A stretch of DNA of 64,000 nucleotides from the NCBI GenBank assembly GCA_018402455.1, contig JAGYIG010000005.1, positions 1 through 64,000 on the forward strand, in the 5' to 3' direction. This document shows, in pieces, positions 1 through 64,000 of the stretch; the stretch's first letter is position 1, and each line of letters begins with the position of its first letter. Under the pieces are notes generated by a model. It worked only from the letters and a program-made list of their open reading frames with translations. It ran no database searches and was not told where the DNA came from. The translations under genes were made by a program, and so were the position numbers. Source of the stretch: Opitutaceae bacterium (lineage in GTDB: Bacteria; Verrucomicrobiota; Verrucomicrobiia; Opitutales; Opitutaceae).

Positions 1-603
1 CTCGGCGGCGCTGGGATCGGCGGCGCGGAGTCGGGTCAGTTCCGCCTTGAGGGCTGCGGTCTCTCGGTCGCGGTTGGTGAGAGCGGTTTCGGCAATGGCT
101 ACGCGTTTACGCAGTTCGTTCGTATCTCCCGCGTTGGCGGATTGGGCTTGGGCGAGCTGGGTGCGGAGTTGCTCGAGCTCAGCGGCCAGCTGGTTGCGCT
201 CGGCCTGGAGCTCGGTTGGATCGGGCTCTAGTGGGGCGCGGGAAATCGCGGAGGGGGCGCTGAAGGTCACGTTGCGCGCTGGTGGGGTGGGGGCACCCAG
301 TTGCCGATTGGCCTCGGCCAGTTGGGCATCGGTCAGGCGCTCGGCCACGAGGTTGAGTTGCCGCCCGCGGGCTCCATTGCTCGCCGCCCGACTCAACCAA
401 ACGTAGGCTTCGATGATGTCATATGCCGGTTCCTCGGCGTCGGCGTAGATGAGGCCGAGGTTGTATTGCGCGATGGCATTGCCGTCGCCCGCTTTCTCGC
501 GCAGGGACGCGAGGTCGGCGGCGGCGGTTTGGGCTGAAAGTGAGGCTCCGAGGCAGCAGAGCAGCGTGGCGCCGAGCAGGGCGCGAAAATGACGAGCGTT
601 CAT
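1..603 (-). CDS. Secreted Sel1-like repeat / coiled-coil protein (partial, C-terminus off window)
   Basis: Reading the minus strand from the ATG at 603 gives an open frame to the window edge. It starts with a signal peptide (MNARHFRALLGATLLCCLGA, cleavage near SLSAQ). A Sel1-like unit follows (DGNAIAQYNLGLIYADAEE, then EAYVWLSRAASNGARGR), and from about residue 125 a long heptad-rich stretch dense in Gln, Glu, Leu and Ala that predicts a coiled coil. Sel1 repeats are protein-interaction solenoids, so a periplasmic scaffold role is likely; the exact function is unknown. The gene has no stop inside the window. It is divergent from the MATE gene across a 239-bp gap. Confidence 0.75.
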   Translation of the reverse strand, partial: MNARHFRALLGATLLCCLGASLSAQTAAADLASLREKAGDGNAIAQYNLGLIYADAEEPAYDIIEAYVWLSRAASNGARGRQLNLVAERLTDAQLAEANRQLGAPTPPARNVTFSAPSAISRAPLEPDPTELQAERNQLAAELEQLRTQLAQAQSANAGDTNELRKRVAIAETALTNRDRETAALKAELTRLRAADPSAAE

Positions 604-842
604 GAGCGCGATCACCATGGGCCCGTCGGCGAGATTTGCAAAGCGGGGAATTGATCCTCCCCCCTCGGTAACGATCAAAATCTCGTCAAATCGTCCCGGA
701 TCAGGGAATCGCCACCGCCGAAGGACGCCGCCGGTTGCGCTGTCGGCGCCGGAAAGGTTGCTGAATCCCGGTCCTGAACCGTAAGGAGGGGTGATTGCGG
801 TTGTCGCGCGGGGAGGGCGTGTGTCAGCTCCCCTCTCCTTCC
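604..842. other. GC-rich divergent intergenic region, no identified element
   Basis: This gap separates the divergent Sel1-like and MATE genes. It holds GC-rich, hairpin-prone sequence around 715-785 and an AAGGAGGG stretch at 783-790, a few bases before a possible TTG start at 795. I could not match it to a known riboswitch core. It presumably contains both promoters. Confidence 0.4.
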
Positions 843-2228
843 ATGTCGTCCTATCTCACTGAAGCCCGCCGCACCCTGGTCCTCGCCGGCCCGATCATCG
901 TCGGGCAGGTGAGTCAGATGCTCATGGGCGTGACGGACGCGGTGATGATCGGACAAGTGGGCAAGGTGCCGCTGGCCGCCTCGGCGTTCGCGGGCAGCCT
1001 GTTCGGGTTTTTCTTCATGGTGGTGGTGGGGTTGATGATTCCGATTTCGATCATGGTTTCGCGGGCTCATGGGGGCGGGGATGAGGCGGAGGCCAGCGAG
1101 TGGATGAAACACGGCACGGTCCTGGCGACGGTGGCGGGGCTCATCGGCATGCTGCTGATGTTGGCTCTGGGCTCGCAGCTCCACCGTTTCGGTCAGCCGG
1201 CCGAGGTGTTGGCGGCGGTGAATCCCTATTACACCCTGATCATGGTCTCGGTGATGCCGACCATCTGGTTTCAGGTGATGCGGCAGTTTTCGGAGTCTTT
1301 GGAGCGCCCCTTCATGCCCATGGTGATCCTGCTCGCCGGCGTGGCTTTGAACGTGTTGCTCAACTGGATCTTCATCTACGGCAACTGGGGCGCGCCGGCG
1401 ATGGGGCTGACGGGGGCGGGCTGGGCCACCCTCGTTTCGCGGTTTCTCGGGGTGGGGGTGATCTGGGCCTGGATCAAGTATTCCGGGTGGTTCACCGCGG
1501 CGTGGCCGCAACGCTGGTGGGGAGGGTATGCGTGGGCGAGGTTCCGGCGTTTGCTTGGATTGGGGGTGCCGATTGCGTTCAGTTTGTCGTTTGAGGCCGG
1601 GGCGTTCAGTGCGGCTGCGATCATGATGGGGTGGTTCGGGGCCACAGCGTTGGCGGCGCACCAGATCGCGATCAGCTGTGCGGCGTTCACGTTCATGTTT
1701 CCCCTCGGGCTGGCCATGGCCGTGGGCATGCGGGTCGGTCGGGCCGTGGGCGAAGGCCGGGTGACGGTGTTGCGCGCGATTGGTAACAGTGCCCAGATGA
1801 TTTCGGCCGGGGTGATGGGCCTGTTTGCGCTCCTGTTTGTTTTTGCCGGGCAGTCGCTGGCCAACGCGTTTGTGAACGAACCCGAGGTGATTGCCTTGGC
1901 GGCGAAGCTCTTGATCGTGGCGGCGATTTTCCAGCTGACGGATGGCGGCCAGGTGGTCGCGGCCTCGGCCCTGCGGGGGCTGACCGATGTGAAGGTGCCC
2001 ACGGGAATCACCGCGCTGGCGTATTGGGGCCTGTCCCTGCCAACGGCGTGGTGGTTCGGCTTTCGGTTGGATTGGGGCCCGCTGGGGATCTGGGCTGGTC
2101 TGGCCGCGGGACTGACCTTCGCGGCGGTGGCGCTGATCTGGCGGTTCGCGCGGATGACGCGGGACGGAGGGGCGCATGTGGCGTTGGAGCCGGCCAAAAC
2201 GGAGCCGGGGACTTCGGCCGCAGGTTGA
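843..2228 (+). CDS. MATE family multidrug/toxin efflux transporter
   Basis: A 461-residue inner-membrane protein with about 12 hydrophobic segments in two similar halves, as in NorM-type MATE exporters, which expel cationic drugs or metabolites using a Na+ or H+ gradient. The N-terminus ([20 protein letters not shown], then [12 protein letters not shown]) and the second-half segment ([15 protein letters not shown], then [11 protein letters not shown]) are family hallmarks. I chose ATG 843 because it places the first helix at the usual distance. A TTG at 795, just after AAGGAGGG, would add 16 unconserved residues and cannot be excluded. The 3' end overlaps the next gene by up to 53 bases. Substrate cannot be told. 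Confidence 0.9.
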
Positions 2229-5200
2229 GCTCGATTCGGGATTCCAGAACCGCAAACTGGTCCCCCTGTCTTTCTCGCTGTCACGCTTTCCCCGAGTCGT
2301 TGCCCTGAGCTGCTGGATCAGTCTGCTCGGGAGCAGCGCGGTGTCGGCCGGGGTGGGGCTGACGGACGAGGGAAAACAACTGGTGCGGCACTACGGAGTC
2401 GAGGACTACGGGGCGCACATCAACACCATTGGCGGAGCGATGCTGTCCGATGGCCGGGTGCTGTTTGGCACGTTTGGCGGGCTGGTGTTATACAGCGGAC
2501 AGACGTGGGAATTTTTACCGGTGGTGGAGAGCTTCATCATGGATCAGGCGGTCCTCAATGATGATGAGATCTTCGTGTCGGGCGGCGGCATTTTCGGTCG
2601 ATTGCATCGGGGCGGGAAGGGTCGCTATGCCTACGAATCACTCGTCGATCAAGTGGTGGCCACGCCGGAAGATTATGGGGTCGAAGGGTCGATGTTGACT
2701 CACGAGGGAGCCGTTTGGGTGAGCACCGAAAAGATCATGTTCTCGTGGCGAGACGGTGAGGTGGAGAAGGTGGATTGGCCGGAGCCCAAACTGACCAAGC
2801 TCGCCGTGAGTCGGGGGGAGCTTTTTGCGTTCCGTCACGGGGAGGGGGTTTACCAACGCGTTGACGGCGAGTGGCGCCTGCGTTGGGGAGGCGAACCCTT
2901 TACGGCCTTCGAGGGTCGCGTGGAAATGACGGCGGCGGATCCTCAGGGTCGATCCGATGCGAGGGTGACGCTGTTGGCGGCGGATGCAGGCATCTTTGAT
3001 CTGCTTTCGGGGGGAAGCCATGAACAGGTTTATGCGGAGGTCTGGCCGACGTTGGCCGAGCGCCGACTCCGCCAGATACTGCGGTTGCGTTCGGGGGACC
3101 TGGCGGTCTCGGGGGATCGACTCGGTCTGGCGGTGCTGCACCGGGACGAAGGAATCAAGCACTGGGTCAACGCCACCAACGGGCTCAAGCATGACAGCTT
3201 GTTGGGATTGCAGGAGGACCTCGAGGGAGGGCTCTGGGCCGCCGGGCTGGTGGGAATCCACCGGTGGGATTACCAGCTGCCGATCACATTGTTTGATGCG
3301 GAGCGGGGTTTGGGGTCGGGCTCGATTGCCGATGCGATCGAGCATGAGGGGACGATCTATCTGATCCAATCGGAAGAACTTTACCAACTGGTGCCGGGCC
3401 CGATGGGGGAGGGGGCGCGGTTTAAGAAAGTGCAGACCGATGGGGTGGCGATGATTTCGGATGCGATTTCGTTTCACGGTGACCTGTTGGTGAACATTGA
3501 GGCGGGGCTGGGTCGGCTGCATGACGATGGTTCCATCGAGGTGGTCCTGGAGGAACCTGACCTGCCCTACGGCGAGATCTTTGAACTCAGGGCATTTCCG
3601 CATCACTTCATGAAATACCGGCGGGGCCTCACGACGTTTTATGAACGATCGGCGGACGGCGGGTATCGCCGGGTCGGCGAGGTGAAGCATGATTCCCTGG
3701 CGACCAACAGTGTGCAGAATGTGAATGGCGACGTCTGGATTTCCACGGCGGGTCACGGCGTGATTCGCATTGATCTGGCGCCCGATCCGGCGGAGGTGGA
3801 CTGGGACAATCTGCGGGTGGAACGCGATCCGACCGTGCTGGGTCATGCGGCGGATGAGCACACGCTGTTGGCCGAGGCGCTCTTCGATGGAGTCAGCATC
3901 ACCTCGTCGGATAATGTGTATCGGGTGGGGGAGGCCAGTAAACGGATGGAGCGGTGGAATCCCCTGAACCTCTACCCGGATCCCCCCACGCTGATCTTCC
4001 CGTTGGCCGCGCAACCCGACGGCTCGTTTTGGACGAGTGTGGGGCAGAACATCATTCGATCGAACACTCCGCTGGTGCACCTGCGGCCGCGGGCTGCCGG
4101 CGGCTATGAGGTGACGGTCGCCCCCGCGCCGATTCTCGATCTGATGGGGCCCAACGGCAGTCCCTCGGCGTTCCTGCAGGAACAGGCGGGCAAGCGGGTC
4201 TTATGGGTCATGGAAATCAACGCGCTGCGTTGGGAAATTGATGAGCCCTTGCCGGAACCCCGGCCGTGGGTGCCTCAACTGACGGCCGTGCGCGCGGCCG
4301 GAGCGTTCCAATCGCCAATGGTGGGGGCGGAGATTCCGGCGTTTCCGTTTTCGACGGACCCCATCGAATTCACGTATGGGGCGCCGCGGTATGGCCGGGG
4401 GGAAACCGTGGTGTTCCGGACCCGTCTGGCGGGCTATGATGAAAGCTGGAGCGAGTGGTCGGAGGAGGTGGACATCCGTTTCACCAACCTGAAGCGGGGA
4501 CCGTTTCGTTTCGAAGTGCAGGCGAGAGACCGGGAAGGGTTTTTGAGCGAAACCTTCAGCTACCCGTTTCGCGTGCGGCCGCCCTGGTATGAATCGACGA
4601 TCGCCTGGGTGATCTACGGGAGCGGTTTGGTTTTGGGGGTGATGGGGTTCATTCGGATTCGCACGCGGGCCCTGCGGCGGGAGCGGGAGCGATTGGAAGG
4701 ACTGGTGAACGAGCGAACCGAGCAGTTGGCGTCGGCGAAGGAAGTGGCGGAGCAGGCCAATCAGGCAAAGAGCCGGTTTCTCGCCAACATGAGTCATGAA
4801 CTGCGCACGCCCCTCAATGCCATCATCGGCTACGCGCAGTTGCTGAACCGCAGTCGCCAGCTGGAGGCGGCGGATAAAAACAAGGCGCAGATCATCCGCA
4901 GCAGCGGGGAGCATTTGCTCGGCATGATTAATGAGGTGTTGGACCTTTCGAAGATCGAAGCCGGTCGGGTGGAGCGACGGGATGTGCCGTTTGCGCTCCA
5001 AGCGCTGGTGCAGGAACTGGTGCTGTTGGCGCAAACGCGGGTGAAAGGAAAGGCGGTTGCTTTCCGGTATGAGGCCGTCACGGCGTTGCCGGAAATGGTG
5101 ATCGGCGATGGCCAGAAGTTGCGGCAAGTCGTGGAGAATCTGTTGAGCAATGCGGTCAAGTTCACCCCGGAAGGCGCCGTGACCCTGCAGATGGCTTACC

Positions 5201-6132
5201 GGGAGGAGTGCTTGCAGGTGGTGGTGCGCGACACCGGGCCGGGCATGTTGCCCGAGGAACAGGAAAAATTGTTTCAACCGTTTGTGCAGTCCGAGCGGGC
5301 CGTTTCCGATGAGGCGAGTACGGGACTGGGCTTGCCGATCGCGCGCGAATACGTGCGGCTGCTGGGCGGGGAGCTGGAGTTGGAAAGCGCCGCGGACGCG
5401 GGGTGCGTGTTTTCGTTTCAGGTCCCGCTGCCGGTGATGTCGGAGGGGGAGGCGCCGGTGGTGGCGCCCCGTCGACTGATCACCGGCTATGTCGGCCCGC
5501 GGCGAAAAGTTTTGGTGGTCGACGATGTCTCGATCAACCGGCAACTGCTTTTCGATATTTTGGAACCGCTGGGATTCGAGTTGGGATCCGCCCGTTCCTG
5601 TGCGGAAACCCGGGAGGCGGTCGCGCGGGAACCGTGGGATCTGCTCATTCTGGATGTGCGGCTGAGTGACGGCAGCTCGGTGGATCTGTTGCCGGAACTG
5701 AAGCGGTCCATGGCGCGGCCCACCCCGATTTTGGGGCTGTCCGCGAGTGTCTTGAAAAATGAAGTCGCTGAAGCGTTGGCGGCGGGATTTGACGATTTCC
5801 TGTCGAAACCCTTTCGCGAGGAGGAACTCCACGCCCGCATCGGTCGGTTGATGCGTTTGGAGTGGACGGAGGAAATCGATGCCGCGGGCCCCCCAACGCA
5901 TGAGCCGGCGATGCTCGGCGACCTTTCCCTCTCGCCGGCGGCATTAAAAGAGCTGCGTGATCTGGCCAGAATCGGCAATGCCCGCCGCTTGCAGCAGCAG
6001 TTGGCGGAGTTGGTTGAAACCGAGGCGGATGGGGTGCGGTTGGCGGCCAAGCTGGAACCGCTGTTAAAGGGTTATCGCATGGCTGAGATTCGCGCGCTGC
6101 TGGCCGGGTTGGACGCCACCGGGGAGGAGTGA
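2176..6132 (+). CDS. Hybrid sensor histidine kinase with two-component-regulator propeller and Y_Y_Y domain
   Basis: A 1318-residue membrane sensor. In order: a signal peptide ending near residue 58 (SSAVSA/G), a periplasmic beta-propeller region to about 700, a Y_Y_Y domain about 735-805 ([12 protein letters not shown]), one membrane helix about 807-828, a linker coiled coil, HisKA with phospho-acceptor His874 ([17 protein letters not shown]), an HATPase domain ([24 protein letters not shown]), and a receiver domain with Asp1160 (LLILDVRL). About 80 helical residues follow and may act in phosphotransfer. Such kinases sense ligands, often glycans, outside the cell and drive transcription. No DNA-binding domain is present, so the output partner is elsewhere. 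The only standard start before the signal peptide is ATG 2176, inside the MATE gene; CTG 2266 is an unorthodox alternative. Confidence 0.88.
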
Positions 6133-6360
6133 ACCGGGGAGGCGAGTGATGCCCCCGGACGATTTCGTAACGGCCGCCGATCGAGGAAAGCATAGCCATA
6201 GGTATTTTAGGGAAAGAGCTGGAACCGGTGAACGTGCTGCAGGGTCGCTCATGAGAGGCGGCTGAGGCTGAGACCACGGACCGTATGCCGTCAGCCGGAA
6301 GCGGCAGTCTCGGCGAGTTGTGGGCTCACCGAACCCGGCACCCGGTTTACGGGAAACGCC

Positions 6361-7875
6361 TTAGTCGAGTCCGGCGGCGAGGGCCGCGATGATCTCATCG
6401 GTGGGCTCCGTGCCGACGGACAAACGCAGCAGGTCGGGCGGGATGCCGGCGGCAGCCAGTTCGGCGCGACCGGTTTCGCTCGTCACCAGATCGTAGTGGG
6501 CCAGATAAATGAAGGGGCAGATCAGCGTGGTGGTCATGCCGAAGCTGGGGCCCTTGGGCAGGGGGAGGCGGTCGTAGACTGGGGCGACGGGCCCTTTCAC
6601 GGTGAAACTGATCATGCTGCCGATGTTGCCGGGGCGCCGGGCGATTTTGGCAAAATTTTCGGCGGTGGCGGGCTGCAGGCTCCACCACACGCGCTCCACG
6701 GCGGGATGGTGGTGCAGATACTCGACCACCTGAAGCGCGCTTTCGTTGGTGCGTTGGACGGTCGTTTCGTAATGGGGAATTTGCGCGGCGAGTCGGCGTA
6801 GATCGCGGGGGTAGATCGGATCAAGTCGGGCGGCGATGCGCTCACGCAGCACGGTGGCATCGGCGCCGGAGGGGTTGATGATCACGGAACCGGCGATCAC
6901 GTCGCCTTCGTTGGCGGCATACTTGGTCAGACTGTTGACCACCACATCGCTGTGCTCGAGCAGCCGGATGTTGAAAGGTGAGACCAGCGTCGGGTCCAGC
7001 AGCACCCGACCGCCGGCGCCTTGGATCATCCCCGCGACTCGGGCGATGTCGGCCGTGTGCACCAAGGGGTTGGTGGGCACCTCGGTGACCAGGCCCGCCA
7101 GGCGGTCGCCCGCGGCGGCGATCACCCGTTGCAACCCGGCGAGATCATTGACATCGGTCAGGCTGATGTAGTCGGCCGGTGAAGGGGCGAATCGTTTCAG
7201 CTGCGCAATGGTATCCAGATAGAGCCAACCGAGTTGGATCCACACCGTGCGCCCGCGCTCGGCCTGCAAGTCGGCGAGGGTGCGCCAGGCGCCGTGGAAC
7301 GCGTTCATGCCGGAGGGGGCGAGCAGGATGTCTGCTGCTGCCGCCCCGGCGTGGGCGTCGACGAGCACGGACCGGACAACGTCAGCGGCGGTATCGAGTG
7401 GCGCGAGGGTTTCGGTGGCGACCGATCGGCGCCCCCGCCGGGCGAGTTGGTCTTCGGCTTCGCGCGAGCCAAGAAATCCCCCGACGTTTTGCAGGTAACG
7501 ACGGGCTTGAGTGGTCAGCGCGGCATCCGCGGCGTGGGCCACTCCGTGGATACCTTCGTGGGTGAATCGGCGAGCTGCTCCGCCCAGTTCCGCGGTCAGG
7601 CTGCGAGCCATGGCGGCCGAGCAAGTGAGCCAAACCTGAGTCTCGCCGAGGTTGAGTTCATCCCGGATGCAGGCGGCGAGTTCCTGATTGAACCGGTGGA
7701 GCAGGAAACGGGGGTATCCGCTCGTCAGGTGCTGAATGGTCGCCGGGTCCTTCTCCTCATATCCAATCACGTCGCGCATCGTCGGAATGCTGCACGACAC
7801 CGCGTGGGGGCGGTCCGGGATCGGTCGTCCGAGGGGGAGGTGAGCAAACGTCGGCATGGAGAAACGGGGGAACAT
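6361..7875 (-). CDS. PLP-dependent cystathionine gamma-synthase-like enzyme
   Basis: A 504-residue fold-type I PLP enzyme of the Cys/Met metabolism family. The PLP lysine is Lys318 in NSLTKYAANEGDV. The N-terminal block (RPHAVSCSIPTMRDVIGYEE, then TSGYPRF) and the greater length (about 500 against 380-400 residues) recall the STR2/YML082W-type cystathionine gamma-synthases known from fungi and some bacteria, rather than MetB. The predicted role is transsulfuration of an activated homoserine with cysteine, or a related elimination or replacement. Start is ATG 7875 or ATG 7857; the open frame upstream of these runs into the divergent exonuclease gene and looks spurious. It ends convergent with the sensor kinase across a 228-bp gap with no clear terminator. 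Confidence 0.85.
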   Translation of the reverse strand: MFPRFSMPTFAHLPLGRPIPDRPHAVSCSIPTMRDVIGYEEKDPATIQHLTSGYPRFLLHRFNQELAACIRDELNLGETQVWLTCSAAMARSLTAELGGAARRFTHEGIHGVAHAADAALTTQARRYLQNVGGFLGSREAEDQLARRGRRSVATETLAPLDTAADVVRSVLVDAHAGAAAADILLAPSGMNAFHGAWRTLADLQAERGRTVWIQLGWLYLDTIAQLKRFAPSPADYISLTDVNDLAGLQRVIAAAGDRLAGLVTEVPTNPLVHTADIARVAGMIQGAGGRVLLDPTLVSPFNIRLLEHSDVVVNSLTKYAANEGDVIAGSVIINPSGADATVLRERIAARLDPIYPRDLRRLAAQIPHYETTVQRTNESALQVVEYLHHHPAVERVWWSLQPATAENFAKIARRPGNIGSMISFTVKGPVAPVYDRLPLPKGPSFGMTTTLICPFIYLAHYDLVTSETGRAELAAAGIPPDLLRLSVGTEPTDEIIAALAAGLD

Positions 7876-7975
7876 GGGGGGCGCGGAAGGCCCTTGGCAA
7901 CCCGAACGACCGCCTGCGCATTTTGCGCAAGTGGAGGGTTGAAAACTCGCGTCGGCATCCGAAGCCTGCGCGGCC

Positions 7976-8731
7976 ATGAAATTGGTTTCCTGGAACGTGA
8001 ATGGCCTGCGGGCGGTTTTGAAGAAAGGGTTTCTCGATTTCCTGGAATCGGAGCAGCCCGATGTGTTGTGCCTGCAGGAAACCAAATGCCTTCCCGCCGA
8101 CGTGGCCCATGTTGATTGGCCGGCGGGCTACACCGCGGTGTTCAGTGCGGCGGTGAAGAAAGGCTACAGCGGCACCGGCCTGATCTCCCGCGTGGCTCCG
8201 CTGCAAGTGATCGCGGGGATCGGGGTTGAGGAACATGATCAGGAGGGTCGCACCCAGACTGCTGAGTTTAAGGACTTTTTCCTGGTAAATGTCTATGTGC
8301 CCAACGCCCAAAACGAGCTCCGGCGGCTCGCCTACCGGCAGCGTTGGGATGAGGATTTCTGCCGATATCTCAAAAAGCTCGAACGAAAGAAACCCGTCGT
8401 GTTCTGCGGCGACCTCAACGTGGCCCATCAGGAAATCGATCTGGCCCGGCCCAAGGCCAACGTGGGCAATCCGGGCTTTACCGTCGAAGAACGCACCGGT
8501 TTCGATCGGTTCGTGGCGGCGGGGTTTGTTGATACGTTTCGCGAGTTTGAAAAAGGGCCCGGTCACTATTCGTGGTGGACCTACCGGGCCGGGGCGCGCG
8601 GCAAAAATATCGGTTGGCGCATCGATTATTTCCTAACCTCAAAATCCTTCCTCCCCCGCGTGCAGCGCGCATGGATCCGTCCCGAAATCATGGGCAGTGA
8701 CCATTGCCCGGTTGGCGTGGAAATCGTATGA
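7976..8731 (+). CDS. xth: Exodeoxyribonuclease III (AP endonuclease)
   Basis: A 251-residue EEP-family nuclease for base-excision repair: it cuts 5' of abasic sites and removes 3' blocks. All core motifs are visible: [13 protein letters not shown] with Asn7, LCLQETKC with the metal-binding Glu35, the CGDLNVAH motif, and the C-terminal [11 protein letters not shown] with the catalytic Asp-His. Length matches the ExoA/XthA family. It overlaps the next gene by ATGA, so the two are translationally coupled. Confidence 0.95.
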
Positions 8732-9822
8732 GCAAAAAGTCCCCTCAACCCACCACCTCCCCCTGGGCTCGCCGGGCCAACTCCACCGTGCACGGTTATG
8801 GCCTCTACGCGGCCAAGGACATTCCCAAAGGCACGCGCGTGATCGAGTATGTGGGCGAAAAGATCTCCAAAGCGGAGTCCGACCGCCGCGACGAAGAGCG
8901 GCGCGCCCGGCAAGAAGCGGGGGACGATGGTTGCGTGTACCTCTTCGAGTTGAATGAGCGTTTCGACATCGACGGCGACGTGGCCTGGAACACCGCCCGG
9001 TTGATCAATCACTCCTGCGATCCCAATTGCGAAACGGAGTACGCGAAGGGTGGCATTTGGATCTCAGCGTTACGCGATATCGCGGCCGGAGAAGAGCTCA
9101 ACTACGACTACGGCTTTGATTGGGACAATTGGCAGGACCACCCCTGTCGCTGCGGGGCGCCGACCTGCTGCGGTTACATTTTGAAAAAGAGCCAACGCTG
9201 GCGGGTGCGGCGCGCCCTCGCTCAGGCCAAGGCGGAGAAGAAAGGCAAAACGGTTGAGGGTAAAAAGGCGGACTTCCTCACCGAGGCCAGCCCGTGGGCG
9301 CGGGTGAAGTGGGGGGACATCCTGCGGGTCAAAGCCCGCTGCACGACGGGCAGAAAGACCCCGCGCACGTTGGCCATCGCGGAGAGCCTGACCAGTGGGC
9401 AACTGCAGGCCCGCATCGGATTGGTATCCGGGGCATCCCGGTTTTTTCGCGGCGGCATCACCGCCTACACCCTCGATGCCAAGGTCAACCTGCTCGGCGT
9501 GAATCGGTCGGAGGCGAAGGCGTGCAACGCCGTGAGTCCGGCGATTGCCGAACAGATGGCCCGGGGAGTGGCCAAAACTCTGGGGGCGACGGTGGGGGTG
9601 GCTACGACGGGCTACGCTGAACCCGATCCGGATCATGGGGTCGAGACCCCGTATGCATTCTGGGCCATCGTGGTGAAGCCCCCGAGCTCCCGCGGGCGCT
9701 GGAAGGTGACCACCGGCAAAGTCACCGGGCGCAACCTCACCCGGGTGGCGATGCAGGTGAAGGTGGCCAACAAGGTCATGCGGGCCCTGATCGACGTGCT
9801 GGCCCCGGCTGGATCGAGGTGA
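8728..9822 (+). CDS. SET-domain lysine methyltransferase fused to CinA/PncC amidohydrolase-like domain
   Basis: A 364-residue two-domain protein. Residues about 15-150 are a SET domain: the N-terminal [20 protein letters not shown], the SAM-binding [10 protein letters not shown], the catalytic-type [11 protein letters not shown], and a cysteine-rich post-SET motif [10 protein letters not shown]. After a basic linker of about 50 residues comes a CinA C-terminal domain ([38 protein letters not shown]). CinA/PncC domains deamidate nicotinamide mononucleotide to recycle NAD. SET proteins methylate lysines using SAM. The frame is continuous and has no internal ATG before the CinA part, so this reads as one fused polypeptide. 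Start ATG 8728 overlaps the xth stop as ATGA. Why the activities are joined is unknown. Confidence 0.85.
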
Positions 9823-9920
9823 ACCCGCAGGGGCGTATCCCGTAGGGTCTCACCTTGGGAGAGGCTGGTTTGCCATGCCGTGGACCGCCCGCCTCATCAC
9901 TTGGCCTGACGCAATAGAAC

Positions 9921-9940
9921 CTCGAGCACGTCGGCTCGAG
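9921..9940. other. Inverted repeat between convergent genes (possible transcription stop)
   Basis: CTCGAGC at 9921-9927 and GCTCGAG at 9934-9940 flank a 6-base loop between the ends of the SET-CinA gene and the SYLF gene. There is no T-run, so Rho-independent function is uncertain. A second short hairpin (9963-9968 with 9974-9979) overlaps the SYLF stop. Confidence 0.35.
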
Positions 9941-9971
9941 AGGGTGGAGGCGTTGGTGACCGCCCGCTACT

Positions 9972-10656
9972 TCAGCGGGTGATTTGGGTGATATAATCGC
10001 GCAGCGGCTCCACCTCGGGCTGGGTGGGAACCCAGTCGCCCTGAACGATCTCGGGCATCGAGTAGCGGGTGTTGTAGAACGCCCGGTTGCCGTGGTTGTT
10101 GGCCGATAGCCAACCGGCCTTGACGGTGGCTCCCGCAAACAGCCCCTTCTTCTTGGTATAGACCAAAATGGGGGCTTCCCGCAGGAGCTTCGTGACCTTT
10201 TCCGCCTCAGCCGTCCGCGGGCCGGCGATGGCCTTGGCGTCCACCCCGACGTTGAATTTGTTGTTGTAGAGCATGGGCTGCACGGACTCGTCGGTGATGA
10301 TCAGCACCGTTTCGACGGCGTTGGCCCCGAGTTGCAGCCCGAAGCTGGCCTCCCCGGCGTTGACGAAGGCGGGCAAACCCCACGAGCCATCCGCCCGTTT
10401 CGAAATCACCACCCCGTAGCCGTCTTTCACGCCAAAGATGAAACCGGCTTTAAACTGGTTGGTAATGACGATGGTCTTCGCGGCCCGCAGGACCTCGGCG
10501 GGAATGCGGGTCTCGGGATCATATTGGAATTCTCGAATGATCGCTTCGCACGATTCGATGCGCGTGACGTAATCTTCGCGGGGAAGAGAGCGGCTGGCTT
10601 GGACGGCGAGGGCGGTGGCCGCGAAGGCCAGGGCGAGGGTGATAATACGACTTCAT
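9972..10656 (-). CDS. SYLF-domain (Ysc84-type) lipid-binding protein with frameshifted 5' end
   Basis: The minus strand encodes an SYLF protein (GVKDGYGVVISKRADGSWGL, then FGLQLGANAVETVLIITDE, GLFAGATVKAG). These bind phosphoinositides or lipids in eukaryotes and are secreted proteins of unclear role in bacteria. The frame extends upstream through a good signal peptide (RIITLALAFAATALAVQA) but meets TGA at 10655-10653 with no ATG, GTG or TTG before it. The expected ATG AAG lies at 10656 one base out of frame: removing one T after ATGAAG gives MKRIITLALA. So either there is a 1-base insertion, or translation starts at GTG 10430 without export. This is the first of several breaks in this stretch. 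Confidence 0.65.
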
Positions 10657-10830
10657 ATCGGAAAGAGGTCTAGCCCGCACTATGCACGGAGACTCACTCA
10701 TTGGAATGCCGGAATTGTGCGGTATGTTCCAAGCAAAACCGGTTTCCGACTTACCGGGTCCAATCAGCCCCCCGACCAGTTTCGCCAGTTCGATGCGATG
10801 CCCTCGGCCCGGGGCCTCGAAATCGAAGCT

Positions 10831-11199
10831 CTAGTCGAGCTCCCGGGCGGTCAAATCATCGTCCCACCCAAAGTGGTAAGCCCAACTCGTGGAGGTAGGT
10901 GATGTGAACTTCCTCGGCGAAGACGGGATCGGCCTCGGTGAATTCCCAGAGGTTGCCCAGAAACAGCAGGATTTGGGGTGGCACGTCGTTGGTATATCCG
11001 GGCGTCTCACCATGAGGCAGCCCACAAACATGCCCAAAATGTCCCAGGTTTCGCCATGCTCCCCCAGCATCTCGTCGGAGGGTAGTCATAATGGAGCACC
11101 GGCACGCGCTCCGCCAAGCCGCGCAACTCGTCGGGCAACTCGTCCCGGAGTGGTCGCGACTTCGTGGTCGGCTATTGCTTTAAACTGCGCAAACGTCAC
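10831..11199 (-). pseudogene. Minimal zincin metallopeptidase (PF06262-type), multiply frameshifted
   Basis: Pieces of one conserved protein lie in order but in different frames: TFAQFKAIADHEVATT from a GTG at 11199, LRDELPDELRGLAERVPVL, SDEMLGEHGETWDILGMFVG, PHGETPGYTNDVPPQILLFL, FAEEVHITYLHELG, then HFGWDDDLTARELD and a stop at 10831. Together they rebuild the small zinc-peptidase family whose signature is HELGHYFGxDE. One shift falls inside the HELGH motif itself. At least four single-base changes are needed, so no functional product can be made from this sequence. Confidence 0.8.
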
Positions 11200-11213
11200 G
11201 GGTTGGTTGAACC

Positions 11214-12430
11214 ATGAATCCGAGACGAATCGCAATCATTGGACGGGGGCGGCGGGATATTTGCAGCGATTACCGCGGCGGAAACGGCGGGTGCGGCGAA
11301 GGTGGTTCTGTTCGAAGCCACCGGCCACCCGCTGGCGAAGGTGCCGGATTTCAGGAGCAGGCGCTGCAATACCACCCATGCGTGTTTTGATCCGCGGGTT
11401 GGTGACGCTACCCGCGGGGAGCGCGGGAGCTGCTCGGCCCGCTCCATCAATTCGGTCCGCGCGAGACGGTGGCCTGGTTTGCGGCTCGCGGGGGTTGAGC
11501 TCAAAACCGAACCGGACGGGCGCATCATTTCCCATCACCGATGATTCCGGTACCATTGTGGACTGCCTGCACGTGGCGGGCGGTGGCGGAGCGCGCCGTG
11601 ACGGTGCGCCTGCGCACCCCGGTGCGCTCGCTGGAACGAGCCGCAGGCGGGGTTCGGCAGCCTTGGGTGACGGGAGGTGGCGCGGTTTGACCGGGTGATT
11701 CTCACACCAGGGCAGCCGGGAGACAGGCGGGTACCGCCATGGCCGAGGCGCTGGGCCACACCATCAGGTCGCTCGCACCCTCACTGTTCACCTTCCAGAT
11801 CGAGGATGCTCGTCTCTCGGGCATGGAGGGCCTGTCGGTGCCCACCGCGGGTTTGATTGCCCGGCACGAAAACTACGAGACATGTGGTTTGGTCACCCAT
11901 TGGGGCTGAGCGGACCCGGTATTCTGCGACTTTTTCCGCCTGGGGGCGCGGGAACTGGCCCAGCGGGACTACCAGTTCAGTCAAAGTGGCTTGGAGCGGA
12001 GAGGCCAACGAGCAGCGGGTGCGCGAACTCGCCGCCGCGGGGCGGGCGGAGTTGGGGAAGAAGCAGATCCGCAATGCCAATCCTTGGGACTGCCGGGTCG
12101 CCTCTGGGGAGCGCCTGGTCGTTGCGGCGGGCGTCGCTGAAGGCACGATGTGGGTTAACCTGCCGAAGACGGGTCTGGCCGCTCTGGCGACGGCGGTGGC
12201 GGCGAAGGCAGTTCCGGGTCACCGGCAAGAGCATGAACAAGGAAGAGTTTGTGACCTGCGGCGGAGTCCGCCTGCAAGAGGTCGATTTTAAGGGCATGGA
12301 AAGTCGCCGGTGCCCGGGCTTGCACTTCGCGGGCGAGGTGCTCGACATCGACGGCATCACCGGCGGGTTTAATTTTCAAGCGGCTTGGACGACCGCCTAT
12401 CTGGCGGGGAAAGCAGCCGCCGTGAACTGA
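11214..12430 (+). pseudogene. BaiN/HI0933-type NAD(P)/FAD-dependent oxidoreductase, multiply frameshifted
   Basis: Fragments in all three plus-strand frames, in the right order, rebuild a HI0933/BaiN family flavoprotein of about 405 residues. They are MNPRRIAIIG from ATG 11214, [123 protein letters not shown], then a long intact tail with [19 protein letters not shown] and [19 protein letters not shown] to TGA 12430. I count about ten frame changes in 1.2 kb, yet the residues between them are well conserved. This is either a young pseudogene or a stretch of poor base calls. It is 3 bases from the intact AEC gene. Confidence 0.8.
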
Positions 12431-12433
12431 GCC

Positions 12434-13378
12434 ATGCCGACCTATTTCGAACTCCTGGGCCTCATCGCACCGGTCTTCGCATTAATCGCGTTGGGGTCGG
12501 TGGTCCGTTTCGTCGGCTGGCTGACGCCGGAGTCGGACCAGGGGATGTTCAAGCTGGTGCTCAACGTTCTTTATCCCGCGTTGATTTTTAAGAGCGTCCT
12601 GGGCAATCCCGCGCTGGCCGATCCGCGCAACGTGTTTTGGCCACCGGTGGTGGGATTCACGACGATGGCGGGCGGCATTCTGTTTGCGTGGTGGATCGGG
12701 CGGGCCATGGGCTTTTCGGAGGGCAAGGGGCTGCGCACCTTCGCTTTTGCGGTGGGGATTTTTAATTTCGGCTACATTCCGATTCCTCTGATGGAATCGT
12801 TGTTCGGGCCGGAAAGCATCGGGGTGTTGCTCGTGCACAACGTCGGCTGCGAAATCGCGATCTGGTCGGTGGGGGTGTTGGTTTTGTCGGGGCTGTCGTG
12901 GCGCGACGGGTGGCACCGGCTCATCAGTGGCCCGGTGGTCGCGTTGGTGGTGGCGGGCATCGGCAACGTGGTGGGCTTGGACAAGGTCATGCCGCAGGCC
13001 GCTCACACGACCATTGGGATGGCGGCGGCGTGTGCCATTCCGGTCGCCTTGATCGCGATTGGCTCGACCCTCTCGGAATCGCTGCGCCAGCCCGCTCAGC
13101 TGTTTTCCGCCCGGGTGACGCCGGCGGCCTGTTTCCTCCGCCTGCTGCTCTATCCGGCGGTGTTCCTGCTGCTGGCGAAAGTATTGCCGATCAGCCAGGA
13201 TTTGAAACGGGTGATGCTGGTCGAGGCGGCCATGCCGGCGGGCATCATCCCCATCCTCATCGCCAAGCATTACGGCGGGCAGCCGTTGACGGCGGTGCAG
13301 GTGGTGATCGGCACCACGGTGGTGGGCTTGGTCGCGATTCCGTTGTGGCTGCGGGTTGGGCTGGCTTGGATCGGTTGA
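12434..13378 (+). CDS. AEC (auxin efflux carrier) family transporter
   Basis: A 314-residue membrane protein with about 10 hydrophobic segments in the AEC arrangement: an N-terminal five-helix block (LIAPVFALIALGSVVRF, NVLYPALIFKSVL), a central polar loop, and a C-terminal block (AMPAGIIPILIAKHYGG, VVIGTTVVGLVAIPLWL). Bacterial members export or import carboxylates such as malate or malonate; the substrate here cannot be told. It starts 3 bases after the flavoprotein pseudogene and marks the sharp downstream edge of the decayed patch. It ends convergent with the membrane protein at 13462. Confidence 0.9.
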   Translation: MPTYFELLGLIAPVFALIALGSVVRFVGWLTPESDQGMFKLVLNVLYPALIFKSVLGNPALADPRNVFWPPVVGFTTMAGGILFAWWIGRAMGFSEGKGLRTFAFAVGIFNFGYIPIPLMESLFGPESIGVLLVHNVGCEIAIWSVGVLVLSGLSWRDGWHRLISGPVVALVVAGIGNVVGLDKVMPQAAHTTIGMAAACAIPVALIAIGSTLSESLRQPAQLFSARVTPAACFLRLLLYPAVFLLLAKVLPISQDLKRVMLVEAAMPAGIIPILIAKHYGGQPLTAVQVVIGTTVVGLVAIPLWLRVGLAWIG

Positions 13379-13461
13379 CTGTCACGACGGCTCCGCCGCT
13401 GGCTCTCAACCAACCGTATCGGTCGCCAAAAAACCGGTGTTCCGGTGGGCGGTCATGTTCC

Positions 13462-14538
13462 TCAGTTTGTGAGCAACCGCAGGATTTCGACCGCGATGTT
13501 TTCGATGGGATCGATTTTGCGACCCACCACGTGAACGGCCGGAATTGCTAAAACTGCGATCGTTATTCCCACGACGTGACGATTGATCCAAGTAGCGTAT
13601 TCCGTCGCCAGCAGAAACCATCCCCAGATCACCAACGGAATCAAAATGGCCGATGATCGACTCATGTCGGCTGCCAGCAGCGTGGAGATCAAAGCGGTGA
13701 TGACCGTAAGCGATAGCAGCCCCACCCGGCGGGCACCGCCGGTGCGCAGGAACACCCAGATTAGCGGAATCCAGGCCAAGCGAAGTCCCATCCACCAGGC
13801 GAGAGGAGCCAGTCCGGCTTGGCTTGAGAATTGAGCTAGAACTTGGCTTAGAAAGCTGCGCTCAACCTCGTTGGTGAAGGGCATTCCAGCGAACCAGAGT
13901 CGAACCACAACATAGGGCAGAACTCCGAGGACCGGCCAAAGTTCTCTTCCCCCCATCGCCCCCCCGCTGCGACCGTAGCGAACGGCGAGTGCCAGCGGCA
14001 AACCGATCAGAAACCGTTCGTCCACCCACGGAACGAGCAGAGCGGCAACAAACCAGGTTATCTGACGGGGGCTGATCGCCACCACCGTAAGCCCGAGCCA
14101 CACCCAGGCATCATTGATGCCAAACCAGTGCGTGGGCACCAGGACGGCCGAAGTCGAGGCGACCAAAAGGGTCCCCAACCAAGCGCCGCGCCGACTCCCC
14201 GTTTCCCGGAGACCCGCTTTTGCAACGTAGGTCAGAAAAAACAACACTCCAATCCAGGGAAGAACGAGAGCGTGCCCTCCCCGGAGGCCCCCCGCGTAAG
14301 CCACCAGCGGCGGCCCCAATCGAAAGCGCATCGCGGGCTCCACATCGGCCCGGAAGGGGTCTTCGCATTGGCTGAGAAAGGTCAACGCGCGGTCCCACTG
14401 GAATGTTCCCGGGCGAACTTCGTCCATGAGCCAGAGGCGGGGGGAGTGAAATACCAGCACCAACAAAACCGCACTCAAAGCCAACCCCAGGGCCGTGGCT
14501 GAACCGGCTCTCCCCGTGGTCCGTCGTTCCGGTTCAAT
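13462..14538 (-). CDS. Polytopic membrane protein of unknown function (GT-C-like topology)
   Basis: About 358 residues with roughly 9-10 hydrophobic helices. An early extracytoplasmic loop holds GTFQWDRALTFLSQ and ADVEPAMRFRLGPPLVAY. The layout (one helix, a large loop, then a helix bundle) and a loop rich in Asp, Arg and Pro recall GT-C glycosyltransferase-like membrane proteins, and the protein at 55194 has the same plan with very weak sequence likeness. I cannot assign a reaction. ATG 14538 (MIEPERR) or 14550 are both possible starts. It follows glgA by 36 bases in the same orientation. Confidence 0.65.
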   Translation of the reverse strand: MEPERRTTGRAGSATALGLALSAVLLVLVFHSPRLWLMDEVRPGTFQWDRALTFLSQCEDPFRADVEPAMRFRLGPPLVAYAGGLRGGHALVLPWIGVLFFLTYVAKAGLRETGSRRGAWLGTLLVASTSAVLVPTHWFGINDAWVWLGLTVVAISPRQITWFVAALLVPWVDERFLIGLPLALAVRYGRSGGAMGGRELWPVLGVLPYVVVRLWFAGMPFTNEVERSFLSQVLAQFSSQAGLAPLAWWMGLRLAWIPLIWVFLRTGGARRVGLLSLTVITALISTLLAADMSRSSAILIPLVIWGWFLLATEYATWINRHVVGITIAVLAIPAVHVVGRKIDPIENIAVEILRLLTN

Positions 14539-14574
14539 CATGGGCCGCATGCGAGAATGTGGACCTCCGGGACC

Positions 14575-16050
14575 CTATGGGTTGCGCCGGGCTTTGATGG
14601 CCCAGCGGTAGACGTCGAGGTAACCCGCCGCCGAGGATCCCCAGCTGAAATCCTGCGCCATGCCATTGCGTTGGAGCAGACGGTAGTCGTCGGGGCGATC
14701 GTAGTAGGTCGCGCAAGCCCAGCCAATGGTGTTGGCGAGCGCCAGGGCGGTGGCGTCCTCGAATTTGAAGCCCGTGCCCGTCGCCGGGGTGGTCGCCTCG
14801 TATTGGTCGACGGTATCGATGAGGCCTCCGGTGGCCCGCACCACGGGGGGAGCGCCATAACGCATGGCGTAGAGTTGGGTGAGGCCGCAGGGCTCGGCGC
14901 GACTGGGCATGACAAAGAAGTCGGAACCGGCTTGTATGAGCTTTGCCAGCTGGGCGTTGAACCCGACGTGGAGCCCCAGCTTTTGCGGATACCGCGCCGC
15001 GGTATCGCGAAAAAGTTTCTCCAACTCACCGTCGCCGCTGCCAAGCACGGCGAATTGCACCTGCATGCCTTCCAGCACCTTGGGCAAACATTGGGCGAGC
15101 AGATCAAGGCCCTTCTGGGTGGCGAAGCGCGAAACCACCCCGAAGAGCGCCACGTTCTCGTCGACGGTGAGACCGAGTTGCTTTTGCAGGGCGGCCTTGC
15201 AGGTGGCCTTGCCTGTCAGGTCCTCGGCGGTGTAGGGGGCCGGGATCGTTTGGTCCGTCGTCGGATTCCAGATCGAGGTATCGATGCCGTTGACGATGCC
15301 GATCAGATCCGCGGCCCGGAAACGGAGAACGTCGTCGAGGCCAAAACCTCCCGCCGGGGTCTTGATCTCTTGGGCGTAGGTGGGGCTGACGGTGGTGATC
15401 TTGGTCGAGTGGTAGAGCCCCGCCTTCATCATGTTGACCTTGCCGTGCGACTCGGTGCTGTCGGCGCGAAACTCCGCCACCGGCACATGGGCAAAGTCCA
15501 ACACCCGTCGGTCACTGTAGCCTTGGTGCTCCAGATTGTGAATGGTGAAAACGGTGGCGGCGCGTCCGATCGGGCTGTCCCGCAGCACGGTGTTGAGCAG
15601 GAGCGGAATGAGCCCAGTCGTCCAATCATGGCAGTGCACCACATCCGGAATCCAACCGAGTTGCTGGCAAAGCGTCAGGGCCCCGCGACACAAAAACGTG
15701 AACCGTAGGTCGTTGTCGGGGTGGTCGCCCCACGGCCCGGCGTAGACCTCCGGCCGATCAAAAAACCGGCCGTGCTCCAGACAATACAACGGCACTTTGG
15801 ATCCGGGCAGGTGGGTCCGCCACGTCTTGCCCCAATGCGCGCCGGCCCCCACATCCACCCCGAGGGGCTCGTCCCTCGCGATGAAATCATCATCGATCTT
15901 GATACTGCCGTAGGCGGGACAGACCACCCGCACGTCGTGGCCTCGCTCGGCCAGCACTTTGGGCAGGGATCCCACCATGTCGGCGAGACCGCCAACTTTC
16001 ACAAAGGGATCAACTTCTGGAGAAACAAATAGGACTTTTAGCGGAGGCAC
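14575..16050 (-). CDS. glgA: Glycogen synthase (ADP-glucose, GT5 family)
   Basis: A 491-residue GT5 enzyme that extends alpha-1,4-glucan from ADP-glucose. Visible motifs: the N-terminal KVLFVSPEVDPFVKVGGLAD with the KxGGL substrate loop, DVVHCHDWTTGLIP, TTVSPTYAQEI, VNGIDTSIWNP, VSRFATQKGLDLL and the C-terminal donor-binding PSRAEPCGLTQLYAMRYG. I chose GTG 16050 (VPPLKVLFVSPE) because it gives the standard length. A start at 16194 would overlap the HAD gene and add unconserved residues. It is the middle gene of a HAD-glgA-membrane protein cluster, suggesting carbohydrate storage linked to a small phosphatase. Confidence 0.93.
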   Translation of the reverse strand: MPPLKVLFVSPEVDPFVKVGGLADMVGSLPKVLAERGHDVRVVCPAYGSIKIDDDFIARDEPLGVDVGAGAHWGKTWRTHLPGSKVPLYCLEHGRFFDRPEVYAGPWGDHPDNDLRFTFLCRGALTLCQQLGWIPDVVHCHDWTTGLIPLLLNTVLRDSPIGRAATVFTIHNLEHQGYSDRRVLDFAHVPVAEFRADSTESHGKVNMMKAGLYHSTKITTVSPTYAQEIKTPAGGFGLDDVLRFRAADLIGIVNGIDTSIWNPTTDQTIPAPYTAEDLTGKATCKAALQKQLGLTVDENVALFGVVSRFATQKGLDLLAQCLPKVLEGMQVQFAVLGSGDGELEKLFRDTAARYPQKLGLHVGFNAQLAKLIQAGSDFFVMPSRAEPCGLTQLYAMRYGAPPVVRATGGLIDTVDQYEATTPATGTGFKFEDATALALANTIGWACATYYDRPDDYRLLQRNGMAQDFSWGSSAAGYLDVYRWAIKARRNP

Positions 16051-16102
16051 GGACGCGGGAAGGGATTGAAGGCAGGAGTCCAGGCGGACGTTGGTAGGAG
16101 AG

Positions 16103-16798
16103 TCAGTGGGCCAACCGTCGCAGAAGCGCGGGAAGGTCCGCAATACTGTTGAGCGCGTGGAACCGAGGTCCGCCGGGATCGCGGTCAGCCTCATCGAGCA
16201 CCCACGTGTGGGGGTAGGGCACGTGCGCAGCGTGCGCCCCGATTTCCAGCACGGGAAGGATGTCGCTTTTGATGGAGTTGCCGACCATCAAAAACTCATC
16301 CGGATCGAGGCGGTGGCGCCGCAGGATGCGCTCGTAGGTGGCGGGGTCCTTCTCGGTGACCACTTCCAATTCGGCGAAGTGAGGATCGAGCTCGGAGAGT
16401 TGGTATTTGCGGGATTGGTCCCGCAGGTCGCCCTTGGTGATGACGATCAGGTGGTATGCGCCCGTCAGCGCCGAAAGGGTTTCGGGGACGCCCTCCAACA
16501 TCTCTACCGGATGGTCCAGCATGTCATGGGCGAGGGCGATGATGCGCCGAATTTCATCGGCCGAGACCTGAGCCTCGCTCAATTCGATGGCGGTCTCGAT
16601 CGCGGAAAGGGTGAAGCTCTTGATCCCGTAGCCGTAGCGCGCGAGGTTTCTCCGCTCGGTCGTGTTGAGGACGTCGTCCACCTTGCTGGCGTCATGGTAT
16701 CCGGACAGCAACTCGCACAGCCGGGCGTGGGTGGCGACGAATACGGTTTCGTTGTGCCAGAGGGTATCGTCGGCGTCGAAGCCAATGGTCTTGATCAT
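16103..16798 (-). CDS. HAD-superfamily hydrolase (subfamily IA)
   Basis: A 231-residue HAD phosphatase. Motif I is MIKTIGFDADDTLWHNE with the nucleophile and acid Asp pair, motif II lies in LIVITKGDLRDQ, and motif III/IV is VVTEKDPATYERIL followed by MVGNSIKSDILP. A helical cap lies between motifs I and II. Start is ATG 16798; upstream sequence is the intergenic region with the hpf terminator. The substrate is unknown, likely a small phosphorylated metabolite. The stop is 52 bases before the glgA start, so co-transcription is likely. Confidence 0.9.
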   Translation of the reverse strand: MIKTIGFDADDTLWHNETVFVATHARLCELLSGYHDASKVDDVLNTTERRNLARYGYGIKSFTLSAIETAIELSEAQVSADEIRRIIALAHDMLDHPVEMLEGVPETLSALTGAYHLIVITKGDLRDQSRKYQLSELDPHFAELEVVTEKDPATYERILRRHRLDPDEFLMVGNSIKSDILPVLEIGAHAAHVPYPHTWVLDEADRDPGGPRFHALNSIADLPALLRRLAH

Positions 16799-16902
16799 TG
16801 GGGCCGGAGCGTGGCGAGCCCGGTGATGCGGCGAAAGCGAAAACACGCAGCAACCGCCGCCGCCGAGTTTCCCCCATCGGGCTACCCCCCGGTGAAGCGG
16901 GC

Positions 16903-16932
16903 AAAAAAAACCCCGCTCGAGCCGGAGCGGGG
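16903..16932 (-). terminator. Rho-independent terminator of hpf
   Basis: On the minus strand an 8-bp perfect stem (16925-16932 pairing with 16911-16918, CCCCGCTC/GAGCGGGG) with a 6-base loop is followed directly by eight T residues (16910-16903). It lies 25 bases past the hpf stop and separates hpf from the HAD-glgA cluster. Confidence 0.9.
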
Positions 16933-16956
16933 GGGAGAAAACCGGCCAACAGGCGC

Positions 16957-17343
16957 TCAGTCCGTTTTGGGGATGTCGGCGTCGAGTTCGATGGGGTTGG
17001 CCTTGGTGCGTTTGGACATCCGGTTGGTCGACCGCTTGCGCAGTCCCCGGTCCAGTTCGGACACCAGTTTGTCGATCGCGGCGTAGGCGTCGTCGCCCGC
17101 TTCGCCCGCCACGATGTCCGGGCCTTGAATCTCGATCTGTCCCTTGGCGGTGAATTGCCCGTGGTTCGACTTGGTTTGCTGATACTCGATGGTGACGCGG
17201 ACCCGCACAATGTGCTGCTCATGGCGGAGGAGCTTGGCGATTTTGTCGCGCACGTGTTGCTTGAGGCCATCCGTCAGATCGAGGTGGATACCACTGATGA
17301 TGAGTTTTTCGTCGAGTATTTCGGGGGTGATTTCGGGGATCAT
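16957..17343 (-). CDS. hpf: Ribosome hibernation-promoting factor, short form
   Basis: A 128-residue HPF/YfiA-family protein that binds the 30S decoding centre and stabilises inactive ribosomes in stationary phase. The beta-alpha-beta core is clear: LIISGIHLDLTDGLKQHVRD, HIVRVRVTIEYQQ, DDAYAAIDKLVSELDRGLRK. It lacks the long-HPF dimerisation domain, having only a short acidic tail. Start ATG 17343 (MIPEITPEI) leaves a few extra N-terminal residues relative to typical members. A strong terminator follows. Confidence 0.92.
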   Translation of the reverse strand: MIPEITPEILDEKLIISGIHLDLTDGLKQHVRDKIAKLLRHEQHIVRVRVTIEYQQTKSNHGQFTAKGQIEIQGPDIVAGEAGDDAYAAIDKLVSELDRGLRKRSTNRMSKRTKANPIELDADIPKTD

Positions 17344-17428
17344 GAATTGGGTTTTTGATGGTGGGGAGATAAGCCAAAGCAATAAGCCCACCGGTTACAA
17401 ATGAGAACGACCGATAATTGCGTGGTCC

Positions 17429-19759
17429 CTAGCGCCGCTTGTTCAAGGCGGCATTGAACCAATCGCCGCCCAGCGACTGATTGCTGTCCGGCCGAGGGGG
17501 AGTCGATCGGGGCCCTTTGGCGCCCGGCGCCGGGGATCGGCCCGCGGGGGTTGATCTGGCGCCGCCGGAAGACCGCGTACTGGTCTCAGGGTTGGTGCGG
17601 AGGGAAAGCGCGATGCGTTGGCGTGGCAGGTCCACGTCCGTCACCGTCACCGAGACTTTCTGGCCGGGTTTGAGGTGTGCGCTGGGATCTTTGACGAAGG
17701 TATCGGCGATCTGGCTCACGTGGACCAGTCCGTCCTGATGCACCCCGATGTCCACAAAAGCACCAAAGGCCGTCACGTTGGTCACGATGCCGGGGATTTT
17801 CATGCCTGGTTTCAGGTCCTCGGGATGGTTGATGCCGGGGGCAAAAGCGAAGGTTTCGAACTGCTCGCGCGGATCGCGGCCGGGTTTGGCGAGTTCGGCC
17901 AAAATGTCCTGCAGGGTGGGCAATCCCACCTCCGCCGAAACGTAGCTCTCCAGCTGGATCCGCGCCCGCAGTTTTGCGTCGTTAATCAGGTCGGACACCG
18001 TGGCCCCGAGGTCGGCTGCCATGCGTTCGACCAGCGGATAACGCTCGGGGTGCACCGCCGAGGCGTCGAGGGGATGGGCGGCATCGCGGATGCGCAGGAA
18101 GCCGGCGGCCTGCTCAAAAGCCTTGGGGCCAAGGCGCGGCACCTCCAGCAGCTCGGCCCGGGATTTGAAGGGGCCGGCTGCATCCCGACGCTCGACGATG
18201 GCCGCCGCGATGCCAGGGTTGAGACCGGACACGTAGGCGAGCAGTTGCGGGGAGGCGGTGTTGAGCTCCACCCCGACGCCGTTGACCGAGCTGACCACGG
18301 TATCATCGAGGGAGCGGCGCAACTGGGTTTGATCGACGTCGTGCTGATACTGCCCGACGCCAATTGACTTGGGGTCGAGTTTCACCAGCTCCGCCAACGG
18401 ATCCATCAGGCGGCGACCGATGGAGACGGCGCCGCGCACGGTGAGATCATGGTCGGGAAACTCCTCCCGGGCGACGGCGGAAGCGGAGTAAATCGAGGCC
18501 CCGGACTCGTTGACCAACACGACGGCCAGCGCACCGGGGAGCTTCAACGCGCGGATGAAGGCCTCGGTCTCCCGACCGCCGGTGCCGTTGCCGATGGCGA
18601 TGGCCTCGACCTTGAAGAAATCGATGAAGCCGCGCAGTTTCTCCTCGGCGTCGGCGGCGTGACGGTCGGGATAGACCACGTCGTGGTGCAACAGTTTGCC
18701 CTGCCGATCGAGCAACACGACCTTGCAGCCGGTGCGGAAGCCCGGATCGATGGCCATGACGGCCTTTTGGCCGAGGGGAGAAGCCAACAGCAACTCGCGC
18801 AGGTTCTCCGCGAAGACTTTGATCCCATCCGCATCGGCCCGCTTTTTTGCGGCCAGACGCATTTCGGTTTCCATGGACGGAAAGATCAATCGCTTGGCTG
18901 CATCCTCGCTGGCGAGGCGGACCTGTTGGGCGGCGGGAGTATCATTGGTGACGTAGAGCCGCTGGAGTTCGGCCAAAGCCAGTTCCTCGTCACCGAGCTG
19001 CACCCGCATCATCAGGAAGCCCTCTTTTTCGCCCCGCCGCATGGCGAGAATTCGGTGAGAGGGGGCGTCCGCCAATGGCTCGGACCAGGCAAAATAGTCC
19101 TTAAACTTGGCCCCGGCTTCCTCTTTGCCGACCATGACCTTGGTCGAGACGGTGGCCGTGGTTTGGTAGAGGTGGCGGACTTTCTCACGAGCGACCGCAT
19201 CATCGGCGATTCGCTCGGCGATGATGTCCCGCGCGCCCGCCAACACTGCGTCGGGGGATCCCAAGGTGTGGGTTTTGTTTTCGTGAGTCACCGCGTTGCC
19301 GACAAAGGCCACCGCGGCGGCGGCGGGGTCAAAGTCACTGGCTTGAGCCCAAAGTTGCTCGGCCAGCGGCTCCAAGCCCAGCTCTCGCGCGATCGTGGCG
19401 CGGGTGCGTTTCTTGGGCCGGTAGGGCAGGTAGATGTCTTCGATTTGGGTGAGCGTGGTGGCGGCTTGCAGGGCCGCGGAGATCTGGGCGGTGAGCAATC
19501 CGCGCTCCTCCAGCCCCTTGATGATGCTCGACCGGCGATCGTCGACGGCGCGCATGGCTTCAAGGCGGTCTCGGATCGCCGTCACCGCCACCTCATCGAG
19601 GGAACCGGTGACCTCCTTGCGGTAGCGCGCGATAAACGGAATCGTCGCTCCAGCCGCCAGCAGCTGAGCCGTCGTGGTGATCTGGGCCACGGTGAGGGAG
19701 AGCTCGGCAGCGAGTTGGACGATGTGTTGGGGATCGGGCGAAGGGAGCGGAGACGACAT
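17429..19759 (-). CDS. tex: Tex family S1 RNA-binding transcription accessory protein
   Basis: 776 residues with the full Tex layout: an N-terminal helical domain (ATIPFIARYRKEVTGSLDE, IEDIYLPYRPKKRTRA), a YqgF/RuvC-like domain (VMAIDPGFRTGCKVVLLD), tandem helix-hairpin-helix elements (GVGVELNTASPQLLAYVSGL), and an S1 domain (GIVTNVTAFGAFVDIGVHQD). The tail is low-complexity and Pro/Arg/Ser-rich. Tex binds nucleic acid and influences transcription and stress survival. Start ATG 19759; a TTG two codons upstream is less likely. It is divergent from the pyrimidine phosphorylase across an AT-rich gap. Confidence 0.95.
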   Translation of the reverse strand: MSSPLPSPDPQHIVQLAAELSLTVAQITTTAQLLAAGATIPFIARYRKEVTGSLDEVAVTAIRDRLEAMRAVDDRRSSIIKGLEERGLLTAQISAALQAATTLTQIEDIYLPYRPKKRTRATIARELGLEPLAEQLWAQASDFDPAAAAVAFVGNAVTHENKTHTLGSPDAVLAGARDIIAERIADDAVAREKVRHLYQTTATVSTKVMVGKEEAGAKFKDYFAWSEPLADAPSHRILAMRRGEKEGFLMMRVQLGDEELALAELQRLYVTNDTPAAQQVRLASEDAAKRLIFPSMETEMRLAAKKRADADGIKVFAENLRELLLASPLGQKAVMAIDPGFRTGCKVVLLDRQGKLLHHDVVYPDRHAADAEEKLRGFIDFFKVEAIAIGNGTGGRETEAFIRALKLPGALAVVLVNESGASIYSASAVAREEFPDHDLTVRGAVSIGRRLMDPLAELVKLDPKSIGVGQYQHDVDQTQLRRSLDDTVVSSVNGVGVELNTASPQLLAYVSGLNPGIAAAIVERRDAAGPFKSRAELLEVPRLGPKAFEQAAGFLRIRDAAHPLDASAVHPERYPLVERMAADLGATVSDLINDAKLRARIQLESYVSAEVGLPTLQDILAELAKPGRDPREQFETFAFAPGINHPEDLKPGMKIPGIVTNVTAFGAFVDIGVHQDGLVHVSQIADTFVKDPSAHLKPGQKVSVTVTDVDLPRQRIALSLRTNPETSTRSSGGARSTPAGRSPAPGAKGPRSTPPRPDSNQSLGGDWFNAALNKRR

Positions 19760-19834
19760 GGGCAAAAAAGGGTTGAGTCCATGGGCTCGAATCCGGCTCG
19801 CAAGGGAAAATCGACTGCGGAATAGCGATATTAC

Positions 19835-19849
19835 AAATATATTATATTT
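19835..19849. promoter_or_regulatory. AT-rich palindrome in the divergent tex / phosphorylase promoter region
   Basis: AAATATA at 19835-19841 and TATATTT at 19843-19849 form a 7-bp inverted repeat around one base, within about 35 bases of almost pure A/T in an otherwise GC-rich window. It lies 76 bases before the tex start and 160 before the phosphorylase start. It is likely promoter or operator sequence; the factor is unknown. Confidence 0.4.
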
Positions 19850-20009
19850 AGAGATTTAGCTACGAATCATTCTCCGGATGGCCGGGTTGGTGCCGGCGTC
19901 AACGGCGCCATAAAATCGCGGGGATGATGGCAAGGGATTTTGCGCAAAAATTTATGGGCGATCGGGATTGGGGCTTCGGTTTGGGGCGGGAATCAATCAG
20001 GGTGGAGGC

Positions 20010-21318
20010 ATGTTTCCCCAACACGTGATTGCGCGAAAGCGAGATGGGCAGGAATTGAACGCGGCGGAGATCGCGGCCCCTTGTGCAAGGGGCGACGGAC
20101 GGGAGCTGGGCGGATTACCAACTCTCGGCGATGTTGATGGCCATTTATCTCCAGGGGATGACCCCGGCCGAGGTCGCGGCCTACACGAAAGCGATGATGA
20201 ATTCCGGGGTGGTGGCCGACCTCTCGGCCGTTCCCGGTATCAAAGTCGATAAGCATTCGACGGGAGGAGTGGGGGACAAGGTATCGCTGCCGTTGGCCGC
20301 CATGGTGGCCGCGTGTGGGGTTCCGGTGCCGATGATCAGCGGACGAGGGCTGGGGCACAGCGGCGGGACTTTGGACAAACTGGAATCCATTCCGGGCTTC
20401 AACGTGAACCTCTCGCTGGCCGCCTACGCCCAACAAGTGGAGGCGGTGGGCTGTGCCCTGATTGGTCAGACCAAGGATTTGGCCCCGTCCGACAAGAAAC
20501 TCTATGCGCTGCGGGACGTCACCGCGACGGTCGAGTGCATCCCCCTGATCTGTGGGTCGATCATGTCGAAGAAGCTCGCCGAAGGGATCGACGGCTTGGT
20601 GCTTGATGTGAAGTTTGGCCGCGGGGCCTTCATGAAGGAGATCGGCCAGGCGCGGGAGCTCGCCACGATGATGGTCGGGATCGGTCGAGCGATGGGGAAG
20701 GGCGTCACCGCCTTGCTCACCGCCATGGACCAACCGCTGGGGCGAGCGGTGGGCAATGCCGTCGAGGTGGCCGAGTCGATCGCGTGCCTGCGCGGAGAGG
20801 GGCCGGACGATCTCATGGAAGTCACCTACGCGCTGGGCGGGGAGATGCTGCTGCTGGGCCAAGTGGCCACGGACGCCGCCACGGCTCGAGCGATGCTGGA
20901 AAGCGTGGTGGTGGACGGTTCGGCCTTGGCCAAGTTTGGCCAGATTGTGGCGGCGCAAGGAGGCGATGCGCGGGTGATCGAGGATCCTGACGGGGTGTTG
21001 CCGCAGGCGCCGCAAAAGGTGCCGTTACTGGCCGCCCGATCCGGCTGGGTGCAGGATGTGGATGCGATGCAAGTCGCCTTGGCCGCGCTCAGGTTGGGCG
21101 CGGGTCGCACTCGCGCCGAAGAGGCGGTCGACCCTGCGGTGGGCATTACGGGGCTGGTGAAGGTGGGCGAGTCCGTTGCGAAAGGCCAACCCCTGGCCAT
21201 GATTCATGCCAACGACGATGACGCGTGGGCGGCCGCCGAGGTGTCGCTGCGCGACTGTATCAAGATTGGCGATACGGCGATGGCGTCCCCGCCCTTGATC
21301 GTCGAACGCCTCGCGTGA
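20010..21318 (+). pseudogene. Pyrimidine-nucleoside (thymidine) phosphorylase with a single frameshift
   Basis: The gene begins at ATG 20010 directly after GGTGGAGG and encodes MFPQHVIARKRDGQELNAAE, then loses frame at a run of four C at 20077-20080. Removing one C restores AALVQGATDGSWADYQLSAM and an otherwise complete enzyme of about 435 residues. The family signature SGRGLGHSGGTLDKLESIPG and the phosphate-site region KHSTGGVGDKVSL are intact. These enzymes split thymidine or uridine with phosphate in nucleoside salvage. The total length of 1309 bases (3n+1) agrees with one extra base. It could be a real knock-out or a homopolymer sequencing error. The downstream frame, if expressed alone, would lack the first 24 or so residues. 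Confidence 0.85.
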
Positions 21319-21345
21319 CGCCCCGCCAGGACGGATGGCGTCGGC

Positions 21346-23220
21346 TTATGCCTCCGCGGCGGCCAGTTTCGTGGCCGCCGTTTCCCAGGCGACGTTGGCG
21401 GCGGTGAGTTGGTCGGAAAGGGCGGTGAGCTCGCGGTTGAGGTGCTGGGCTTTCCCGGCCTCTTCATAGGTGGAGGGATCCTCCAACTCGGCCGTGAGTT
21501 CCGCCTGCTTGGCTTCCAGATCGACGACGCGTCTTTCGGCCTCGCTCACGGCGGAACGCAACTCGCGCAGCTTGGCCTTGTGGGCCTTCTCCGCGTCGCG
21601 ATCGCGCGGGAGATCGGCGGGCTTGGCGGCCGGTTTGACCTGCTCGGGTCGAGCGGAGGTGAAGCCGGCGGTGAGGGCCTCGCGGGCGTCGGACGCGCGC
21701 GACTTCTCCAAATAATAGTCGTAGTCGCCCGCGTAGGGCGTCAGCCGACCCGAGTGGACGTGGAGCACTTTTTCCGCGAGTTGACGGATGAAATAGACAT
21801 CATGACTGATGAAGATAAACGTGCCGGAAAACGACTTCAGCGCGTTGATAAGCGCATCAATCGACGGGATGTCGAGGTGGGTCGTCGGCTCGTCCATCAG
21901 GAGCAGGTTGGGCGGATCCACCAGGAGACGAGCGAGGGCCAGGCGGGACTTTTCTCCCCCGGAAAGCACGCTCACCTTTTTGAACACGTCGTCCTTGCGG
22001 AAGAGGAAGGCACCGAGGATGGCACGGACCTTTTGCTCGGTCAGGTCGTTGGCGGCGGTGCGCAGCTCCATGACGTTGTCAAAAACCGTGGCATCGAGTT
22101 TGAGGTTCTCCGCGCGGTTTTGGGCGAAGTAACCCAAGGTCACATTGGCGCCGAGTTCGCGGTGACCCGAGTTGATGGGCACGACGTCGGCCAGAATTTT
22201 GAGCAGGGTCGACTTGCCCGCGCCATTGGGGCCGACCAGCACGATCTTTTCGCTTCGTTCGGCGGTGAAATTCAGGTCGCGATAGACCACATGATCGCCG
22301 TAGGCTTGGTGCACATTCTTCAACTCAACCACCTTCAGCCCGGAGCGGACGGGTTGGGGGAATTTGAAGTTGATCCGCGCCAGAGCTTCCTCCGGCGATT
22401 CGACGGCGTCGGACTTTAAGCGTTCGATGTGCTTCTCCTTCGATTTCGCCCGGGTTGCCATCGAGGCCTTGGCGCCGAAGCGATCGACGAATTTCTGTTG
22501 GTGGGCGATCTCGCGTTGTTGGCTCTTGAACAGGGCCATTTGCTGGTCGTAGCGGGCGTCCTTTTGCTCGAGGTAGTCGTCGTAGTTGCCGTTGTATTTG
22601 TGCAGCGTGGCACTGCGCAGTTCGAGCATCCCGTTACACAAGGCATTGAGAAATGCCCGGTCGTGCGAGATCAGCAACAACCCTCCAGGATAGCGGGCGA
22701 GGTAGTCCTGCAGCCACAGCAGGGCTTCCAAATCAAGGTGATTGGTGGGCTCGTCGAGCAACAGCAGGGCGGGTTCGGAAACCAATAGCCGGGCGAGGTG
22801 GGCCCGCATAATCCAGCCCCCGGAAAACGACTTCGCCGGTTCATCCATGTCCGCGTCCTTGAAGCCCAGACCCGCGAGGATCTTGCGGGCGCGCGGTTCG
22901 AGGGTCCAGTCGATGTCGTAGTCCTCGTCATCGTCCCCGTCCAGATCGAGTTTCGCACCATTGGTGGCAATGCCGATGATGGTCTCGTCTGCGACCGGAG
23001 CGCTTTCCTGCGGCAGAAACCCAAAATCGGCGCCGCGCTCCCATTCGATGATGCCCTCGTCGGGAGACTCTTCGCCCAGGATCAGATTGAAAAGCGTGGA
23101 CTTCCCGGCGCCATTGGGCCCGACCAAGCCCAACCGGTCGGTTCGCGCGATAAAAAGCGAGATGCCGGAGAAAAGATTGCGGGTGCCGTAGGACTTGGCG
23201 ACGTCTGCGAGAGTGAGCAT
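21346..23220 (-). CDS. ABC-F family ATP-binding protein
   Basis: 624 residues, two ABC ATPase domains and no membrane segment, as in ABC-F translation factors acting at the ribosomal E site. Walker A motifs: GLVGPNGAGKSTLFNLI and VLVGPNGAGKSTLLKIL. Signatures: SFSGGWIMR and VLSGGEKSRL. Walker B: LLLLDEPTNHLD and LLLMDEPTTHLD. The linker is the basic helical P-site-tRNA-interaction motif region. A C-terminal coiled coil (about 545-624) resembles that of Uup. Start ATG 23220 (MLTLADVAKSYG). The stop lies 27 bases from the convergent phosphorylase stop. It is probably co-transcribed with the EamA gene upstream (35-base gap). Confidence 0.93.
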   Translation of the reverse strand: MLTLADVAKSYGTRNLFSGISLFIARTDRLGLVGPNGAGKSTLFNLILGEESPDEGIIEWERGADFGFLPQESAPVADETIIGIATNGAKLDLDGDDDEDYDIDWTLEPRARKILAGLGFKDADMDEPAKSFSGGWIMRAHLARLLVSEPALLLLDEPTNHLDLEALLWLQDYLARYPGGLLLISHDRAFLNALCNGMLELRSATLHKYNGNYDDYLEQKDARYDQQMALFKSQQREIAHQQKFVDRFGAKASMATRAKSKEKHIERLKSDAVESPEEALARINFKFPQPVRSGLKVVELKNVHQAYGDHVVYRDLNFTAERSEKIVLVGPNGAGKSTLLKILADVVPINSGHRELGANVTLGYFAQNRAENLKLDATVFDNVMELRTAANDLTEQKVRAILGAFLFRKDDVFKKVSVLSGGEKSRLALARLLVDPPNLLLMDEPTTHLDIPSIDALINALKSFSGTFIFISHDVYFIRQLAEKVLHVHSGRLTPYAGDYDYYLEKSRASDAREALTAGFTSARPEQVKPAAKPADLPRDRDAEKAHKAKLRELRSAVSEAERRVVDLEAKQAELTAELEDPSTYEEAGKAQHLNRELTALSDQLTAANVAWETAATKLAAAEA

Positions 23221-23255
23221 GGAACCGGTGAACCCAACAACCCCATGGGTCGGCG

Positions 23256-24161
23256 TCAACGCACGAGGGTGAGGGCCACCACCCCGCCCACCGCGACAAG
23301 CCCACCCCAGAGCGACCGCCGACTGGGTCGGTCGCCCTCAAACCAATACGCCAGCGGAATGATGACAAGCGGGGTGGTCGCGACGATCGGCAAAACGACG
23401 CCCGACGGCGTTGTCGCCAACGCCCACTGGTAACAACTCACCCCGAGCACCGGCCCGAGCATGGCGTTCCCGAACATGTAGCCACCACCCCGCCAAGTGT
23501 CACCAATATGGTGACACTTGGCGGGGCGCCGGGCTTGGCGTTCCCGGAGCCAGACGAAGATGAAATACCCGGCGGTGATCGCGAGACCGCCGCTGATGCG
23601 CTGATAGGCGGCCGTGATACCGTCGATCGACATGCCCGCTTCGGTGGTGATCTCGTAGGCCCGCCGGCTGATGACGGCGCCGAGGCCTTGGCCGATTGCC
23701 GCCCCGAGCCCGAGCAAAATACCGAGCCGGGTTACCGGCACTCGCGGCGGGAAACGCTTCGAGGGCATCAAGGCGATGGCGACGCCGGCCACGATGACCG
23801 CTGCCCAGATGATCTGGCTCGGCGGCAGATGGGTGTCGAGCCACGCCCATTCGGTGATCATCGCAATGGGCACGGCGACGCATTGGCAGATGAGGACGGT
23901 CAGCCGGGCCCCGAGCCGGGGCAGGGCGGCGAAGAGGGCGAGATCACCGAGGCCCATTCCGACCACGCCACTCACCAAAAACGCGTTCCGCCCGGCGCCG
24001 CCCAGACCAACGCTGAAGGTGTGCGCGTAGGCGCCAAGCAACACGAAGGCGATGATCAAGCGGCCCAGATTGGCGCGGATCGAGCCCAGTTCGCGCACCG
24101 AGCGCTGGCTCATGATGGCTGCGCCAGACCAGAGCAGGGTGGTGAGCAGGGCGGCGAACAT
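23256..24161 (-). CDS. EamA/DMT-superfamily transporter
   Basis: A 301-residue membrane protein with ten predicted helices in two EamA repeats (FAALLTTLLWSGAAIMSQRS; GNAMLGPVLGVSCYQWALAT, then PLAYWFEGDRPSRRSLWGG). Such proteins move small metabolites; the substrate is unknown. An unusual hydrophilic insert between helices (RRPAKCHHIGDTWRGGGYM) is encoded by a perfect 39-bp palindrome at 23488-23526, which looks like an in-frame insertion of a repeat. Start ATG 24161. Confidence 0.88.
   Translation of the reverse strand: MFAALLTTLLWSGAAIMSQRSVRELGSIRANLGRLIIAFVLLGAYAHTFSVGLGGAGRNAFLVSGVVGMGLGDLALFAALPRLGARLTVLICQCVAVPIAMITEWAWLDTHLPPSQIIWAAVIVAGVAIALMPSKRFPPRVPVTRLGILLGLGAAIGQGLGAVISRRAYEITTEAGMSIDGITAAYQRISGGLAITAGYFIFVWLRERQARRPAKCHHIGDTWRGGGYMFGNAMLGPVLGVSCYQWALATTPSGVVLPIVATTPLVIIPLAYWFEGDRPSRRSLWGGLVAVGGVVALTLVR
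23488..23526. repeat. Perfect 39-bp palindrome (18-bp arms, 3-base loop) inside the EamA gene
   Basis: The left arm CCCCGCCAAGTGTCACCA (23488-23505) and its exact complement (23509-23526) are separated by ATA. It keeps the reading frame and encodes part of a cytoplasmic-type loop. Its core TGTCACC/GGTGACA also forms the stem of the hairpin at 54407-54425, so both may be units of one REP-like family. Confidence 0.85.
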
Positions 24162-24334
24162 GAGCGATTCCCATAACGATCAGGGGGGCGAGGAAGGCCA
24201 GCTCGGATCGCGCCGATGACAGGGAGAATGCGCAGGGCGAAGCTTGCCACCTCGGCGGTCCCACCGTTTCACTGGGAATGCGTTCGCGGCTGCCGGTAGC
24301 CCGCAACTCGATTAACGGTCAACCCAATACACTC

Positions 24335-24553
24335 ATGAAAACGGATGCTGAAATGATGAAGGACATCGTCACCAGAGTCGGTGACGTCCAAGCGCGCCAG
24401 ATGGTGTTGTCGGCTTACAACACCGAACTGCTTTCCAATCGCCTGGGACGTCTGGAGCAAAAGACCGGCGCCCCCCACCTCTCCAAGGGCAAGGCCAATT
24501 TCATGCAAATGGCCTTGGTGCGGGTGCACGAGGTCGTGATGTTGGGCGAGTAG
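24335..24553 (+). CDS. Small conserved-looking helical protein of unknown function
   Basis: A 72-residue protein starting MKTDAEMMKDIVTRVGDVQA and ending RVHEVVMLGE. It is predicted mostly helical, with no signal peptide and no membrane segment. It lies 49 bases upstream of the deoxyhypusine-synthase-like gene in the same orientation, so it is probably co-transcribed. I do not recognise the family. Coding is supported by the charged, non-repetitive composition and by the close spacing. The start at 24335 is preferred over the longer frame from 24278. Confidence 0.6.
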   Translation: MKTDAEMMKDIVTRVGDVQARQMVLSAYNTELLSNRLGRLEQKTGAPHLSKGKANFMQMALVRVHEVVMLGE

Positions 24554-24602
24554 GTCCGGTCGTTTTTTCCTCAACCCATTTCCTTAATCCCTGATTCCTC
24601 TC

Positions 24603-25664
24603 ATGGCCCGTTCTCAACCCAAAGCCCAACGCCAGCGGCAACGCCTGGAAGACCTCAACGCCAAGCGCGCCTCCCGCAAGGGGCCGATTTCCCAGTACCT
24701 CGCGCACCATTACCGGCACTTTAACTCCGCGGCACTGCTCGATGCGGCCAAAGGCTACGAGGACCACCTGAAGGCGGGCGGCAAGATGATGGTCACCCTC
24801 GCCGGGGCCATGTCGACGGCGGAGCTGGGCATCTCCCTCGCCGAGATGATCCGCAAGGGCAAGGTGCATGCCATCGTCTGCACGGGGGCGAATCTGGAGG
24901 AAGACATCTTTAACCTCGTCGCCCACGACTACTACGAACGGGTCCCGGGATACCGTGATCTCACCACTGCAGATGAACAGGCCCTGCTGGATCGCCACAT
25001 GAACCGGGTGACCGATACGTGTATTCCCGAGATGGAAGCCATGCGTCGGATCGAACAGGCCGTCTTGGCTGAGTGGATGAACGCGGACCAGGCCGGTGAG
25101 TCCTATTTTCCTCACCAGTTCATGTACCGACTGCTCACGTCGGGTGTGCTGGAGAAGTCATACCAGATCGATCCCGCCAACTCGTGGCTGCTGGCGGCGG
25201 CCGAAAAAAACCTCCCGATCATCGTGCCCGGGTGGGAGGACTCGACGCTTGGCAACATGTTTGCCGCGGCGGTGATTCGGGGCGATGTGAAGCGCGTACA
25301 CACGGTGCGCACCGGCATCGAATACATGACGTATTTGGCTGAGTATTACACCAAAGCGGCCAAACCGCTCAAAAACGGGGAAGGCTCGATCGGGTTCTTT
25401 CAGATTGGTGGCGGAATCGCGGGAGATTTCCCCATCTGCGTGGTGCCGATGCTCCATCAGGACCTGGAGCGCACCGGGGTGCCGCTTTGGGGCTACTTTT
25501 GTCAGATCAGCGATTCAACCACCAGTTACGGCAGCTATTCCGGGGCGGTGCCGAATGAAAAGATCACCTGGGGTAAATTGGCCGCTTCCACCCCCAAGTT
25601 CATCGTGGAGAGTGATGCCACCATCGTCGCTCCCCTGATCTTCTCCTGGGTGCTGGGCGAGTAG
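24603..25664 (+). CDS. Deoxyhypusine-synthase-like protein
   Basis: A 353-residue member of the deoxyhypusine synthase family, which transfers an aminobutyl group from spermidine using NAD. Recognisable blocks: MMVTLAGAMSTAELG, VCTGANLEEDIFNLVAHDYY, IVPGWEDSTLGNMFAA, IGGGIAGDFPICVVPML, and SDSTTSYGSYSGAVPNEKITWGK cut here into SYSGAVPNEKITWGKL, whose Lys matches the catalytic lysine region. Bacteria have no eIF5A, so bacterial members are thought to make homospermidine or act on another acceptor. The role here is inferred to be in polyamine metabolism. A 72-residue gene precedes it. Confidence 0.85.
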   Translation: MARSQPKAQRQRQRLEDLNAKRASRKGPISQYLAHHYRHFNSAALLDAAKGYEDHLKAGGKMMVTLAGAMSTAELGISLAEMIRKGKVHAIVCTGANLEEDIFNLVAHDYYERVPGYRDLTTADEQALLDRHMNRVTDTCIPEMEAMRRIEQAVLAEWMNADQAGESYFPHQFMYRLLTSGVLEKSYQIDPANSWLLAAAEKNLPIIVPGWEDSTLGNMFAAAVIRGDVKRVHTVRTGIEYMTYLAEYYTKAAKPLKNGEGSIGFFQIGGGIAGDFPICVVPMLHQDLERTGVPLWGYFCQISDSTTSYGSYSGAVPNEKITWGKLAASTPKFIVESDATIVAPLIFSWVLGE

Positions 25665-26257
25665 GGGGGCGTGTTGAGGCATCCGCGATTTGGTCACGGA
25701 GGCTACTGAGCACTCCCGGGGTTCACCGAGGGATGATGACGCTGATTCATCCCGAGTCCGGCTTGGTCCCGTTGTCCACGTGGATTCGATAATCGAGCCG
25801 GAAAGCGCTTCGTATTTTTGTTTTCGCCGGTGAAAACGATCGCTGAGGGGGTCGGCGGATGGGTTGGGGTTACTGAGCAGCCCCCGAAATAGCCTAAAAC
25901 CAGCAAGTTCCGAATCTTGTATTCGATGGCCGGTTACGAGGGCATTTCGACCCCGGGATCCGGTCATTTTCGGCAGGGCGGGGGGAACTGCCCAACGGCT
26001 CGAATATTCAAGGTATTTTTTGGAGAAAAATTATCCGTTTTAATCCGACAAACTATTGACGGATTTTCATCTGACACCCATCTGTAGTGGTATGTCCGGC
26101 GGGCGACCACAACCAGTTGTGGTCAGTAACGCGTTAACAACTCGGAACAACTTTTGTTCGCCTGTGACAGCAACCCTGCGAAATCGTCTTCTTTTATTTC
26201 TGGATTCCTGGCCCAAATCGCCCGCCTTCCCCACCCTCAACACCCGTTCGAATCACC
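25665..26257. other. 593-bp intergenic region upstream of nrdB
   Basis: No gene found. It is noticeably more AT-rich from 26000 on, with TTGACG at 26056-26061 as a possible -35 element, the NrdR-like palindrome at 26105-26124, a TAACGCGTTA palindrome at 26127-26136, and GAACAA-CTT-TTGTTC at 26145-26159. It is probably the nrdB promoter with a long leader. I see nothing definite in 25665-25990. Confidence 0.6.
26105..26124 (+). promoter_or_regulatory. Candidate NrdR box upstream of nrdB
   Basis: GACCACAAC-CA-GTTGTGGTC is a perfect 9-bp inverted repeat. Its core CACAA-N4-TTGTG has the half-sites and spacing of the NrdR consensus (ACACWAWATMTTGTGT), though the centre is CCAG rather than AT-rich. 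NrdR represses ribonucleotide reductase genes when ATP/dATP is bound, and this site lies 134 bases before nrdB. NrdR boxes usually come in pairs; the second palindrome at 26145-26159 is only a weak match. Confidence 0.5.
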
Positions 26258-27343
26258 ATGCAAAAGACCTTTCAAGTTGGCTCCAAAACCTTCGTTCTTG
26301 ACCAAGATAAAGCGGAAGCAGCGTTTGCGGCCAAAAAGGTCATCAACGGCCGCGATTCCATGACCTTCAACCTGCTGCCGTTGAAGTACCAGTGGGCCTA
26401 CGAACTCTACCGCACGATGAAGGCCAACCACTGGGAACCGGAGGATATCCCCATGGGCAAGGACATCGAGCAGTGGCGCGACGATCGCGTGGTCTCCGAT
26501 CAGGAGCGTTGGATCATCCGCATGGGCATTGGCTACTTTTCTGCCGCCGAGGGGATTGTGGGGGACAACATCCAGCACGTCATCCGCGAACTGGTCACGG
26601 CTCCCGAACTAAAGCTGGTGCTCGGCCGTCACGCCCACGAGGAGAACATTCACGCCGATTCGCTTCTCTACATGATCTCGTCACTCGGCATCAACCCGCA
26701 CGAGTGCGAAGCGATGTTCGAAGATGTGGACACCATCGTCCGCAAAAATGAATTTGTAACCCGCATCTCTCGCGGACTGCGTCGCGATCTCGATCTGACC
26801 GATCCGGAAAATAAAAAGCTGTTCGCCAAAAATATGTTCACTTTCGGGCAGTGCATGGAGGGCACCCAGTTCTATGGCCTCTTTGGCATGATCCTCTCGC
26901 TTTACCGGCAGAACAAGTTTCCCGGCATCGGTCAGATGTTCCGCTACACCCTGCGGGACGAGTCCAACCACATCGAACTGCTCCGCAACCTGTTCATGGA
27001 CCTCGTCGAGGAGAACCGCGAGATCTGGAATGAGGACTTCAAGCAGGATCTGCGCGACACCATGGCCGAAGGGGTCCAGCTGGAGAAGGACTTCATCCGC
27101 GATTGCCTGCCGGTCAATGCCGTTGGCCTCGTGCTCGAGGACTTTTTGGCCTACATCGACTACATTGCCGACCGCCGCCTAGAGGGTTGTGGCCTCGCCC
27201 CGCTTAACCCCGGTATCAGCAATCCACTGCCATGGTTGGCCGAGATGATGGATATCAAGAAGGAGCAAAACTTCTTTGAGGGCCGCGTGACCGAATACCA
27301 GAAGTCGTCCGCGCTCGAGGTGGCTGACGACGACGATCTTTAA
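26258..27343 (+). CDS. nrdB: Ribonucleotide reductase beta subunit, class Ic-like (no radical tyrosine)
   Basis: The 361-residue R2 subunit, which holds the dimetal site that generates the oxidant for ribonucleotide reduction. Ligands seen: Glu98 in AAEGIVGDN (Asp in E. coli NrdB), Glu129 and His132 in HAHEENIHADSLLYMIS, and the second set in EGTQFYGLFG and RDESNHIELL. At the position of the radical tyrosine (His+4) there is Leu136, with Tyr138 two residues on. Glu at the first ligand and a non-Tyr radical site are the hallmarks of the class Ic enzyme of Chlamydia (Mn/Fe cofactor, Phe there). The acidic C-terminus (ADDDDL) is the usual tail for docking to NrdA. nrdA follows after 292 bases. 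Confidence 0.93.
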   Translation: MQKTFQVGSKTFVLDQDKAEAAFAAKKVINGRDSMTFNLLPLKYQWAYELYRTMKANHWEPEDIPMGKDIEQWRDDRVVSDQERWIIRMGIGYFSAAEGIVGDNIQHVIRELVTAPELKLVLGRHAHEENIHADSLLYMISSLGINPHECEAMFEDVDTIVRKNEFVTRISRGLRRDLDLTDPENKKLFAKNMFTFGQCMEGTQFYGLFGMILSLYRQNKFPGIGQMFRYTLRDESNHIELLRNLFMDLVEENREIWNEDFKQDLRDTMAEGVQLEKDFIRDCLPVNAVGLVLEDFLAYIDYIADRRLEGCGLAPLNPGISNPLPWLAEMMDIKKEQNFFEGRVTEYQKSSALEVADDDDL

Positions 27344-27390
27344 ACCCATTACCCCACATCGCCTCGGCGTGAGCCGGGGACAAACCCGCC

Positions 27391-27540
27391 GAAGCTCCGT
27401 CCGAAGCTCCGTCCGGAGCGGAGGAGGGCGCCCCTCCCAAAAAATCCGAATCCAACCCTTAACCTGCTTCGCTTAGCTCCCTACGCTGATTGACCACGGC
27501 CAGCCCTGCCTCTCCTGCGGGAGGTCAAAGGAAAGGGCTG
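27391..27540. other. Repeat and hairpins in the nrdB-nrdA spacer
   Basis: The spacer holds a 12-bp tandem repeat GAAGCTCCGTCC (27391-27402 and 27403-27414), a small hairpin GCTCC/GGAGC (27406-27419), a GGAGGG/CCCTCC hairpin followed by A6 (27423-27444), and a CAGCCCT/AGGGCTG stem (27501-27507 with 27534-27540). None has a T-run on the coding strand, so these look like mRNA structure rather than a terminator. They may set the NrdB to NrdA ratio; this is inference. Confidence 0.35.
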
Positions 27541-27635
27541 ATTGGTCACCCTCTGTTCCTTCCCTACTGTTTGCTCGACTGCAGGGGTCGCTCATTTGCG
27601 ACGCCTGTATCCTCCAGCCCATCCGACCTTAAGAA

Positions 27636-30600
27636 ATGAATCCTTCCCTCGCTCACGACCTCGCCCTCAAAGCCGCCACCCACACTCCTTTCAGCGATCG
27701 CCCGACCTACGCGTGGCGCGAGTGCGTTCCCACGGACGCTCCCTTGTTGCCGGCTATCACCCTGCTGGCACCCACGGGTGAGACGTCGTTTGATTTGGGG
27801 GAAATCGCCGAGACCTTGGGCAACGCCATCACCAACGTGCACCTCGCCCGTGGCGAGAAGGGGAATATTTTCACTCCCGAGACCAAGGGGTTCGTTGCCT
27901 CGATTGTGAAGGAAGTCGCGGCCAACTTGTCCGCCCAAGCTCTAAAAAAATCCCCGCTCAAGGTCTCGCTCAACGACCTGTACGAGCTGATCGAGAAGAC
28001 CCTCGTTGACAACAACGCTTACGATGTTGCCAAAAGTCTTCTGCTCAACCGCTCCCGCAAGCTCGCCGACGGCTCCCGCCACGCGACCACCGGCGTCCGG
28101 GTGATTCGCCGCTCCAATCAGGTCGTGCCTTACATAGACCAGAAGGTGGAGATCGCCGTGCGCAAATCGTTCCTCTCTCTGCAGCAGGATTCAACCGCGG
28201 CCATTGAGGTGACCAAGGCCGTGACGTCCCGCGTACTCGGATCCAAGCAATCCTTCATGCACATTGAGGAAATCCAAGACATTGTGCAGGAGGAGCTCAT
28301 GAAGGCGGGCCATTTTAAGGTGGCCGAGGCCTACATCCTTTACCGCGCCCAGCGCAACGACCACCGCGACCAGACCAACGACAACGACGAAGGCGACGAA
28401 TCGGCCCTGCGGAAAGTCGCCGCCAAAGCGCAGCCTTCCATGATCATGGTCAAGCAGCTCGACGGCACCAACAAGCTGTGGGACCGCGAAGACCTCAAGA
28501 AGCGCATCGAGTTCGGCTCCATTGGCCTCGACCTCTGCCTCTCGCCCGCCGAAATCGAAGTCGAACTGCTGCGTTCCGTCTTCGATGAGATTTCCCAGAA
28601 GGACCTCGATTCGACCATCATCCTCAATTCGAAGACCCTGATCGAGAAGGACGCCGACTTCTCCAAATTTGCCGGCCGGATCCAGCTCACCTACATCTAC
28701 CAGGAAGTGCTCGGATGGGACATCCTCCGCGACGGTCCCGGCAAATTGAAGGATTTCCACAAGGACTCCCTCCAAAAGCACCTCGCCCATGGAGCCGAGA
28801 TCAAACGCGTCAACCCCGAGCTTCTAGACTACGACCTCGACCGCCTCGCCGAGGCCCTCGATCCCTCTGCCGACCTCGATCTCGACTTCCTCGGCGTGCA
28901 GACCCTCTACGATCGCTACCTCATCATCGACAAGACCGGGGCGAAGGCCCGCCGCCTTGAGACCCCGCAACTCTTCTGGATGCGGGTCGCGATGGGTCTG
29001 TTCATGGGGGAAGAAGGCGACCGCGAAGCCCGGGTGCTCTCGCTCTACAACCTCTACAAGAGCCGTCGCTTCTGTAGCTCCACGCCGACCCTCTTCAACT
29101 CCGGCACCCTCCACTCCCAGCTCTCCTCCTGCTACCTCTACTACGTCGATGACTCGCTTGAAGGCATCATGTATCGGGGCATCGCGGAAAACGCCCAGCT
29201 GTCCAAATGGGCCGGCGGTCTCGGCGGTTCTTGGACCGCAGTCCGCGGCACCGGCGCGCACATCGGCGGCACCAATGGCGAATCACAGGGCGTCATCCCT
29301 TTCCTCAAGCTCCACAACGATCAGCTCGTCGCGGTGAACCAAGGGGGCAAACGAAAGGGCTCAGGTTGTGCCTACATTGAGTCCTGGCATAACGACATCT
29401 ACGAATTCCTCGAGCTGCGGAAGAACACCGGCGACGACCGTCGCCGCACCCACGATATGAACACCGCGAATTGGATTCCCGATCTGTTCATGAAGCGTAT
29501 GGAGGCTCGGCAAGAGTGGACCCTCTTCCGCGCCAACGAAACCCCTGACCTGCACGACCTGTACGGCAAGGCCTTCGAAGCAGCCTACCTCAAATACGAA
29601 AAGATGGCCGAAGAAGGAAAAATCCACGGCACCAAGACCCAGGCGCTCGAGCTCTGGAAGAAGATGCTGTCGATGCTCTTCGAAACCGGTCATCCGTGGA
29701 TCACCTTCAAGGATGCCTGCAATATACGTTCCCCGCAGGACCACACCGGCGTGGTGCACTCCTCCAATCTGTGCACCGAAATCACGCTCAACACCTCCAA
29801 TGATGAAACCGCCGTCTGCAACCTCGGTTCGGTCGTCATCGAGAATCACCTCACGCCGGACGGTCAGATTGATCACCCGAAATTGAAAGAGACGATCACC
29901 ACCGCCATCCGCGCGCTGGACAACGTCATCGACATCAACTTCTACCCGACCAAAGCCGCCGAGACCTCCAACCGCCGTCACCGTCCGATCGGCATGGGGG
30001 TGATGGGACTCGCCAACGCGCTTTACCTCAAAGGGGTCGCCTTCGCTTCCGAAGAAGCCGTCGAGTTTAACGACGAAATGATGGAGGCCATTGCCTACTA
30101 CGCTTACGAAGCCTCCTCCGACCTCGCCTCCGAGCGGGGCACCTACTCGAGCTATCAGGGTTCCAAGTGGGACCGCGGACTCCTTCCCCCCGACACCGTC
30201 GATCTGCTGGAAAAAGAACGGGGAGCGCCGATCGAGGTGCCCCGGGGCGGCAAGCTGGACTGGACCCCGTTGCGCGAAAAAATTGCGAAGAATGGAATGC
30301 GCAACAGCAACGTCCTGGCCATCGCCCCGACCGCGACAATTTCAAATATCACCGGCACCAGCCCGTGCATTGAACCCGCTTACAAGAACCTCTTCGTGAA
30401 GAGCAACCTGTCGGGTGATTTCACCGTCTTGAATCACCACCTCGTCCGTGACCTGAAGGCGGTAGGCCTGTGGGATCAGGACATGATCGATAACCTTAAG
30501 TATTTCGACGGGGAGCTCAAAGACATCGATCGGATCCCGGAGGAAATTAAGGCCAAATACCTTACCTCTTTTGGCATCGATTACAAATGGGTCATCGATG

Positions 30601-30911
30601 CGGCGGCTCGCCGCCAAAAGTGGATCGACCAATCCCAGTCGGTGAACCTTTGGTTGGCGACACCGGACCTCAAGACCCTGAGCCACATGTATCGCCACGC
30701 TTGGCACACGGGCCTAAAGACCACCTATTACCTGCGCACCCTAGGGGCCTCCAACATCGAAAAAGCCACGGTCGCGGTGAAGAAAGAAGTCCGAGGCACG
30801 GCCGGTGACGCCGGTCGTGCGGCCGCCAAAAAAGCCTTTACCGAGGCGGAGAAGAAAGCCTGCTCCATCGAAGCCATGCGCAATGGCGAAGAGTGCGAAG
30901 CCTGCCAATGA
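27636..30911 (+). CDS. nrdA: Ribonucleotide reductase alpha subunit with multiple ATP-cones
   Basis: The 1091-residue catalytic subunit, reducing NDPs to dNDPs. About 360 N-terminal residues contain ATP-cone-like modules: a clear one about 150-238 (GVRVIRRSNQVVPYIDQKVE to AEAYILYRAQR), a second about 265-360 (MIMVKQLDGTNKLWDREDL to YIYQEVLGWD), and a degenerate one about 45-130. The barrel follows with Cys499 in SSCYLYYVDD, the Asn711/Cys713/Glu715 triad in SNLCTEITLN, Cys728 in AVCNLGSV, and a C-terminal redox pair ECEACQ. Tandem cones for dATP/ATP control and the class Ic NrdB partner both resemble the chlamydial enzyme. Confidence 0.95.
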   Translation: MNPSLAHDLALKAATHTPFSDRPTYAWRECVPTDAPLLPAITLLAPTGETSFDLGEIAETLGNAITNVHLARGEKGNIFTPETKGFVASIVKEVAANLSAQALKKSPLKVSLNDLYELIEKTLVDNNAYDVAKSLLLNRSRKLADGSRHATTGVRVIRRSNQVVPYIDQKVEIAVRKSFLSLQQDSTAAIEVTKAVTSRVLGSKQSFMHIEEIQDIVQEELMKAGHFKVAEAYILYRAQRNDHRDQTNDNDEGDESALRKVAAKAQPSMIMVKQLDGTNKLWDREDLKKRIEFGSIGLDLCLSPAEIEVELLRSVFDEISQKDLDSTIILNSKTLIEKDADFSKFAGRIQLTYIYQEVLGWDILRDGPGKLKDFHKDSLQKHLAHGAEIKRVNPELLDYDLDRLAEALDPSADLDLDFLGVQTLYDRYLIIDKTGAKARRLETPQLFWMRVAMGLFMGEEGDREARVLSLYNLYKSRRFCSSTPTLFNSGTLHSQLSSCYLYYVDDSLEGIMYRGIAENAQLSKWAGGLGGSWTAVRGTGAHIGGTNGESQGVIPFLKLHNDQLVAVNQGGKRKGSGCAYIESWHNDIYEFLELRKNTGDDRRRTHDMNTANWIPDLFMKRMEARQEWTLFRANETPDLHDLYGKAFEAAYLKYEKMAEEGKIHGTKTQALELWKKMLSMLFETGHPWITFKDACNIRSPQDHTGVVHSSNLCTEITLNTSNDETAVCNLGSVVIENHLTPDGQIDHPKLKETITTAIRALDNVIDINFYPTKAAETSNRRHRPIGMGVMGLANALYLKGVAFASEEAVEFNDEMMEAIAYYAYEASSDLASERGTYSSYQGSKWDRGLLPPDTVDLLEKERGAPIEVPRGGKLDWTPLREKIAKNGMRNSNVLAIAPTATISNITGTSPCIEPAYKNLFVKSNLSGDFTVLNHHLVRDLKAVGLWDQDMIDNLKYFDGELKDIDRIPEEIKAKYLTSFGIDYKWVIDAAARRQKWIDQSQSVNLWLATPDLKTLSHMYRHAWHTGLKTTYYLRTLGASNIEKATVAVKKEVRGTAGDAGRAAAKKAFTEAEKKACSIEAMRNGEECEACQ

Positions 30912-30934
30912 GAGGGGTTACGAGGTCCAGCGCG

Positions 30935-31016
30935 GGTTGCTCCCGGTAAGTTACCGTCGGCTCGAGACGCCTGGAACTGAGCGGTCCAGTGGGGAGCAAC
31001 CGCCCCTGCCGGGGCG
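30935..31016. other. Long inverted repeat after nrdA (possible 3' end structure)
   Basis: GGTTGCTCCC (30935-30944) pairs with GGGAGCAACC (30992-31001), immediately followed by a compact CGCCCC/GGGGCG hairpin (31001-31016). It lies between the nrdA stop and the convergent DUF1275 gene. There is no T-run, so if it stops transcription it would not be a classic intrinsic terminator. Confidence 0.35.
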
Positions 31017-31073
31017 TGCCGCTTTGGCACCAGGCGATGGGTGGGACGTATTCTCGGCAGGACCAGCGGCAGT

Positions 31074-31762
31074 TCATTCAACCGTGAGGGCCGGCTTGGT
31101 TCGCCTCAGTCTCTTGTAGACACTCCAAATGAACCCTCCCAGTAGGTAGCCCATGCCGGTCAATAACAGCCAATTGCCCCGGTCGTGGAGCACAAATGCA
31201 CTGCTGACCACCGCCCCGATTTGGAAAGACAGGGTGATGAAAATGGGGATGGATAATTTCCAATCCTCAATTTTGTAACCGCGAAACTTCATGCCCAAAT
31301 GAATTCCAAAATCGGTGAAGAGTCCGGTCAAATGGGTCGTCCGTAACACCACCCCCCGATAGCGACTGGCCAGTGCATTCTGTGCTCCGCAAACCGCACT
31401 GGCGATGGCGATCGAGGTCATGGGGTAAGGAGCAAACGTGAAGTGGGCCACGATCAAAAATAGCCCCAACCCGGATAAAATGCGCCCGTAGGGCTTGTCG
31501 ATCTCAAGGTTGGGGTGGTGGAGTAGGAACCCGGAAAATACCGCCCCCAAGATAAAGCCGCATGTCGCGGTCGTCACATTGGTGATGTGAAAATTCCCGG
31601 TGTCCCCCAAAGCGAGAGCCCAGAACCAATCCTCGCAATGTCCCCGGTCAGGTGAGTGACGGATGTCCCGGTCACAATGAGAAATCCCGTGTTCAGGAAT
31701 GAAGCGCCAAACGCCAGCAGACACCCACCAAAAACGATCTGACGGGGAGTAATGGGGCGCAT
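31074..31762 (-). pseudogene. YoaK/DUF1275 family membrane protein with a frameshift
   Basis: The gene starts at ATG 31762 (MRPITPRQIVFGGCLLAFGA, then SVTHLTGDIARIGSG) and continues, one frame away, as ALGDTGNFHITNVTTATCGF through the conserved membrane segments to the stop at 31074. The switch falls near 31610, where CTCTC in place of CTC would account for it as a 2-base duplication. The total length is 3n+2. DUF1275 proteins are six-helix membrane proteins of unknown function. The last 200 residues are intact, so the lesion may be recent or a sequence error. Confidence 0.75.
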
Positions 31763-32184
31763 ACTACTTTGGGGGCGAATGCCAATTTGTTACGCTAAAG
31801 TGAGAGAGTTTGCAGCAGGGTAACCCGTGGTCGTGTTCTCTACCGGTCTTTAGGTTCCACGGCAAAGCTAACGCGGGAGGAAGGAAAAGCTGATGAATGA
31901 GCATTGGCCAAACTCCATCAAAGCCCTAAATAGGGAAGCGAGGCAGGAAACATCGACCGTTGAATCGAGCGATTGGTTTTTTCCGCGAACCTGATTGCCG
32001 ACAGGGTTGCAGAGCGATCGGCCTCCCGCCTGGGGACGGGCCGAACGGGAGAGAGGGAGGCAAGACGATCCGCAATGCCTTGCTCAATTCTTAATTGATT
32101 AGCTAAGCTTCCCTTCCCCCTGATCGTTCTGTTCAGGAAAGCGCTCCGGTCAGGGGCTCACTCAATTTCTCAATTTAAAATCCC
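31763..32184. other. 422-bp intergenic region, no gene found
   Basis: No convincing reading frame. The segment 31795-31900 is hairpin-prone, and 32085-32180 is AT-rich (CTTAATTGATTAGCTAAG) with a TCAATTTC/TCAATTTA direct repeat just before the next gene. It probably holds the promoter of the exported protein at 32185. I could not match it to a known riboswitch. Confidence 0.45.
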
Positions 32185-32613
32185 ATGCGCTCTCTCACCC
32201 CTCTCTTTCTATTTGCGCTGCTGACGATCCCGGTTTTTGCGGCGGACCGCGATCTCACCATTTCCGCGCCAAGCCAAGCTCAGCCCGGCGCGTCCGTTGA
32301 AGTCGTGATCACGGTGAAAACCACCGATATCGCGGACGAAGGGGTGAAATTCCTCCAAGCGGAGTTTTCCGTCGATGGCGGCGAAACTTGGGCAGCCATA
32401 TGCTATGACTCCGATCTCGGATCGGCGGCTACGCGCAGCGTCACCATCGAGGTCGGTCCGGCCGCCACGCAGACCATCATTCGTGCTCGATCCGCGTTTC
32501 GGGGTGGCGCCGATGGCGATGTTGATTTTGCCGGAAAACCCATCGCTTGGGAAAAGTCCTGGAGCCAATGGAAGTCGCCGCCGGCCAGGATTGCGACCAT
32601 CGACGTAAAGTAA
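32185..32613 (+). CDS. Small exported protein of unknown function
   Basis: 142 residues with a clear Sec signal peptide (MRSLTPLFLFALLTIPVFAA, cut before DRDLT). The mature part looks like a single beta-sandwich domain: LTISAPSQAQPGASVEVVIT, then FSVDGGETWAAICYDSD, then QTIIRARSAFRGG. This pattern, with a DGGETW motif, resembles Ig-like or fibronectin-like domains that follow BNR-type repeats. No enzyme motif is seen. It stands alone between the DUF1275 pseudogene and the helicase. The true function is unknown. Confidence 0.7.
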   Translation: MRSLTPLFLFALLTIPVFAADRDLTISAPSQAQPGASVEVVITVKTTDIADEGVKFLQAEFSVDGGETWAAICYDSDLGSAATRSVTIEVGPAATQTIIRARSAFRGGADGDVDFAGKPIAWEKSWSQWKSPPARIATIDVK

Positions 32614-32691
32614 GCTCGTTGGCGGGCGCCAGCAACCTGCGCCCTTCGTTGCGGAGCTCAGGCGCTCCCTCGGTGTGCAACGACCTGGGCG

Positions 32692-32719
32692 GCACGGGGC
32701 ACGGGGCACGGGGCATGGG
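32692..32719. repeat. Heptanucleotide tandem repeat (GCACGGG x4)
   Basis: Four tandem copies of GCACGGG (the last is GCATGGG) lie 20 bases beyond the helicase stop, in the space between convergent genes. This is a simple repeat that may vary in copy number between strains. Confidence 0.75.
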
Positions 32720-32739
32720 TATGTGCGCCCTGAATGAAT

Positions 32740-34017
32740 CTAGGGCTGCGACTGGTTGAGTGGCTCGCCGGGTTTGAGGCCAAGCGCCTCGCGTCGTTTA
32801 TCCTTCTTGCTCTTGCGCTTGCCTTTGATGCCTCCCACGGCGGGCAGCTCGGGGGCCAGGATGGGCTCAACCATGCTCGGCTCGAAGCCCTCGATTTGCT
32901 CCCGGGGGATCGTCCGCCCGAGTTTTTCTTCAATCAGCAAAAAGTGTTCAAACAGATCGGCGCCCACCAAGCTGATGGCCTCGCCGGTCTCACCGGCGCG
33001 CGCCGTGCGCCCGACGCGGTGGGTGTAAATGATAGCCGAGCGCGGCAAATCGTAGTTCACCACGACCGGCAACCTCACAAAGTCCAACCCGCGGGCGGCG
33101 ATATCGGTCGCGACGAGCACCTTCAGTTTGCCTTCTTTGAAGTCGGCGAGCACCTGCGTGCGGGCACCTTGACTGAGCTCGCCGTGGAGAGATCCGGATG
33201 CGATCTTGAGACGATTCAGTTTCTCCGCGACGTGTTTGGTCGAATACTTGGTGGAGACAAAGACCAGCACGCGGGACCATGCCGGATGGGTCTCGATCAA
33301 GCGTCGCAACAACTGGGTGCGACGGGGCGGATCGACTTCGATCGCACGCTCGGTGAGGACGGGGGTGGTCACCGGCGTGTCGGCAACGACAATGTGCGTG
33401 GGCTCATGCAACAGTGATTTGGCCAGGGCGGTGACCTCGGGCGGGAAGGTGGCCGAGAAAAGCAGGTTCTGCCGCTCAACGGGCAGGAGCGCTAGAATCC
33501 GTCGCAACTCTTCAGCGAAGCCCAATTCAAAAAGTTTGTCGGCCTCGTCGAGCACGAGGGTTTCGACGGCGTCCAAGCGCAGCGCGTTGCAGTCGATCAG
33601 ATCGAGCAGGCGGCCGGGCGTGGCCACCACCACATCAGCTCCGCCGCGCAGATCCATCATTTGGGGATTTATGGAGACCCCTCCCGAAGCGGTGATGATT
33701 TTGGCCGGTGGCGAGAAGAGATGTTTGCCGTAATGGACGAAGGAGGCGCCGACTTGGACTGCGAGCTCACGGGTGGGAACAAGCACCAAGGTGGGCGTCC
33801 GACGCTCGGTCGGGTTTGATTTTTCCGAAAGATGCTGGAGCAGCGGCAGGGCGAAGGCCGCGGTCTTGCCCGATCCCGTTGGGGCCTGCGCCCAGACATC
33901 ATGGCCACGCAGGATCGCGGGGATGGCTTCACTCTGCACGGGCGTCGGTGAGACATGGTTTCGCTCGTCGAGCGAACGAATCAAAGCAGGAGACAAACCC
34001 AAAGCGGCAAATGGCAT
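32740..34017 (-). CDS. DEAD-box ATP-dependent RNA helicase
   Basis: 425 residues, RhlE-like. Motifs in order: Q motif (SPTPVQSEAIPAIL), Walker A QAPTGSGKTAA, PTRELAVQ, TPGRLLDLI, VLDEADKLF (DEAD), FSATFP (SAT), then the second RecA domain with VATDIAARGLDF and HRVGRTARAGETG. The basic C-terminal tail (KGKRKSKKDKRRE) likely binds RNA. Such helicases remodel RNA in ribosome assembly and mRNA decay, often in cold. Start ATG 34017. Confidence 0.93.
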   Translation of the reverse strand: MPFAALGLSPALIRSLDERNHVSPTPVQSEAIPAILRGHDVWAQAPTGSGKTAAFALPLLQHLSEKSNPTERRTPTLVLVPTRELAVQVGASFVHYGKHLFSPPAKIITASGGVSINPQMMDLRGGADVVVATPGRLLDLIDCNALRLDAVETLVLDEADKLFELGFAEELRRILALLPVERQNLLFSATFPPEVTALAKSLLHEPTHIVVADTPVTTPVLTERAIEVDPPRRTQLLRRLIETHPAWSRVLVFVSTKYSTKHVAEKLNRLKIASGSLHGELSQGARTQVLADFKEGKLKVLVATDIAARGLDFVRLPVVVNYDLPRSAIIYTHRVGRTARAGETGEAISLVGADLFEHFLLIEEKLGRTIPREQIEGFEPSMVEPILAPELPAVGGIKGKRKSKKDKRREALGLKPGEPLNQSQP

Positions 34018-34170
34018 GACTACGCGATGACGGCCTCACGCCGGGAAGGGAACGCTATTTCTCTAGTCCGACTGACTCAGGCCCCCCCTCATGGGTGGAT
34101 AGCAACCTCCGCCACCGGTCTTCCGGGCAATCGTGCTCTAATCGAGCGGCAGTTTCCCTCCTCAAACGGG

Positions 34171-34917
34171 TTACTGGTGCACCCAGCCCCGATCGGCGAC
34201 AATGCCCTGGCCGGTGATGTCGCCGCTGGCTTCACTGGCTAGAAAGGCGAAAACGGGTTCCACGGTTTCGGGGGTAATGCGACCGGGCAGGCATTGGCCC
34301 GCGGTTGTTTCGCGGGCGACCTTTGCCTGATCGGGGAACATCCGGAGCTCACCGTCGGTGAGCACTGCGCCCAGATGGACGGCATTGACCCGCACGCCGT
34401 GCGGACCGAGGTCACGGGCCAGCCCTCGGGTGAGTCCGACGATAGCAGCCTTGGAGCTATGGTAGTGGGCAAGATTGGCGGTGCCGGCGATGAACCCTAT
34501 GCTACCGATGTTGATGATGCTCCCGGTCCCTTGGCTGATCATGGTTGGAATCACGGCTTCGATACACCGCCAAACCCCGTCGAGATTGATCCCCATGGTT
34601 TCCCGCCAGCGCGCTTCGTTGAGTTCCGTCGCGCGGCAGCGGGGATAGATACCGGCATTGTTAATTAGCACATCGATTCGACCGAACTTCGCCAGGCACG
34701 TGTGCACGGCGGCGGTGACTTGTCCCGGGTTCGTGACATCCATGGCCAAAGGAAGAACATCAGATTCCGGCTTGAGGGAGCCGGGGGGTGACATCGGCCG
34801 CAGCAATCCTGCGGCCACTTTTGCTCCCCGGCGGGCAAACCCAACGGCCAGTCCCAAGCCCAGTCCCTCGTCGCAACCAGTTATAAGGCAGACCTTGTTG
34901 GTTAAGTCTTGATGCAT
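34171..34917 (-). CDS. SDR family NAD(P)-dependent oxidoreductase
   Basis: 248 residues, classical short-chain dehydrogenase. The cofactor motif is CLITGCDEGLGLGLAVGFA (TGxxxGxG), followed by NNAG (VLINNAGIYP), a catalytic Ser in INIGSIGFI, and the Tyr-Lys pair in AHYHSSKAAIVG. The C-terminus GDITGQGIVADRGW is typical. It reduces or oxidises an unknown alcohol or ketone. Start ATG 34917 (MHQDLTNKVCLITG). A RAYT-linked repeat begins 54 bases upstream of the start. Confidence 0.9.
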   Translation of the reverse strand: MHQDLTNKVCLITGCDEGLGLGLAVGFARRGAKVAAGLLRPMSPPGSLKPESDVLPLAMDVTNPGQVTAAVHTCLAKFGRIDVLINNAGIYPRCRATELNEARWRETMGINLDGVWRCIEAVIPTMISQGTGSIINIGSIGFIAGTANLAHYHSSKAAIVGLTRGLARDLGPHGVRVNAVHLGAVLTDGELRMFPDQAKVARETTAGQCLPGRITPETVEPVFAFLASEASGDITGQGIVADRGWVHQ

Positions 34918-34970
34918 CGGAATCCTGATCCCAGCAGGATCCACGGCTCCAATAGTTACAAGGCCTCATT

Positions 34971-34990
34971 TTATAGGGACAGGTTAAAAA
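34971..34990 (+). repeat. RAYT-linked repeat, copy 1 (TTATAGGGACAGGTTAAAAA)
   Basis: The 20-mer is identical to that at 54427-54446, and its GGGACAGGTTA core is shared with copy 2 at 38022. It lies 45 bases before the transposase start. After it comes TAG-N11-ATCGGAAGA; copy 2 also carries ATCGGAAGA soon after its core. All three copies are in the same orientation. Confidence 0.85.
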
Positions 34991-35034
34991 TAGTTGCCTA
35001 GATCGGAAGATTTGGGTTGGGTGGTGGGGTGAGA

Positions 35035-36027
35035 ATGGCTCGGATCAAGGTGGATGCGGTAAAAGCGGCGGCGGTTTACCACGCGATGACGCGGACGGTG
35101 AACGGCGAGCACCTCCTGGACGATGTCGCCAAGGAAGTCCTGCGGAAGCAATTGTGGCAGATCGCCGACTATTGCGGTCTGGAAATCATTACCTACGCAG
35201 TCATGGCCAATCACTTCCATGTCCTCGTGCGGGTTCCGCGAAAGGAACCGATTTCCGATCGAGAATTGATTCGCAGATATCGTGTTCTCTACCCGAACCC
35301 CACCAAATACCAATCCGCGCAGTTCGAGGTGATTCAGTCGCAGCTTAAAGCCAATGGAGCAGAGGCCGTCGCCTGGCGGGAACGCCAGACGGCAATGATG
35401 GGAGATCTTTCTCCTTTCATGAAATTGGTGAAACAACGCTTTTCCGTGTGGTATAACCGGACCCATCAGCGTTTTGGCACCCTGTGGTCTGAGCGCTTTA
35501 AAAGTGTGTTGGTTCAGGCGAAATCTGGGGTGCTGCGCACGATGGCAGCTTATATCGATTTGAACCCCGTGCGGGCCGGCTTGGTCAACGATCCCAAAGA
35601 CTATCGGTTCTGTGGCTATGCGGAAGGGGTCGCTGGCTACCAACCGATTCAGCGGAGCCTGGCGCGATTGGTCGATAACGGAAAATCGCTCGGTTGGTCG
35701 CGGACGCATGACTCCTACCGGCAGACGCTCTTTGGCAAAGGTGCCGCGTCCCGAACCGATCGGTCGAGGATTGATCGTGCCGAACTCGAAAAAGTGCTCA
35801 AAGCAAAGGGGCGCTTGCCCCTCCATCGGGTGCTGCGTTGTCGGGTTCGCTATTTCAGTGATGGAGCAGTGCTCGGGGGCCACGCGTTTGTCCTCAAACA
35901 CCTCCGCACCTATCAAACCCTGACCGGGCGCCACAGCCGTACCGCGCCCCGCAAGATTCCCCGGATCACCGATTGGGAAGTGGACTTGTCCACCCTGAGG
36001 GGGCTGAGACGAACCGTCTTTGGATAG
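35035..36027 (+). CDS. REP-associated tyrosine transposase (RAYT, IS200/IS605-type Y1 HUH)
   Basis: A 330-residue Y1 transposase. The HUH metal site is His60/His62 in YAVMANHFHVLVR; the likely nucleophile is Tyr140 in RFSVWYNRTHQRFG; and TLWSERFKSVLV and YIDLNPVRAGLV are family hallmarks. RAYTs are domesticated single-strand transposases that mobilise or maintain short palindromic repeats without moving themselves. Start ATG 35035 after GGTGGGGTG. It sits just inside repeat copy 1. The following ligase gene is in the same orientation 101 bases on. The C-terminal third is basic and not assigned. Confidence 0.92.
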   Translation: MARIKVDAVKAAAVYHAMTRTVNGEHLLDDVAKEVLRKQLWQIADYCGLEIITYAVMANHFHVLVRVPRKEPISDRELIRRYRVLYPNPTKYQSAQFEVIQSQLKANGAEAVAWRERQTAMMGDLSPFMKLVKQRFSVWYNRTHQRFGTLWSERFKSVLVQAKSGVLRTMAAYIDLNPVRAGLVNDPKDYRFCGYAEGVAGYQPIQRSLARLVDNGKSLGWSRTHDSYRQTLFGKGAASRTDRSRIDRAELEKVLKAKGRLPLHRVLRCRVRYFSDGAVLGGHAFVLKHLRTYQTLTGRHSRTAPRKIPRITDWEVDLSTLRGLRRTVFG

Positions 36028-36128
36028 CCAGTATGCCCCCCCATCGGGAGTTTTTTCAGCCCTGAAAGAGGTCGATTTTAGGCGATGATTTTTGGAAGAT
36101 CCGAATAGAAGCCAGCGTTCTAGAGTCC

Positions 36129-37967
36129 ATGGAAATGCAACACTGGCATGTCTTGATCGGCCGATTTTCCGGGGTGATTGCCGGAATTTTTGGCCTGATA
36201 GTTTTGGTCACTTCGGAGGCATCAGCGTCGGAGTCGCTTGACCGAATTGAAGCGCTTCGCACCGAGATTGCGCGTCACGATGCGCTCTATTTTCAGGAGA
36301 ATGCTCCTGAAATCACGGACTACGAATATGATCTTTTGAAGCTTGAGTTGCGTAGGCTGGAAGCGGCGGCCGGTATACCGACTGAGCTCGATAGGGTGGG
36401 GGATGATCTCACGCGTGGGGCGGATCAGATCAGGCATACGGAGCCCATGCTCAGTTTGGACAAGGCTTACTCTGAAGCAGAGGTTGCGGACTTTTTTGAC
36501 CGGGTAGCGCGGATTGCCCCCGAGGGCGTCGTGAGCTTTTCGCTTGAGCCGAAATTTGATGGGGTCGCCGTGAATATGGTGATGGAGCGAGGTGAGTTGG
36601 TTTCGGCAGCCACTCGGGGTAACGGAGAGGTTGGCGAAGACATTACGGACCAGATTGAAGCGATCGAAGCCCTGCGCTATGAGTGGGAATTCGATGCGAC
36701 GCGTCCGCGCATCGAACGGATTGAGCTGCGGGGAGAAGTGTTTCTCCATGATTCCAGATTTGAGGAACTCAATGCGGCCAGGTCGTTGGCGGGTCAGGCG
36801 TTGTTCCGGCATCCTCGAAATGTGGCGGCCGGATCGGTTAAACTCACTGATCTCGCAGAAGTGGCTAGCCGGGGCCTTTCGATCGTCCTCCACGGATGGG
36901 GGGCGGTGCACCCGATTGAGGCAACCCCCCCATCAGTCATGGACTTTCAGCGCTGGCTGGAGCGAGTGGGGTTGCCTTCGGTTTGGCAGACCCGCTACGT
37001 GACCGTAGAAAATTCGGCCGAGCTCAACCACGCCGTAGAAGCTTATCGTGAGTCCTTTTCGGGCTACCCGACGGATGGTATGGTGATCAAGGTCGACTCT
37101 GGGGTTTTACAGAAAGAGTTGGGCCATGGACCGACAGCCCCGCGCTGGACTCTGGCGCGCAAGTTTCGACCGACGAGAGTGGAAACGGTCTTACGGAATA
37201 TCGTCTGGCAGGTGGGGCGGACCGGGATTCTGACTCCCGTTGCGGAGTTCGATCCGGTGACTTTGTCGGGATCCACCATTCGTCGAGCATCTTTGAGCCA
37301 TGCACTTGAGATTGAACGTCGCGATCTTCGATTGGGAGACGCAATTTGGGTGGAGAAGGCTGGAGAAATCATTCCTCAGATCGTCGGGGTCATTTCGCAC
37401 CAGCGTGAGGCGGATGCTGTTCCCTACGTGATCCCGGACACCTGTCCTGCCTGCGGGCATGAATTGCTCAAACGGTCAGAGGGCCGGGAGTTGCTTTGCG
37501 CAAATTTTAGGTGCCAGGAGCAGCGGATTAAACGGCTGCTGCACTTCGTCTCAAATGACGCTCTGCAAATCCAGGGAATTGGCCCGGCCATGGCTCGGCG
37601 GCTGATTCTGACGGATACGGTCGATGATCCGAGTGACCTCTACCATCTGACGACTGCTCAGCTGGTTGCCTTACCGGGCATAGGGGATAAGACGGCGCAG
37701 GACCTGTTGATTCGAATAGAGGCCAGTCGGGCAAGGCCGCTGGAACGATGGATTGTGGGACTGGGACTGCCGGGCGTCGGCAAGGGTGGAGCTAAGGCAC
37801 TGGCGGTTAAAATCGATGGGCTGCGTGATTTGCTCGACGAGCCGAGGCGATCAGTAGCGCTAGAGGATTTTAGTTCATCCACGGCAGAGGAACTAAGCGG
37901 TTATCTCGACCGGCGGGAAGTGCGCGAGATGATAGAGCGCCTCTCCGGTGCAGCTCGGGTCCCGTAG
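36129..37967 (+). CDS. NAD+-dependent DNA ligase, BRCT-less, with N-terminal signal sequence
   Basis: 612 residues. Domain Ia (YFQENAPEITDYEYDLLKLE, MLSLDKAY), the adenylation site Lys142 in LEPKFDGVAV, ATRGNGEVGEDIT, the nucleotidyltransferase motif FRHPRNVAAGS, the OB fold, a four-cysteine zinc finger (Cys439, 442, 457, 462) and helix-hairpin-helix repeats (IQGIGPAMARRL, LPGIGDKTAQDL) are all present. The BRCT domain of LigA is missing. Residues 11-33 form a hydrophobic segment ending ASA/SES, as in a Sec signal peptide; no ATG lies after it, though a TTG within the segment could start a cytosolic form. E. coli LigB likewise lacks BRCT and has a signal-like N-terminus. Base composition is less GC-rich than its neighbours, suggesting transfer. 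It lies between repeat copies 1 and 2. Confidence 0.88.
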   Translation: MEMQHWHVLIGRFSGVIAGIFGLIVLVTSEASASESLDRIEALRTEIARHDALYFQENAPEITDYEYDLLKLELRRLEAAAGIPTELDRVGDDLTRGADQIRHTEPMLSLDKAYSEAEVADFFDRVARIAPEGVVSFSLEPKFDGVAVNMVMERGELVSAATRGNGEVGEDITDQIEAIEALRYEWEFDATRPRIERIELRGEVFLHDSRFEELNAARSLAGQALFRHPRNVAAGSVKLTDLAEVASRGLSIVLHGWGAVHPIEATPPSVMDFQRWLERVGLPSVWQTRYVTVENSAELNHAVEAYRESFSGYPTDGMVIKVDSGVLQKELGHGPTAPRWTLARKFRPTRVETVLRNIVWQVGRTGILTPVAEFDPVTLSGSTIRRASLSHALEIERRDLRLGDAIWVEKAGEIIPQIVGVISHQREADAVPYVIPDTCPACGHELLKRSEGRELLCANFRCQEQRIKRLLHFVSNDALQIQGIGPAMARRLILTDTVDDPSDLYHLTTAQLVALPGIGDKTAQDLLIRIEASRARPLERWIVGLGLPGVGKGGAKALAVKIDGLRDLLDEPRRSVALEDFSSSTAEELSGYLDRREVREMIERLSGAARVP

Positions 37968-38021
37968 TCTTGCACCGTTGAGCCCCAAGTTCGGTGGAGG
38001 CTTAATTACATCCCAATCCAA

Positions 38022-38050
38022 AGGGACAGGTTATTAAAAAATCGGAAGAG
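38022..38050 (+). repeat. RAYT-linked repeat, copy 2
   Basis: AGGGACAGGTTA at 38022-38033, followed by TTAAAAAATCGGAAGAGG. It matches copy 1 in its core and again in ATCGGAAGA after a short gap. It lies 54 bases past the ligase stop, so copies 1 and 2 flank the transposase-ligase pair as direct repeats. Confidence 0.75.
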
Positions 38051-38073
38051 GGCGGGAGGGAGTGGGGGGCAGG

Positions 38074-39360
38074 CTAGGCGAGCAGTTGGTCGATGGCGCC
38101 GGAGAGGTGCTGTTCAATGGTGGGCTCGCAAAAGGCCACCGACACTTCGTAGCCGCCGTGCGGATAGGCGTCTTTGAGCGGGATATACCAGGGTCCGCCA
38201 TCGCCGTAGGCCGCAACGGCCACCGGCTGATCGCCTCGATGATGACGGGCCTGCAGTTGATACTCGACGAAGGGTTCACCCGGGAGGTGAAGAATGGAAA
38301 GGGCGTTGAGGCGCAGACCGCTTAGAATCAAGGGGGCATCCCGGTGGGTGCGCTCATACCAGGTTTGCCAAAAGGCGCGGAGGATTTTCCCCACCCGCCC
38401 GCCGTCAGCCGCCCCCGCAGTAGCACCGAGTTCCTCGGACGTGGCGACCGGGCGGCAAGTCGGGCACAGTGGGGTGGTGCGCCATTGGATCGATTGAAGG
38501 CGCTCGGGCTGGAGGGACGATTCCGACGCGCGGATGGCGTCATACATGCGCTGAGTGAGATCGGCCCGGGCGGAGGCGCTGCCGTCATTGTATTTCCCCG
38601 CGGCGACATTCCCGGCACAACCGGTGAAATAGAGGTGGGTGCAGTCGGGTTCCTCGGTTTGGCGGCGTTTGCGTGCAAGACCACAGAAGTCGCTGGTGAC
38701 GCGGCCATCCCGATAGAAACTCATCGGGTGGGACGCGTAGTAGTGGCACGAAACGATCTTCTTTTGCTCGGAAAAAAAGGCCACGGTCTGTAGTTCGGGA
38801 TCAATCGTGCCCTCCGGCAGGGCGACGAGTTCCGGGGAGGTGCAGAAACTGCCCCGCATGGTGCGGATTCGTCCCGTGGCGTCTCGATCCACCCGGCGGT
38901 TGGAGGCGACTTGGGAAACCTGGGCACGACCATGGGCAATATGAGTGACGACGGAGGGGGTGGACAGGGCGGACCGCACGGCATCCTCAGCGAGCCTCAG
39001 ACAACGGGAAAAGAAAGCCGGATCGAACACCGGTTCGAGTTCGGGGTGCGCGGCCGCCCGCCGACGGGTTTCCTCGCACACAAAGGGAGCGTTGTGTTGG
39101 TGCACACATTGCACCGCCACTCGTTCCAGGGTGGTGCCAGCGGCCCGGGCCAGCGCCGAGCGAAAGGCGAGGTGCGAGTCGTTCATCAAGCCGGCCCAGT
39201 CGAGGACGCAGACCACCATCGGGGGCTGGTCGCTGATCAGCACATAGCCCACCGCCTCGAGCTCATCATCGATGGCGATGGCCGGCGGGACCAAGCCACC
39301 GAGCAGGGCGTGTCCGAGAGGGGGAGTGATGTTAAAACGAAAGGGGGCAATGGAAACCAT
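38074..39360 (-). CDS. Neutral/alkaline ceramidase-like protein
   Basis: About 428 residues starting MVSIAPFRFNITPPLGHALL, matching the N-terminal domain of neutral/alkaline non-lysosomal ceramidases (an opening with ITPPxG, then VVCVLDWAGLMNDSHLAFRS, VQCVHQHNAPF with a metal-type HxH, and CHYYASHPMSFY). FTGCAGNVAAGKYNDG is another conserved block. Verrucomicrobia and Planctomycetes often carry such proteins; they may hydrolyse N-acyl lipids or other amides. No signal peptide is visible, so it may be cytosolic. Starts at 39360 or 39378 are possible. Reaction unproven. Confidence 0.75.
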   Translation of the reverse strand: MVSIAPFRFNITPPLGHALLGGLVPPAIAIDDELEAVGYVLISDQPPMVVCVLDWAGLMNDSHLAFRSALARAAGTTLERVAVQCVHQHNAPFVCEETRRRAAAHPELEPVFDPAFFSRCLRLAEDAVRSALSTPSVVTHIAHGRAQVSQVASNRRVDRDATGRIRTMRGSFCTSPELVALPEGTIDPELQTVAFFSEQKKIVSCHYYASHPMSFYRDGRVTSDFCGLARKRRQTEEPDCTHLYFTGCAGNVAAGKYNDGSASARADLTQRMYDAIRASESSLQPERLQSIQWRTTPLCPTCRPVATSEELGATAGAADGGRVGKILRAFWQTWYERTHRDAPLILSGLRLNALSILHLPGEPFVEYQLQARHHRGDQPVAVAAYGDGGPWYIPLKDAYPHGGYEVSVAFCEPTIEQHLSGAIDQLLA

Positions 39361-39605
39361 AGCTAAGGAACGGACCACATCGGGTCAGCCCATCGCAACC
39401 ACCCCTCCGGTGCAAGGGTGAGACGGTTGTCGCCCGCGTGGCGGGATCCGCAGCGAGTGAAATTTCATGGCTAATCCCGAGGGTTTTTTGGCCGGGGGAT
39501 CAACGTTCGCTTGTTTATCCGGAGCTCCCCTTCAGGTTCACGGGGACCGCCCGGGCGGTTTCCCGTTCGTAGCCAGAATTATCATACGCAGCATTTATCC
39601 CCCTC

Positions 39606-41090
39606 ATGCAGACGCTCGATTACGCGGTTCTTGGATTCTATTTCCTGTTGGTCACAGCCATTGGGTTGTATTGTTTTCGGAAGGTAAAGGGATCGGGTGA
39701 TTTCTTTGTCGCGGGGGGCAAGATCCCATGGTGGCTCGGCGGGGTGTCGCACCACGTTTCGGGCTACAGCGGAGTGGTGTTTGTCGGCCTGGCGGCGATC
39801 GCCTATGAGGATGGTCTGACGGTTTACGTTTGGTGGGCTTGTTCGGTGGCCTTCGCCTGTCTGTTGGGTGCGATTTGGATCGGGCCCCGGTGGGCCCGGC
39901 TGCGGCTGACCCTGGGGATCGAGTCTCCCACCGAGTATCTGGCGATGCGCTACAACATTCTCACCCAGCAGATCATGGCGTGGTGTGGGGTGCTGCTGAA
40001 GTTGTTTGATGTTGGAGCGAAGTGGGCATCGATCGGCATCTTGCTCCACGGGTTCACGGGATTACCGATCACGCTGGGGGTGCTGATATCGGGAGCGATT
40101 TCCCTGGCCTACATCACCATTGGGGGACTCTGGGCCGATCTGTATAACGACTTCCTGCAGTTTTTTGTCCAAGTGGGGGCGGGGGTGGTGTTGTTTGTCG
40201 CCACGGTGAGTCATTTGGGGGGCATCGGGAGTGTGACCGGGATTTGGGTGCAACTGCCGGCTGATCACAGCAACCTGTTCAATGGTGACTACACGGCATT
40301 GTTCGCGATTGGGTTCATGATCGTGGCGTCGTTGTCCTACAATGGTGGCACGTGGAATCTGGCGGCCCGCTACATCGGGGCGCCCTCGGCGAGGAGTGCG
40401 CGCAAAACGGCGATGCTGTCGGGCACGTTGTATCTGATTTGGCCGCTGGTGTTATTTTTTCCGATGTGGGCGGCGCCGATTGTGCTGCCCGATTTGGCCG
40501 ATCCCTCGCAATCGTATGTGATGTTGGCGCGCCAGTTTTTGCCGGCCGGGTTGGTCGGGTTGGTGCTGGCGGCGATGTTTGCCGCGACAACGTCGATGAC
40601 CTCGTCGGATTCGAACACGATTTCGGCGGTGGTGACGCGGGATATTCTGCCGGTGATGTCGCCGAAGTTTCGGAAGATGGATCAGAAAAAGGGGTTGAGG
40701 ATTGCGCGCCTGACGACGTTCACCTTCATGGCGCTGACGCTGATGATCGGGATTGAAGCCGAACGATTTGGAGGCGTGTTGGGGCTGATCATCGCGTGGT
40801 TTGGCGCGCTGATTGGGCCGGTGTCCGTGCCGATGGTATTGGGGTTGCTCCCGCCGTTTCGGCATGCGGACGCGCGGGCGGCGATCACCTCGATCTTCGC
40901 CGGCTTCGCGGCGTTCGTGGTGCTGACCTATGGATTGAAGGCGGATATCGATTTGCGAACCATGGTGCCGGCTTCGACCTCGATCGTGGTGTTTGGGTTC
41001 ATGGCGTGGCTGCGGCGCAACGAACCGCTGGCGCAACCGATCGTGGACCTGATGCGGGGGTTGTCGGGCAAAGACGAAACTAAGTCCTAG
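39606..41090 (+). CDS. SSS family sodium:solute symporter
   Basis: 494 residues with about 13 hydrophobic segments. The family pattern is visible: DYAVLGFYFLLVTAIGLY, then SGDFFVAGGKIPWWLGG, ISLAYITIGGLWADLYNDF, and AMFAATTSMTSSDSNTISAV with the Na+-site Ser/Thr cluster. Members take up sugars, amino acids or carboxylates with Na+. Its closeness to a Gfo/Idh oxidoreductase 32 bases downstream suggests a sugar or inositol-type substrate, which is inference. Confidence 0.92.
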   Translation: MQTLDYAVLGFYFLLVTAIGLYCFRKVKGSGDFFVAGGKIPWWLGGVSHHVSGYSGVVFVGLAAIAYEDGLTVYVWWACSVAFACLLGAIWIGPRWARLRLTLGIESPTEYLAMRYNILTQQIMAWCGVLLKLFDVGAKWASIGILLHGFTGLPITLGVLISGAISLAYITIGGLWADLYNDFLQFFVQVGAGVVLFVATVSHLGGIGSVTGIWVQLPADHSNLFNGDYTALFAIGFMIVASLSYNGGTWNLAARYIGAPSARSARKTAMLSGTLYLIWPLVLFFPMWAAPIVLPDLADPSQSYVMLARQFLPAGLVGLVLAAMFAATTSMTSSDSNTISAVVTRDILPVMSPKFRKMDQKKGLRIARLTTFTFMALTLMIGIEAERFGGVLGLIIAWFGALIGPVSVPMVLGLLPPFRHADARAAITSIFAGFAAFVVLTYGLKADIDLRTMVPASTSIVVFGFMAWLRRNEPLAQPIVDLMRGLSGKDETKS

Positions 41091-41122
41091 CCCGAGGCCG
41101 CCCGGGGGCCTAGGCTGGCCGG

Positions 41123-42592
41123 ATGATGACGCGTCGAAATCTCCTGAAGCGAGGGGCCTTGGTTGCGGGAGCGGGGATGGTGGGACCGCTGGTCTCGTCG
41201 GTTTGGGCCAACCCGCGGGGAGCGAATGATCGGGTGCGGGTAGGGGTTATCGGACTGGGGATCAAAGGCGGGCAGCATGCCAGAACGCTCAGTCAAATGG
41301 CGGGGGTGCAGGTCACGGCTTTGTGTGATGTGGATCCGCAACGGGTGGCAGAGATTCGGGCGGCGATGCCAGCGTCAGCGGGTGCGGTGTTCACGACGAC
41401 TGATCTGCGCGAGCTCATTGAGCGGGCGGATGTGGACGCGGTTTTGATCGCGACCTCCACTCATTGGCATGCCTTGGCGACGGTGTGGGCCTGCGAAGCG
41501 GGCAAGGATGTTTACGTGGAGAAGCCGGTGGGGCGGACCATTGCGGAAGGTCGGCGGGTGATGGCGGCGGCGGTGCGCTACGGGCGGATGGTGCAGACGG
41601 GCACGCAACTGCGCTCGGATAGCGATATTGATGAGATGGCCGCGTATGTCCGATCCGGCAAACTGGGGCGGGTCAAATGGATTCAGGGGGTGAGTTATCG
41701 CTTACGTGATCCGTTGGGGCGGCGTGCCGGATGGTATCCTGATTGGCTTGATTATGATCTGTATTGCGGCCCCTCCCCGATGATTCCGCTGGAGCGGGAA
41801 AGGCTCCACTAAGATTGGCACTGGCGTTGGCGCACGGGGAACGGCGATCTGGTGAACATGGGGGTGCACTCGATTGATATGATTCGTCGGTTTCTGGATG
41901 AGGGTGCCCTGCCGCGGCGAGTGATGAGTGTGGGCGGACGTTACACGGTTGATGACGTGGCGGATCCCCCCAACACCCAGTTCACCGTCATGGAGTTTGG
42001 CGATGTGCCGGTGATCTACGAAAATCGTTGCCTGCCGATTAAGCCGGGAGCGAGTTACGCGGACCGCTTCCGGGGTCAGCGCATTGGCATCGTGGTGCAG
42101 GCGGAGCACGGCTACTACGCGGGTTACAACGGCGGTGGTATTTTTGATAACGATGGCCAACGCATCATGCGCAAGGCGGTCGACATTGATCCCGTTTCCG
42201 CCCACCTGGAGAATTTCATTGATTGTGTGCGCAGTCGGCGGTCAGCCGATCTCACGGCACCGCCGGAGGTCGGCCACTACTCGGCCCAGTTCTGCCACTG
42301 GGGGAACCTTTCGTATCGGGTCGGTTCACCGGCGTCGGTCGACCGGATTGATACGGTATTGGGTCCGGTGGCGGGAGCGGTCGAAGGCATGAACCGCCTG
42401 CGCCAGCACTTGGAGATGCATCAGGTCGATTTGGCGGGGGAATCGATGACGCTGGGGCCTTGGCTGGAGCTCGACGCGGTTAATGACGCGATCGTGGGAA
42501 TTGACGGGGCGGCTGAATCCCACCTGGCGAAGGCGCGCTCCCTGATCGATGAAGTCGACCGCCCGGGATACCAACTGCCGGTCCTAACGTAG
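41123..42592 (+). pseudogene. Tat-exported Gfo/Idh/MocA oxidoreductase interrupted by one in-frame TAA
   Basis: One frame of 489 codons is broken only by TAA at codon 230 (41810-41812). Before it: a Tat signal (TRRNLLKRGALVAGAGM), the NAD motif VGVIGLGIKGGQHA and the EKP motif VYVEKPVGRTIAEG. After it, in the same frame: DWHWRWRTGNGDLVNMGVHS and the full C-terminal domain. Relatives have Tyr at the stop position (LHYDWHW pattern), so TAC or TAT to TAA explains it. The two halves retain conserved residues. Gfo/Idh enzymes oxidise or reduce sugars with NAD(P). It may be a recent null allele or a sequencing error; reinitiation at ATG 41852 would give only the C-terminal half. Confidence 0.85.
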
Positions 42593-42625
42593 GTTCGTCC
42601 CGAGGATCCGGGGTGGGCGGCCGTA

Positions 42626-43504
42626 TCAGGCGGTGGCCAGGTGGAGTAGTTCGCCTAGGCGCGCTTCGGTGGTGGCGGAGGTTTTGGCGACGAACCCGCG
42701 TTGGTGGGCGAAGGTTACGTCGGGTTCGGCGGCGATTTTGGTGAAATCAAAATGGGGGTGGTCCCGATGCCGTGACAGGCCGTAGCCCGATCCGCGGCGA
42801 TCAGGCGAGACGACTCCGACCACCACGTCGTTCAAGCCCTTCTCCATGATGTAGCGGTCGATTCCGGATGACGGTTCCGTGGGCAGGGGGGTGGTGCGGG
42901 GCAGGAACAGGACTTGGGTGGTCGAGGGTGGGTTATCGTCGGAAGTTTGCAGGGTCCAAAGCTCGGCGTGTTCCGCGATGAAGTTCAGCCGGCTGCGGAG
43001 TGAGCGCAGGTAATCGAGCAGATCCCGTCCCACCTGGCTCATTATCTCCCAAAGGGGTTCGCCGGGTTCATGTCGGTCACCCGCCGCGAAGCAGCGCAGG
43101 AGGGTGCCGTCCATGGGCGAGTAGAGTTGGTTGATGGCTTCTCGGGGGACGTTGAGATAATTGGCCGTGGCATTCGGACCGCGGCAATCAAACCACTCCG
43201 CGGGTATCAACCAATCGCAGAAACTGCGCGCGTCCTCGTAGAGGTCGAGGGCCTGCAGCACCAGAGACAGGGCGCAGATCGGTTCGGCGTCGTCGGGCAG
43301 TTGATGGTGATCGAAGTTGTTGAGGGCGGGGTTGTGGTCATCGCCGACATCGACCACGGCGATGGAGGCATCGGCCACGTCGGCGGGCGTGGGTTCGCGT
43401 CGCACGATGGGGGCGGGGGAGTGGGCGAGTAATACGCAACAGGCGAGAAAATCGTCTTTGTGGGCACTGCCCGGGTGGGTGAGAATCGTGGCAAACGGTG
43501 GCAT
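42626..43504 (-). CDS. MYG1/UPF0160-family putative metal-dependent phosphoesterase
   Basis: 292 residues. The N-terminal metal motifs match MYG1 proteins, distant DHH-superfamily relatives: ILTHPGSAHKDDFLACCVLL, then AVVDVGDDHNPALNNFDHHQ. Eukaryotic MYG1 is an RNA 3'-5' exonuclease of nucleus and mitochondria; the bacterial role is unknown. The later half (GLNDVVVGVVSPDRRGSGYG, TFAHQRGFVAKTSA) also fits. Start ATG 43504; the frame open further upstream looks random. It lies 68 bases downstream of the cNMP-CPBP gene, same orientation. Confidence 0.75.
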   Translation of the reverse strand: MPPFATILTHPGSAHKDDFLACCVLLAHSPAPIVRREPTPADVADASIAVVDVGDDHNPALNNFDHHQLPDDAEPICALSLVLQALDLYEDARSFCDWLIPAEWFDCRGPNATANYLNVPREAINQLYSPMDGTLLRCFAAGDRHEPGEPLWEIMSQVGRDLLDYLRSLRSRLNFIAEHAELWTLQTSDDNPPSTTQVLFLPRTTPLPTEPSSGIDRYIMEKGLNDVVVGVVSPDRRGSGYGLSRHRDHPHFDFTKIAAEPDVTFAHQRGFVAKTSATTEARLGELLHLATA

Positions 43505-43572
43505 CACGGGCGGACCCTGCGCCGGAGACAACGGGCCGAGCAAGCTGCGAATTCGCGACCGGGAGCCGGTCC

Positions 43573-44700
43573 CTAGTAGGCGACGCCCACGATGAAGACC
43601 ACCCAAGTGCCGATCGCCAGATGGGAGACGGCCGCCGCGAGGTAGGACTGCTCGCGTTGAAACACCCAGCCCCAGACGAGCCCCCCGGAGAAGGCCAAGA
43701 CGGCAAACACCGGGCTAAGGTGAACGTGCAGAATCGCGAAAACGATATTGGCGATGAGCAGCGCCTTCCAGCGGTCGGGTTGACCGGCGGCGCGGTAGAA
43801 AAAAGCGAGACCTCCCTGCGTGACGGCCCGCACGTATTCCTGGGCGAAGCTCAGCGTGGCGTAGATGAGCAGAAACAAAAACCATTGGGACCATGGCATC
43901 TCGGGGCTGGCGCTCATGGCGCGTTCCGGCTCGAAAAGTTGGCCGGAGCCGGGATGGAGCTGGAGCCAGCCCCATTTGACCACGACCACGGCGGCCATCA
44001 CGGGCAGCGACCACTGCAAACCGCGCCAGACCTGATGGGGCCAGTTGGAAAACTCAAAGCCATAGACCGCACGGGGCAGTCGTGAGGCGCGTTGAAACGC
44101 CCAAGTCATCCCCGTCAGAAAAATAATGAAGCCAAAGGAAATCAGGCTATCCGAAGGCAGCACGTCCCTGAGTTGTGCGGCGATGGGGAGGAGAAAAACG
44201 TAGAGTGATACGGTGACGAGGATTCGGCCGACCATCATGAGGGCGGCGAGCAACTGCTGTTGAATTGCCCGCTCGGCTTCATGTTTGACGACCAAGTGGT
44301 CGTTGGTGTGGATGAGACGTCCGACCAGATGGCGGGCTAGATTGGCCATCACGCTGCTGCGGATTCCGTCGGTTGCGGGTAAATCCTCCGGGGTGAAGGT
44401 GCGGGTGGTGACGGCGGTTTTCGCGATTACGGTCGCCGTGGCGGTGCGGTTGTCGAAGGCCGACATTTCACCGATCGTGTCGCCGGCCTTCAGCGTGGTG
44501 ATGAGCAGCGCATCGGGTTGTCCGATTTCGCCCCGCCACACCTCAACCTCGCCGTCCTCGATCAGGTGGATGCGGTCGTTGACTTCACCAGTCGTGAGCA
44601 GGGCATCGCCGGGTGACCAGATTCGTGTGGGCAATGCCGCGCGCAAGGCGGCCACGGCTGAGGGCTCGAGGTTGGCGAGGAGTTCGGAGGAGGCGGCCAT
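43573..44700 (-). CDS. Cyclic-nucleotide-binding domain fused to CPBP-type intramembrane protease
   Basis: 375 residues. An N-terminal cNMP-binding (CAP_ED) domain, about 10-125, has IWSPGDALLTTGEVNDRIHL, IEDGEVEVWRGE and TIGEMSAFDNRTATATV. Six to eight hydrophobic helices follow, with CPBP/Abi motifs: a first motif FAQEYVRAV (the usual EExxxR is altered), a second FAILHVHLS keeping the Phe-x3-His, and a third near SHLAIGTWVVF. CPBP proteases cleave membrane substrates. Here a ligand-binding or docking domain may switch the protease. The changed first motif means activity is uncertain. Start ATG 44700. Confidence 0.82.
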   Translation of the reverse strand: MAASSELLANLEPSAVAALRAALPTRIWSPGDALLTTGEVNDRIHLIEDGEVEVWRGEIGQPDALLITTLKAGDTIGEMSAFDNRTATATVIAKTAVTTRTFTPEDLPATDGIRSSVMANLARHLVGRLIHTNDHLVVKHEAERAIQQQLLAALMMVGRILVTVSLYVFLLPIAAQLRDVLPSDSLISFGFIIFLTGMTWAFQRASRLPRAVYGFEFSNWPHQVWRGLQWSLPVMAAVVVVKWGWLQLHPGSGQLFEPERAMSASPEMPWSQWFLFLLIYATLSFAQEYVRAVTQGGLAFFYRAAGQPDRWKALLIANIVFAILHVHLSPVFAVLAFSGGLVWGWVFQREQSYLAAAVSHLAIGTWVVFIVGVAY

Positions 44701-44822
44701 GCGGGGGAGAGGCAAAGGTCGGTCGGCCCAAGAAGCGATGGCCTTTCCTGACCGAATGGGCCGATGGGCGAGTTGCAAGAACGCACCGCCTCAAAATCGA
44801 ACCGACTGGAGCCTGCGGGGAC

Positions 44823-46217
44823 TCAGAGTTCGATGGGCTGCCCAATCTCCGCGAGCTCGGCGGCGAGACCAAAACGGTTCTGGATCTCGGTCACCAAGGG
44901 TTCCCGGGCCCGATCCTCCCCATGGGTCAGGACGACCCGAGGTTGGGCCGCCGCCAGCGGCTCCAGCCAGCGCAACAGATCGGATTGGTCGGCATGGGCG
45001 CTGAATCCTCCCATGGTGTGGATGTGGGCGCGCACGGCGATCTTTTCGCCGTGGATTTTCACCTGGGGTTCGCCATTCACCAGCCGCCGCCCGAGCGTCC
45101 CGTTGCCTTGGTAGCCGACGATGAGCACGTGGGTGTCCGGTTTCCACAGGTTCTGCTTCAAGTGGTGCAGGATGCGCCCGGCGTTGCACATGCCGGCGCC
45201 GGCGAGAATGGCACAAGGTCCGTCGACATGATTGAGCGCTTTCGAGTCGTCGGCCGTTTGGCTGGGTTTGAAGTAGCCGCCGCTGATGGGGAACAGCCCC
45301 GCCTTGCGGTAGGCGACCATCTCGTCATCAAACAACTCCGGATGGCTCTGATAGACTTTGGTGGCCTCGAGGGCCATGGGGCTGTCGAGGTAGACGGGGA
45401 ATACGGGCACCTTCTTTTCGTGAAACATCACCGCGAGGTGGTAGATGATCTGTTGAGAGCGACCGACGGCGAAGGTGGGCACGAGAATCTTTCCCTTCGC
45501 GGCGGAGACCTTTTGCACGATGGCCTCAAACTCCGTGACCGTCTCCGCGTAGGGGCGGTGGTTACGGTCGCCGTAGGTCGATTCCATGATGATAAGGTCG
45601 GCGGGCGGCACGGTTTCAAAGTCTTTGAGCATCGGCCGGTCGGCAGGCCCAAGATCGCCGGAGAAGACGACCGTCTTCGGGCGACCTGCTTCGGTAATGC
45701 TAAATTCCACACTGGTCGACCCGAGCATGTGCCCGGCCTCGAAGAAACGGGCGACAACTCCGGGAGCGATCTGGACGGGGGTGGCCAAGCGGACGGCCCG
45801 CACCAGTTCCCGCACCCGGGGCACATCATCCGGCTCGTAGATCGCCTCGACCGGGTCCTCCCCCGCGCGACGTCGTTTCCGGTTGGTGCGTTCGTTGTCG
45901 CTGACCTGAATCCGCGCCGAATCCTCGAGAATGATCATCATGAGATCAATGGTGGCGGCACTGGCGAAAATCGGACCGGCGTAGCCGGCCTTGGTCAGAG
46001 CGGGGACTCGACCGGTATGATCCAGATGGGCGTGGGTGATGACAACGGCATCGAGCCCGTCCATGTTGCTGACGGGAGGGCGCCGGTTGAGGTCGTCGGC
46101 GCCCCGCGTGCCTTGAAACATCCCGCAATCCACGAGGAAGCGGGCTTGGTCGGTTTCGACGAGGTAGCAAGATCCGGTGACCTCGCCGCTGGCGGCTCCG
46201 TGGGGGGTAATTTTCAT
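44823..46217 (-). CDS. MBL-fold beta-CASP metallo-hydrolase (RNA-processing type)
   Basis: 464 residues. The metal motif is VITHAHLDHTGRVPAL (HxHxDH), with EAGHMLGSTSVEF, VVFSGDLGPADRPM and MESTYGDRNH. The beta-CASP region includes VPTFAVGRSQQIIYHL and YLDSPMALEATKVY, and the C-terminal histidine motif is HTMGGFSAHADQSDL. This is the CPSF73-like RNA endonuclease family, bacterial branch. It likely cuts RNA. Start ATG 46217 (MKITPHGAASGEVTGSCYLV). It is divergent from the PRMT gene across 147 bases. Confidence 0.92.
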   Translation of the reverse strand: MKITPHGAASGEVTGSCYLVETDQARFLVDCGMFQGTRGADDLNRRPPVSNMDGLDAVVITHAHLDHTGRVPALTKAGYAGPIFASAATIDLMMIILEDSARIQVSDNERTNRKRRRAGEDPVEAIYEPDDVPRVRELVRAVRLATPVQIAPGVVARFFEAGHMLGSTSVEFSITEAGRPKTVVFSGDLGPADRPMLKDFETVPPADLIIMESTYGDRNHRPYAETVTEFEAIVQKVSAAKGKILVPTFAVGRSQQIIYHLAVMFHEKKVPVFPVYLDSPMALEATKVYQSHPELFDDEMVAYRKAGLFPISGGYFKPSQTADDSKALNHVDGPCAILAGAGMCNAGRILHHLKQNLWKPDTHVLIVGYQGNGTLGRRLVNGEPQVKIHGEKIAVRAHIHTMGGFSAHADQSDLLRWLEPLAAAQPRVVLTHGEDRAREPLVTEIQNRFGLAAELAEIGQPIEL

Positions 46218-46364
46218 GGTATCAACGGGGTTTGATTGCCGGAGATCTTGACCGCGGCCGGGGGGCATGGCGACGCCATTCGGGAGGTCGAAATTAAGCT
46301 TTTGCCCCAAGAAGGCCCGACTAGGGTGGGCCCCGGGTAGAGCGTCCCACGCCGCACCTATCGG

Positions 46365-47441
46365 ATGCTACGCTCTTCACTTCAACGCCTCACGGTCTTC
46401 ATCTCCACGCAGGTCCGCCGCCTCGTTCGCGGCTTGGGCAATTGGCTGGTCGGCTCCCCCCGGCTCAAGCCATGGTTTTATCCCCCCCTTAAGATCGAAA
46501 CTCCGGCGGAGAAATACCGCCAATTCAACGAATACTATTTCGCCGATCTACATGAGCAGGAACGCATGCTGGGGGATGCGCCGCGGATGGCGTTTTATCA
46601 CGAAGCGATTCGCCGCCACATCAAACCCGGCCAGCGGGTGATTGATCTGGGCACCGGGACGGGCATTTTGGCGGCGTATGCTTCCCGGCAGGGTGCCAGT
46701 CAGGTGCATGCCATCGATCACTCCACCATTATTGAGCATGCCAAGGAGCTGGCCGCGCATAATGGGATTGAAAACGTGCAGTTCGAAGACCTGCACAGCA
46801 CGGATTTCAAACCCGCGGAGCAGGTGGATGTGATCCTCCACGAACAGATTGGCGACTTTTTGTTCGATGAGGCGATGGTGCCGAATGTGTGTGATCTGCG
46901 GGACCGCTTGTTGAAGCCGGGGGGACTGATTTTGCCGAGCCGGTTCGAATTATTCTGCGAGCCTGTGACCCTGCACGACGATCGGCGCATGCCCTTCATC
47001 TGGGAGCTGACCGATGTGCACGGGTTTGACTATTCCAGCATGGAGCGGAGTCGCCCGCAGAATCCCGAATACTACCGACTGTCGAGTTGTGACCTCGCAT
47101 TGGTGAAGCATTTTGTCGGCGAGCCTTCGCCGGTGGTCGAGGTGGACTTGAACACGGTGACCGAGGATGCTTTGGCGAGTGCCATCGTCTATTCCCGCGA
47201 GGTGCAACATGCCGGCATGGTGGACGGTTTGGTGGTCTTCATGCAGGCCAAGGTCGACGACGATCTGGTGCTCAGTTCAAGTCCGCTTGATCCGGGTCGG
47301 GCGCCACACTGGGGATTTCGCATCCTGCGTCTGGAGCAAAGCTGGGTGGAGGTGGGGGAGGTATTGGACGTCACGCTCTCGGTCGAAGACTGGACGGATC
47401 CCGATACGTGGCGCTGGACCTGCGTCAAACGGGAGCGCTGA
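46365..47441 (+). CDS. Protein arginine methyltransferase-like SAM-dependent enzyme
   Basis: 358 residues. PRMT features: the YF..H..ML.D..R...Y..AI block (EYYFADLHEQERMLGDAPRM), motif I VIDLGTGTGILAAYAS at about 92, a double-E-type loop HEQIGDFLFDEAMVPN, GGLILPSRFELF (post-III), and a THW-type loop APHWGFRILRL near residue 313. PRMTs methylate arginine side chains and are common in eukaryotes but rare in bacteria. The substrate is unknown. An N-terminal basic stretch of about 35 residues precedes the catalytic core and might hold a membrane anchor or be an over-extended start. It stands alone. Confidence 0.82.
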   Translation: MLRSSLQRLTVFISTQVRRLVRGLGNWLVGSPRLKPWFYPPLKIETPAEKYRQFNEYYFADLHEQERMLGDAPRMAFYHEAIRRHIKPGQRVIDLGTGTGILAAYASRQGASQVHAIDHSTIIEHAKELAAHNGIENVQFEDLHSTDFKPAEQVDVILHEQIGDFLFDEAMVPNVCDLRDRLLKPGGLILPSRFELFCEPVTLHDDRRMPFIWELTDVHGFDYSSMERSRPQNPEYYRLSSCDLALVKHFVGEPSPVVEVDLNTVTEDALASAIVYSREVQHAGMVDGLVVFMQAKVDDDLVLSSSPLDPGRAPHWGFRILRLEQSWVEVGEVLDVTLSVEDWTDPDTWRWTCVKRER

Positions 47442-47513
47442 GCCTTCCCCCGCGGGAGTCCCGCAAGGAGCGCCCGCCGCTTGGTTCATTAATCGGGGAG
47501 AAAATGCGGGCCG

Positions 47514-48665
47514 CTATCGGACCACCGTCATAAAAGCGTTGGTGGCATCGCGGAAGACAAGCAAGGTGTCTTTCTCGGCGAACCCCTCGAACGTGATCCT
47601 CAGATTGTAGTCCACCGTGTCACCGGGGCGAAACGTCATCCGGTTGATCAGCGCCTTGGGCTCCGGCCCGGGGAGCACGCCGCCAATTTGCACCTTGCGC
47701 ACCCACTCCCGAAACGCGGGCGAGGGCGGAACGTCGGACGTGTATACCATCACCTCACGCACGGGCGCCGCGGCCGCTTTTTCCTTACCCAGCATCGCTG
47801 CGACGGCGGCCGCACCGTCGGCCTCTTCGCGAAACTCGGCCCAACGGGCGTCTGAGCCGGCGTAGGTCGAAACACTGACGGGCTGGGGCAGGCTGACCGC
47901 CTGGGCTCCGGCGCTGAGGGGGTCGGGCGGGCCGGATGGATCGGTGGCGGCGCCTTCCTCTCCGGCGGCGGTGTCATCGGTTTCCTCGGTTGCCGCCATT
48001 TCCTCGATGGCCTGGAAGTCACCTTCCGCGATGGCGTTGCCCAGGTTCACCCGGGCGTTGCTGGCGGCCACCACTTCCCGGGTCTGGTCGAGCATTTGGC
48101 CGACCTTTGACTTGGGTTTTTCCTTGGCGGCCTCTGCTCGCTCCTCGGGGGTGAGAACCTCGATGCCGACGGCGTTGAGCGTAGCTTTCACCGTCGGGTT
48201 GGAGGTGAGCTGTATCATCGTCGGGGTGGACATCACTTTGTCCATGATGGGTGGAGCCCCGAAGAAGTGGATGTAGCCGAAGCTCATGCCCGCCAGCATC
48301 AGCAGCATGGGGAACAACCGCGCCGACAGCTTGAACAGCTTGATGAAGAGGTTGATGAAGGCCCACTTTGCCTGCGACGATCGGGGACCGCCGGACATGG
48401 AAATTTCGGTGGCCGCCCGCACGCCCTCAAGGTCCAAGTCGGGGCGCTTTGGCTGACTTGAGGTTTCGTCGTCGGCCGGCCCGCTTTCGTCGTCGGCCGA
48501 AACGGCGTTGGTTTCGTCCGTTTCCGTAGCGGCGGACGGTTTTGCTGCGGCAACGGGCTCCGCAGCGACCGAATCGGTTTTCGCCACGGGGCCCGCGGGA
48601 TCCGCTGCCGGGACGGAGGGGTCGTCGGAGTCGTCGGCGGGCGTGGAGGGCCGGGATGTGCTCAT
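47514..48665 (-). CDS. Membrane-anchored protein of unknown function
   Basis: 383 residues. The first 100 are low-complexity and acidic (Ala/Asp/Glu/Pro-rich). One or two membrane helices follow about 105-138 (NLFIKLFKLSARLFPMLLML), then a helical stretch, a second low-complexity Ala/Glu linker, and a C-terminal region (TFRPGDTVDYNLRITFEGFA) that looks like a beta-sandwich outside the membrane. I do not recognise a family. Its start lies close to, and divergent from, the S41 protease gene; function remains open. Confidence 0.6.
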   Translation of the reverse strand: MSTSRPSTPADDSDDPSVPAADPAGPVAKTDSVAAEPVAAAKPSAATETDETNAVSADDESGPADDETSSQPKRPDLDLEGVRAATEISMSGGPRSSQAKWAFINLFIKLFKLSARLFPMLLMLAGMSFGYIHFFGAPPIMDKVMSTPTMIQLTSNPTVKATLNAVGIEVLTPEERAEAAKEKPKSKVGQMLDQTREVVAASNARVNLGNAIAEGDFQAIEEMAATEETDDTAAGEEGAATDPSGPPDPLSAGAQAVSLPQPVSVSTYAGSDARWAEFREEADGAAAVAAMLGKEKAAAAPVREVMVYTSDVPPSPAFREWVRKVQIGGVLPGPEPKALINRMTFRPGDTVDYNLRITFEGFAEKDTLLVFRDATNAFMTVVR

Positions 48666-48826
48666 CGGGAGGGAAGGTCCGCGGGGATAAAAAAAGGGGA
48701 CGCCTCGATGTCATGCAAGCGCACTCGCAACCCTCGCCCGCTCCACAACGCCTAGGGGAATATCCCGAGGTTTCAGAGGTTGCTGTGCCGGGGGCGGATG
48801 GGCCAAGGTTTCACCCCGCTTTTATT

Positions 48827-50080
48827 TTGAACACCTGCTACATCCGAAACCGAGTCCTTGGCGTCTGCGCCGCGATGATCGCGCTGGCGTTGGGGTTGGG
48901 CGGCTGTATGACCTCGCGGACGACGCCGCCGGTCGAGCCGGTGTTTGCGAGTGCCTCAGCCCGGGCCGAGGATCAGACGGCGACGCTGGAGCAGGTGTGG
49001 CGGTTGGTGAACAAGCGGTTTTATGACCGGAATTTTAATGGCGCGGAGTGGGCAACGGCGTTGGTACGTTATCGGGATCGGGCGGCTCGCGCGCCCAACC
49101 AGGAAGCGCTTTATGAGGTGATCAATGAAATGTTAGACGAGCTCGGCGACGGCCACACCGGGGCGCTGACGCCGCGGCAAGTTTGGGAGGATTACCGGGC
49201 GGAGCGGGCTTTTGTGGGGCTCAATCTCGAACGCTTGAATGGTCGGTGGGTCGTGAGCGACTTACGTCCGGGCAGTGCGGCCGAGGGGTCGGTGGTGGAG
49301 CCCGGCTGGATCGCGGTGAGCCGCAATGGCGAACCGTTGCCGGAAGACTGGCTCGATTTCGAAAGCCAGCCGGGCACCGCCTACACGTGGGAGTTTTTGG
49401 ATGCGAATGACAAAAAGCGGGTGGTGACGTTGGAGGCGCGGCTCCTGCCTGATTGGATGCCGCCGGAGGAGCGGCATTCGCTGGAGGGCTGGGTTTACCT
49501 GCGATTTGATGAATTTGACGTCCAGTATCACAAATGGCTGCGGGAGCGCCTGAAGGCCCACCGGGAGGCTCCGGGGATCGTGCTCGATCTGCGCAACAAC
49601 GGCGGCGGGGCGGTTTCTTCCTTGGCGTCGGTGATCAACGATTTTTTCCCGACCCGGGTGCCCTACGGGGCGTTTGTCTCGCGGCACGGCAAGCGGGATG
49701 AGGAAAAGTCGGCCTGGTTCGAAGGGGTGGGATATGCGGGACCGCTGGTGGTGTTGATTGGCGGGGGATCGGCGAGCTCGGCGGAGATCCTGGCCCACGT
49801 TTTTAAACACTACGAGCGCGCCACGTTGGTGGGCCGACCGACCGCGGGGGTGGTGGTCGCCAGCCGATTTTTCCCCCTGCGTGACGGGGGTGAGCTGCAG
49901 ATTGGTCTCCATGATTTTGAGACGTTGGACGGCTCCCGGCTGGAAGGCCAGGGGGTGCAGCCCGATGTCTTGGTCGAACGGACCTTGGATGACGTGCGCG
50001 AGGGGCATGACGCTGATCTGGCGGCGGCGGTGAAGTGGCTACGGGCGAATGCGACCCACGCCCATACCGCGCGGCTCTGA
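48827..50080 (+). CDS. S41-family peptidase lipoprotein
   Basis: About 417 residues. A TTG at 48827 gives a proper lipoprotein signal (NRVLGVCAAMIALALGLGGC) with acylated Cys; starting at ATG 48875 would leave the signal without a basic head. Mature features: ALYEVINEMLDELGDGHTGA (S41 N-terminal), a PDZ-like region, then IVLDLRNNGGGAVSSLASVI and the catalytic-Ser block LIGGGSASSAEILAHVFKHY, followed by LVGRPTAGVVVASRFFPLRD. S41 proteases trim proteins in the periplasm. The Lys of the CtpA dyad is not obvious, which fits the IRBP/Tricorn-like branch. Confidence 0.85.
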   Translation: MNTCYIRNRVLGVCAAMIALALGLGGCMTSRTTPPVEPVFASASARAEDQTATLEQVWRLVNKRFYDRNFNGAEWATALVRYRDRAARAPNQEALYEVINEMLDELGDGHTGALTPRQVWEDYRAERAFVGLNLERLNGRWVVSDLRPGSAAEGSVVEPGWIAVSRNGEPLPEDWLDFESQPGTAYTWEFLDANDKKRVVTLEARLLPDWMPPEERHSLEGWVYLRFDEFDVQYHKWLRERLKAHREAPGIVLDLRNNGGGAVSSLASVINDFFPTRVPYGAFVSRHGKRDEEKSAWFEGVGYAGPLVVLIGGGSASSAEILAHVFKHYERATLVGRPTAGVVVASRFFPLRDGGELQIGLHDFETLDGSRLEGQGVQPDVLVERTLDDVREGHDADLAAAVKWLRANATHAHTARL

Positions 50081-50093
50081 TCGTCGGGGTGGT

Positions 50094-50530
50094 TCAGGGA
50101 AGGAGTTTACCGAGTCCGGCGGCGGTGAAGCGTTGGCGGAGCTCGGCCAGTCGCGCCGACTTGCGGAGAGCTCGGGCAGCCCCTCTGCGAACTGAAAACG
50201 GACCTCGTCGCCGGAGGTGCGCAGGATGGTGCGCACCTGCTGCAGGTTCACTATGGTTTGCCGATGGATACGGACAAACAGCGACTCCAGGCAAGGCGGA
50301 CTCCCTTGATTTGAGGGTGCGCAAGGTCCGGTAGCTTTTGGCCGTCCTGCAGTTCAGCTCCGGTGTAATTTTCGCAGCTGCCGATGGCGACGATGTGGGC
50401 GACCGGCACAAAGCGCGTCGCCGATCCGGATTCACCAACACGCGGTCGTCGATCCCAGCTGAGGCGACGGTGGCGGCGGCATCGCCTTCCTCGCTCGTCG
50501 CAGGGTTTCCGCCAGACGCTCGAGGTTGGA
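50094..50530 (-). pseudogene. C-terminal remnant of a LytTR response regulator, frameshifted
   Basis: Read on the minus strand in shifting frames, the segment encodes a receiver-to-effector linker (LERLAETLRRARKA) and then LytTR pieces: GIDDRVLVNPD, RFVPVAHIVAIGSCENYTGA, VRIHRQTIVNLQQVRTILRT, ELSASRR, KSARLAELRQRFTAAGLG, ending at TGA 50096-50094. LytTR domains bind DNA as the output of two-component regulators. The receiver domain is gone. The remnant shares its stop with the HAF frame above it. Confidence 0.75.
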
Positions 50531-51464
50531 GGTCCTGCAGGAATTGGAGCCCACGCCCGGCGGTCCAAATGCAGGCTGCGCGATCGGCATGGCTGTTGAG
50601 GGCGGAGCCGCCGGTGACCCCATGGTCACTGATGCAGGTGGGACGAAAGTCCTGGGCGTCCCTGGTGTTGAGATCGAGGGGCTGTCCATCGGTCCAGAGC
50701 ACGGGGCGTCGGCGGCCAAACTCCGTTTCAATGAAGCCGACGGTTTGGTCGGAGGCATTCAAGGCAATCGCTTCCGATGAGCAGCGGGGCGGCGCTTGCA
50801 GGGGGATGAAGGTTTCATCGCGCCAGAGCCATGCCCGCTGCAAGGCGGTCCGGGTGGACAGCGCCGTGACATTGAACAAAACCGTGCCGCGATCGTTGAT
50901 TGCAATGGCATCGGTGAGGCCCCCCTCGGGGGCATCAAAGTAGCGGGGCGGGCCGTCGGGGCCGATCAGGAAGGCGCGGGAGACCAGGATCGGGTCGGCG
51001 TTGAGCAACATTTTGCCCACCACTTGGCCGCGGGCGTTGACGCCCTGGGCGAAGCTCAGGTTTTGCGGCCAGTAGTCCTGACCAAAGGTGGGGCGGTGGG
51101 AGGCCCAGGCGGAAAGACGCTTGGCCGATGGTCCACAGGTTCCGGCTACGAGGCCGGTGGAACTGAGCGCGGCGAAGGGGTGGGCCATCTCGGCTTCGGT
51201 CATCCCGGTGTTGCGGTAGTGATGAGGGGGCAGGTAGAGACCGGCCGCCGTCCAGGAAGCTCCCTCGAAACGCTTGGGGTGGATCAGGTTCCCAATGATG
51301 TCTCCTCGGTCGTTGATGCCGGTGGGAAGAAAACCGTGACCGGGAGGAGGAAAAACGAGTTGGCGGGCGGTGGTGTAATCGGCGGCAAGCGGGAGGTGGA
51401 GGTGACGGGGCAGAGCGTGAGTGCGGGACGCTGGATGGGCCAAGGGTGCGGTGGGGTGGAGCAT
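50094..51464 (-). CDS. HAF-repeat protein, C-terminus replaced by out-of-frame LytTR sequence
   Basis: The open frame of 456 codons is genuine only for about its first 315 residues. These contain repeats of the HAF (probable extracellular repeat) type: GINDRGDIIG, GVNARGQVVG, AINDRGTVLF, ALNASDQTVGF and, at the end, IWTAGRGLQFLQDL. The frame then passes at about 50525 into a response-regulator remnant, which it mostly reads out of frame. No signal peptide is obvious. A deletion joining two same-strand genes is the simplest reading. Start ATG 51464 (MLHPTAPLAHPA). The protein is probably non-functional or altered. Confidence 0.6.
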   Translation of the reverse strand: MLHPTAPLAHPASRTHALPRHLHLPLAADYTTARQLVFPPPGHGFLPTGINDRGDIIGNLIHPKRFEGASWTAAGLYLPPHHYRNTGMTEAEMAHPFAALSSTGLVAGTCGPSAKRLSAWASHRPTFGQDYWPQNLSFAQGVNARGQVVGKMLLNADPILVSRAFLIGPDGPPRYFDAPEGGLTDAIAINDRGTVLFNVTALSTRTALQRAWLWRDETFIPLQAPPRCSSEAIALNASDQTVGFIETEFGRRRPVLWTDGQPLDLNTRDAQDFRPTCISDHGVTGGSALNSHADRAACIWTAGRGLQFLQDLQPRASGGNPATSEEGDAAATVASAGIDDRVLVNPDRRRALCRSPTSSPSAAAKITPELNCRTAKSYRTLRTLKSRESALPGVAVCPYPSANHSEPAAGAHHPAHLRRRGPFSVRRGAARALRKSARLAELRQRFTAAGLGKLLP

Positions 51465-51688
51465 GGTCAGACGGTTCACGGGAGGGAAAGGAGGCGGGCG
51501 GGCTCCAGCCTCGCGGCCGGGGTCGTGCCCGCGACCCGCGATTGACCAACGGGGCGGTTGGATTGACCAACGGCAGGCATTGAAGGGCGGTGGAATCCGG
51601 GTTTGATGAGGACCGGGCTTGCCCCGGCTCCGGCGAATCCTTCACCTTCTTCCTTTGATCCCATTTCCTGACCCTTTCTCCACCGCGA

Positions 51689-53845
51689 ATGTCACGACGT
51701 AAAAAGTCTGAAACCGACCAAGAAGAGCTGTTATTTGACGCCGCCGCGGCGCCCGCCGACGAAAAGGAAACTGCCGACGAAGAGGAAACCGCGGTCAGCG
51801 CTCCCCCGCCCAGCAGCGATGGAGGAGACGGGGGAGACGACGGGGGAGACGACGGCAATGCCGTTCCGGCGGATGATGAGCCGCGCGAGGCTCCGTTGGA
51901 GGGAGCCTATCGCAATTGGTTTTTGGATTACGCCAGTTATGTGATCCTGGACCGAGCGGTGCCCCACGTGCACGACGGATTGAAGCCGGTGCAGCGCCGC
52001 ATCCTGCACACGCTTTTCACCAAGGACGATGGACGCTTTCACAAAGTGGCCAATATCGTCGGGGCCACCATGGCCTTTCACCCGCATGGCGATGCCTCGA
52101 TCGAAGCGGCCCTGGTCGGCATCGCCCAGCGGAGTTACCTGATTGAGCCGCAGGGCAACTTCGGCAACACCCTCACCGGTGACGGTGCGGCGGCGGCGCG
52201 TTACATCGAGGCCCGGCTCACGCCGTTCGCTCGTGACGTGCTCTTCAATCCGAAGACCACGGAGTGGCAGCAGAGCTACGACGGTCGCGCCAAAGAGCCC
52301 GTGACCTTGCCGGCCAAGTTTCCGTTGGTTTTGCTGGAAGGGGCGGAAGGCATCGCGGTGGGTTTGTCGACCAAGATCCTGCCGCACAACTTCAACGACC
52401 TCTGCCGGGCCTCAATCAATTACCTGCAGGGAAAAACGTTCCGGATTCGGCCGGATTTCCCCACCGGCGGCACGGCGGATTTTGCCGACTACAACGACGG
52501 CAAACGCGGGGGACGGGTGAAAGTCCGCGCGACGATTGAAATGCCCAGCAAGTATGTGTTGGCCATCACCGAGCTCGCTTTTGGCACCAACACCACCTCG
52601 CTGATCGATTCGATTCTGGCGGCCAACGCCAAGGGCAAGATCAAGATCAAGCACGTTGACGACAACACCGCCGACAAGGTGGAAATTTTGGTGCACCTCC
52701 CCCAAGGGGCTGAACCGAAAAAGGTCAAACAACAGCTTTACGCCTTCACCAACTGCCAGATGTCTCTCTCCCCGGCGGCGTGTGTGATTGAGACCGAAGC
52801 CGGGCGCGATCGACCGGCCTTCCTCGGGGTTTCGGAGATCCTCAAACGCTCCACCGACCGAACCGTGGCCCTGCTCAAGCGGGAACTGAAAATCAAACTC
52901 GGCGAACTGGAGCAACAGTGGCACTGGGACTCCCTTGAGCGTATCTTCATCGAAGAGCGCATCTACCGACGGATTGAAAAGTCCAAGACCTGGGAGAGTG
53001 TGATGGCTGAGATCAGGGAAGGGTTGACGCCGTTTTTGGATCGCCTGCAGCGCGAGGTGACCGATGAGGATATCACGCGGCTGACGGAGATTCGGATCAA
53101 ACGGATTTCGGCCTACAACCGCTTCAAGGCCGATGAGAAGATCAAACAAATCGAGGAAGACATCAAAGGGGTGCAGCATCACCTCGCCCATCTCGTCGAT
53201 TACGCGATCAATTGGTTTGAAACATTGCAGGAGAAATACGGCAAGGGCCGCAAGCGCCGGACCTCGTTTGATGAGATCGAGCAGATCAATGTCGCCAAGG
53301 TCGTCGCCAAAAACCAACGCCTCTACGTCGACCGCGAGGGTGGGTTTATCGGCCGCAACTGGCGGCAGCACGAGTTTATCACCGAAGTCAGCGAGATCGA
53401 CACCATCCTCTGCATCATGGGCGATGGCACCCTCAAGGTCACCAAGATAGCTGACAAGGTGTTCATGGGCAGGGACATCCTGCACGTCTCCGTGTTTAAA
53501 AAGGACGGTCCGCCGGAATACTTCACCCTGCTCTATCAGGACAAGAAAACGGGCAAGTGTTTCGCCAAGCGGTTCACCGTGGGCGGGTTGACCCGCGACA
53601 AGCTCTACTCCCTCGTGGCCAGTGAGGGTTCAAAGGTTGTTTATTTTGACGTGACCAAGAACCAGGAAGCCATGCCGGATCTGTTGCGCATTCAGTTGAG
53701 CGGTCGGTGCAAGGCCCGCGTCAAGGATTTCGAGTTCGACCTGACGGAGGCCAATGTCGGCACCCGCGGCGCCAAGGGAATAACCGTGACCAAATACCCT
53801 GTGCGCAAAGTCACCAAGGTCCTCGGCATCGGCGAAGAAGCCTGA
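51689..53845 (+). CDS. parC: DNA topoisomerase IV subunit A / gyrase A-like
   Basis: 718 residues. After an acidic, Gly/Asp-rich N-terminal tail of about 70 residues (short GGDGGDD-type repeats), the breakage-reunion domain starts at YASYVILDRAVPHVHDGLKP. The catalytic Tyr172 is in AAAARYIEARLTPFA, and the HPHGDASIEAALVG motif is present. The C-terminal domain is a shortened beta-pinwheel without a clear GyrA box, favouring topoisomerase IV over gyrase. It cuts and rejoins DNA for decatenation. The B subunit is not in the window. Start ATG 51689. Confidence 0.88.
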   Translation: MSRRKKSETDQEELLFDAAAAPADEKETADEEETAVSAPPPSSDGGDGGDDGGDDGNAVPADDEPREAPLEGAYRNWFLDYASYVILDRAVPHVHDGLKPVQRRILHTLFTKDDGRFHKVANIVGATMAFHPHGDASIEAALVGIAQRSYLIEPQGNFGNTLTGDGAAAARYIEARLTPFARDVLFNPKTTEWQQSYDGRAKEPVTLPAKFPLVLLEGAEGIAVGLSTKILPHNFNDLCRASINYLQGKTFRIRPDFPTGGTADFADYNDGKRGGRVKVRATIEMPSKYVLAITELAFGTNTTSLIDSILAANAKGKIKIKHVDDNTADKVEILVHLPQGAEPKKVKQQLYAFTNCQMSLSPAACVIETEAGRDRPAFLGVSEILKRSTDRTVALLKRELKIKLGELEQQWHWDSLERIFIEERIYRRIEKSKTWESVMAEIREGLTPFLDRLQREVTDEDITRLTEIRIKRISAYNRFKADEKIKQIEEDIKGVQHHLAHLVDYAINWFETLQEKYGKGRKRRTSFDEIEQINVAKVVAKNQRLYVDREGGFIGRNWRQHEFITEVSEIDTILCIMGDGTLKVTKIADKVFMGRDILHVSVFKKDGPPEYFTLLYQDKKTGKCFAKRFTVGGLTRDKLYSLVASEGSKVVYFDVTKNQEAMPDLLRIQLSGRCKARVKDFEFDLTEANVGTRGAKGITVTKYPVRKVTKVLGIGEEA

Positions 53846-53853
53846 GCCAAGTC

Positions 53854-54288
53854 CTACGTGGTGGCGCCAGCCCAGCCAGCCGCGTAGGCTTCAAACACTT
53901 TTTTGATCTCGTCGCGCACCCGGCGGAAGACGACGAGCTGTTCTGCCTCGGTTCCCTCGGCGTGGGCGGGATCGTCGAAGCCCCAATGGTAACGAGCCAT
54001 CTGTCCGGGGAACATCGGGCAGGCTTGGTCGGCGTTGCCACAAACGGTGATTACCGTGTGCACCCCACGCTCGAGAAATTCGTTCATGTGCTTGGACGAG
54101 TGGCCGCTGATATCGATCCCGATTTCTGCCATGGCCTTGATGGCCAATGGGTGCACGTAACCCGCGGGATTCGATCCCGCGCTGTGCACGTCGAGGCGGG
54201 TTCCGGCGGCGGATCGCAGGATGCCCTCAGCCATGTGACTGCGGCAGGAGTTTCCGGTGCAAAGGATGAGAATGAGCGGAGAAGTCAT
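53854..54288 (-). CDS. arsC: Thioredoxin-type arsenate reductase (LMW-PTP fold)
   Basis: 144 residues. The P-loop [16 protein letters not shown] holds the nucleophilic Cys, and the redox cysteine pair is in [17 protein letters not shown], as in thioredoxin-coupled ArsC rather than plain phosphatases. The C-terminal helix [11 protein letters not shown] is normal. It reduces arsenate to arsenite for export, but no arsenite pump or ArsR regulator is adjacent. It ends 8 bases from the convergent topoisomerase stop. Confidence 0.9.
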
Positions 54289-54406
54289 AAGAAAGGGTGA
54301 GACGATGCGGCGACGAAATCAGCGGTGCGTAGGGTAATGCGAAAACTCCACCGTGTCGCGGTCGCCCGGTCGGCCAAGCGAAAACCAAGGCACCATTGTC
54401 AGAATC

Positions 54407-54425
54407 AGGTGACATCCTGTCACCT
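54407..54425. repeat. Hairpin AGGTGACA-TCC-TGTCACCT next to RAYT repeat copy 3
   Basis: A perfect 8-bp inverted repeat with a 3-base loop, 1 base before repeat copy 3. Its TGTCACC stem is shared with the 39-bp palindrome in the EamA gene. A hairpin beside a conserved head sequence is the usual layout of a REP unit. Confidence 0.75.
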
Positions 54426-54426
54426 C

Positions 54427-54446
54427 TTATAGGGACAGGTTAAAAA
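54427..54446 (+). repeat. RAYT-linked repeat, copy 3 (TTATAGGGACAGGTTAAAAA)
   Basis: Identical over 20 bases to copy 1 at 34971-34990, 19.5 kb away. It lies between the arsC start and the acid phosphatase gene with no transposase nearby, as expected for a dispersed non-autonomous repeat. Confidence 0.85.
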
Positions 54447-54537
54447 CAGGCAATCAAGGGCCGGCCGCAATCACGGGCAGTGCGGGGCTTCGCGTGGTGG
54501 GGATTGACGCGAAGGGCCGGGGGGATTGCGTGGGAGG

Positions 54538-55197
54538 ATGCGGCTTACACGTTTGATACTGCTGGCGGGGATGGTTGGGGGTGTGATCGGCCTCGGAGCG
54601 AGCGCCCCTGTGAACCTCTCCCAAGCCAAGGCGGCGGTCCGGGCTTACCACGACGAGGGCGATTACGAACGAGACATCGCACAAGTGGCCGACTGGGCCA
54701 TCGCTTGGATCGAACAGCGCGGGGCCCGACGCACCGCCGACGAACGATTGGTCGTCCTGATGGATGTCGACGAGACGGTTTTGTCCAACTACCCGCACAT
54801 GGTGGCCCGTGATTTTGGCTACGTCCCGTCCGAATGGGTGAAGTGGGTGGAGCGGGCGGCGGCCCCGGCGATCGAGCCGATGCGGGAGGTTTACCGAACC
54901 GCCCGTCGACTGGACATTGCGGTGGTATTTCTGACCGGCCGGGCCACGCCTGAGGAAGAAAGGGGAACGGTCGAAAACCTGCGAATCGCAGGGATGGGCG
55001 ACTACGAGCGGATTATTTTCAAGGGGCCGACTGACACCGCTCCCACGGCGGCCGAGCGTAAACGCATCCGGCGGATACAGCTCGAAGAGGAGGGCTTCAC
55101 CATTATCGCCAGTTTGGGGGATCAAGGCAGCGACCTCGCGGGCGGTCACGCCGAGCGGATTTTCAAACTGCCGAATCCGTTCTATCAGGTGCCCTAG
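54538..55197 (+). CDS. Secreted HAD-type acid phosphatase (class B / subfamily IIIB)
   Basis: 219 residues with a signal peptide (MRLTRLILLAGMVGGVIGLG, cut near ASA). The HAD nucleophile motif is VLMDVDETVLSN, motif II is VVFLTGRATPEEE, and the final Asp motif is IASLGDQGSDLAGG. This matches the Acid_phosphat_B family, periplasmic phosphatases that release phosphate from nucleotides. ATG 54538 is preceded by GGGAGG with very tight spacing. Its stop overlaps that of the next gene within CTAG. Confidence 0.87.
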   Translation: MRLTRLILLAGMVGGVIGLGASAPVNLSQAKAAVRAYHDEGDYERDIAQVADWAIAWIEQRGARRTADERLVVLMDVDETVLSNYPHMVARDFGYVPSEWVKWVERAAAPAIEPMREVYRTARRLDIAVVFLTGRATPEEERGTVENLRIAGMGDYERIIFKGPTDTAPTAAERKRIRRIQLEEEGFTIIASLGDQGSDLAGGHAERIFKLPNPFYQVP

Positions 55198-56771
55198 CGG
55201 AAAAAGACGTTGTAGACGGCAAAGGCCAATCGGCGGCCACTGCCTTCCTCCACCCGCACCGGACCGTCGGTGTGGAAATCCAACGCCGCCTCCCCGTGGT
55301 GATCGAGCGGAATGTCCGGCAACAGCACGGTGACGCCGGGCTTGGCGGTGAACCCCTCCCATCGCACGTGCTCGCCCTGTGAGATGGTCACGTCGCACCC
55401 GACCTCGCCCACCAGCGTGAAGATGATGCTGACGGGTGCTGGGCTGGGGTCATCGGTGAACCGCTTGATCAGCAGACGACTGTCTCCTCCACTCCAAGAC
55501 CAGGTGTGGAGGTCGTTGCGCTCCACGCCGTTCCATCCCTCGCCAATTTGCACCATGACCGGTCCGGAAGGGTGGCGAGCATGATTGAGCTCGCGCGTGT
55601 CGATTGGCCCGAGGCTGAGCATGTAGGCACCGACGAAGATCGATAGGTTGCCCAACACCAGCAGCACCAGCCCCGGCCGCGTGCGGGGAGCCAGGACGTT
55701 GAAAGCCACGTGCAAGGGCAGCAGCAATCGGGTCACGGCGCTCGGAAATCCGGCCAGCGTCGGCGGGCCGAGAATCGCCAGCAGGACAACGTAGCCGATC
55801 CCGAGTTGCCACCAAGGGTTGCGAGGTTGGGGCCGCAGCACGAGCCACCCGGCTTGGACCGAGAGGCCGATGAGGGCGGCCAGCCCGGCCCAAGCCAACT
55901 GATCGGCCGGCGATGCGATCACCGCCGCCCCACTCTCCCGCAGTTCTTGGGCCCAGGCGGTGAGGGGCAGAGCAAAATTCTGCAGACTGTCGGAGTTGGG
56001 GGGGAAAACGGACCGCACGTAGAGCACCCAAAGGGCCAGCGGCGCGACCACGATTGCTCCCGTGAGGATCCGTTGCCGCCAGGTGGGTGCCTGGCACAAG
56101 GCCAGCCCAGCCAGCACGGAAGTCTCCCGGGTAAGACAAGCCGCGGCAAAGAGTCCCGCGGTGGTTTTAAACCGCTGCCGCGCGAGGAACCGCATCCCGA
56201 TGCACAACAGCAGCAAGGCAGGCAGATCGGTCAAAGCATAGACCACGCTGGTGGTGACCCCGGCCGAAAACATCAGCCCGATCCAAGCGATCAGATTGGC
56301 CATTGAACGGGGAGGGAAGAGCCGCAGCAACACGAAGCCGAGACCGATCCAGCAGACCACATTCAGCCACGCGTAGACCCGGAGGGTGCGGTTGCCGTCA
56401 CCGGCGCCAATGAGGGCGGCGACCCAAGGCGCGAGGATCCGGGGCGCGCGCATTGACGGAATATCGATCGCGGTTTGCAAGGCGGGATCCTGCAGTGAAG
56501 GGCGCAGCGCGAGCTGGGCATAGAACTGCCCATCGTAACCCGCTTCTTCCCGGTAGATGTAGATCGGATTGTCCCGCACCTCGGGCAGGGCTTTGGCCCC
56601 CCAGGACGGGCTGATTTGCAACAACCGGGTGAACCCGAAGGCGGGATGATAAAACTCCCGGAGACTGTTCCACCCCACCCAAGCTGCGATCAAGATCACC
56701 CCCCATCCGCCACAGTAGCAGCCGAATTTGGCGGCCCGGTGAGGCCAGGAGTTGGTTGATGGTGGACCCAT
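55194..56771 (-). CDS. Large polytopic membrane protein with C-terminal soluble domain (GT-C-like)
   Basis: 525 residues. One N-terminal helix, a large loop with EEAGYDGQFYAQLALRP and DIPSMRAPRILAPWVAAL, about ten further helices, then a soluble beta-rich C-terminal domain of about 115 residues (VMVQIGEGWNGVERNDLHTW to FAVYNVFFR). The YDGQFY-type loop recalls membrane proteins linked to surface glycopolymers and GT-C enzymes; I cannot assign a reaction. It lies 51 bases after the DUF2339 gene, so the two may be co-transcribed. Same plan as the protein at 13462. Confidence 0.65.
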   Translation of the reverse strand: MGPPSTNSWPHRAAKFGCYCGGWGVILIAAWVGWNSLREFYHPAFGFTRLLQISPSWGAKALPEVRDNPIYIYREEAGYDGQFYAQLALRPSLQDPALQTAIDIPSMRAPRILAPWVAALIGAGDGNRTLRVYAWLNVVCWIGLGFVLLRLFPPRSMANLIAWIGLMFSAGVTTSVVYALTDLPALLLLCIGMRFLARQRFKTTAGLFAAACLTRETSVLAGLALCQAPTWRQRILTGAIVVAPLALWVLYVRSVFPPNSDSLQNFALPLTAWAQELRESGAAVIASPADQLAWAGLAALIGLSVQAGWLVLRPQPRNPWWQLGIGYVVLLAILGPPTLAGFPSAVTRLLLPLHVAFNVLAPRTRPGLVLLVLGNLSIFVGAYMLSLGPIDTRELNHARHPSGPVMVQIGEGWNGVERNDLHTWSWSGGDSRLLIKRFTDDPSPAPVSIIFTLVGEVGCDVTISQGEHVRWEGFTAKPGVTVLLPDIPLDHHGEAALDFHTDGPVRVEEGSGRRLAFAVYNVFFR

Positions 56772-56822
56772 TGGCGCAAACTTGGTCGTGGCGGCGGAGA
56801 GGCAAGTGCAACTTGCCGGGCA

Positions 56823-58580
56823 TCAAGCGGCTGGCGGCAAGTCGGGCGGTCCAGCCGCGGGCTTGAGTCGATCGACCAACAGGGCCGCGGCAATGAACAG
56901 CCCCCCGACCACCAGAGCCGCGATGGCCCGGCTCTCGGTGGAGGCGTGTGCCAGGTCCGCCATAAACAGTTTGGCGGTGGCGAGCCCGATCCACACGTAG
57001 CCGACGACGCGCAGGGGTTTGGCTTTGCGTGGATCGGTTTGGCGCACGCCGGCATACCACTGGACCAGCCCGGCCAAGGCATAGGTCAGTGTGCCGAGCA
57101 GCGCGGCGAGGGGCTGCTCGTCCCAACGGTGAACCGGCGCTCGGCCGATCCACTCCATGGCCAGACCGTGCACGGCGATAATCTGGGCATACCCCAGCGC
57201 GAAACGTTGCGCCCCGGTGGTGGTGACCACGTGGGCAAACTGCCACCACGCGACCGCGAGCACGCTGCCGCCCAACCAGGTGGAGTTGAGAAAAAGCCAG
57301 CCTGAGGGGTCCACCCGCTCCTGCACGGCGATCATCCATCCGATCGAAGCAAAGCCGAGATAGAGCCCGGCGGCGGCCCGCAGGGGCGAGCGCTCCGCGT
57401 CCGGCCCAAACCGCGCGGCCAGGGTGGCGGCGAGCGCCACCACCGTCCAAATCAGCAGGTCCCCGGCATCCTGTAGCACCACCAACACCGCGACCAAGGA
57501 AAACCCGGCGGCGGTGACCGCCAAACCGGCATCGGCGGAAGCGTCACCCAACCGGCGGCGGGCCAGGGGAATGAGGGCCACGAGCAGGAGCGCTTGCAGC
57601 CCCAAGGGGACTGCCACCATCGCCGGAGGCCACCCGATTCCGCCCAACGTGGACGCATAACCCAAACCCATCACCGCGCTGATTGAGGTGGTGAGCCCGA
57701 CCGCGTGGCCGGGGCGTTCCTGATGGCGTGGTAGCCACACGAGGATGAGGGTCCCACCGTAGATCGCGGTCATGAGCGCCCAGCCCAGCACCCGGGCCGG
57801 ATCGGTTCCAAAACTGGTGTGGGAGGCGGCCACGGCAGCCAACAAACCGAGCCCGATCCACCGCGCCAATCGCCATTGGGCGCCCGTTTGGGTGAGGTAA
57901 TAAACGGCCGCCTGCGCGAGCACCCCGGCCAAAAGGTAGGCAAGGATAATGGGGTCTTGCCCCGCGTCCTGCCAGAAGACCAACGGGGAGATCAGCGCGA
58001 GGGCATTTGCCGCCACCATGGCGCCGCTAAACCGGAAACGCGCCGCCGTCCAACCCGCGAAACCGGTGGCCAGCACCGCACCGCCGAAACCGAGGGCCGG
58101 ATCGATGACCTCGGCGATGAGGCCGCCGTAGTAGCAGGCAAACACGGCCGTGCCCAGCCCGGCGGTCAGCAACACCAGACCAAGTCGTCGGCGCTCGTGT
58201 TTGATGAGTAAGATGGCCATCCCGGCGAGCAGGGCGCCCACCCCTGTGCCCAGCAGCACCCGCACCGGGGGAGAAATCCAGCCGCGCTGGATCGAGACGG
58301 TGAGGGCGTAGATCGCGCCGAGCAGAAAAATGAAGCCTCCAATCGATGCGACGATCACCGAGGAACTCAGTTCGCGGCGCGGTGGAGGAGGGGTCGGAGT
58401 TGCCCGCGGCACGGGAGGTGGCGCGGCGCTCGGGGGATCGGAAGGAGGCCGCGTATCCCGAGAATGAGGGACGGTCGGAGAGGGGGTGACCCCCGTCAGA
58501 GCGGTGAGGTCTCGAACCTGTTGTTCAAGAGCTTCGACTCGCTGGCGCAGATCAGAAAGCTCATCCGGAGAGGACGACAT
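56823..58580 (-). CDS. DUF2339 family membrane protein
   Basis: 585 residues. An N-terminal coiled coil (ELSDLRQRVEALEQQVRDLT), a Pro-rich linker, then about 16-18 hydrophobic helices beginning SVIVASIGGFIFLLGAIYAL. The pattern of coiled coil, proline linker and many evenly spaced helices, with LTYALAGLVQWYAG near the end, matches DUF2339 proteins of unknown function. It is probably the first gene of a two-gene unit with the membrane protein downstream. Start ATG 58580. Confidence 0.85.
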   Translation of the reverse strand: MSSSPDELSDLRQRVEALEQQVRDLTALTGVTPSPTVPHSRDTRPPSDPPSAAPPPVPRATPTPPPPRRELSSSVIVASIGGFIFLLGAIYALTVSIQRGWISPPVRVLLGTGVGALLAGMAILLIKHERRRLGLVLLTAGLGTAVFACYYGGLIAEVIDPALGFGGAVLATGFAGWTAARFRFSGAMVAANALALISPLVFWQDAGQDPIILAYLLAGVLAQAAVYYLTQTGAQWRLARWIGLGLLAAVAASHTSFGTDPARVLGWALMTAIYGGTLILVWLPRHQERPGHAVGLTTSISAVMGLGYASTLGGIGWPPAMVAVPLGLQALLLVALIPLARRRLGDASADAGLAVTAAGFSLVAVLVVLQDAGDLLIWTVVALAATLAARFGPDAERSPLRAAAGLYLGFASIGWMIAVQERVDPSGWLFLNSTWLGGSVLAVAWWQFAHVVTTTGAQRFALGYAQIIAVHGLAMEWIGRAPVHRWDEQPLAALLGTLTYALAGLVQWYAGVRQTDPRKAKPLRVVGYVWIGLATAKLFMADLAHASTESRAIAALVVGGLFIAAALLVDRLKPAAGPPDLPPAA

Positions 58581-58666
58581 GAGCGGCAGGGTGGGCCGAC
58601 CGAGGCGGTGCGGCGATGGTAAATTTATGCCGGCATGGCGGCGGCGCAGCTGCTTGTTGTCCCATC

Positions 58667-58694
58667 AAAAAGCCCTTCGTCGCCGAAGGGCTTG
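58667..58694 (-). terminator. Rho-independent terminator of the metY unit
   Basis: On the minus strand a 10-bp stem (58685-58694 with 58671-58680, AAGCCCTTCG/CGAAGGGCTT) with a 4-base loop ends in a short T-run (58672-58668). It lies 33 bases beyond the metY stop. Confidence 0.85.
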
Positions 58695-58726
58695 ATGGAG
58701 GAGAACGAGAGGAGACCGGGAACCAC

Positions 58727-60028
58727 TCAGCCGGCGGCCAGACCTGCTTCCAGATCGGCCTGAATGTCGGCGAAGTCCTCGATGCCCAGCGACAGCCGGA
58801 TGTAGTCGGGGGTGGTGCCGGAGGCGACCTGCTCTTCCGCGGTGAGCTGACTGTGCGTCGTGCTTGCGGGATGGATGGCGAGGGAACGGGCGTCACCGAT
58901 GTTGGCGACGTGGGAGAACAGGGAGAGTCCGCCGATAAATTTGCCGGCCCCTTCGTAGCCCGACTTGAGGCCGAAGCCGATGAGCCCGCCAAAGCCTCCA
59001 CTGAGGTATTTTTTGGCCGCCGCATGATTGGCGTTGTCCGGGAGTCCGGGGTAGTTGACCCAAGCGACCCGATCGTCGGCCGCGAGAAATTCGGCGGCTT
59101 TTTGGGCGTTTTCGCAGATGCGGGCCATGCGCAGGTGCAGGGTTTCGACCCCCTGCAGGGTTTGCCAGGCATTGAAGGGTGATTGGCAGGCGCCGATATC
59201 CCGCAGCAGTTGCAACCGCATTTTCATGATGAAGGCGATGTTGGCGTCACCGGCGGGGGGGAAGGCTTTGAACGTGTCCCAATGCACCAGACCATGATAG
59301 GAGGGGTCGGGCTCGGTGAAACCGGGGAAGCGACCGGAGCCCCAGTCGAAGTTGCCGCCGTCGACGACGATGCCCCCGATGGAGGTGCCGTGCCCCCCGA
59401 GGTATTTGGTGGTGGAGTGAACGACGATGTTGGCGCCCCACTCGAACGGGCGATTCAGAATCGGGGAGAGGGCGGTGTTGTCGATGATGAGGGGCACGCC
59501 GGACTCCCGGGCGATGGTGGCGACCTCTTCCATCGGGAAGATGTTGAGCGCGGGGTTGCCGAGGCCCTCGCCGTAGAAGGCCTTGGTGTTGGGCTTGAGC
59601 GCACGCTTGAAGGCATCGGGATCGGCGGCATCGACGAATTCCACTTCGATGCCGAGTTTGGGCAGGGTGTAGTGGAAGAGGTTATACGTGCCGCCGTAGA
59701 GTTGGGACACGGACACGATGTGATCGCCGCTACCGGCGATGTTGAGGATGGCATCGGTGATGGCTGCCTGGCCGGAGGCGTGGGCGAGCGCGCCGGAGCC
59801 GCCTTCGAGGGCGGCGATGCGTTGCTCGAGCACATCGGTCGTCGGATTCATGATCCGAGTGTAGATGTTGCCGAGCTCTTTCAGGGCGAAGAGATTGGCC
59901 GCGTGTTCCGCGTCACGGAAGACGTAGCTGGTGGTTTGGTAGAGGGGGACGGCGCGCGATCCGGTGGTGGGATCGGGCGCTTGGCCAGCGTGGAGGGCTT
60001 TGGTGCCGAGACCTTGGGGAGTAGACAT
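58727..60028 (-). CDS. metY: O-acetylhomoserine sulfhydrylase
   Basis: 433 residues of the Cys/Met PLP family in its OAH sulfhydrylase branch (length 420-440, [20 protein letters not shown] start, [20 protein letters not shown]). The PLP lysine is in [18 protein letters not shown], and [20 protein letters not shown] is typical. It makes homocysteine from O-acetylhomoserine and sulfide. Start ATG 60028 ([15 protein letters not shown]). It lies 46 bases after the M20 peptidase gene, probably in one unit, and is followed by a good terminator. Confidence 0.94.
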
Positions 60029-60074
60029 AGGGAAGGGAGGTTTACGAAAAATCGGCGAGGGATGAAGGAAGAAG

Positions 60075-61250
60075 TTACGGCCGGGGGAGGACGATTTCGC
60101 CGCGGGCGATGCGGGCGAGGAAGGTCGCGGCAAGCTGGGCCCGGGCGGTCAGGGAGGCGATCTCGACGAACTCGCGGTCAGAGTGGAGACCTCCTCCCAC
60201 CGGCCCAATGCCGTCGAGGACGGGTAATCCGGCGGCGTGGAGCAGGTTACCATCTGAGCCACCGGAGACATGAACCCAGGTCAACGGGGCCTGACCGAGC
60301 GCCACAGCGCACCGGGAAAACTCGGCGAAGAGATGCTCCGTGTAAGGGGTGGATTGCAGGGGTGCCCGATCGAATCCGCCTGAGAGCTTGAGCTGGAAGC
60401 CGTCACGGGAATTGAGGGCAGCGGCGAGGGCGGTGAGGGCGGCGGTGAGGGCGGTGACCGCCTCGGCGGTGGCAGCGCGGACATTGATTTCCGCGATGGC
60501 GTGATCGGGCACAATGTTGACGGCCCCGCCGCCGCGGAAGTTGCCGATATTGACCAAGGTGTGCGGCAGGGAGGCCGGCAATTTTTCAACGGCGAGGCAG
60601 AATTCGGCGAGGGCGGTGATGGCGTTGCGCCCCTCATTGGGATTGCTGCCGGCGTGGGCGGCCCGGCCTCGAAGCTCGGCCGTGAAGACGGCGGTGGCGG
60701 CGCGCGAGCGCACCATGGCACCGTTTTCGCGAGAGGGTTCAAACACCAGTCCGAGGTGGTGGGATTGGGCCGTCTGTTGGAGCAGGGCGGCGGAGACACC
60801 CGACCCGGTCTCCTCGTCTGGCGTGAGCAGAACCGTCCAACCGATCTGGTCGGCGGCGGGCATGGTTTCCAAGGCGGCCAAGGCGGCCAGCATCACCACG
60901 ATACCGCCCTTCATGTCGGCCACCCCGGGCCCGTTGAGGCGCTGGTCGTGGTCGATTACTTGGGCCGTTTGGAAGGGCGAGGCGGCGTCGAAGACGGTGT
61001 CATAATGACCGGAGCAGAGGATGCGTGGTGAGGCCGCCGGTCGCATCGTGGCGCAGAGGGCGACGCGCCCCTGGTCGTCCAGCGGCACCCGCTCCACGGT
61101 GGGGGTGAGCTCAAGCAGGGCCGCTTCGAGGGCGGCTGCCATCCGCGTCAGTCCGGCGACATGATTTGAGCCGGAGTTGATCGCGCTCCAGCACTGCAGT
61201 CGCTCCAGCAGGGGAGGTAAGGAGGGGAGCGCGGGGCAGGATGCTGACAT
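60075..61250 (-). CDS. M20 family metallopeptidase (CPG2-like)
   Basis: 391 residues. Metal and catalytic motifs: [10 protein letters not shown] (first His-Asp), [15 protein letters not shown] (bridging Asp), [10 protein letters not shown] (Glu pair), and [20 protein letters not shown] (dimerisation domain His). The close relatives are glutamate carboxypeptidase-type enzymes that remove C-terminal residues or deacylate amino acids. Its pairing with metY suggests a role in amino acid use, which is inference. Start ATG 61250. Confidence 0.9.
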
Positions 61251-61291
61251 CGGTTCTCAGGTCAGATGCCAGCGACGCCGGCCGCAATCCC

Positions 61292-62956
61292 TCAATCGTG
61301 GTGACGCAGGATCTGCAGCACGTTGAGGGAATGGTTTCCGATCCCCTCCATGTTATTGAGGATGTCGATGTAGAGCATCTCGGCCTTCACCTGCTCACCG
61401 CTCGTGCGCATACGTTGTATGGATTCCTTGCGCAGGTCTTTGCGGAACTTGTCGATGAAGTTCTCCAATTGATGAGCGGTTTCGAGATCGGTGGGTCGCA
61501 CTCCCCCCCGGCGCAGACAATCCGCGGTGAAATCCACGAAGCGCAGCACGATTTCGGAAAACTGGCGAACCTGCTCATGGGTCTCGGGCGGCAGTTCGCG
61601 CTTCTTGCGGTAGCGCCGCTCGGCCAATAGCACCAGGCGGTAGCCCCGGTCACACATGTCTTCGAGTTCGGCGATGACCCGCATGAGGCTCGAGATTCTG
61701 GCCATCGATGAGTCGGAGACGCTGCCCGCGGAGCAGCGCAACAGGTAGTCGGTCGTTTCGACCGCCATGCGATCGCTGTCTTTTTCCAGCTGCTTGAGTT
61801 CCTCGACGCGGTCACCGAGCTTTTCGGTGGGGTTGGTGTAGAGCTCGACAAACCCACTGACGAGATCCCGGGTAAGTTGATTCATCCGCTGCACGTCCTC
61901 CTCGGCTTCGGCCAGATTCAGTTCCCCGGTTTGCGGGAGCAGGGTACCCTCGTATTTGACGTGTTCGCCGCGTTTGCGCTTGGGGGTGTCCTTGATGATG
62001 CGGTTCACCAACCGACCGAGTTGCGGCACAAACCCGATGAGTAGGGCGGTGTTGAGCAAGTTAAACCCGGTGTGAAAGGCGGCCATATGGAAGGGGATGT
62101 TGCCGGGTTTTAGGGCATCTCCAGGCATGATCCAATCCGCTGCCTGCGTGAGGGGGACGAACAAAACAATGGCCCAGGTCACCCCGATGAAGTTGAAGAA
62201 GAAGTGGGCGAGGGCGGCGCGCTTGGCGTTGGCGTTGGCGCTCAACGCGGCGAGGTTGGCGGTGATGGTGGTGCCGACATTTTCCCCCAAAATGATGGCG
62301 GCGGCCGTGGGAAAATCGATCCAACCCTTGGCGGCCATCGTGATGGTGATGGCCCCGGCGACGGAGGAAGACTGGACCACCACCGTCAAAATCGTGCCAA
62401 AAACGAAGAAGAACAGGACCGAAAAAATCCCCCGATCGGTGTAGCTCTGGATGAAGGCCAAGGCTTCCGGATTGTTCTGGATATCGGGGACGGAGTCCTT
62501 GAGGAACACCAGGCCGAGGAACAACAGCCCGAACCCAATGAGAAACTCGCCGGCGTCCTTGAGGCTCGACCGTCGTGAGAACAACAGCGGCATGGCCACC
62601 CCGATGATGGGTAAGGCCACGGCGGACAGGCTGAATTTGAACCCGAGGAGGGAAACGATCCAGAACGTCGTGGTGGTGCCCAGATTGGCCCCCATGATCA
62701 CGCCGATGGCCTCCACGACCGTCAGCAGTCCCGCGTTGACGAAGCTGACCATCATGACCGTGGAGGCCGAGGAGGACTGCACCATGCACGTCACCAGAAA
62801 TCCGGTACCGACGCCGGCGAAGCGGTTTCGGGTCATGGTCCGCATCAGCGCCCGCAGGCGGTCGCCGGAAAGTTTTTGCAGGGCCTCCGACATGACTTTC
62901 ATGCCAAAGAGGAACATGCCCAAGGAACCAAGGATTTCGAAGAGGGTGCCGATCAT
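61292..62956 (-). CDS. Na+/phosphate cotransporter family protein with PhoU-like tail
   Basis: 554 residues. Two Na_Pi_cotrans repeats, each with the QSSSA motif (MVQSSSASTVMMVSFVNAG; VVQSSSVAGAITITMAAKG) and GANLGTTTT / GENVGTTITA, followed from about 350 by a helical PhoU-like domain (LYTNPTEKLGDRVEELKQLE onward). It imports phosphate with Na+. A Pho-box-like repeat lies 55 bases upstream of the start. ATG 62956. Confidence 0.92.
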   Translation of the reverse strand: MIGTLFEILGSLGMFLFGMKVMSEALQKLSGDRLRALMRTMTRNRFAGVGTGFLVTCMVQSSSASTVMMVSFVNAGLLTVVEAIGVIMGANLGTTTTFWIVSLLGFKFSLSAVALPIIGVAMPLLFSRRSSLKDAGEFLIGFGLLFLGLVFLKDSVPDIQNNPEALAFIQSYTDRGIFSVLFFFVFGTILTVVVQSSSVAGAITITMAAKGWIDFPTAAAIILGENVGTTITANLAALSANANAKRAALAHFFFNFIGVTWAIVLFVPLTQAADWIMPGDALKPGNIPFHMAAFHTGFNLLNTALLIGFVPQLGRLVNRIIKDTPKRKRGEHVKYEGTLLPQTGELNLAEAEEDVQRMNQLTRDLVSGFVELYTNPTEKLGDRVEELKQLEKDSDRMAVETTDYLLRCSAGSVSDSSMARISSLMRVIAELEDMCDRGYRLVLLAERRYRKKRELPPETHEQVRQFSEIVLRFVDFTADCLRRGGVRPTDLETAHQLENFIDKFRKDLRKESIQRMRTSGEQVKAEMLYIDILNNMEGIGNHSLNVLQILRHHD

Positions 62957-63010
62957 GCGGGAGGGGTTGGGGTCGAAGGAGGGCAGGGTCGGCCCTCGGG
63001 GGCAAACCCG

Positions 63011-63028
63011 TTGTCACCCAGATGTCAC
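63011..63028. promoter_or_regulatory. Pho-box-like direct repeat upstream of the Na/Pi cotransporter
   Basis: TTGTCAC (63011-63017) and ATGTCAC (63022-63028) repeat with an 11-base period, the geometry of PhoB sites (CTGTCAT-N4-CTGTCAC). The 4-base spacer is CCAG rather than AT-rich, and the repeat lies on the strand opposite the gene. The position, 55-72 bases upstream of the cotransporter start, fits. Confidence 0.4.
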
Positions 63029-63065
63029 ATTTGTCTGCCCGCGTGAAGGGTCAGGTTGGGTTCAC

Positions 63066-63088
63066 AAAAAACCCGGCGGCAAGCCGGG
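63066..63088 (-). terminator. Rho-independent terminator of the lipoprotein gene
   Basis: On the minus strand a 6-bp stem (63083-63088 with 63072-63077, CCCGGC/GCCGGG) and a 5-base loop run into six T (63071-63066). It lies 41 bases past the stop of the gene at 63129. Confidence 0.88.
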
Positions 63089-63128
63089 CGGTGGTCGTGG
63101 TGGTGGCGGTACGGATGCCGTCGAGCGG

Positions 63129-63854
63129 TCACATGCCGCGCTTGATGAAGTCCACTTCCTCGGTTTCGGAGTTCACCTTGACCTCGTGGTCCTTTTCCGT
63201 GGTCACGCCGATGTAGTCGACCACCACGGAAGCGAGGACGGGAAGGGTCTTTCGGATATCGTCGTCCTCGGCTTCATTGGAGACGTAGACACTCCAGAGC
63301 TGTTCCGGCGGGCGTTCGTCACCGCTGCTGATGTTTTCCCGAGCCGACACTCGCAGGTATTTTTCGTAGACGGTGACGGGGATGGTTTTGTCCTCAAAGC
63401 CGATCAGTTCCTGGGTGGGCGGATCGAGCACGGAGACCCGGCGGTATTGGATTTCGCCCGAAGCGGTGCGGGTGGGCACGATGACGGAGCGCACCCCGCC
63501 CTGCATCCGCGCAAAAACGGGGACTGAGCGGGTTTCAAATTCCACCCGGGGGGGTTCGACGTCGTAGTCGATCTCCACGACCATGTCGGCGTTTTCCGGG
63601 TTCGGGGCCTCGTAGAGGCCGCGGCCGGAGAGGGCGGCTTTCACATACTCCACGGCCTCACGCGTGCGGAGATCGGTGCGGGGATCCCCACCGTTTTTGG
63701 TGATGATGCGATAGGATTCACCGGAAGGCTTTTTGGCTTCGTTGGCGATCGCGTTAATTTTTACGTTGTAGCTGTTGGTCTGACAGCCCGCCAGAACCGC
63801 CACCCCGAGGATGAGCAGCGAAGACCTGATCGACTGAGAAGTGAAGCGGACCAT
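63129..63854 (-). CDS. Outer-membrane-type lipoprotein, DUF4136-like
   Basis: 241 residues with a lipobox: SSLLILGVAVLAGC, acylated at Cys24. The mature part has GRGLYEAPNPENADMVVEID, a pattern seen in DUF4136 lipoproteins, and later VYEKYLRVSARENI and LWSVYVSNEAED. Role unknown. I chose ATG 63854 because it starts a standard lipoprotein signal; the frame continues open to 63968 through another gene. It follows a coiled-coil gene by 13 bases, so they are likely one unit. Confidence 0.8.
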   Translation of the reverse strand: MVRFTSQSIRSSLLILGVAVLAGCQTNSYNVKINAIANEAKKPSGESYRIITKNGGDPRTDLRTREAVEYVKAALSGRGLYEAPNPENADMVVEIDYDVEPPRVEFETRSVPVFARMQGGVRSVIVPTRTASGEIQYRRVSVLDPPTQELIGFEDKTIPVTVYEKYLRVSARENISSGDERPPEQLWSVYVSNEAEDDDIRKTLPVLASVVVDYIGVTTEKDHEVKVNSETEEVDFIKRGM

Positions 63855-63867
63855 GGCAGGGGGCGAG

Positions 63868-64000
63868 TCAGGGAGTGCTGACCGTAGTTTCCCCGCGAAG
63901 TTCCGCGAGTTCCGCCTCGAGCCGGGCGATTTCGGCGGTCTCGGCGGCGATTTTGGCTTCGGTCTCATCCAGCTCTTTTTTCCGGCTCAAGGCCCACTCG
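63868..64000 (-). CDS. C-terminal end of a coiled-coil protein (partial)
   Basis: The minus-strand frame entering at the window edge reads EWALSRKKELDETEAKIAAE, then IARLEAELAELRGETTVSTP and TGA at 63870-63868. The regular Glu/Leu/Ala heptads predict a coiled coil. The frame is open from the edge with no other start, so the rest lies beyond 64000. Nothing more can be said of its function. Confidence 0.65.
   Translation of the reverse strand, partial: EWALSRKKELDETEAKIAAETAEIARLEAELAELRGETTVSTP

Follow-up and report, generated by a model that had tools for sequence, protein, structure and literature searches.

The GGGACAG repeat analysed here, which is linear and hairpin-free, is probably the REP-like partner repeat of the TnpA subclass 2.3 transposases, relatives of the RAYTs, in a verrucomicrobial branch. 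It was identified in a window of 64,000 nucleotides from an Opitutaceae bacterium (contig JAGYIG010000005.1; genome G000), in which a RAYT gene is preceded by one copy of the repeat and followed by a DNA ligase gene and a second copy (Table 1). Judging from the sequences compared, the enzyme, with its intact catalytic residues, would act on the repeat, which occupies a leader position, co-occurs with the gene, varies with the transposase clade, lacks secondary structure and is associated with duplications on its left side only.

Table 1. Features of the window discussed in the text.
Feature	Position	Strand	Remarks
Leader copy of the repeat, TATAGGGACAGGTTAAAAATA	34972..34992	+	Upstream of the RAYT; 59 bp from core start to RAYT ATG
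RAYT-type transposase, 330 aa, subclass 2.3-like	35035..36027	+	Y1_Tnp match; ATG at 35035
BRCT-less NAD+ DNA ligase, signal-peptide-like N-terminus; judged a resident neighbour	36129..37967	+	Found without RAYT elsewhere
Solo repeat copy, between the ligase and the following, convergent gene	38019..38039	+	No counterpart in G101
Solo repeat copy	54428..54448	+	~105 bp upstream of next gene; 20 bases identical to leader copy

Assignment of the transposase

The gene beside the first repeat copy, taken for a RAYT in the first-pass annotation, is indeed of this type. Its product has an HuH motif (NHFH) at residue 59 and a catalytic tyrosine, Tyr173, within YIDLNP, so both the HuH motif and the class 2 Y motif (Y---NP) are present and the catalytic residues are intact. 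Subclass 2.3 proteins have been described as being ~325 amino acids long, with a large HuH-Y spacing due to an insertion, a Y[VI]DLNP motif and a long C-terminal tail, and as occurring in Chromatiales and Alteromonadales in several copies per genome (Quentin et al. 2018, PMC6006769). The HuH-Y spacing is 114 residues in the window RAYT and 113 in the gammaproteobacterial members (102 in one of them), versus 59-64 in the other Y1 genes; the window RAYT thus displays the subclass 2.3 trait of a spacing near 110 residues, through an insertion between β3 and αC. Its structural model consists of an HUH core with inserted helices at residues 75-121 (mean pLDDT 73.8), and in structure comparisons it best matched E. 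coli TnpA_REP (4er8 was matched), followed by the IS200/IS605 transposases. Profile comparison with the gammaproteobacterial members covered 295 columns at a probability of 99.8%, with a weakly aligned C-terminal part, as against ~134 columns for the 2.1-like genes. In the phylogenetic tree, which has a midpoint root and long branches, the verrucomicrobial RAYTs were sister to the gammaproteobacterial members (support 91/93). These traits fit a subclass 2.3-like enzyme, the assignment being based on the published traits rather than on the original subclass profile.

The gene is under purifying selection (dN of 0.18, saturated dS). The genome of the window contains 14 Y1_Tnp matches, and its RAYT copies are 52-81% identical to that of the window. 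Two decayed copies were also observed, one interrupted by stops (C4:72612-73588) and one split (C6:13121-14073). No match to the window RAYT was found in the phages searched.

The repeat and its association with the transposase

A scan of the window for GGGACAGGTTA, allowing one mismatch (chance expectation 0.5), located the motif at 34976, 38023 and 54432, in each case on the + strand, in agreement with the three copies, of which the first and third have 20 bases in common, originally noted. The sequence ATCGGAAGA, reported near the first two copies, does occur there, but was rejected as a second conserved block, because the flank of copy 2, core excluded, aligned with the leader of copy 1 at the level of shuffled sequence (p about 0.2). 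Searching the genome (3.67 Mb, 100 contigs) yielded 12 copies of the repeat, versus one for the reversed control. Six copies immediately precede a complete or fragmentary RAYT (C4, C6, C44, C46, C51 and C68) and the remaining six are solo copies; one of the latter, C79:106237, does not show the consensus around the core and may be a chance match. Among 12 copies, 0.11 pairs no more than 3 kb apart are expected, so that the spacing of the two copies flanking the block is just mildly unusual.

The motif was found in forward orientation no more than 600 bp upstream of 23 of the 24 related RAYTs of the family, at a distance of 53-119 bp in 22 of them, whereas only 5 of the 4013 stretches of 100 bp used as controls contained it; it was not found in forward orientation at the other Y1 subclasses of these same genomes. 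A degenerate pattern matched 19 of the 25 genomes with a RAYT (best E below 1e-50) and 9 of the 75 genomes without one, with 142 and 10 copies, respectively (Fisher p=4.6e-9, an optimistic value because related genomes are not independent). Most of the RAYT-containing genomes have few copies, the upper end of the range being tens per genome, in clusters. The motif variant of a genome also matches the leader of its own RAYT (GGTC in G083, GGCTATTTAT in G042 and GGTTAAAAAT in G011), and leaders with GGCT[AG][AT]TTAT correspond to a single supported RAYT clade (L104-L108). The constant upstream place, together with co-occurrence at the genome level, upholds the view of the repeat as the partner of the RAYT. 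The exact 19-mer, scanned against 84,980 species, was recovered in 21 stretches, of which 18 came from records of Verrucomicrobiota or Victivallaceae, the other three being scattered; eight of the 21 also encode the RAYT. A link between GGGACAG and a transposase was not found in the literature searched, the coverage of which mostly excluded subscription papers. One locus is atypical: at L102 (G006), the motif occurs four times at 289-464 bp upstream, and three further copies, inverted, lie downstream; this genome has ten RAYT matches, yet the degenerate pattern finds no motif in it.

The repeat is a non-palindromic motif of 21 bp, with information confined to positions -4 to +16 around GGGACAG (103 copies). 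Single-strand folding revealed no excess of hairpins around it (z of -0.16, versus -0.15 for the control). Copies are frequently clustered in direct orientation, and the motif is often followed by a TTGACA-like hexamer. A rare inverted pair, ~40 bp apart and REPIN-like, was observed at L131 6945. Tandem duplication of the 12 bases directly adjoining the motif on its left was seen in 13 of 111 copies, as opposed to 1 of 111 for the right 12 bases and 305 of 29,204 for the control, and in 10 of the 13 cases the repeated unit does not include the full motif. Such left-only scars are consistent with breaks, strand transfer or single-strand processing at the 5' side of the motif; they could also have arisen by replication slippage. 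Left-only tandem duplications are seen at solo copies among L251-L286 (e.g. L281 229 and L280 598).

The constant spacing and orientation of the motif ahead of the gene, the TTGACA-like hexamer and the lack of a hairpin would also suit a role as operator or promoter element of the RAYT, or as the site of a host regulator, with the solo copies as ordinary immobile binding sites. We consider this explanation unlikely, since the copies are almost limited to RAYT-containing genomes, can number tens in a genome, where they form clusters, differ between RAYT clades and have one-sided flank duplications; an operator role may nonetheless be true alongside that of a repeat. Even less probable is the derivation of the solo copies from the leaders of decayed RAYT genes, with no independent spread of the repeat: decayed RAYTs do exist in this genome (on C4 and C6), but the solo copies resemble RAYT leaders over about 20 bp and no further, form tandem clusters and mostly have no RAYT remnant around them in tblastn searches of the loci.

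Under the preferred reading, that of a cognate repeat, each gene of the branch retains a single copy in forward orientation, in most cases 53-119 bp before the start codon, with gene-free copies dispersed elsewhere in the genome. The HUH transposase would recognise the motif on single-stranded DNA and cut it at the 5' side or close to it, and strand transfer or repair at the cut would spread the motif and duplicate its left flank. No empty site dating a solo insertion was found; when the synteny break at the motif was compared between G000 and its sister species G101, the upstream gene of G101 proved to lie on another G000 contig, with no motif or RAYT there.

The neighbouring ligase

The ligase, described as BRCT-less from the outset, is NAD+-dependent and gave no BRCT match. 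It scores above the LigA cut-offs but far under that for LigB (197 of 498 bits), and retains the four zinc cysteines. It shares the NAD+-dependent ligase core of bacterial LigA and E. coli LigB, and the lack of a BRCT domain with the latter, but is set apart by its scores and its signal-peptide-like start. This N-terminus was judged by eye, not by a predictor; the product is probably exported, and such a start argues against a joint function with a transposase located in the cytoplasm. In many genera of the family, LigA is likewise accompanied by a second NAD+ ligase without BRCT (L118, L119, L139-L160 and L187), with a signal-peptide-like start again judged by eye; export would be unusual for an NAD+ ligase.

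It had been proposed that repeat, RAYT and ligase form a single mobile unit between direct repeats, the single-strand transposase being accompanied on its moves by an enzyme that joins strands. The block is indeed flanked by direct copies, the ligase of G064 is also directly downstream of a (different) Y1 transposase, and the adjacency of ligase and RAYT, expected in related genomes, is retained in one sister species, G101, where the order of motif, RAYT (75% identity), ligase (57%), next gene and transporter is that of the window. However, the repeat after the ligase was not found in G101, in which the ligase ends at 8788 and the convergent next gene at 8804; left-hand nucleotide similarity between the two loci begins 9 bp before the motif. 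Furthermore, the ligase is present in G020 with no RAYT and no motif nearby, and for ~17 further ligases with a signal-peptide-like start, spread over many genera of the family, the ~4 kb inspected on each side contained no convincing Y1 transposase. The genome of the window has just two NAD+ ligases, LigA and that of the window, versus its 14 Y1_Tnp matches, and solo repeats have only ~20 bp in common with RAYT leaders. The ligase neighbourhood also shares a ribonucleotide-reductase-like gene and a DEAD-box helicase with G064, as expected of a resident gene, and the signal-peptide-like N-terminus likewise speaks against a joint unit. The two end repeats and the ligase were not found together at different sites.

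A mobile unit is, therefore, highly improbable, and the ligase was rejected as cargo on the basis of the RAYT-free ligase loci, the absence of the right repeat from G101 and the presence of only two ligases in the genome. We judge it to be a resident gene adjoining the RAYT by chance, and the repeat downstream from it is a separate solo copy. The RAYT-ligase pair (dN of 0.40 for the ligase, with dS saturated) is old in one branch, yet does not constitute a unit. The arrangement in G064, in which a 2.1-like transposase (L119 10680-11612) lies 65 bp upstream of the ligase orthologue on the same strand, is an odd coincidence, with a chance of about 6e-4 on a rough estimate.

Gammaproteobacterial members and known systems

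No REP-like sequences were found for subclasses 2.1 and 2.3 in the published survey, in which subclass 2.3 was among the larger subclasses and the automatic search targeted hairpin-bearing repeats (PMC6006769). We examined gammaproteobacterial 2.3 genes in plasmid-collection records of Pseudoalteromonas, Shewanella, Vibrio, Photobacterium and others. A GACA-core motif was present in forward orientation upstream of 13 of 15 genes and inverted downstream of 10 of 15, but inverted upstream of none of the 15; it occurred in 0 of 45 coding and 3 of 40 far-flank controls. The existence of GACA-core repeats in this group is suggestive only, because the pattern was derived from these same loci. It is conceivable, though we hold it at somewhat less than even, that subclass 2.3 in Verrucomicrobiota and Gammaproteobacteria as a whole represents an equivalent of the REP-RAYT system that works independently of hairpins, with recognition of a linear GACA core on single-stranded DNA, left-flank duplications and hairpin-free spread. 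A linear cognate repeat, if confirmed, would close the repeat gap left by the survey for subclass 2.3, would make one ask by what means such an HUH transposase locates its DNA without a hairpin, and would provide a ready substrate for biochemistry. Short non-palindromic repeats can, moreover, be linked to their own enzyme through clade-specific variants.

The window RAYT resembles subclass 2.3 (PMC6006769) in its length, HuH-Y insertion, Y[VI]DLNP motif, long C-terminal tail and several copies per genome, but belongs to a branch in Verrucomicrobiota, has NHFH as its HuH motif and possesses a clear associated repeat. It shares the HUH transposase superfamily with IS200/IS605, from which the system differs in having no subterminal hairpins or leader-motif structure and no near-identical full-length copies. 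The inverted REP pair that constitutes the mobile REPIN unit is not the arrangement seen here, copies being mostly direct, with one inverted pair. The motif also lacks the 5' GT[AG]G foot and hairpin of classical REPs; there is no GTAG-type tetranucleotide or palindrome, and copies number from few to tens. Nevertheless, as in classical REP systems, dispersed copies are tied to one RAYT type, and, as for E. coli TnpA_REP and Pseudomonas REPINs, a Y1 HUH enzyme lies beside a dispersed repeat, the variant of which is matched to the enzyme.
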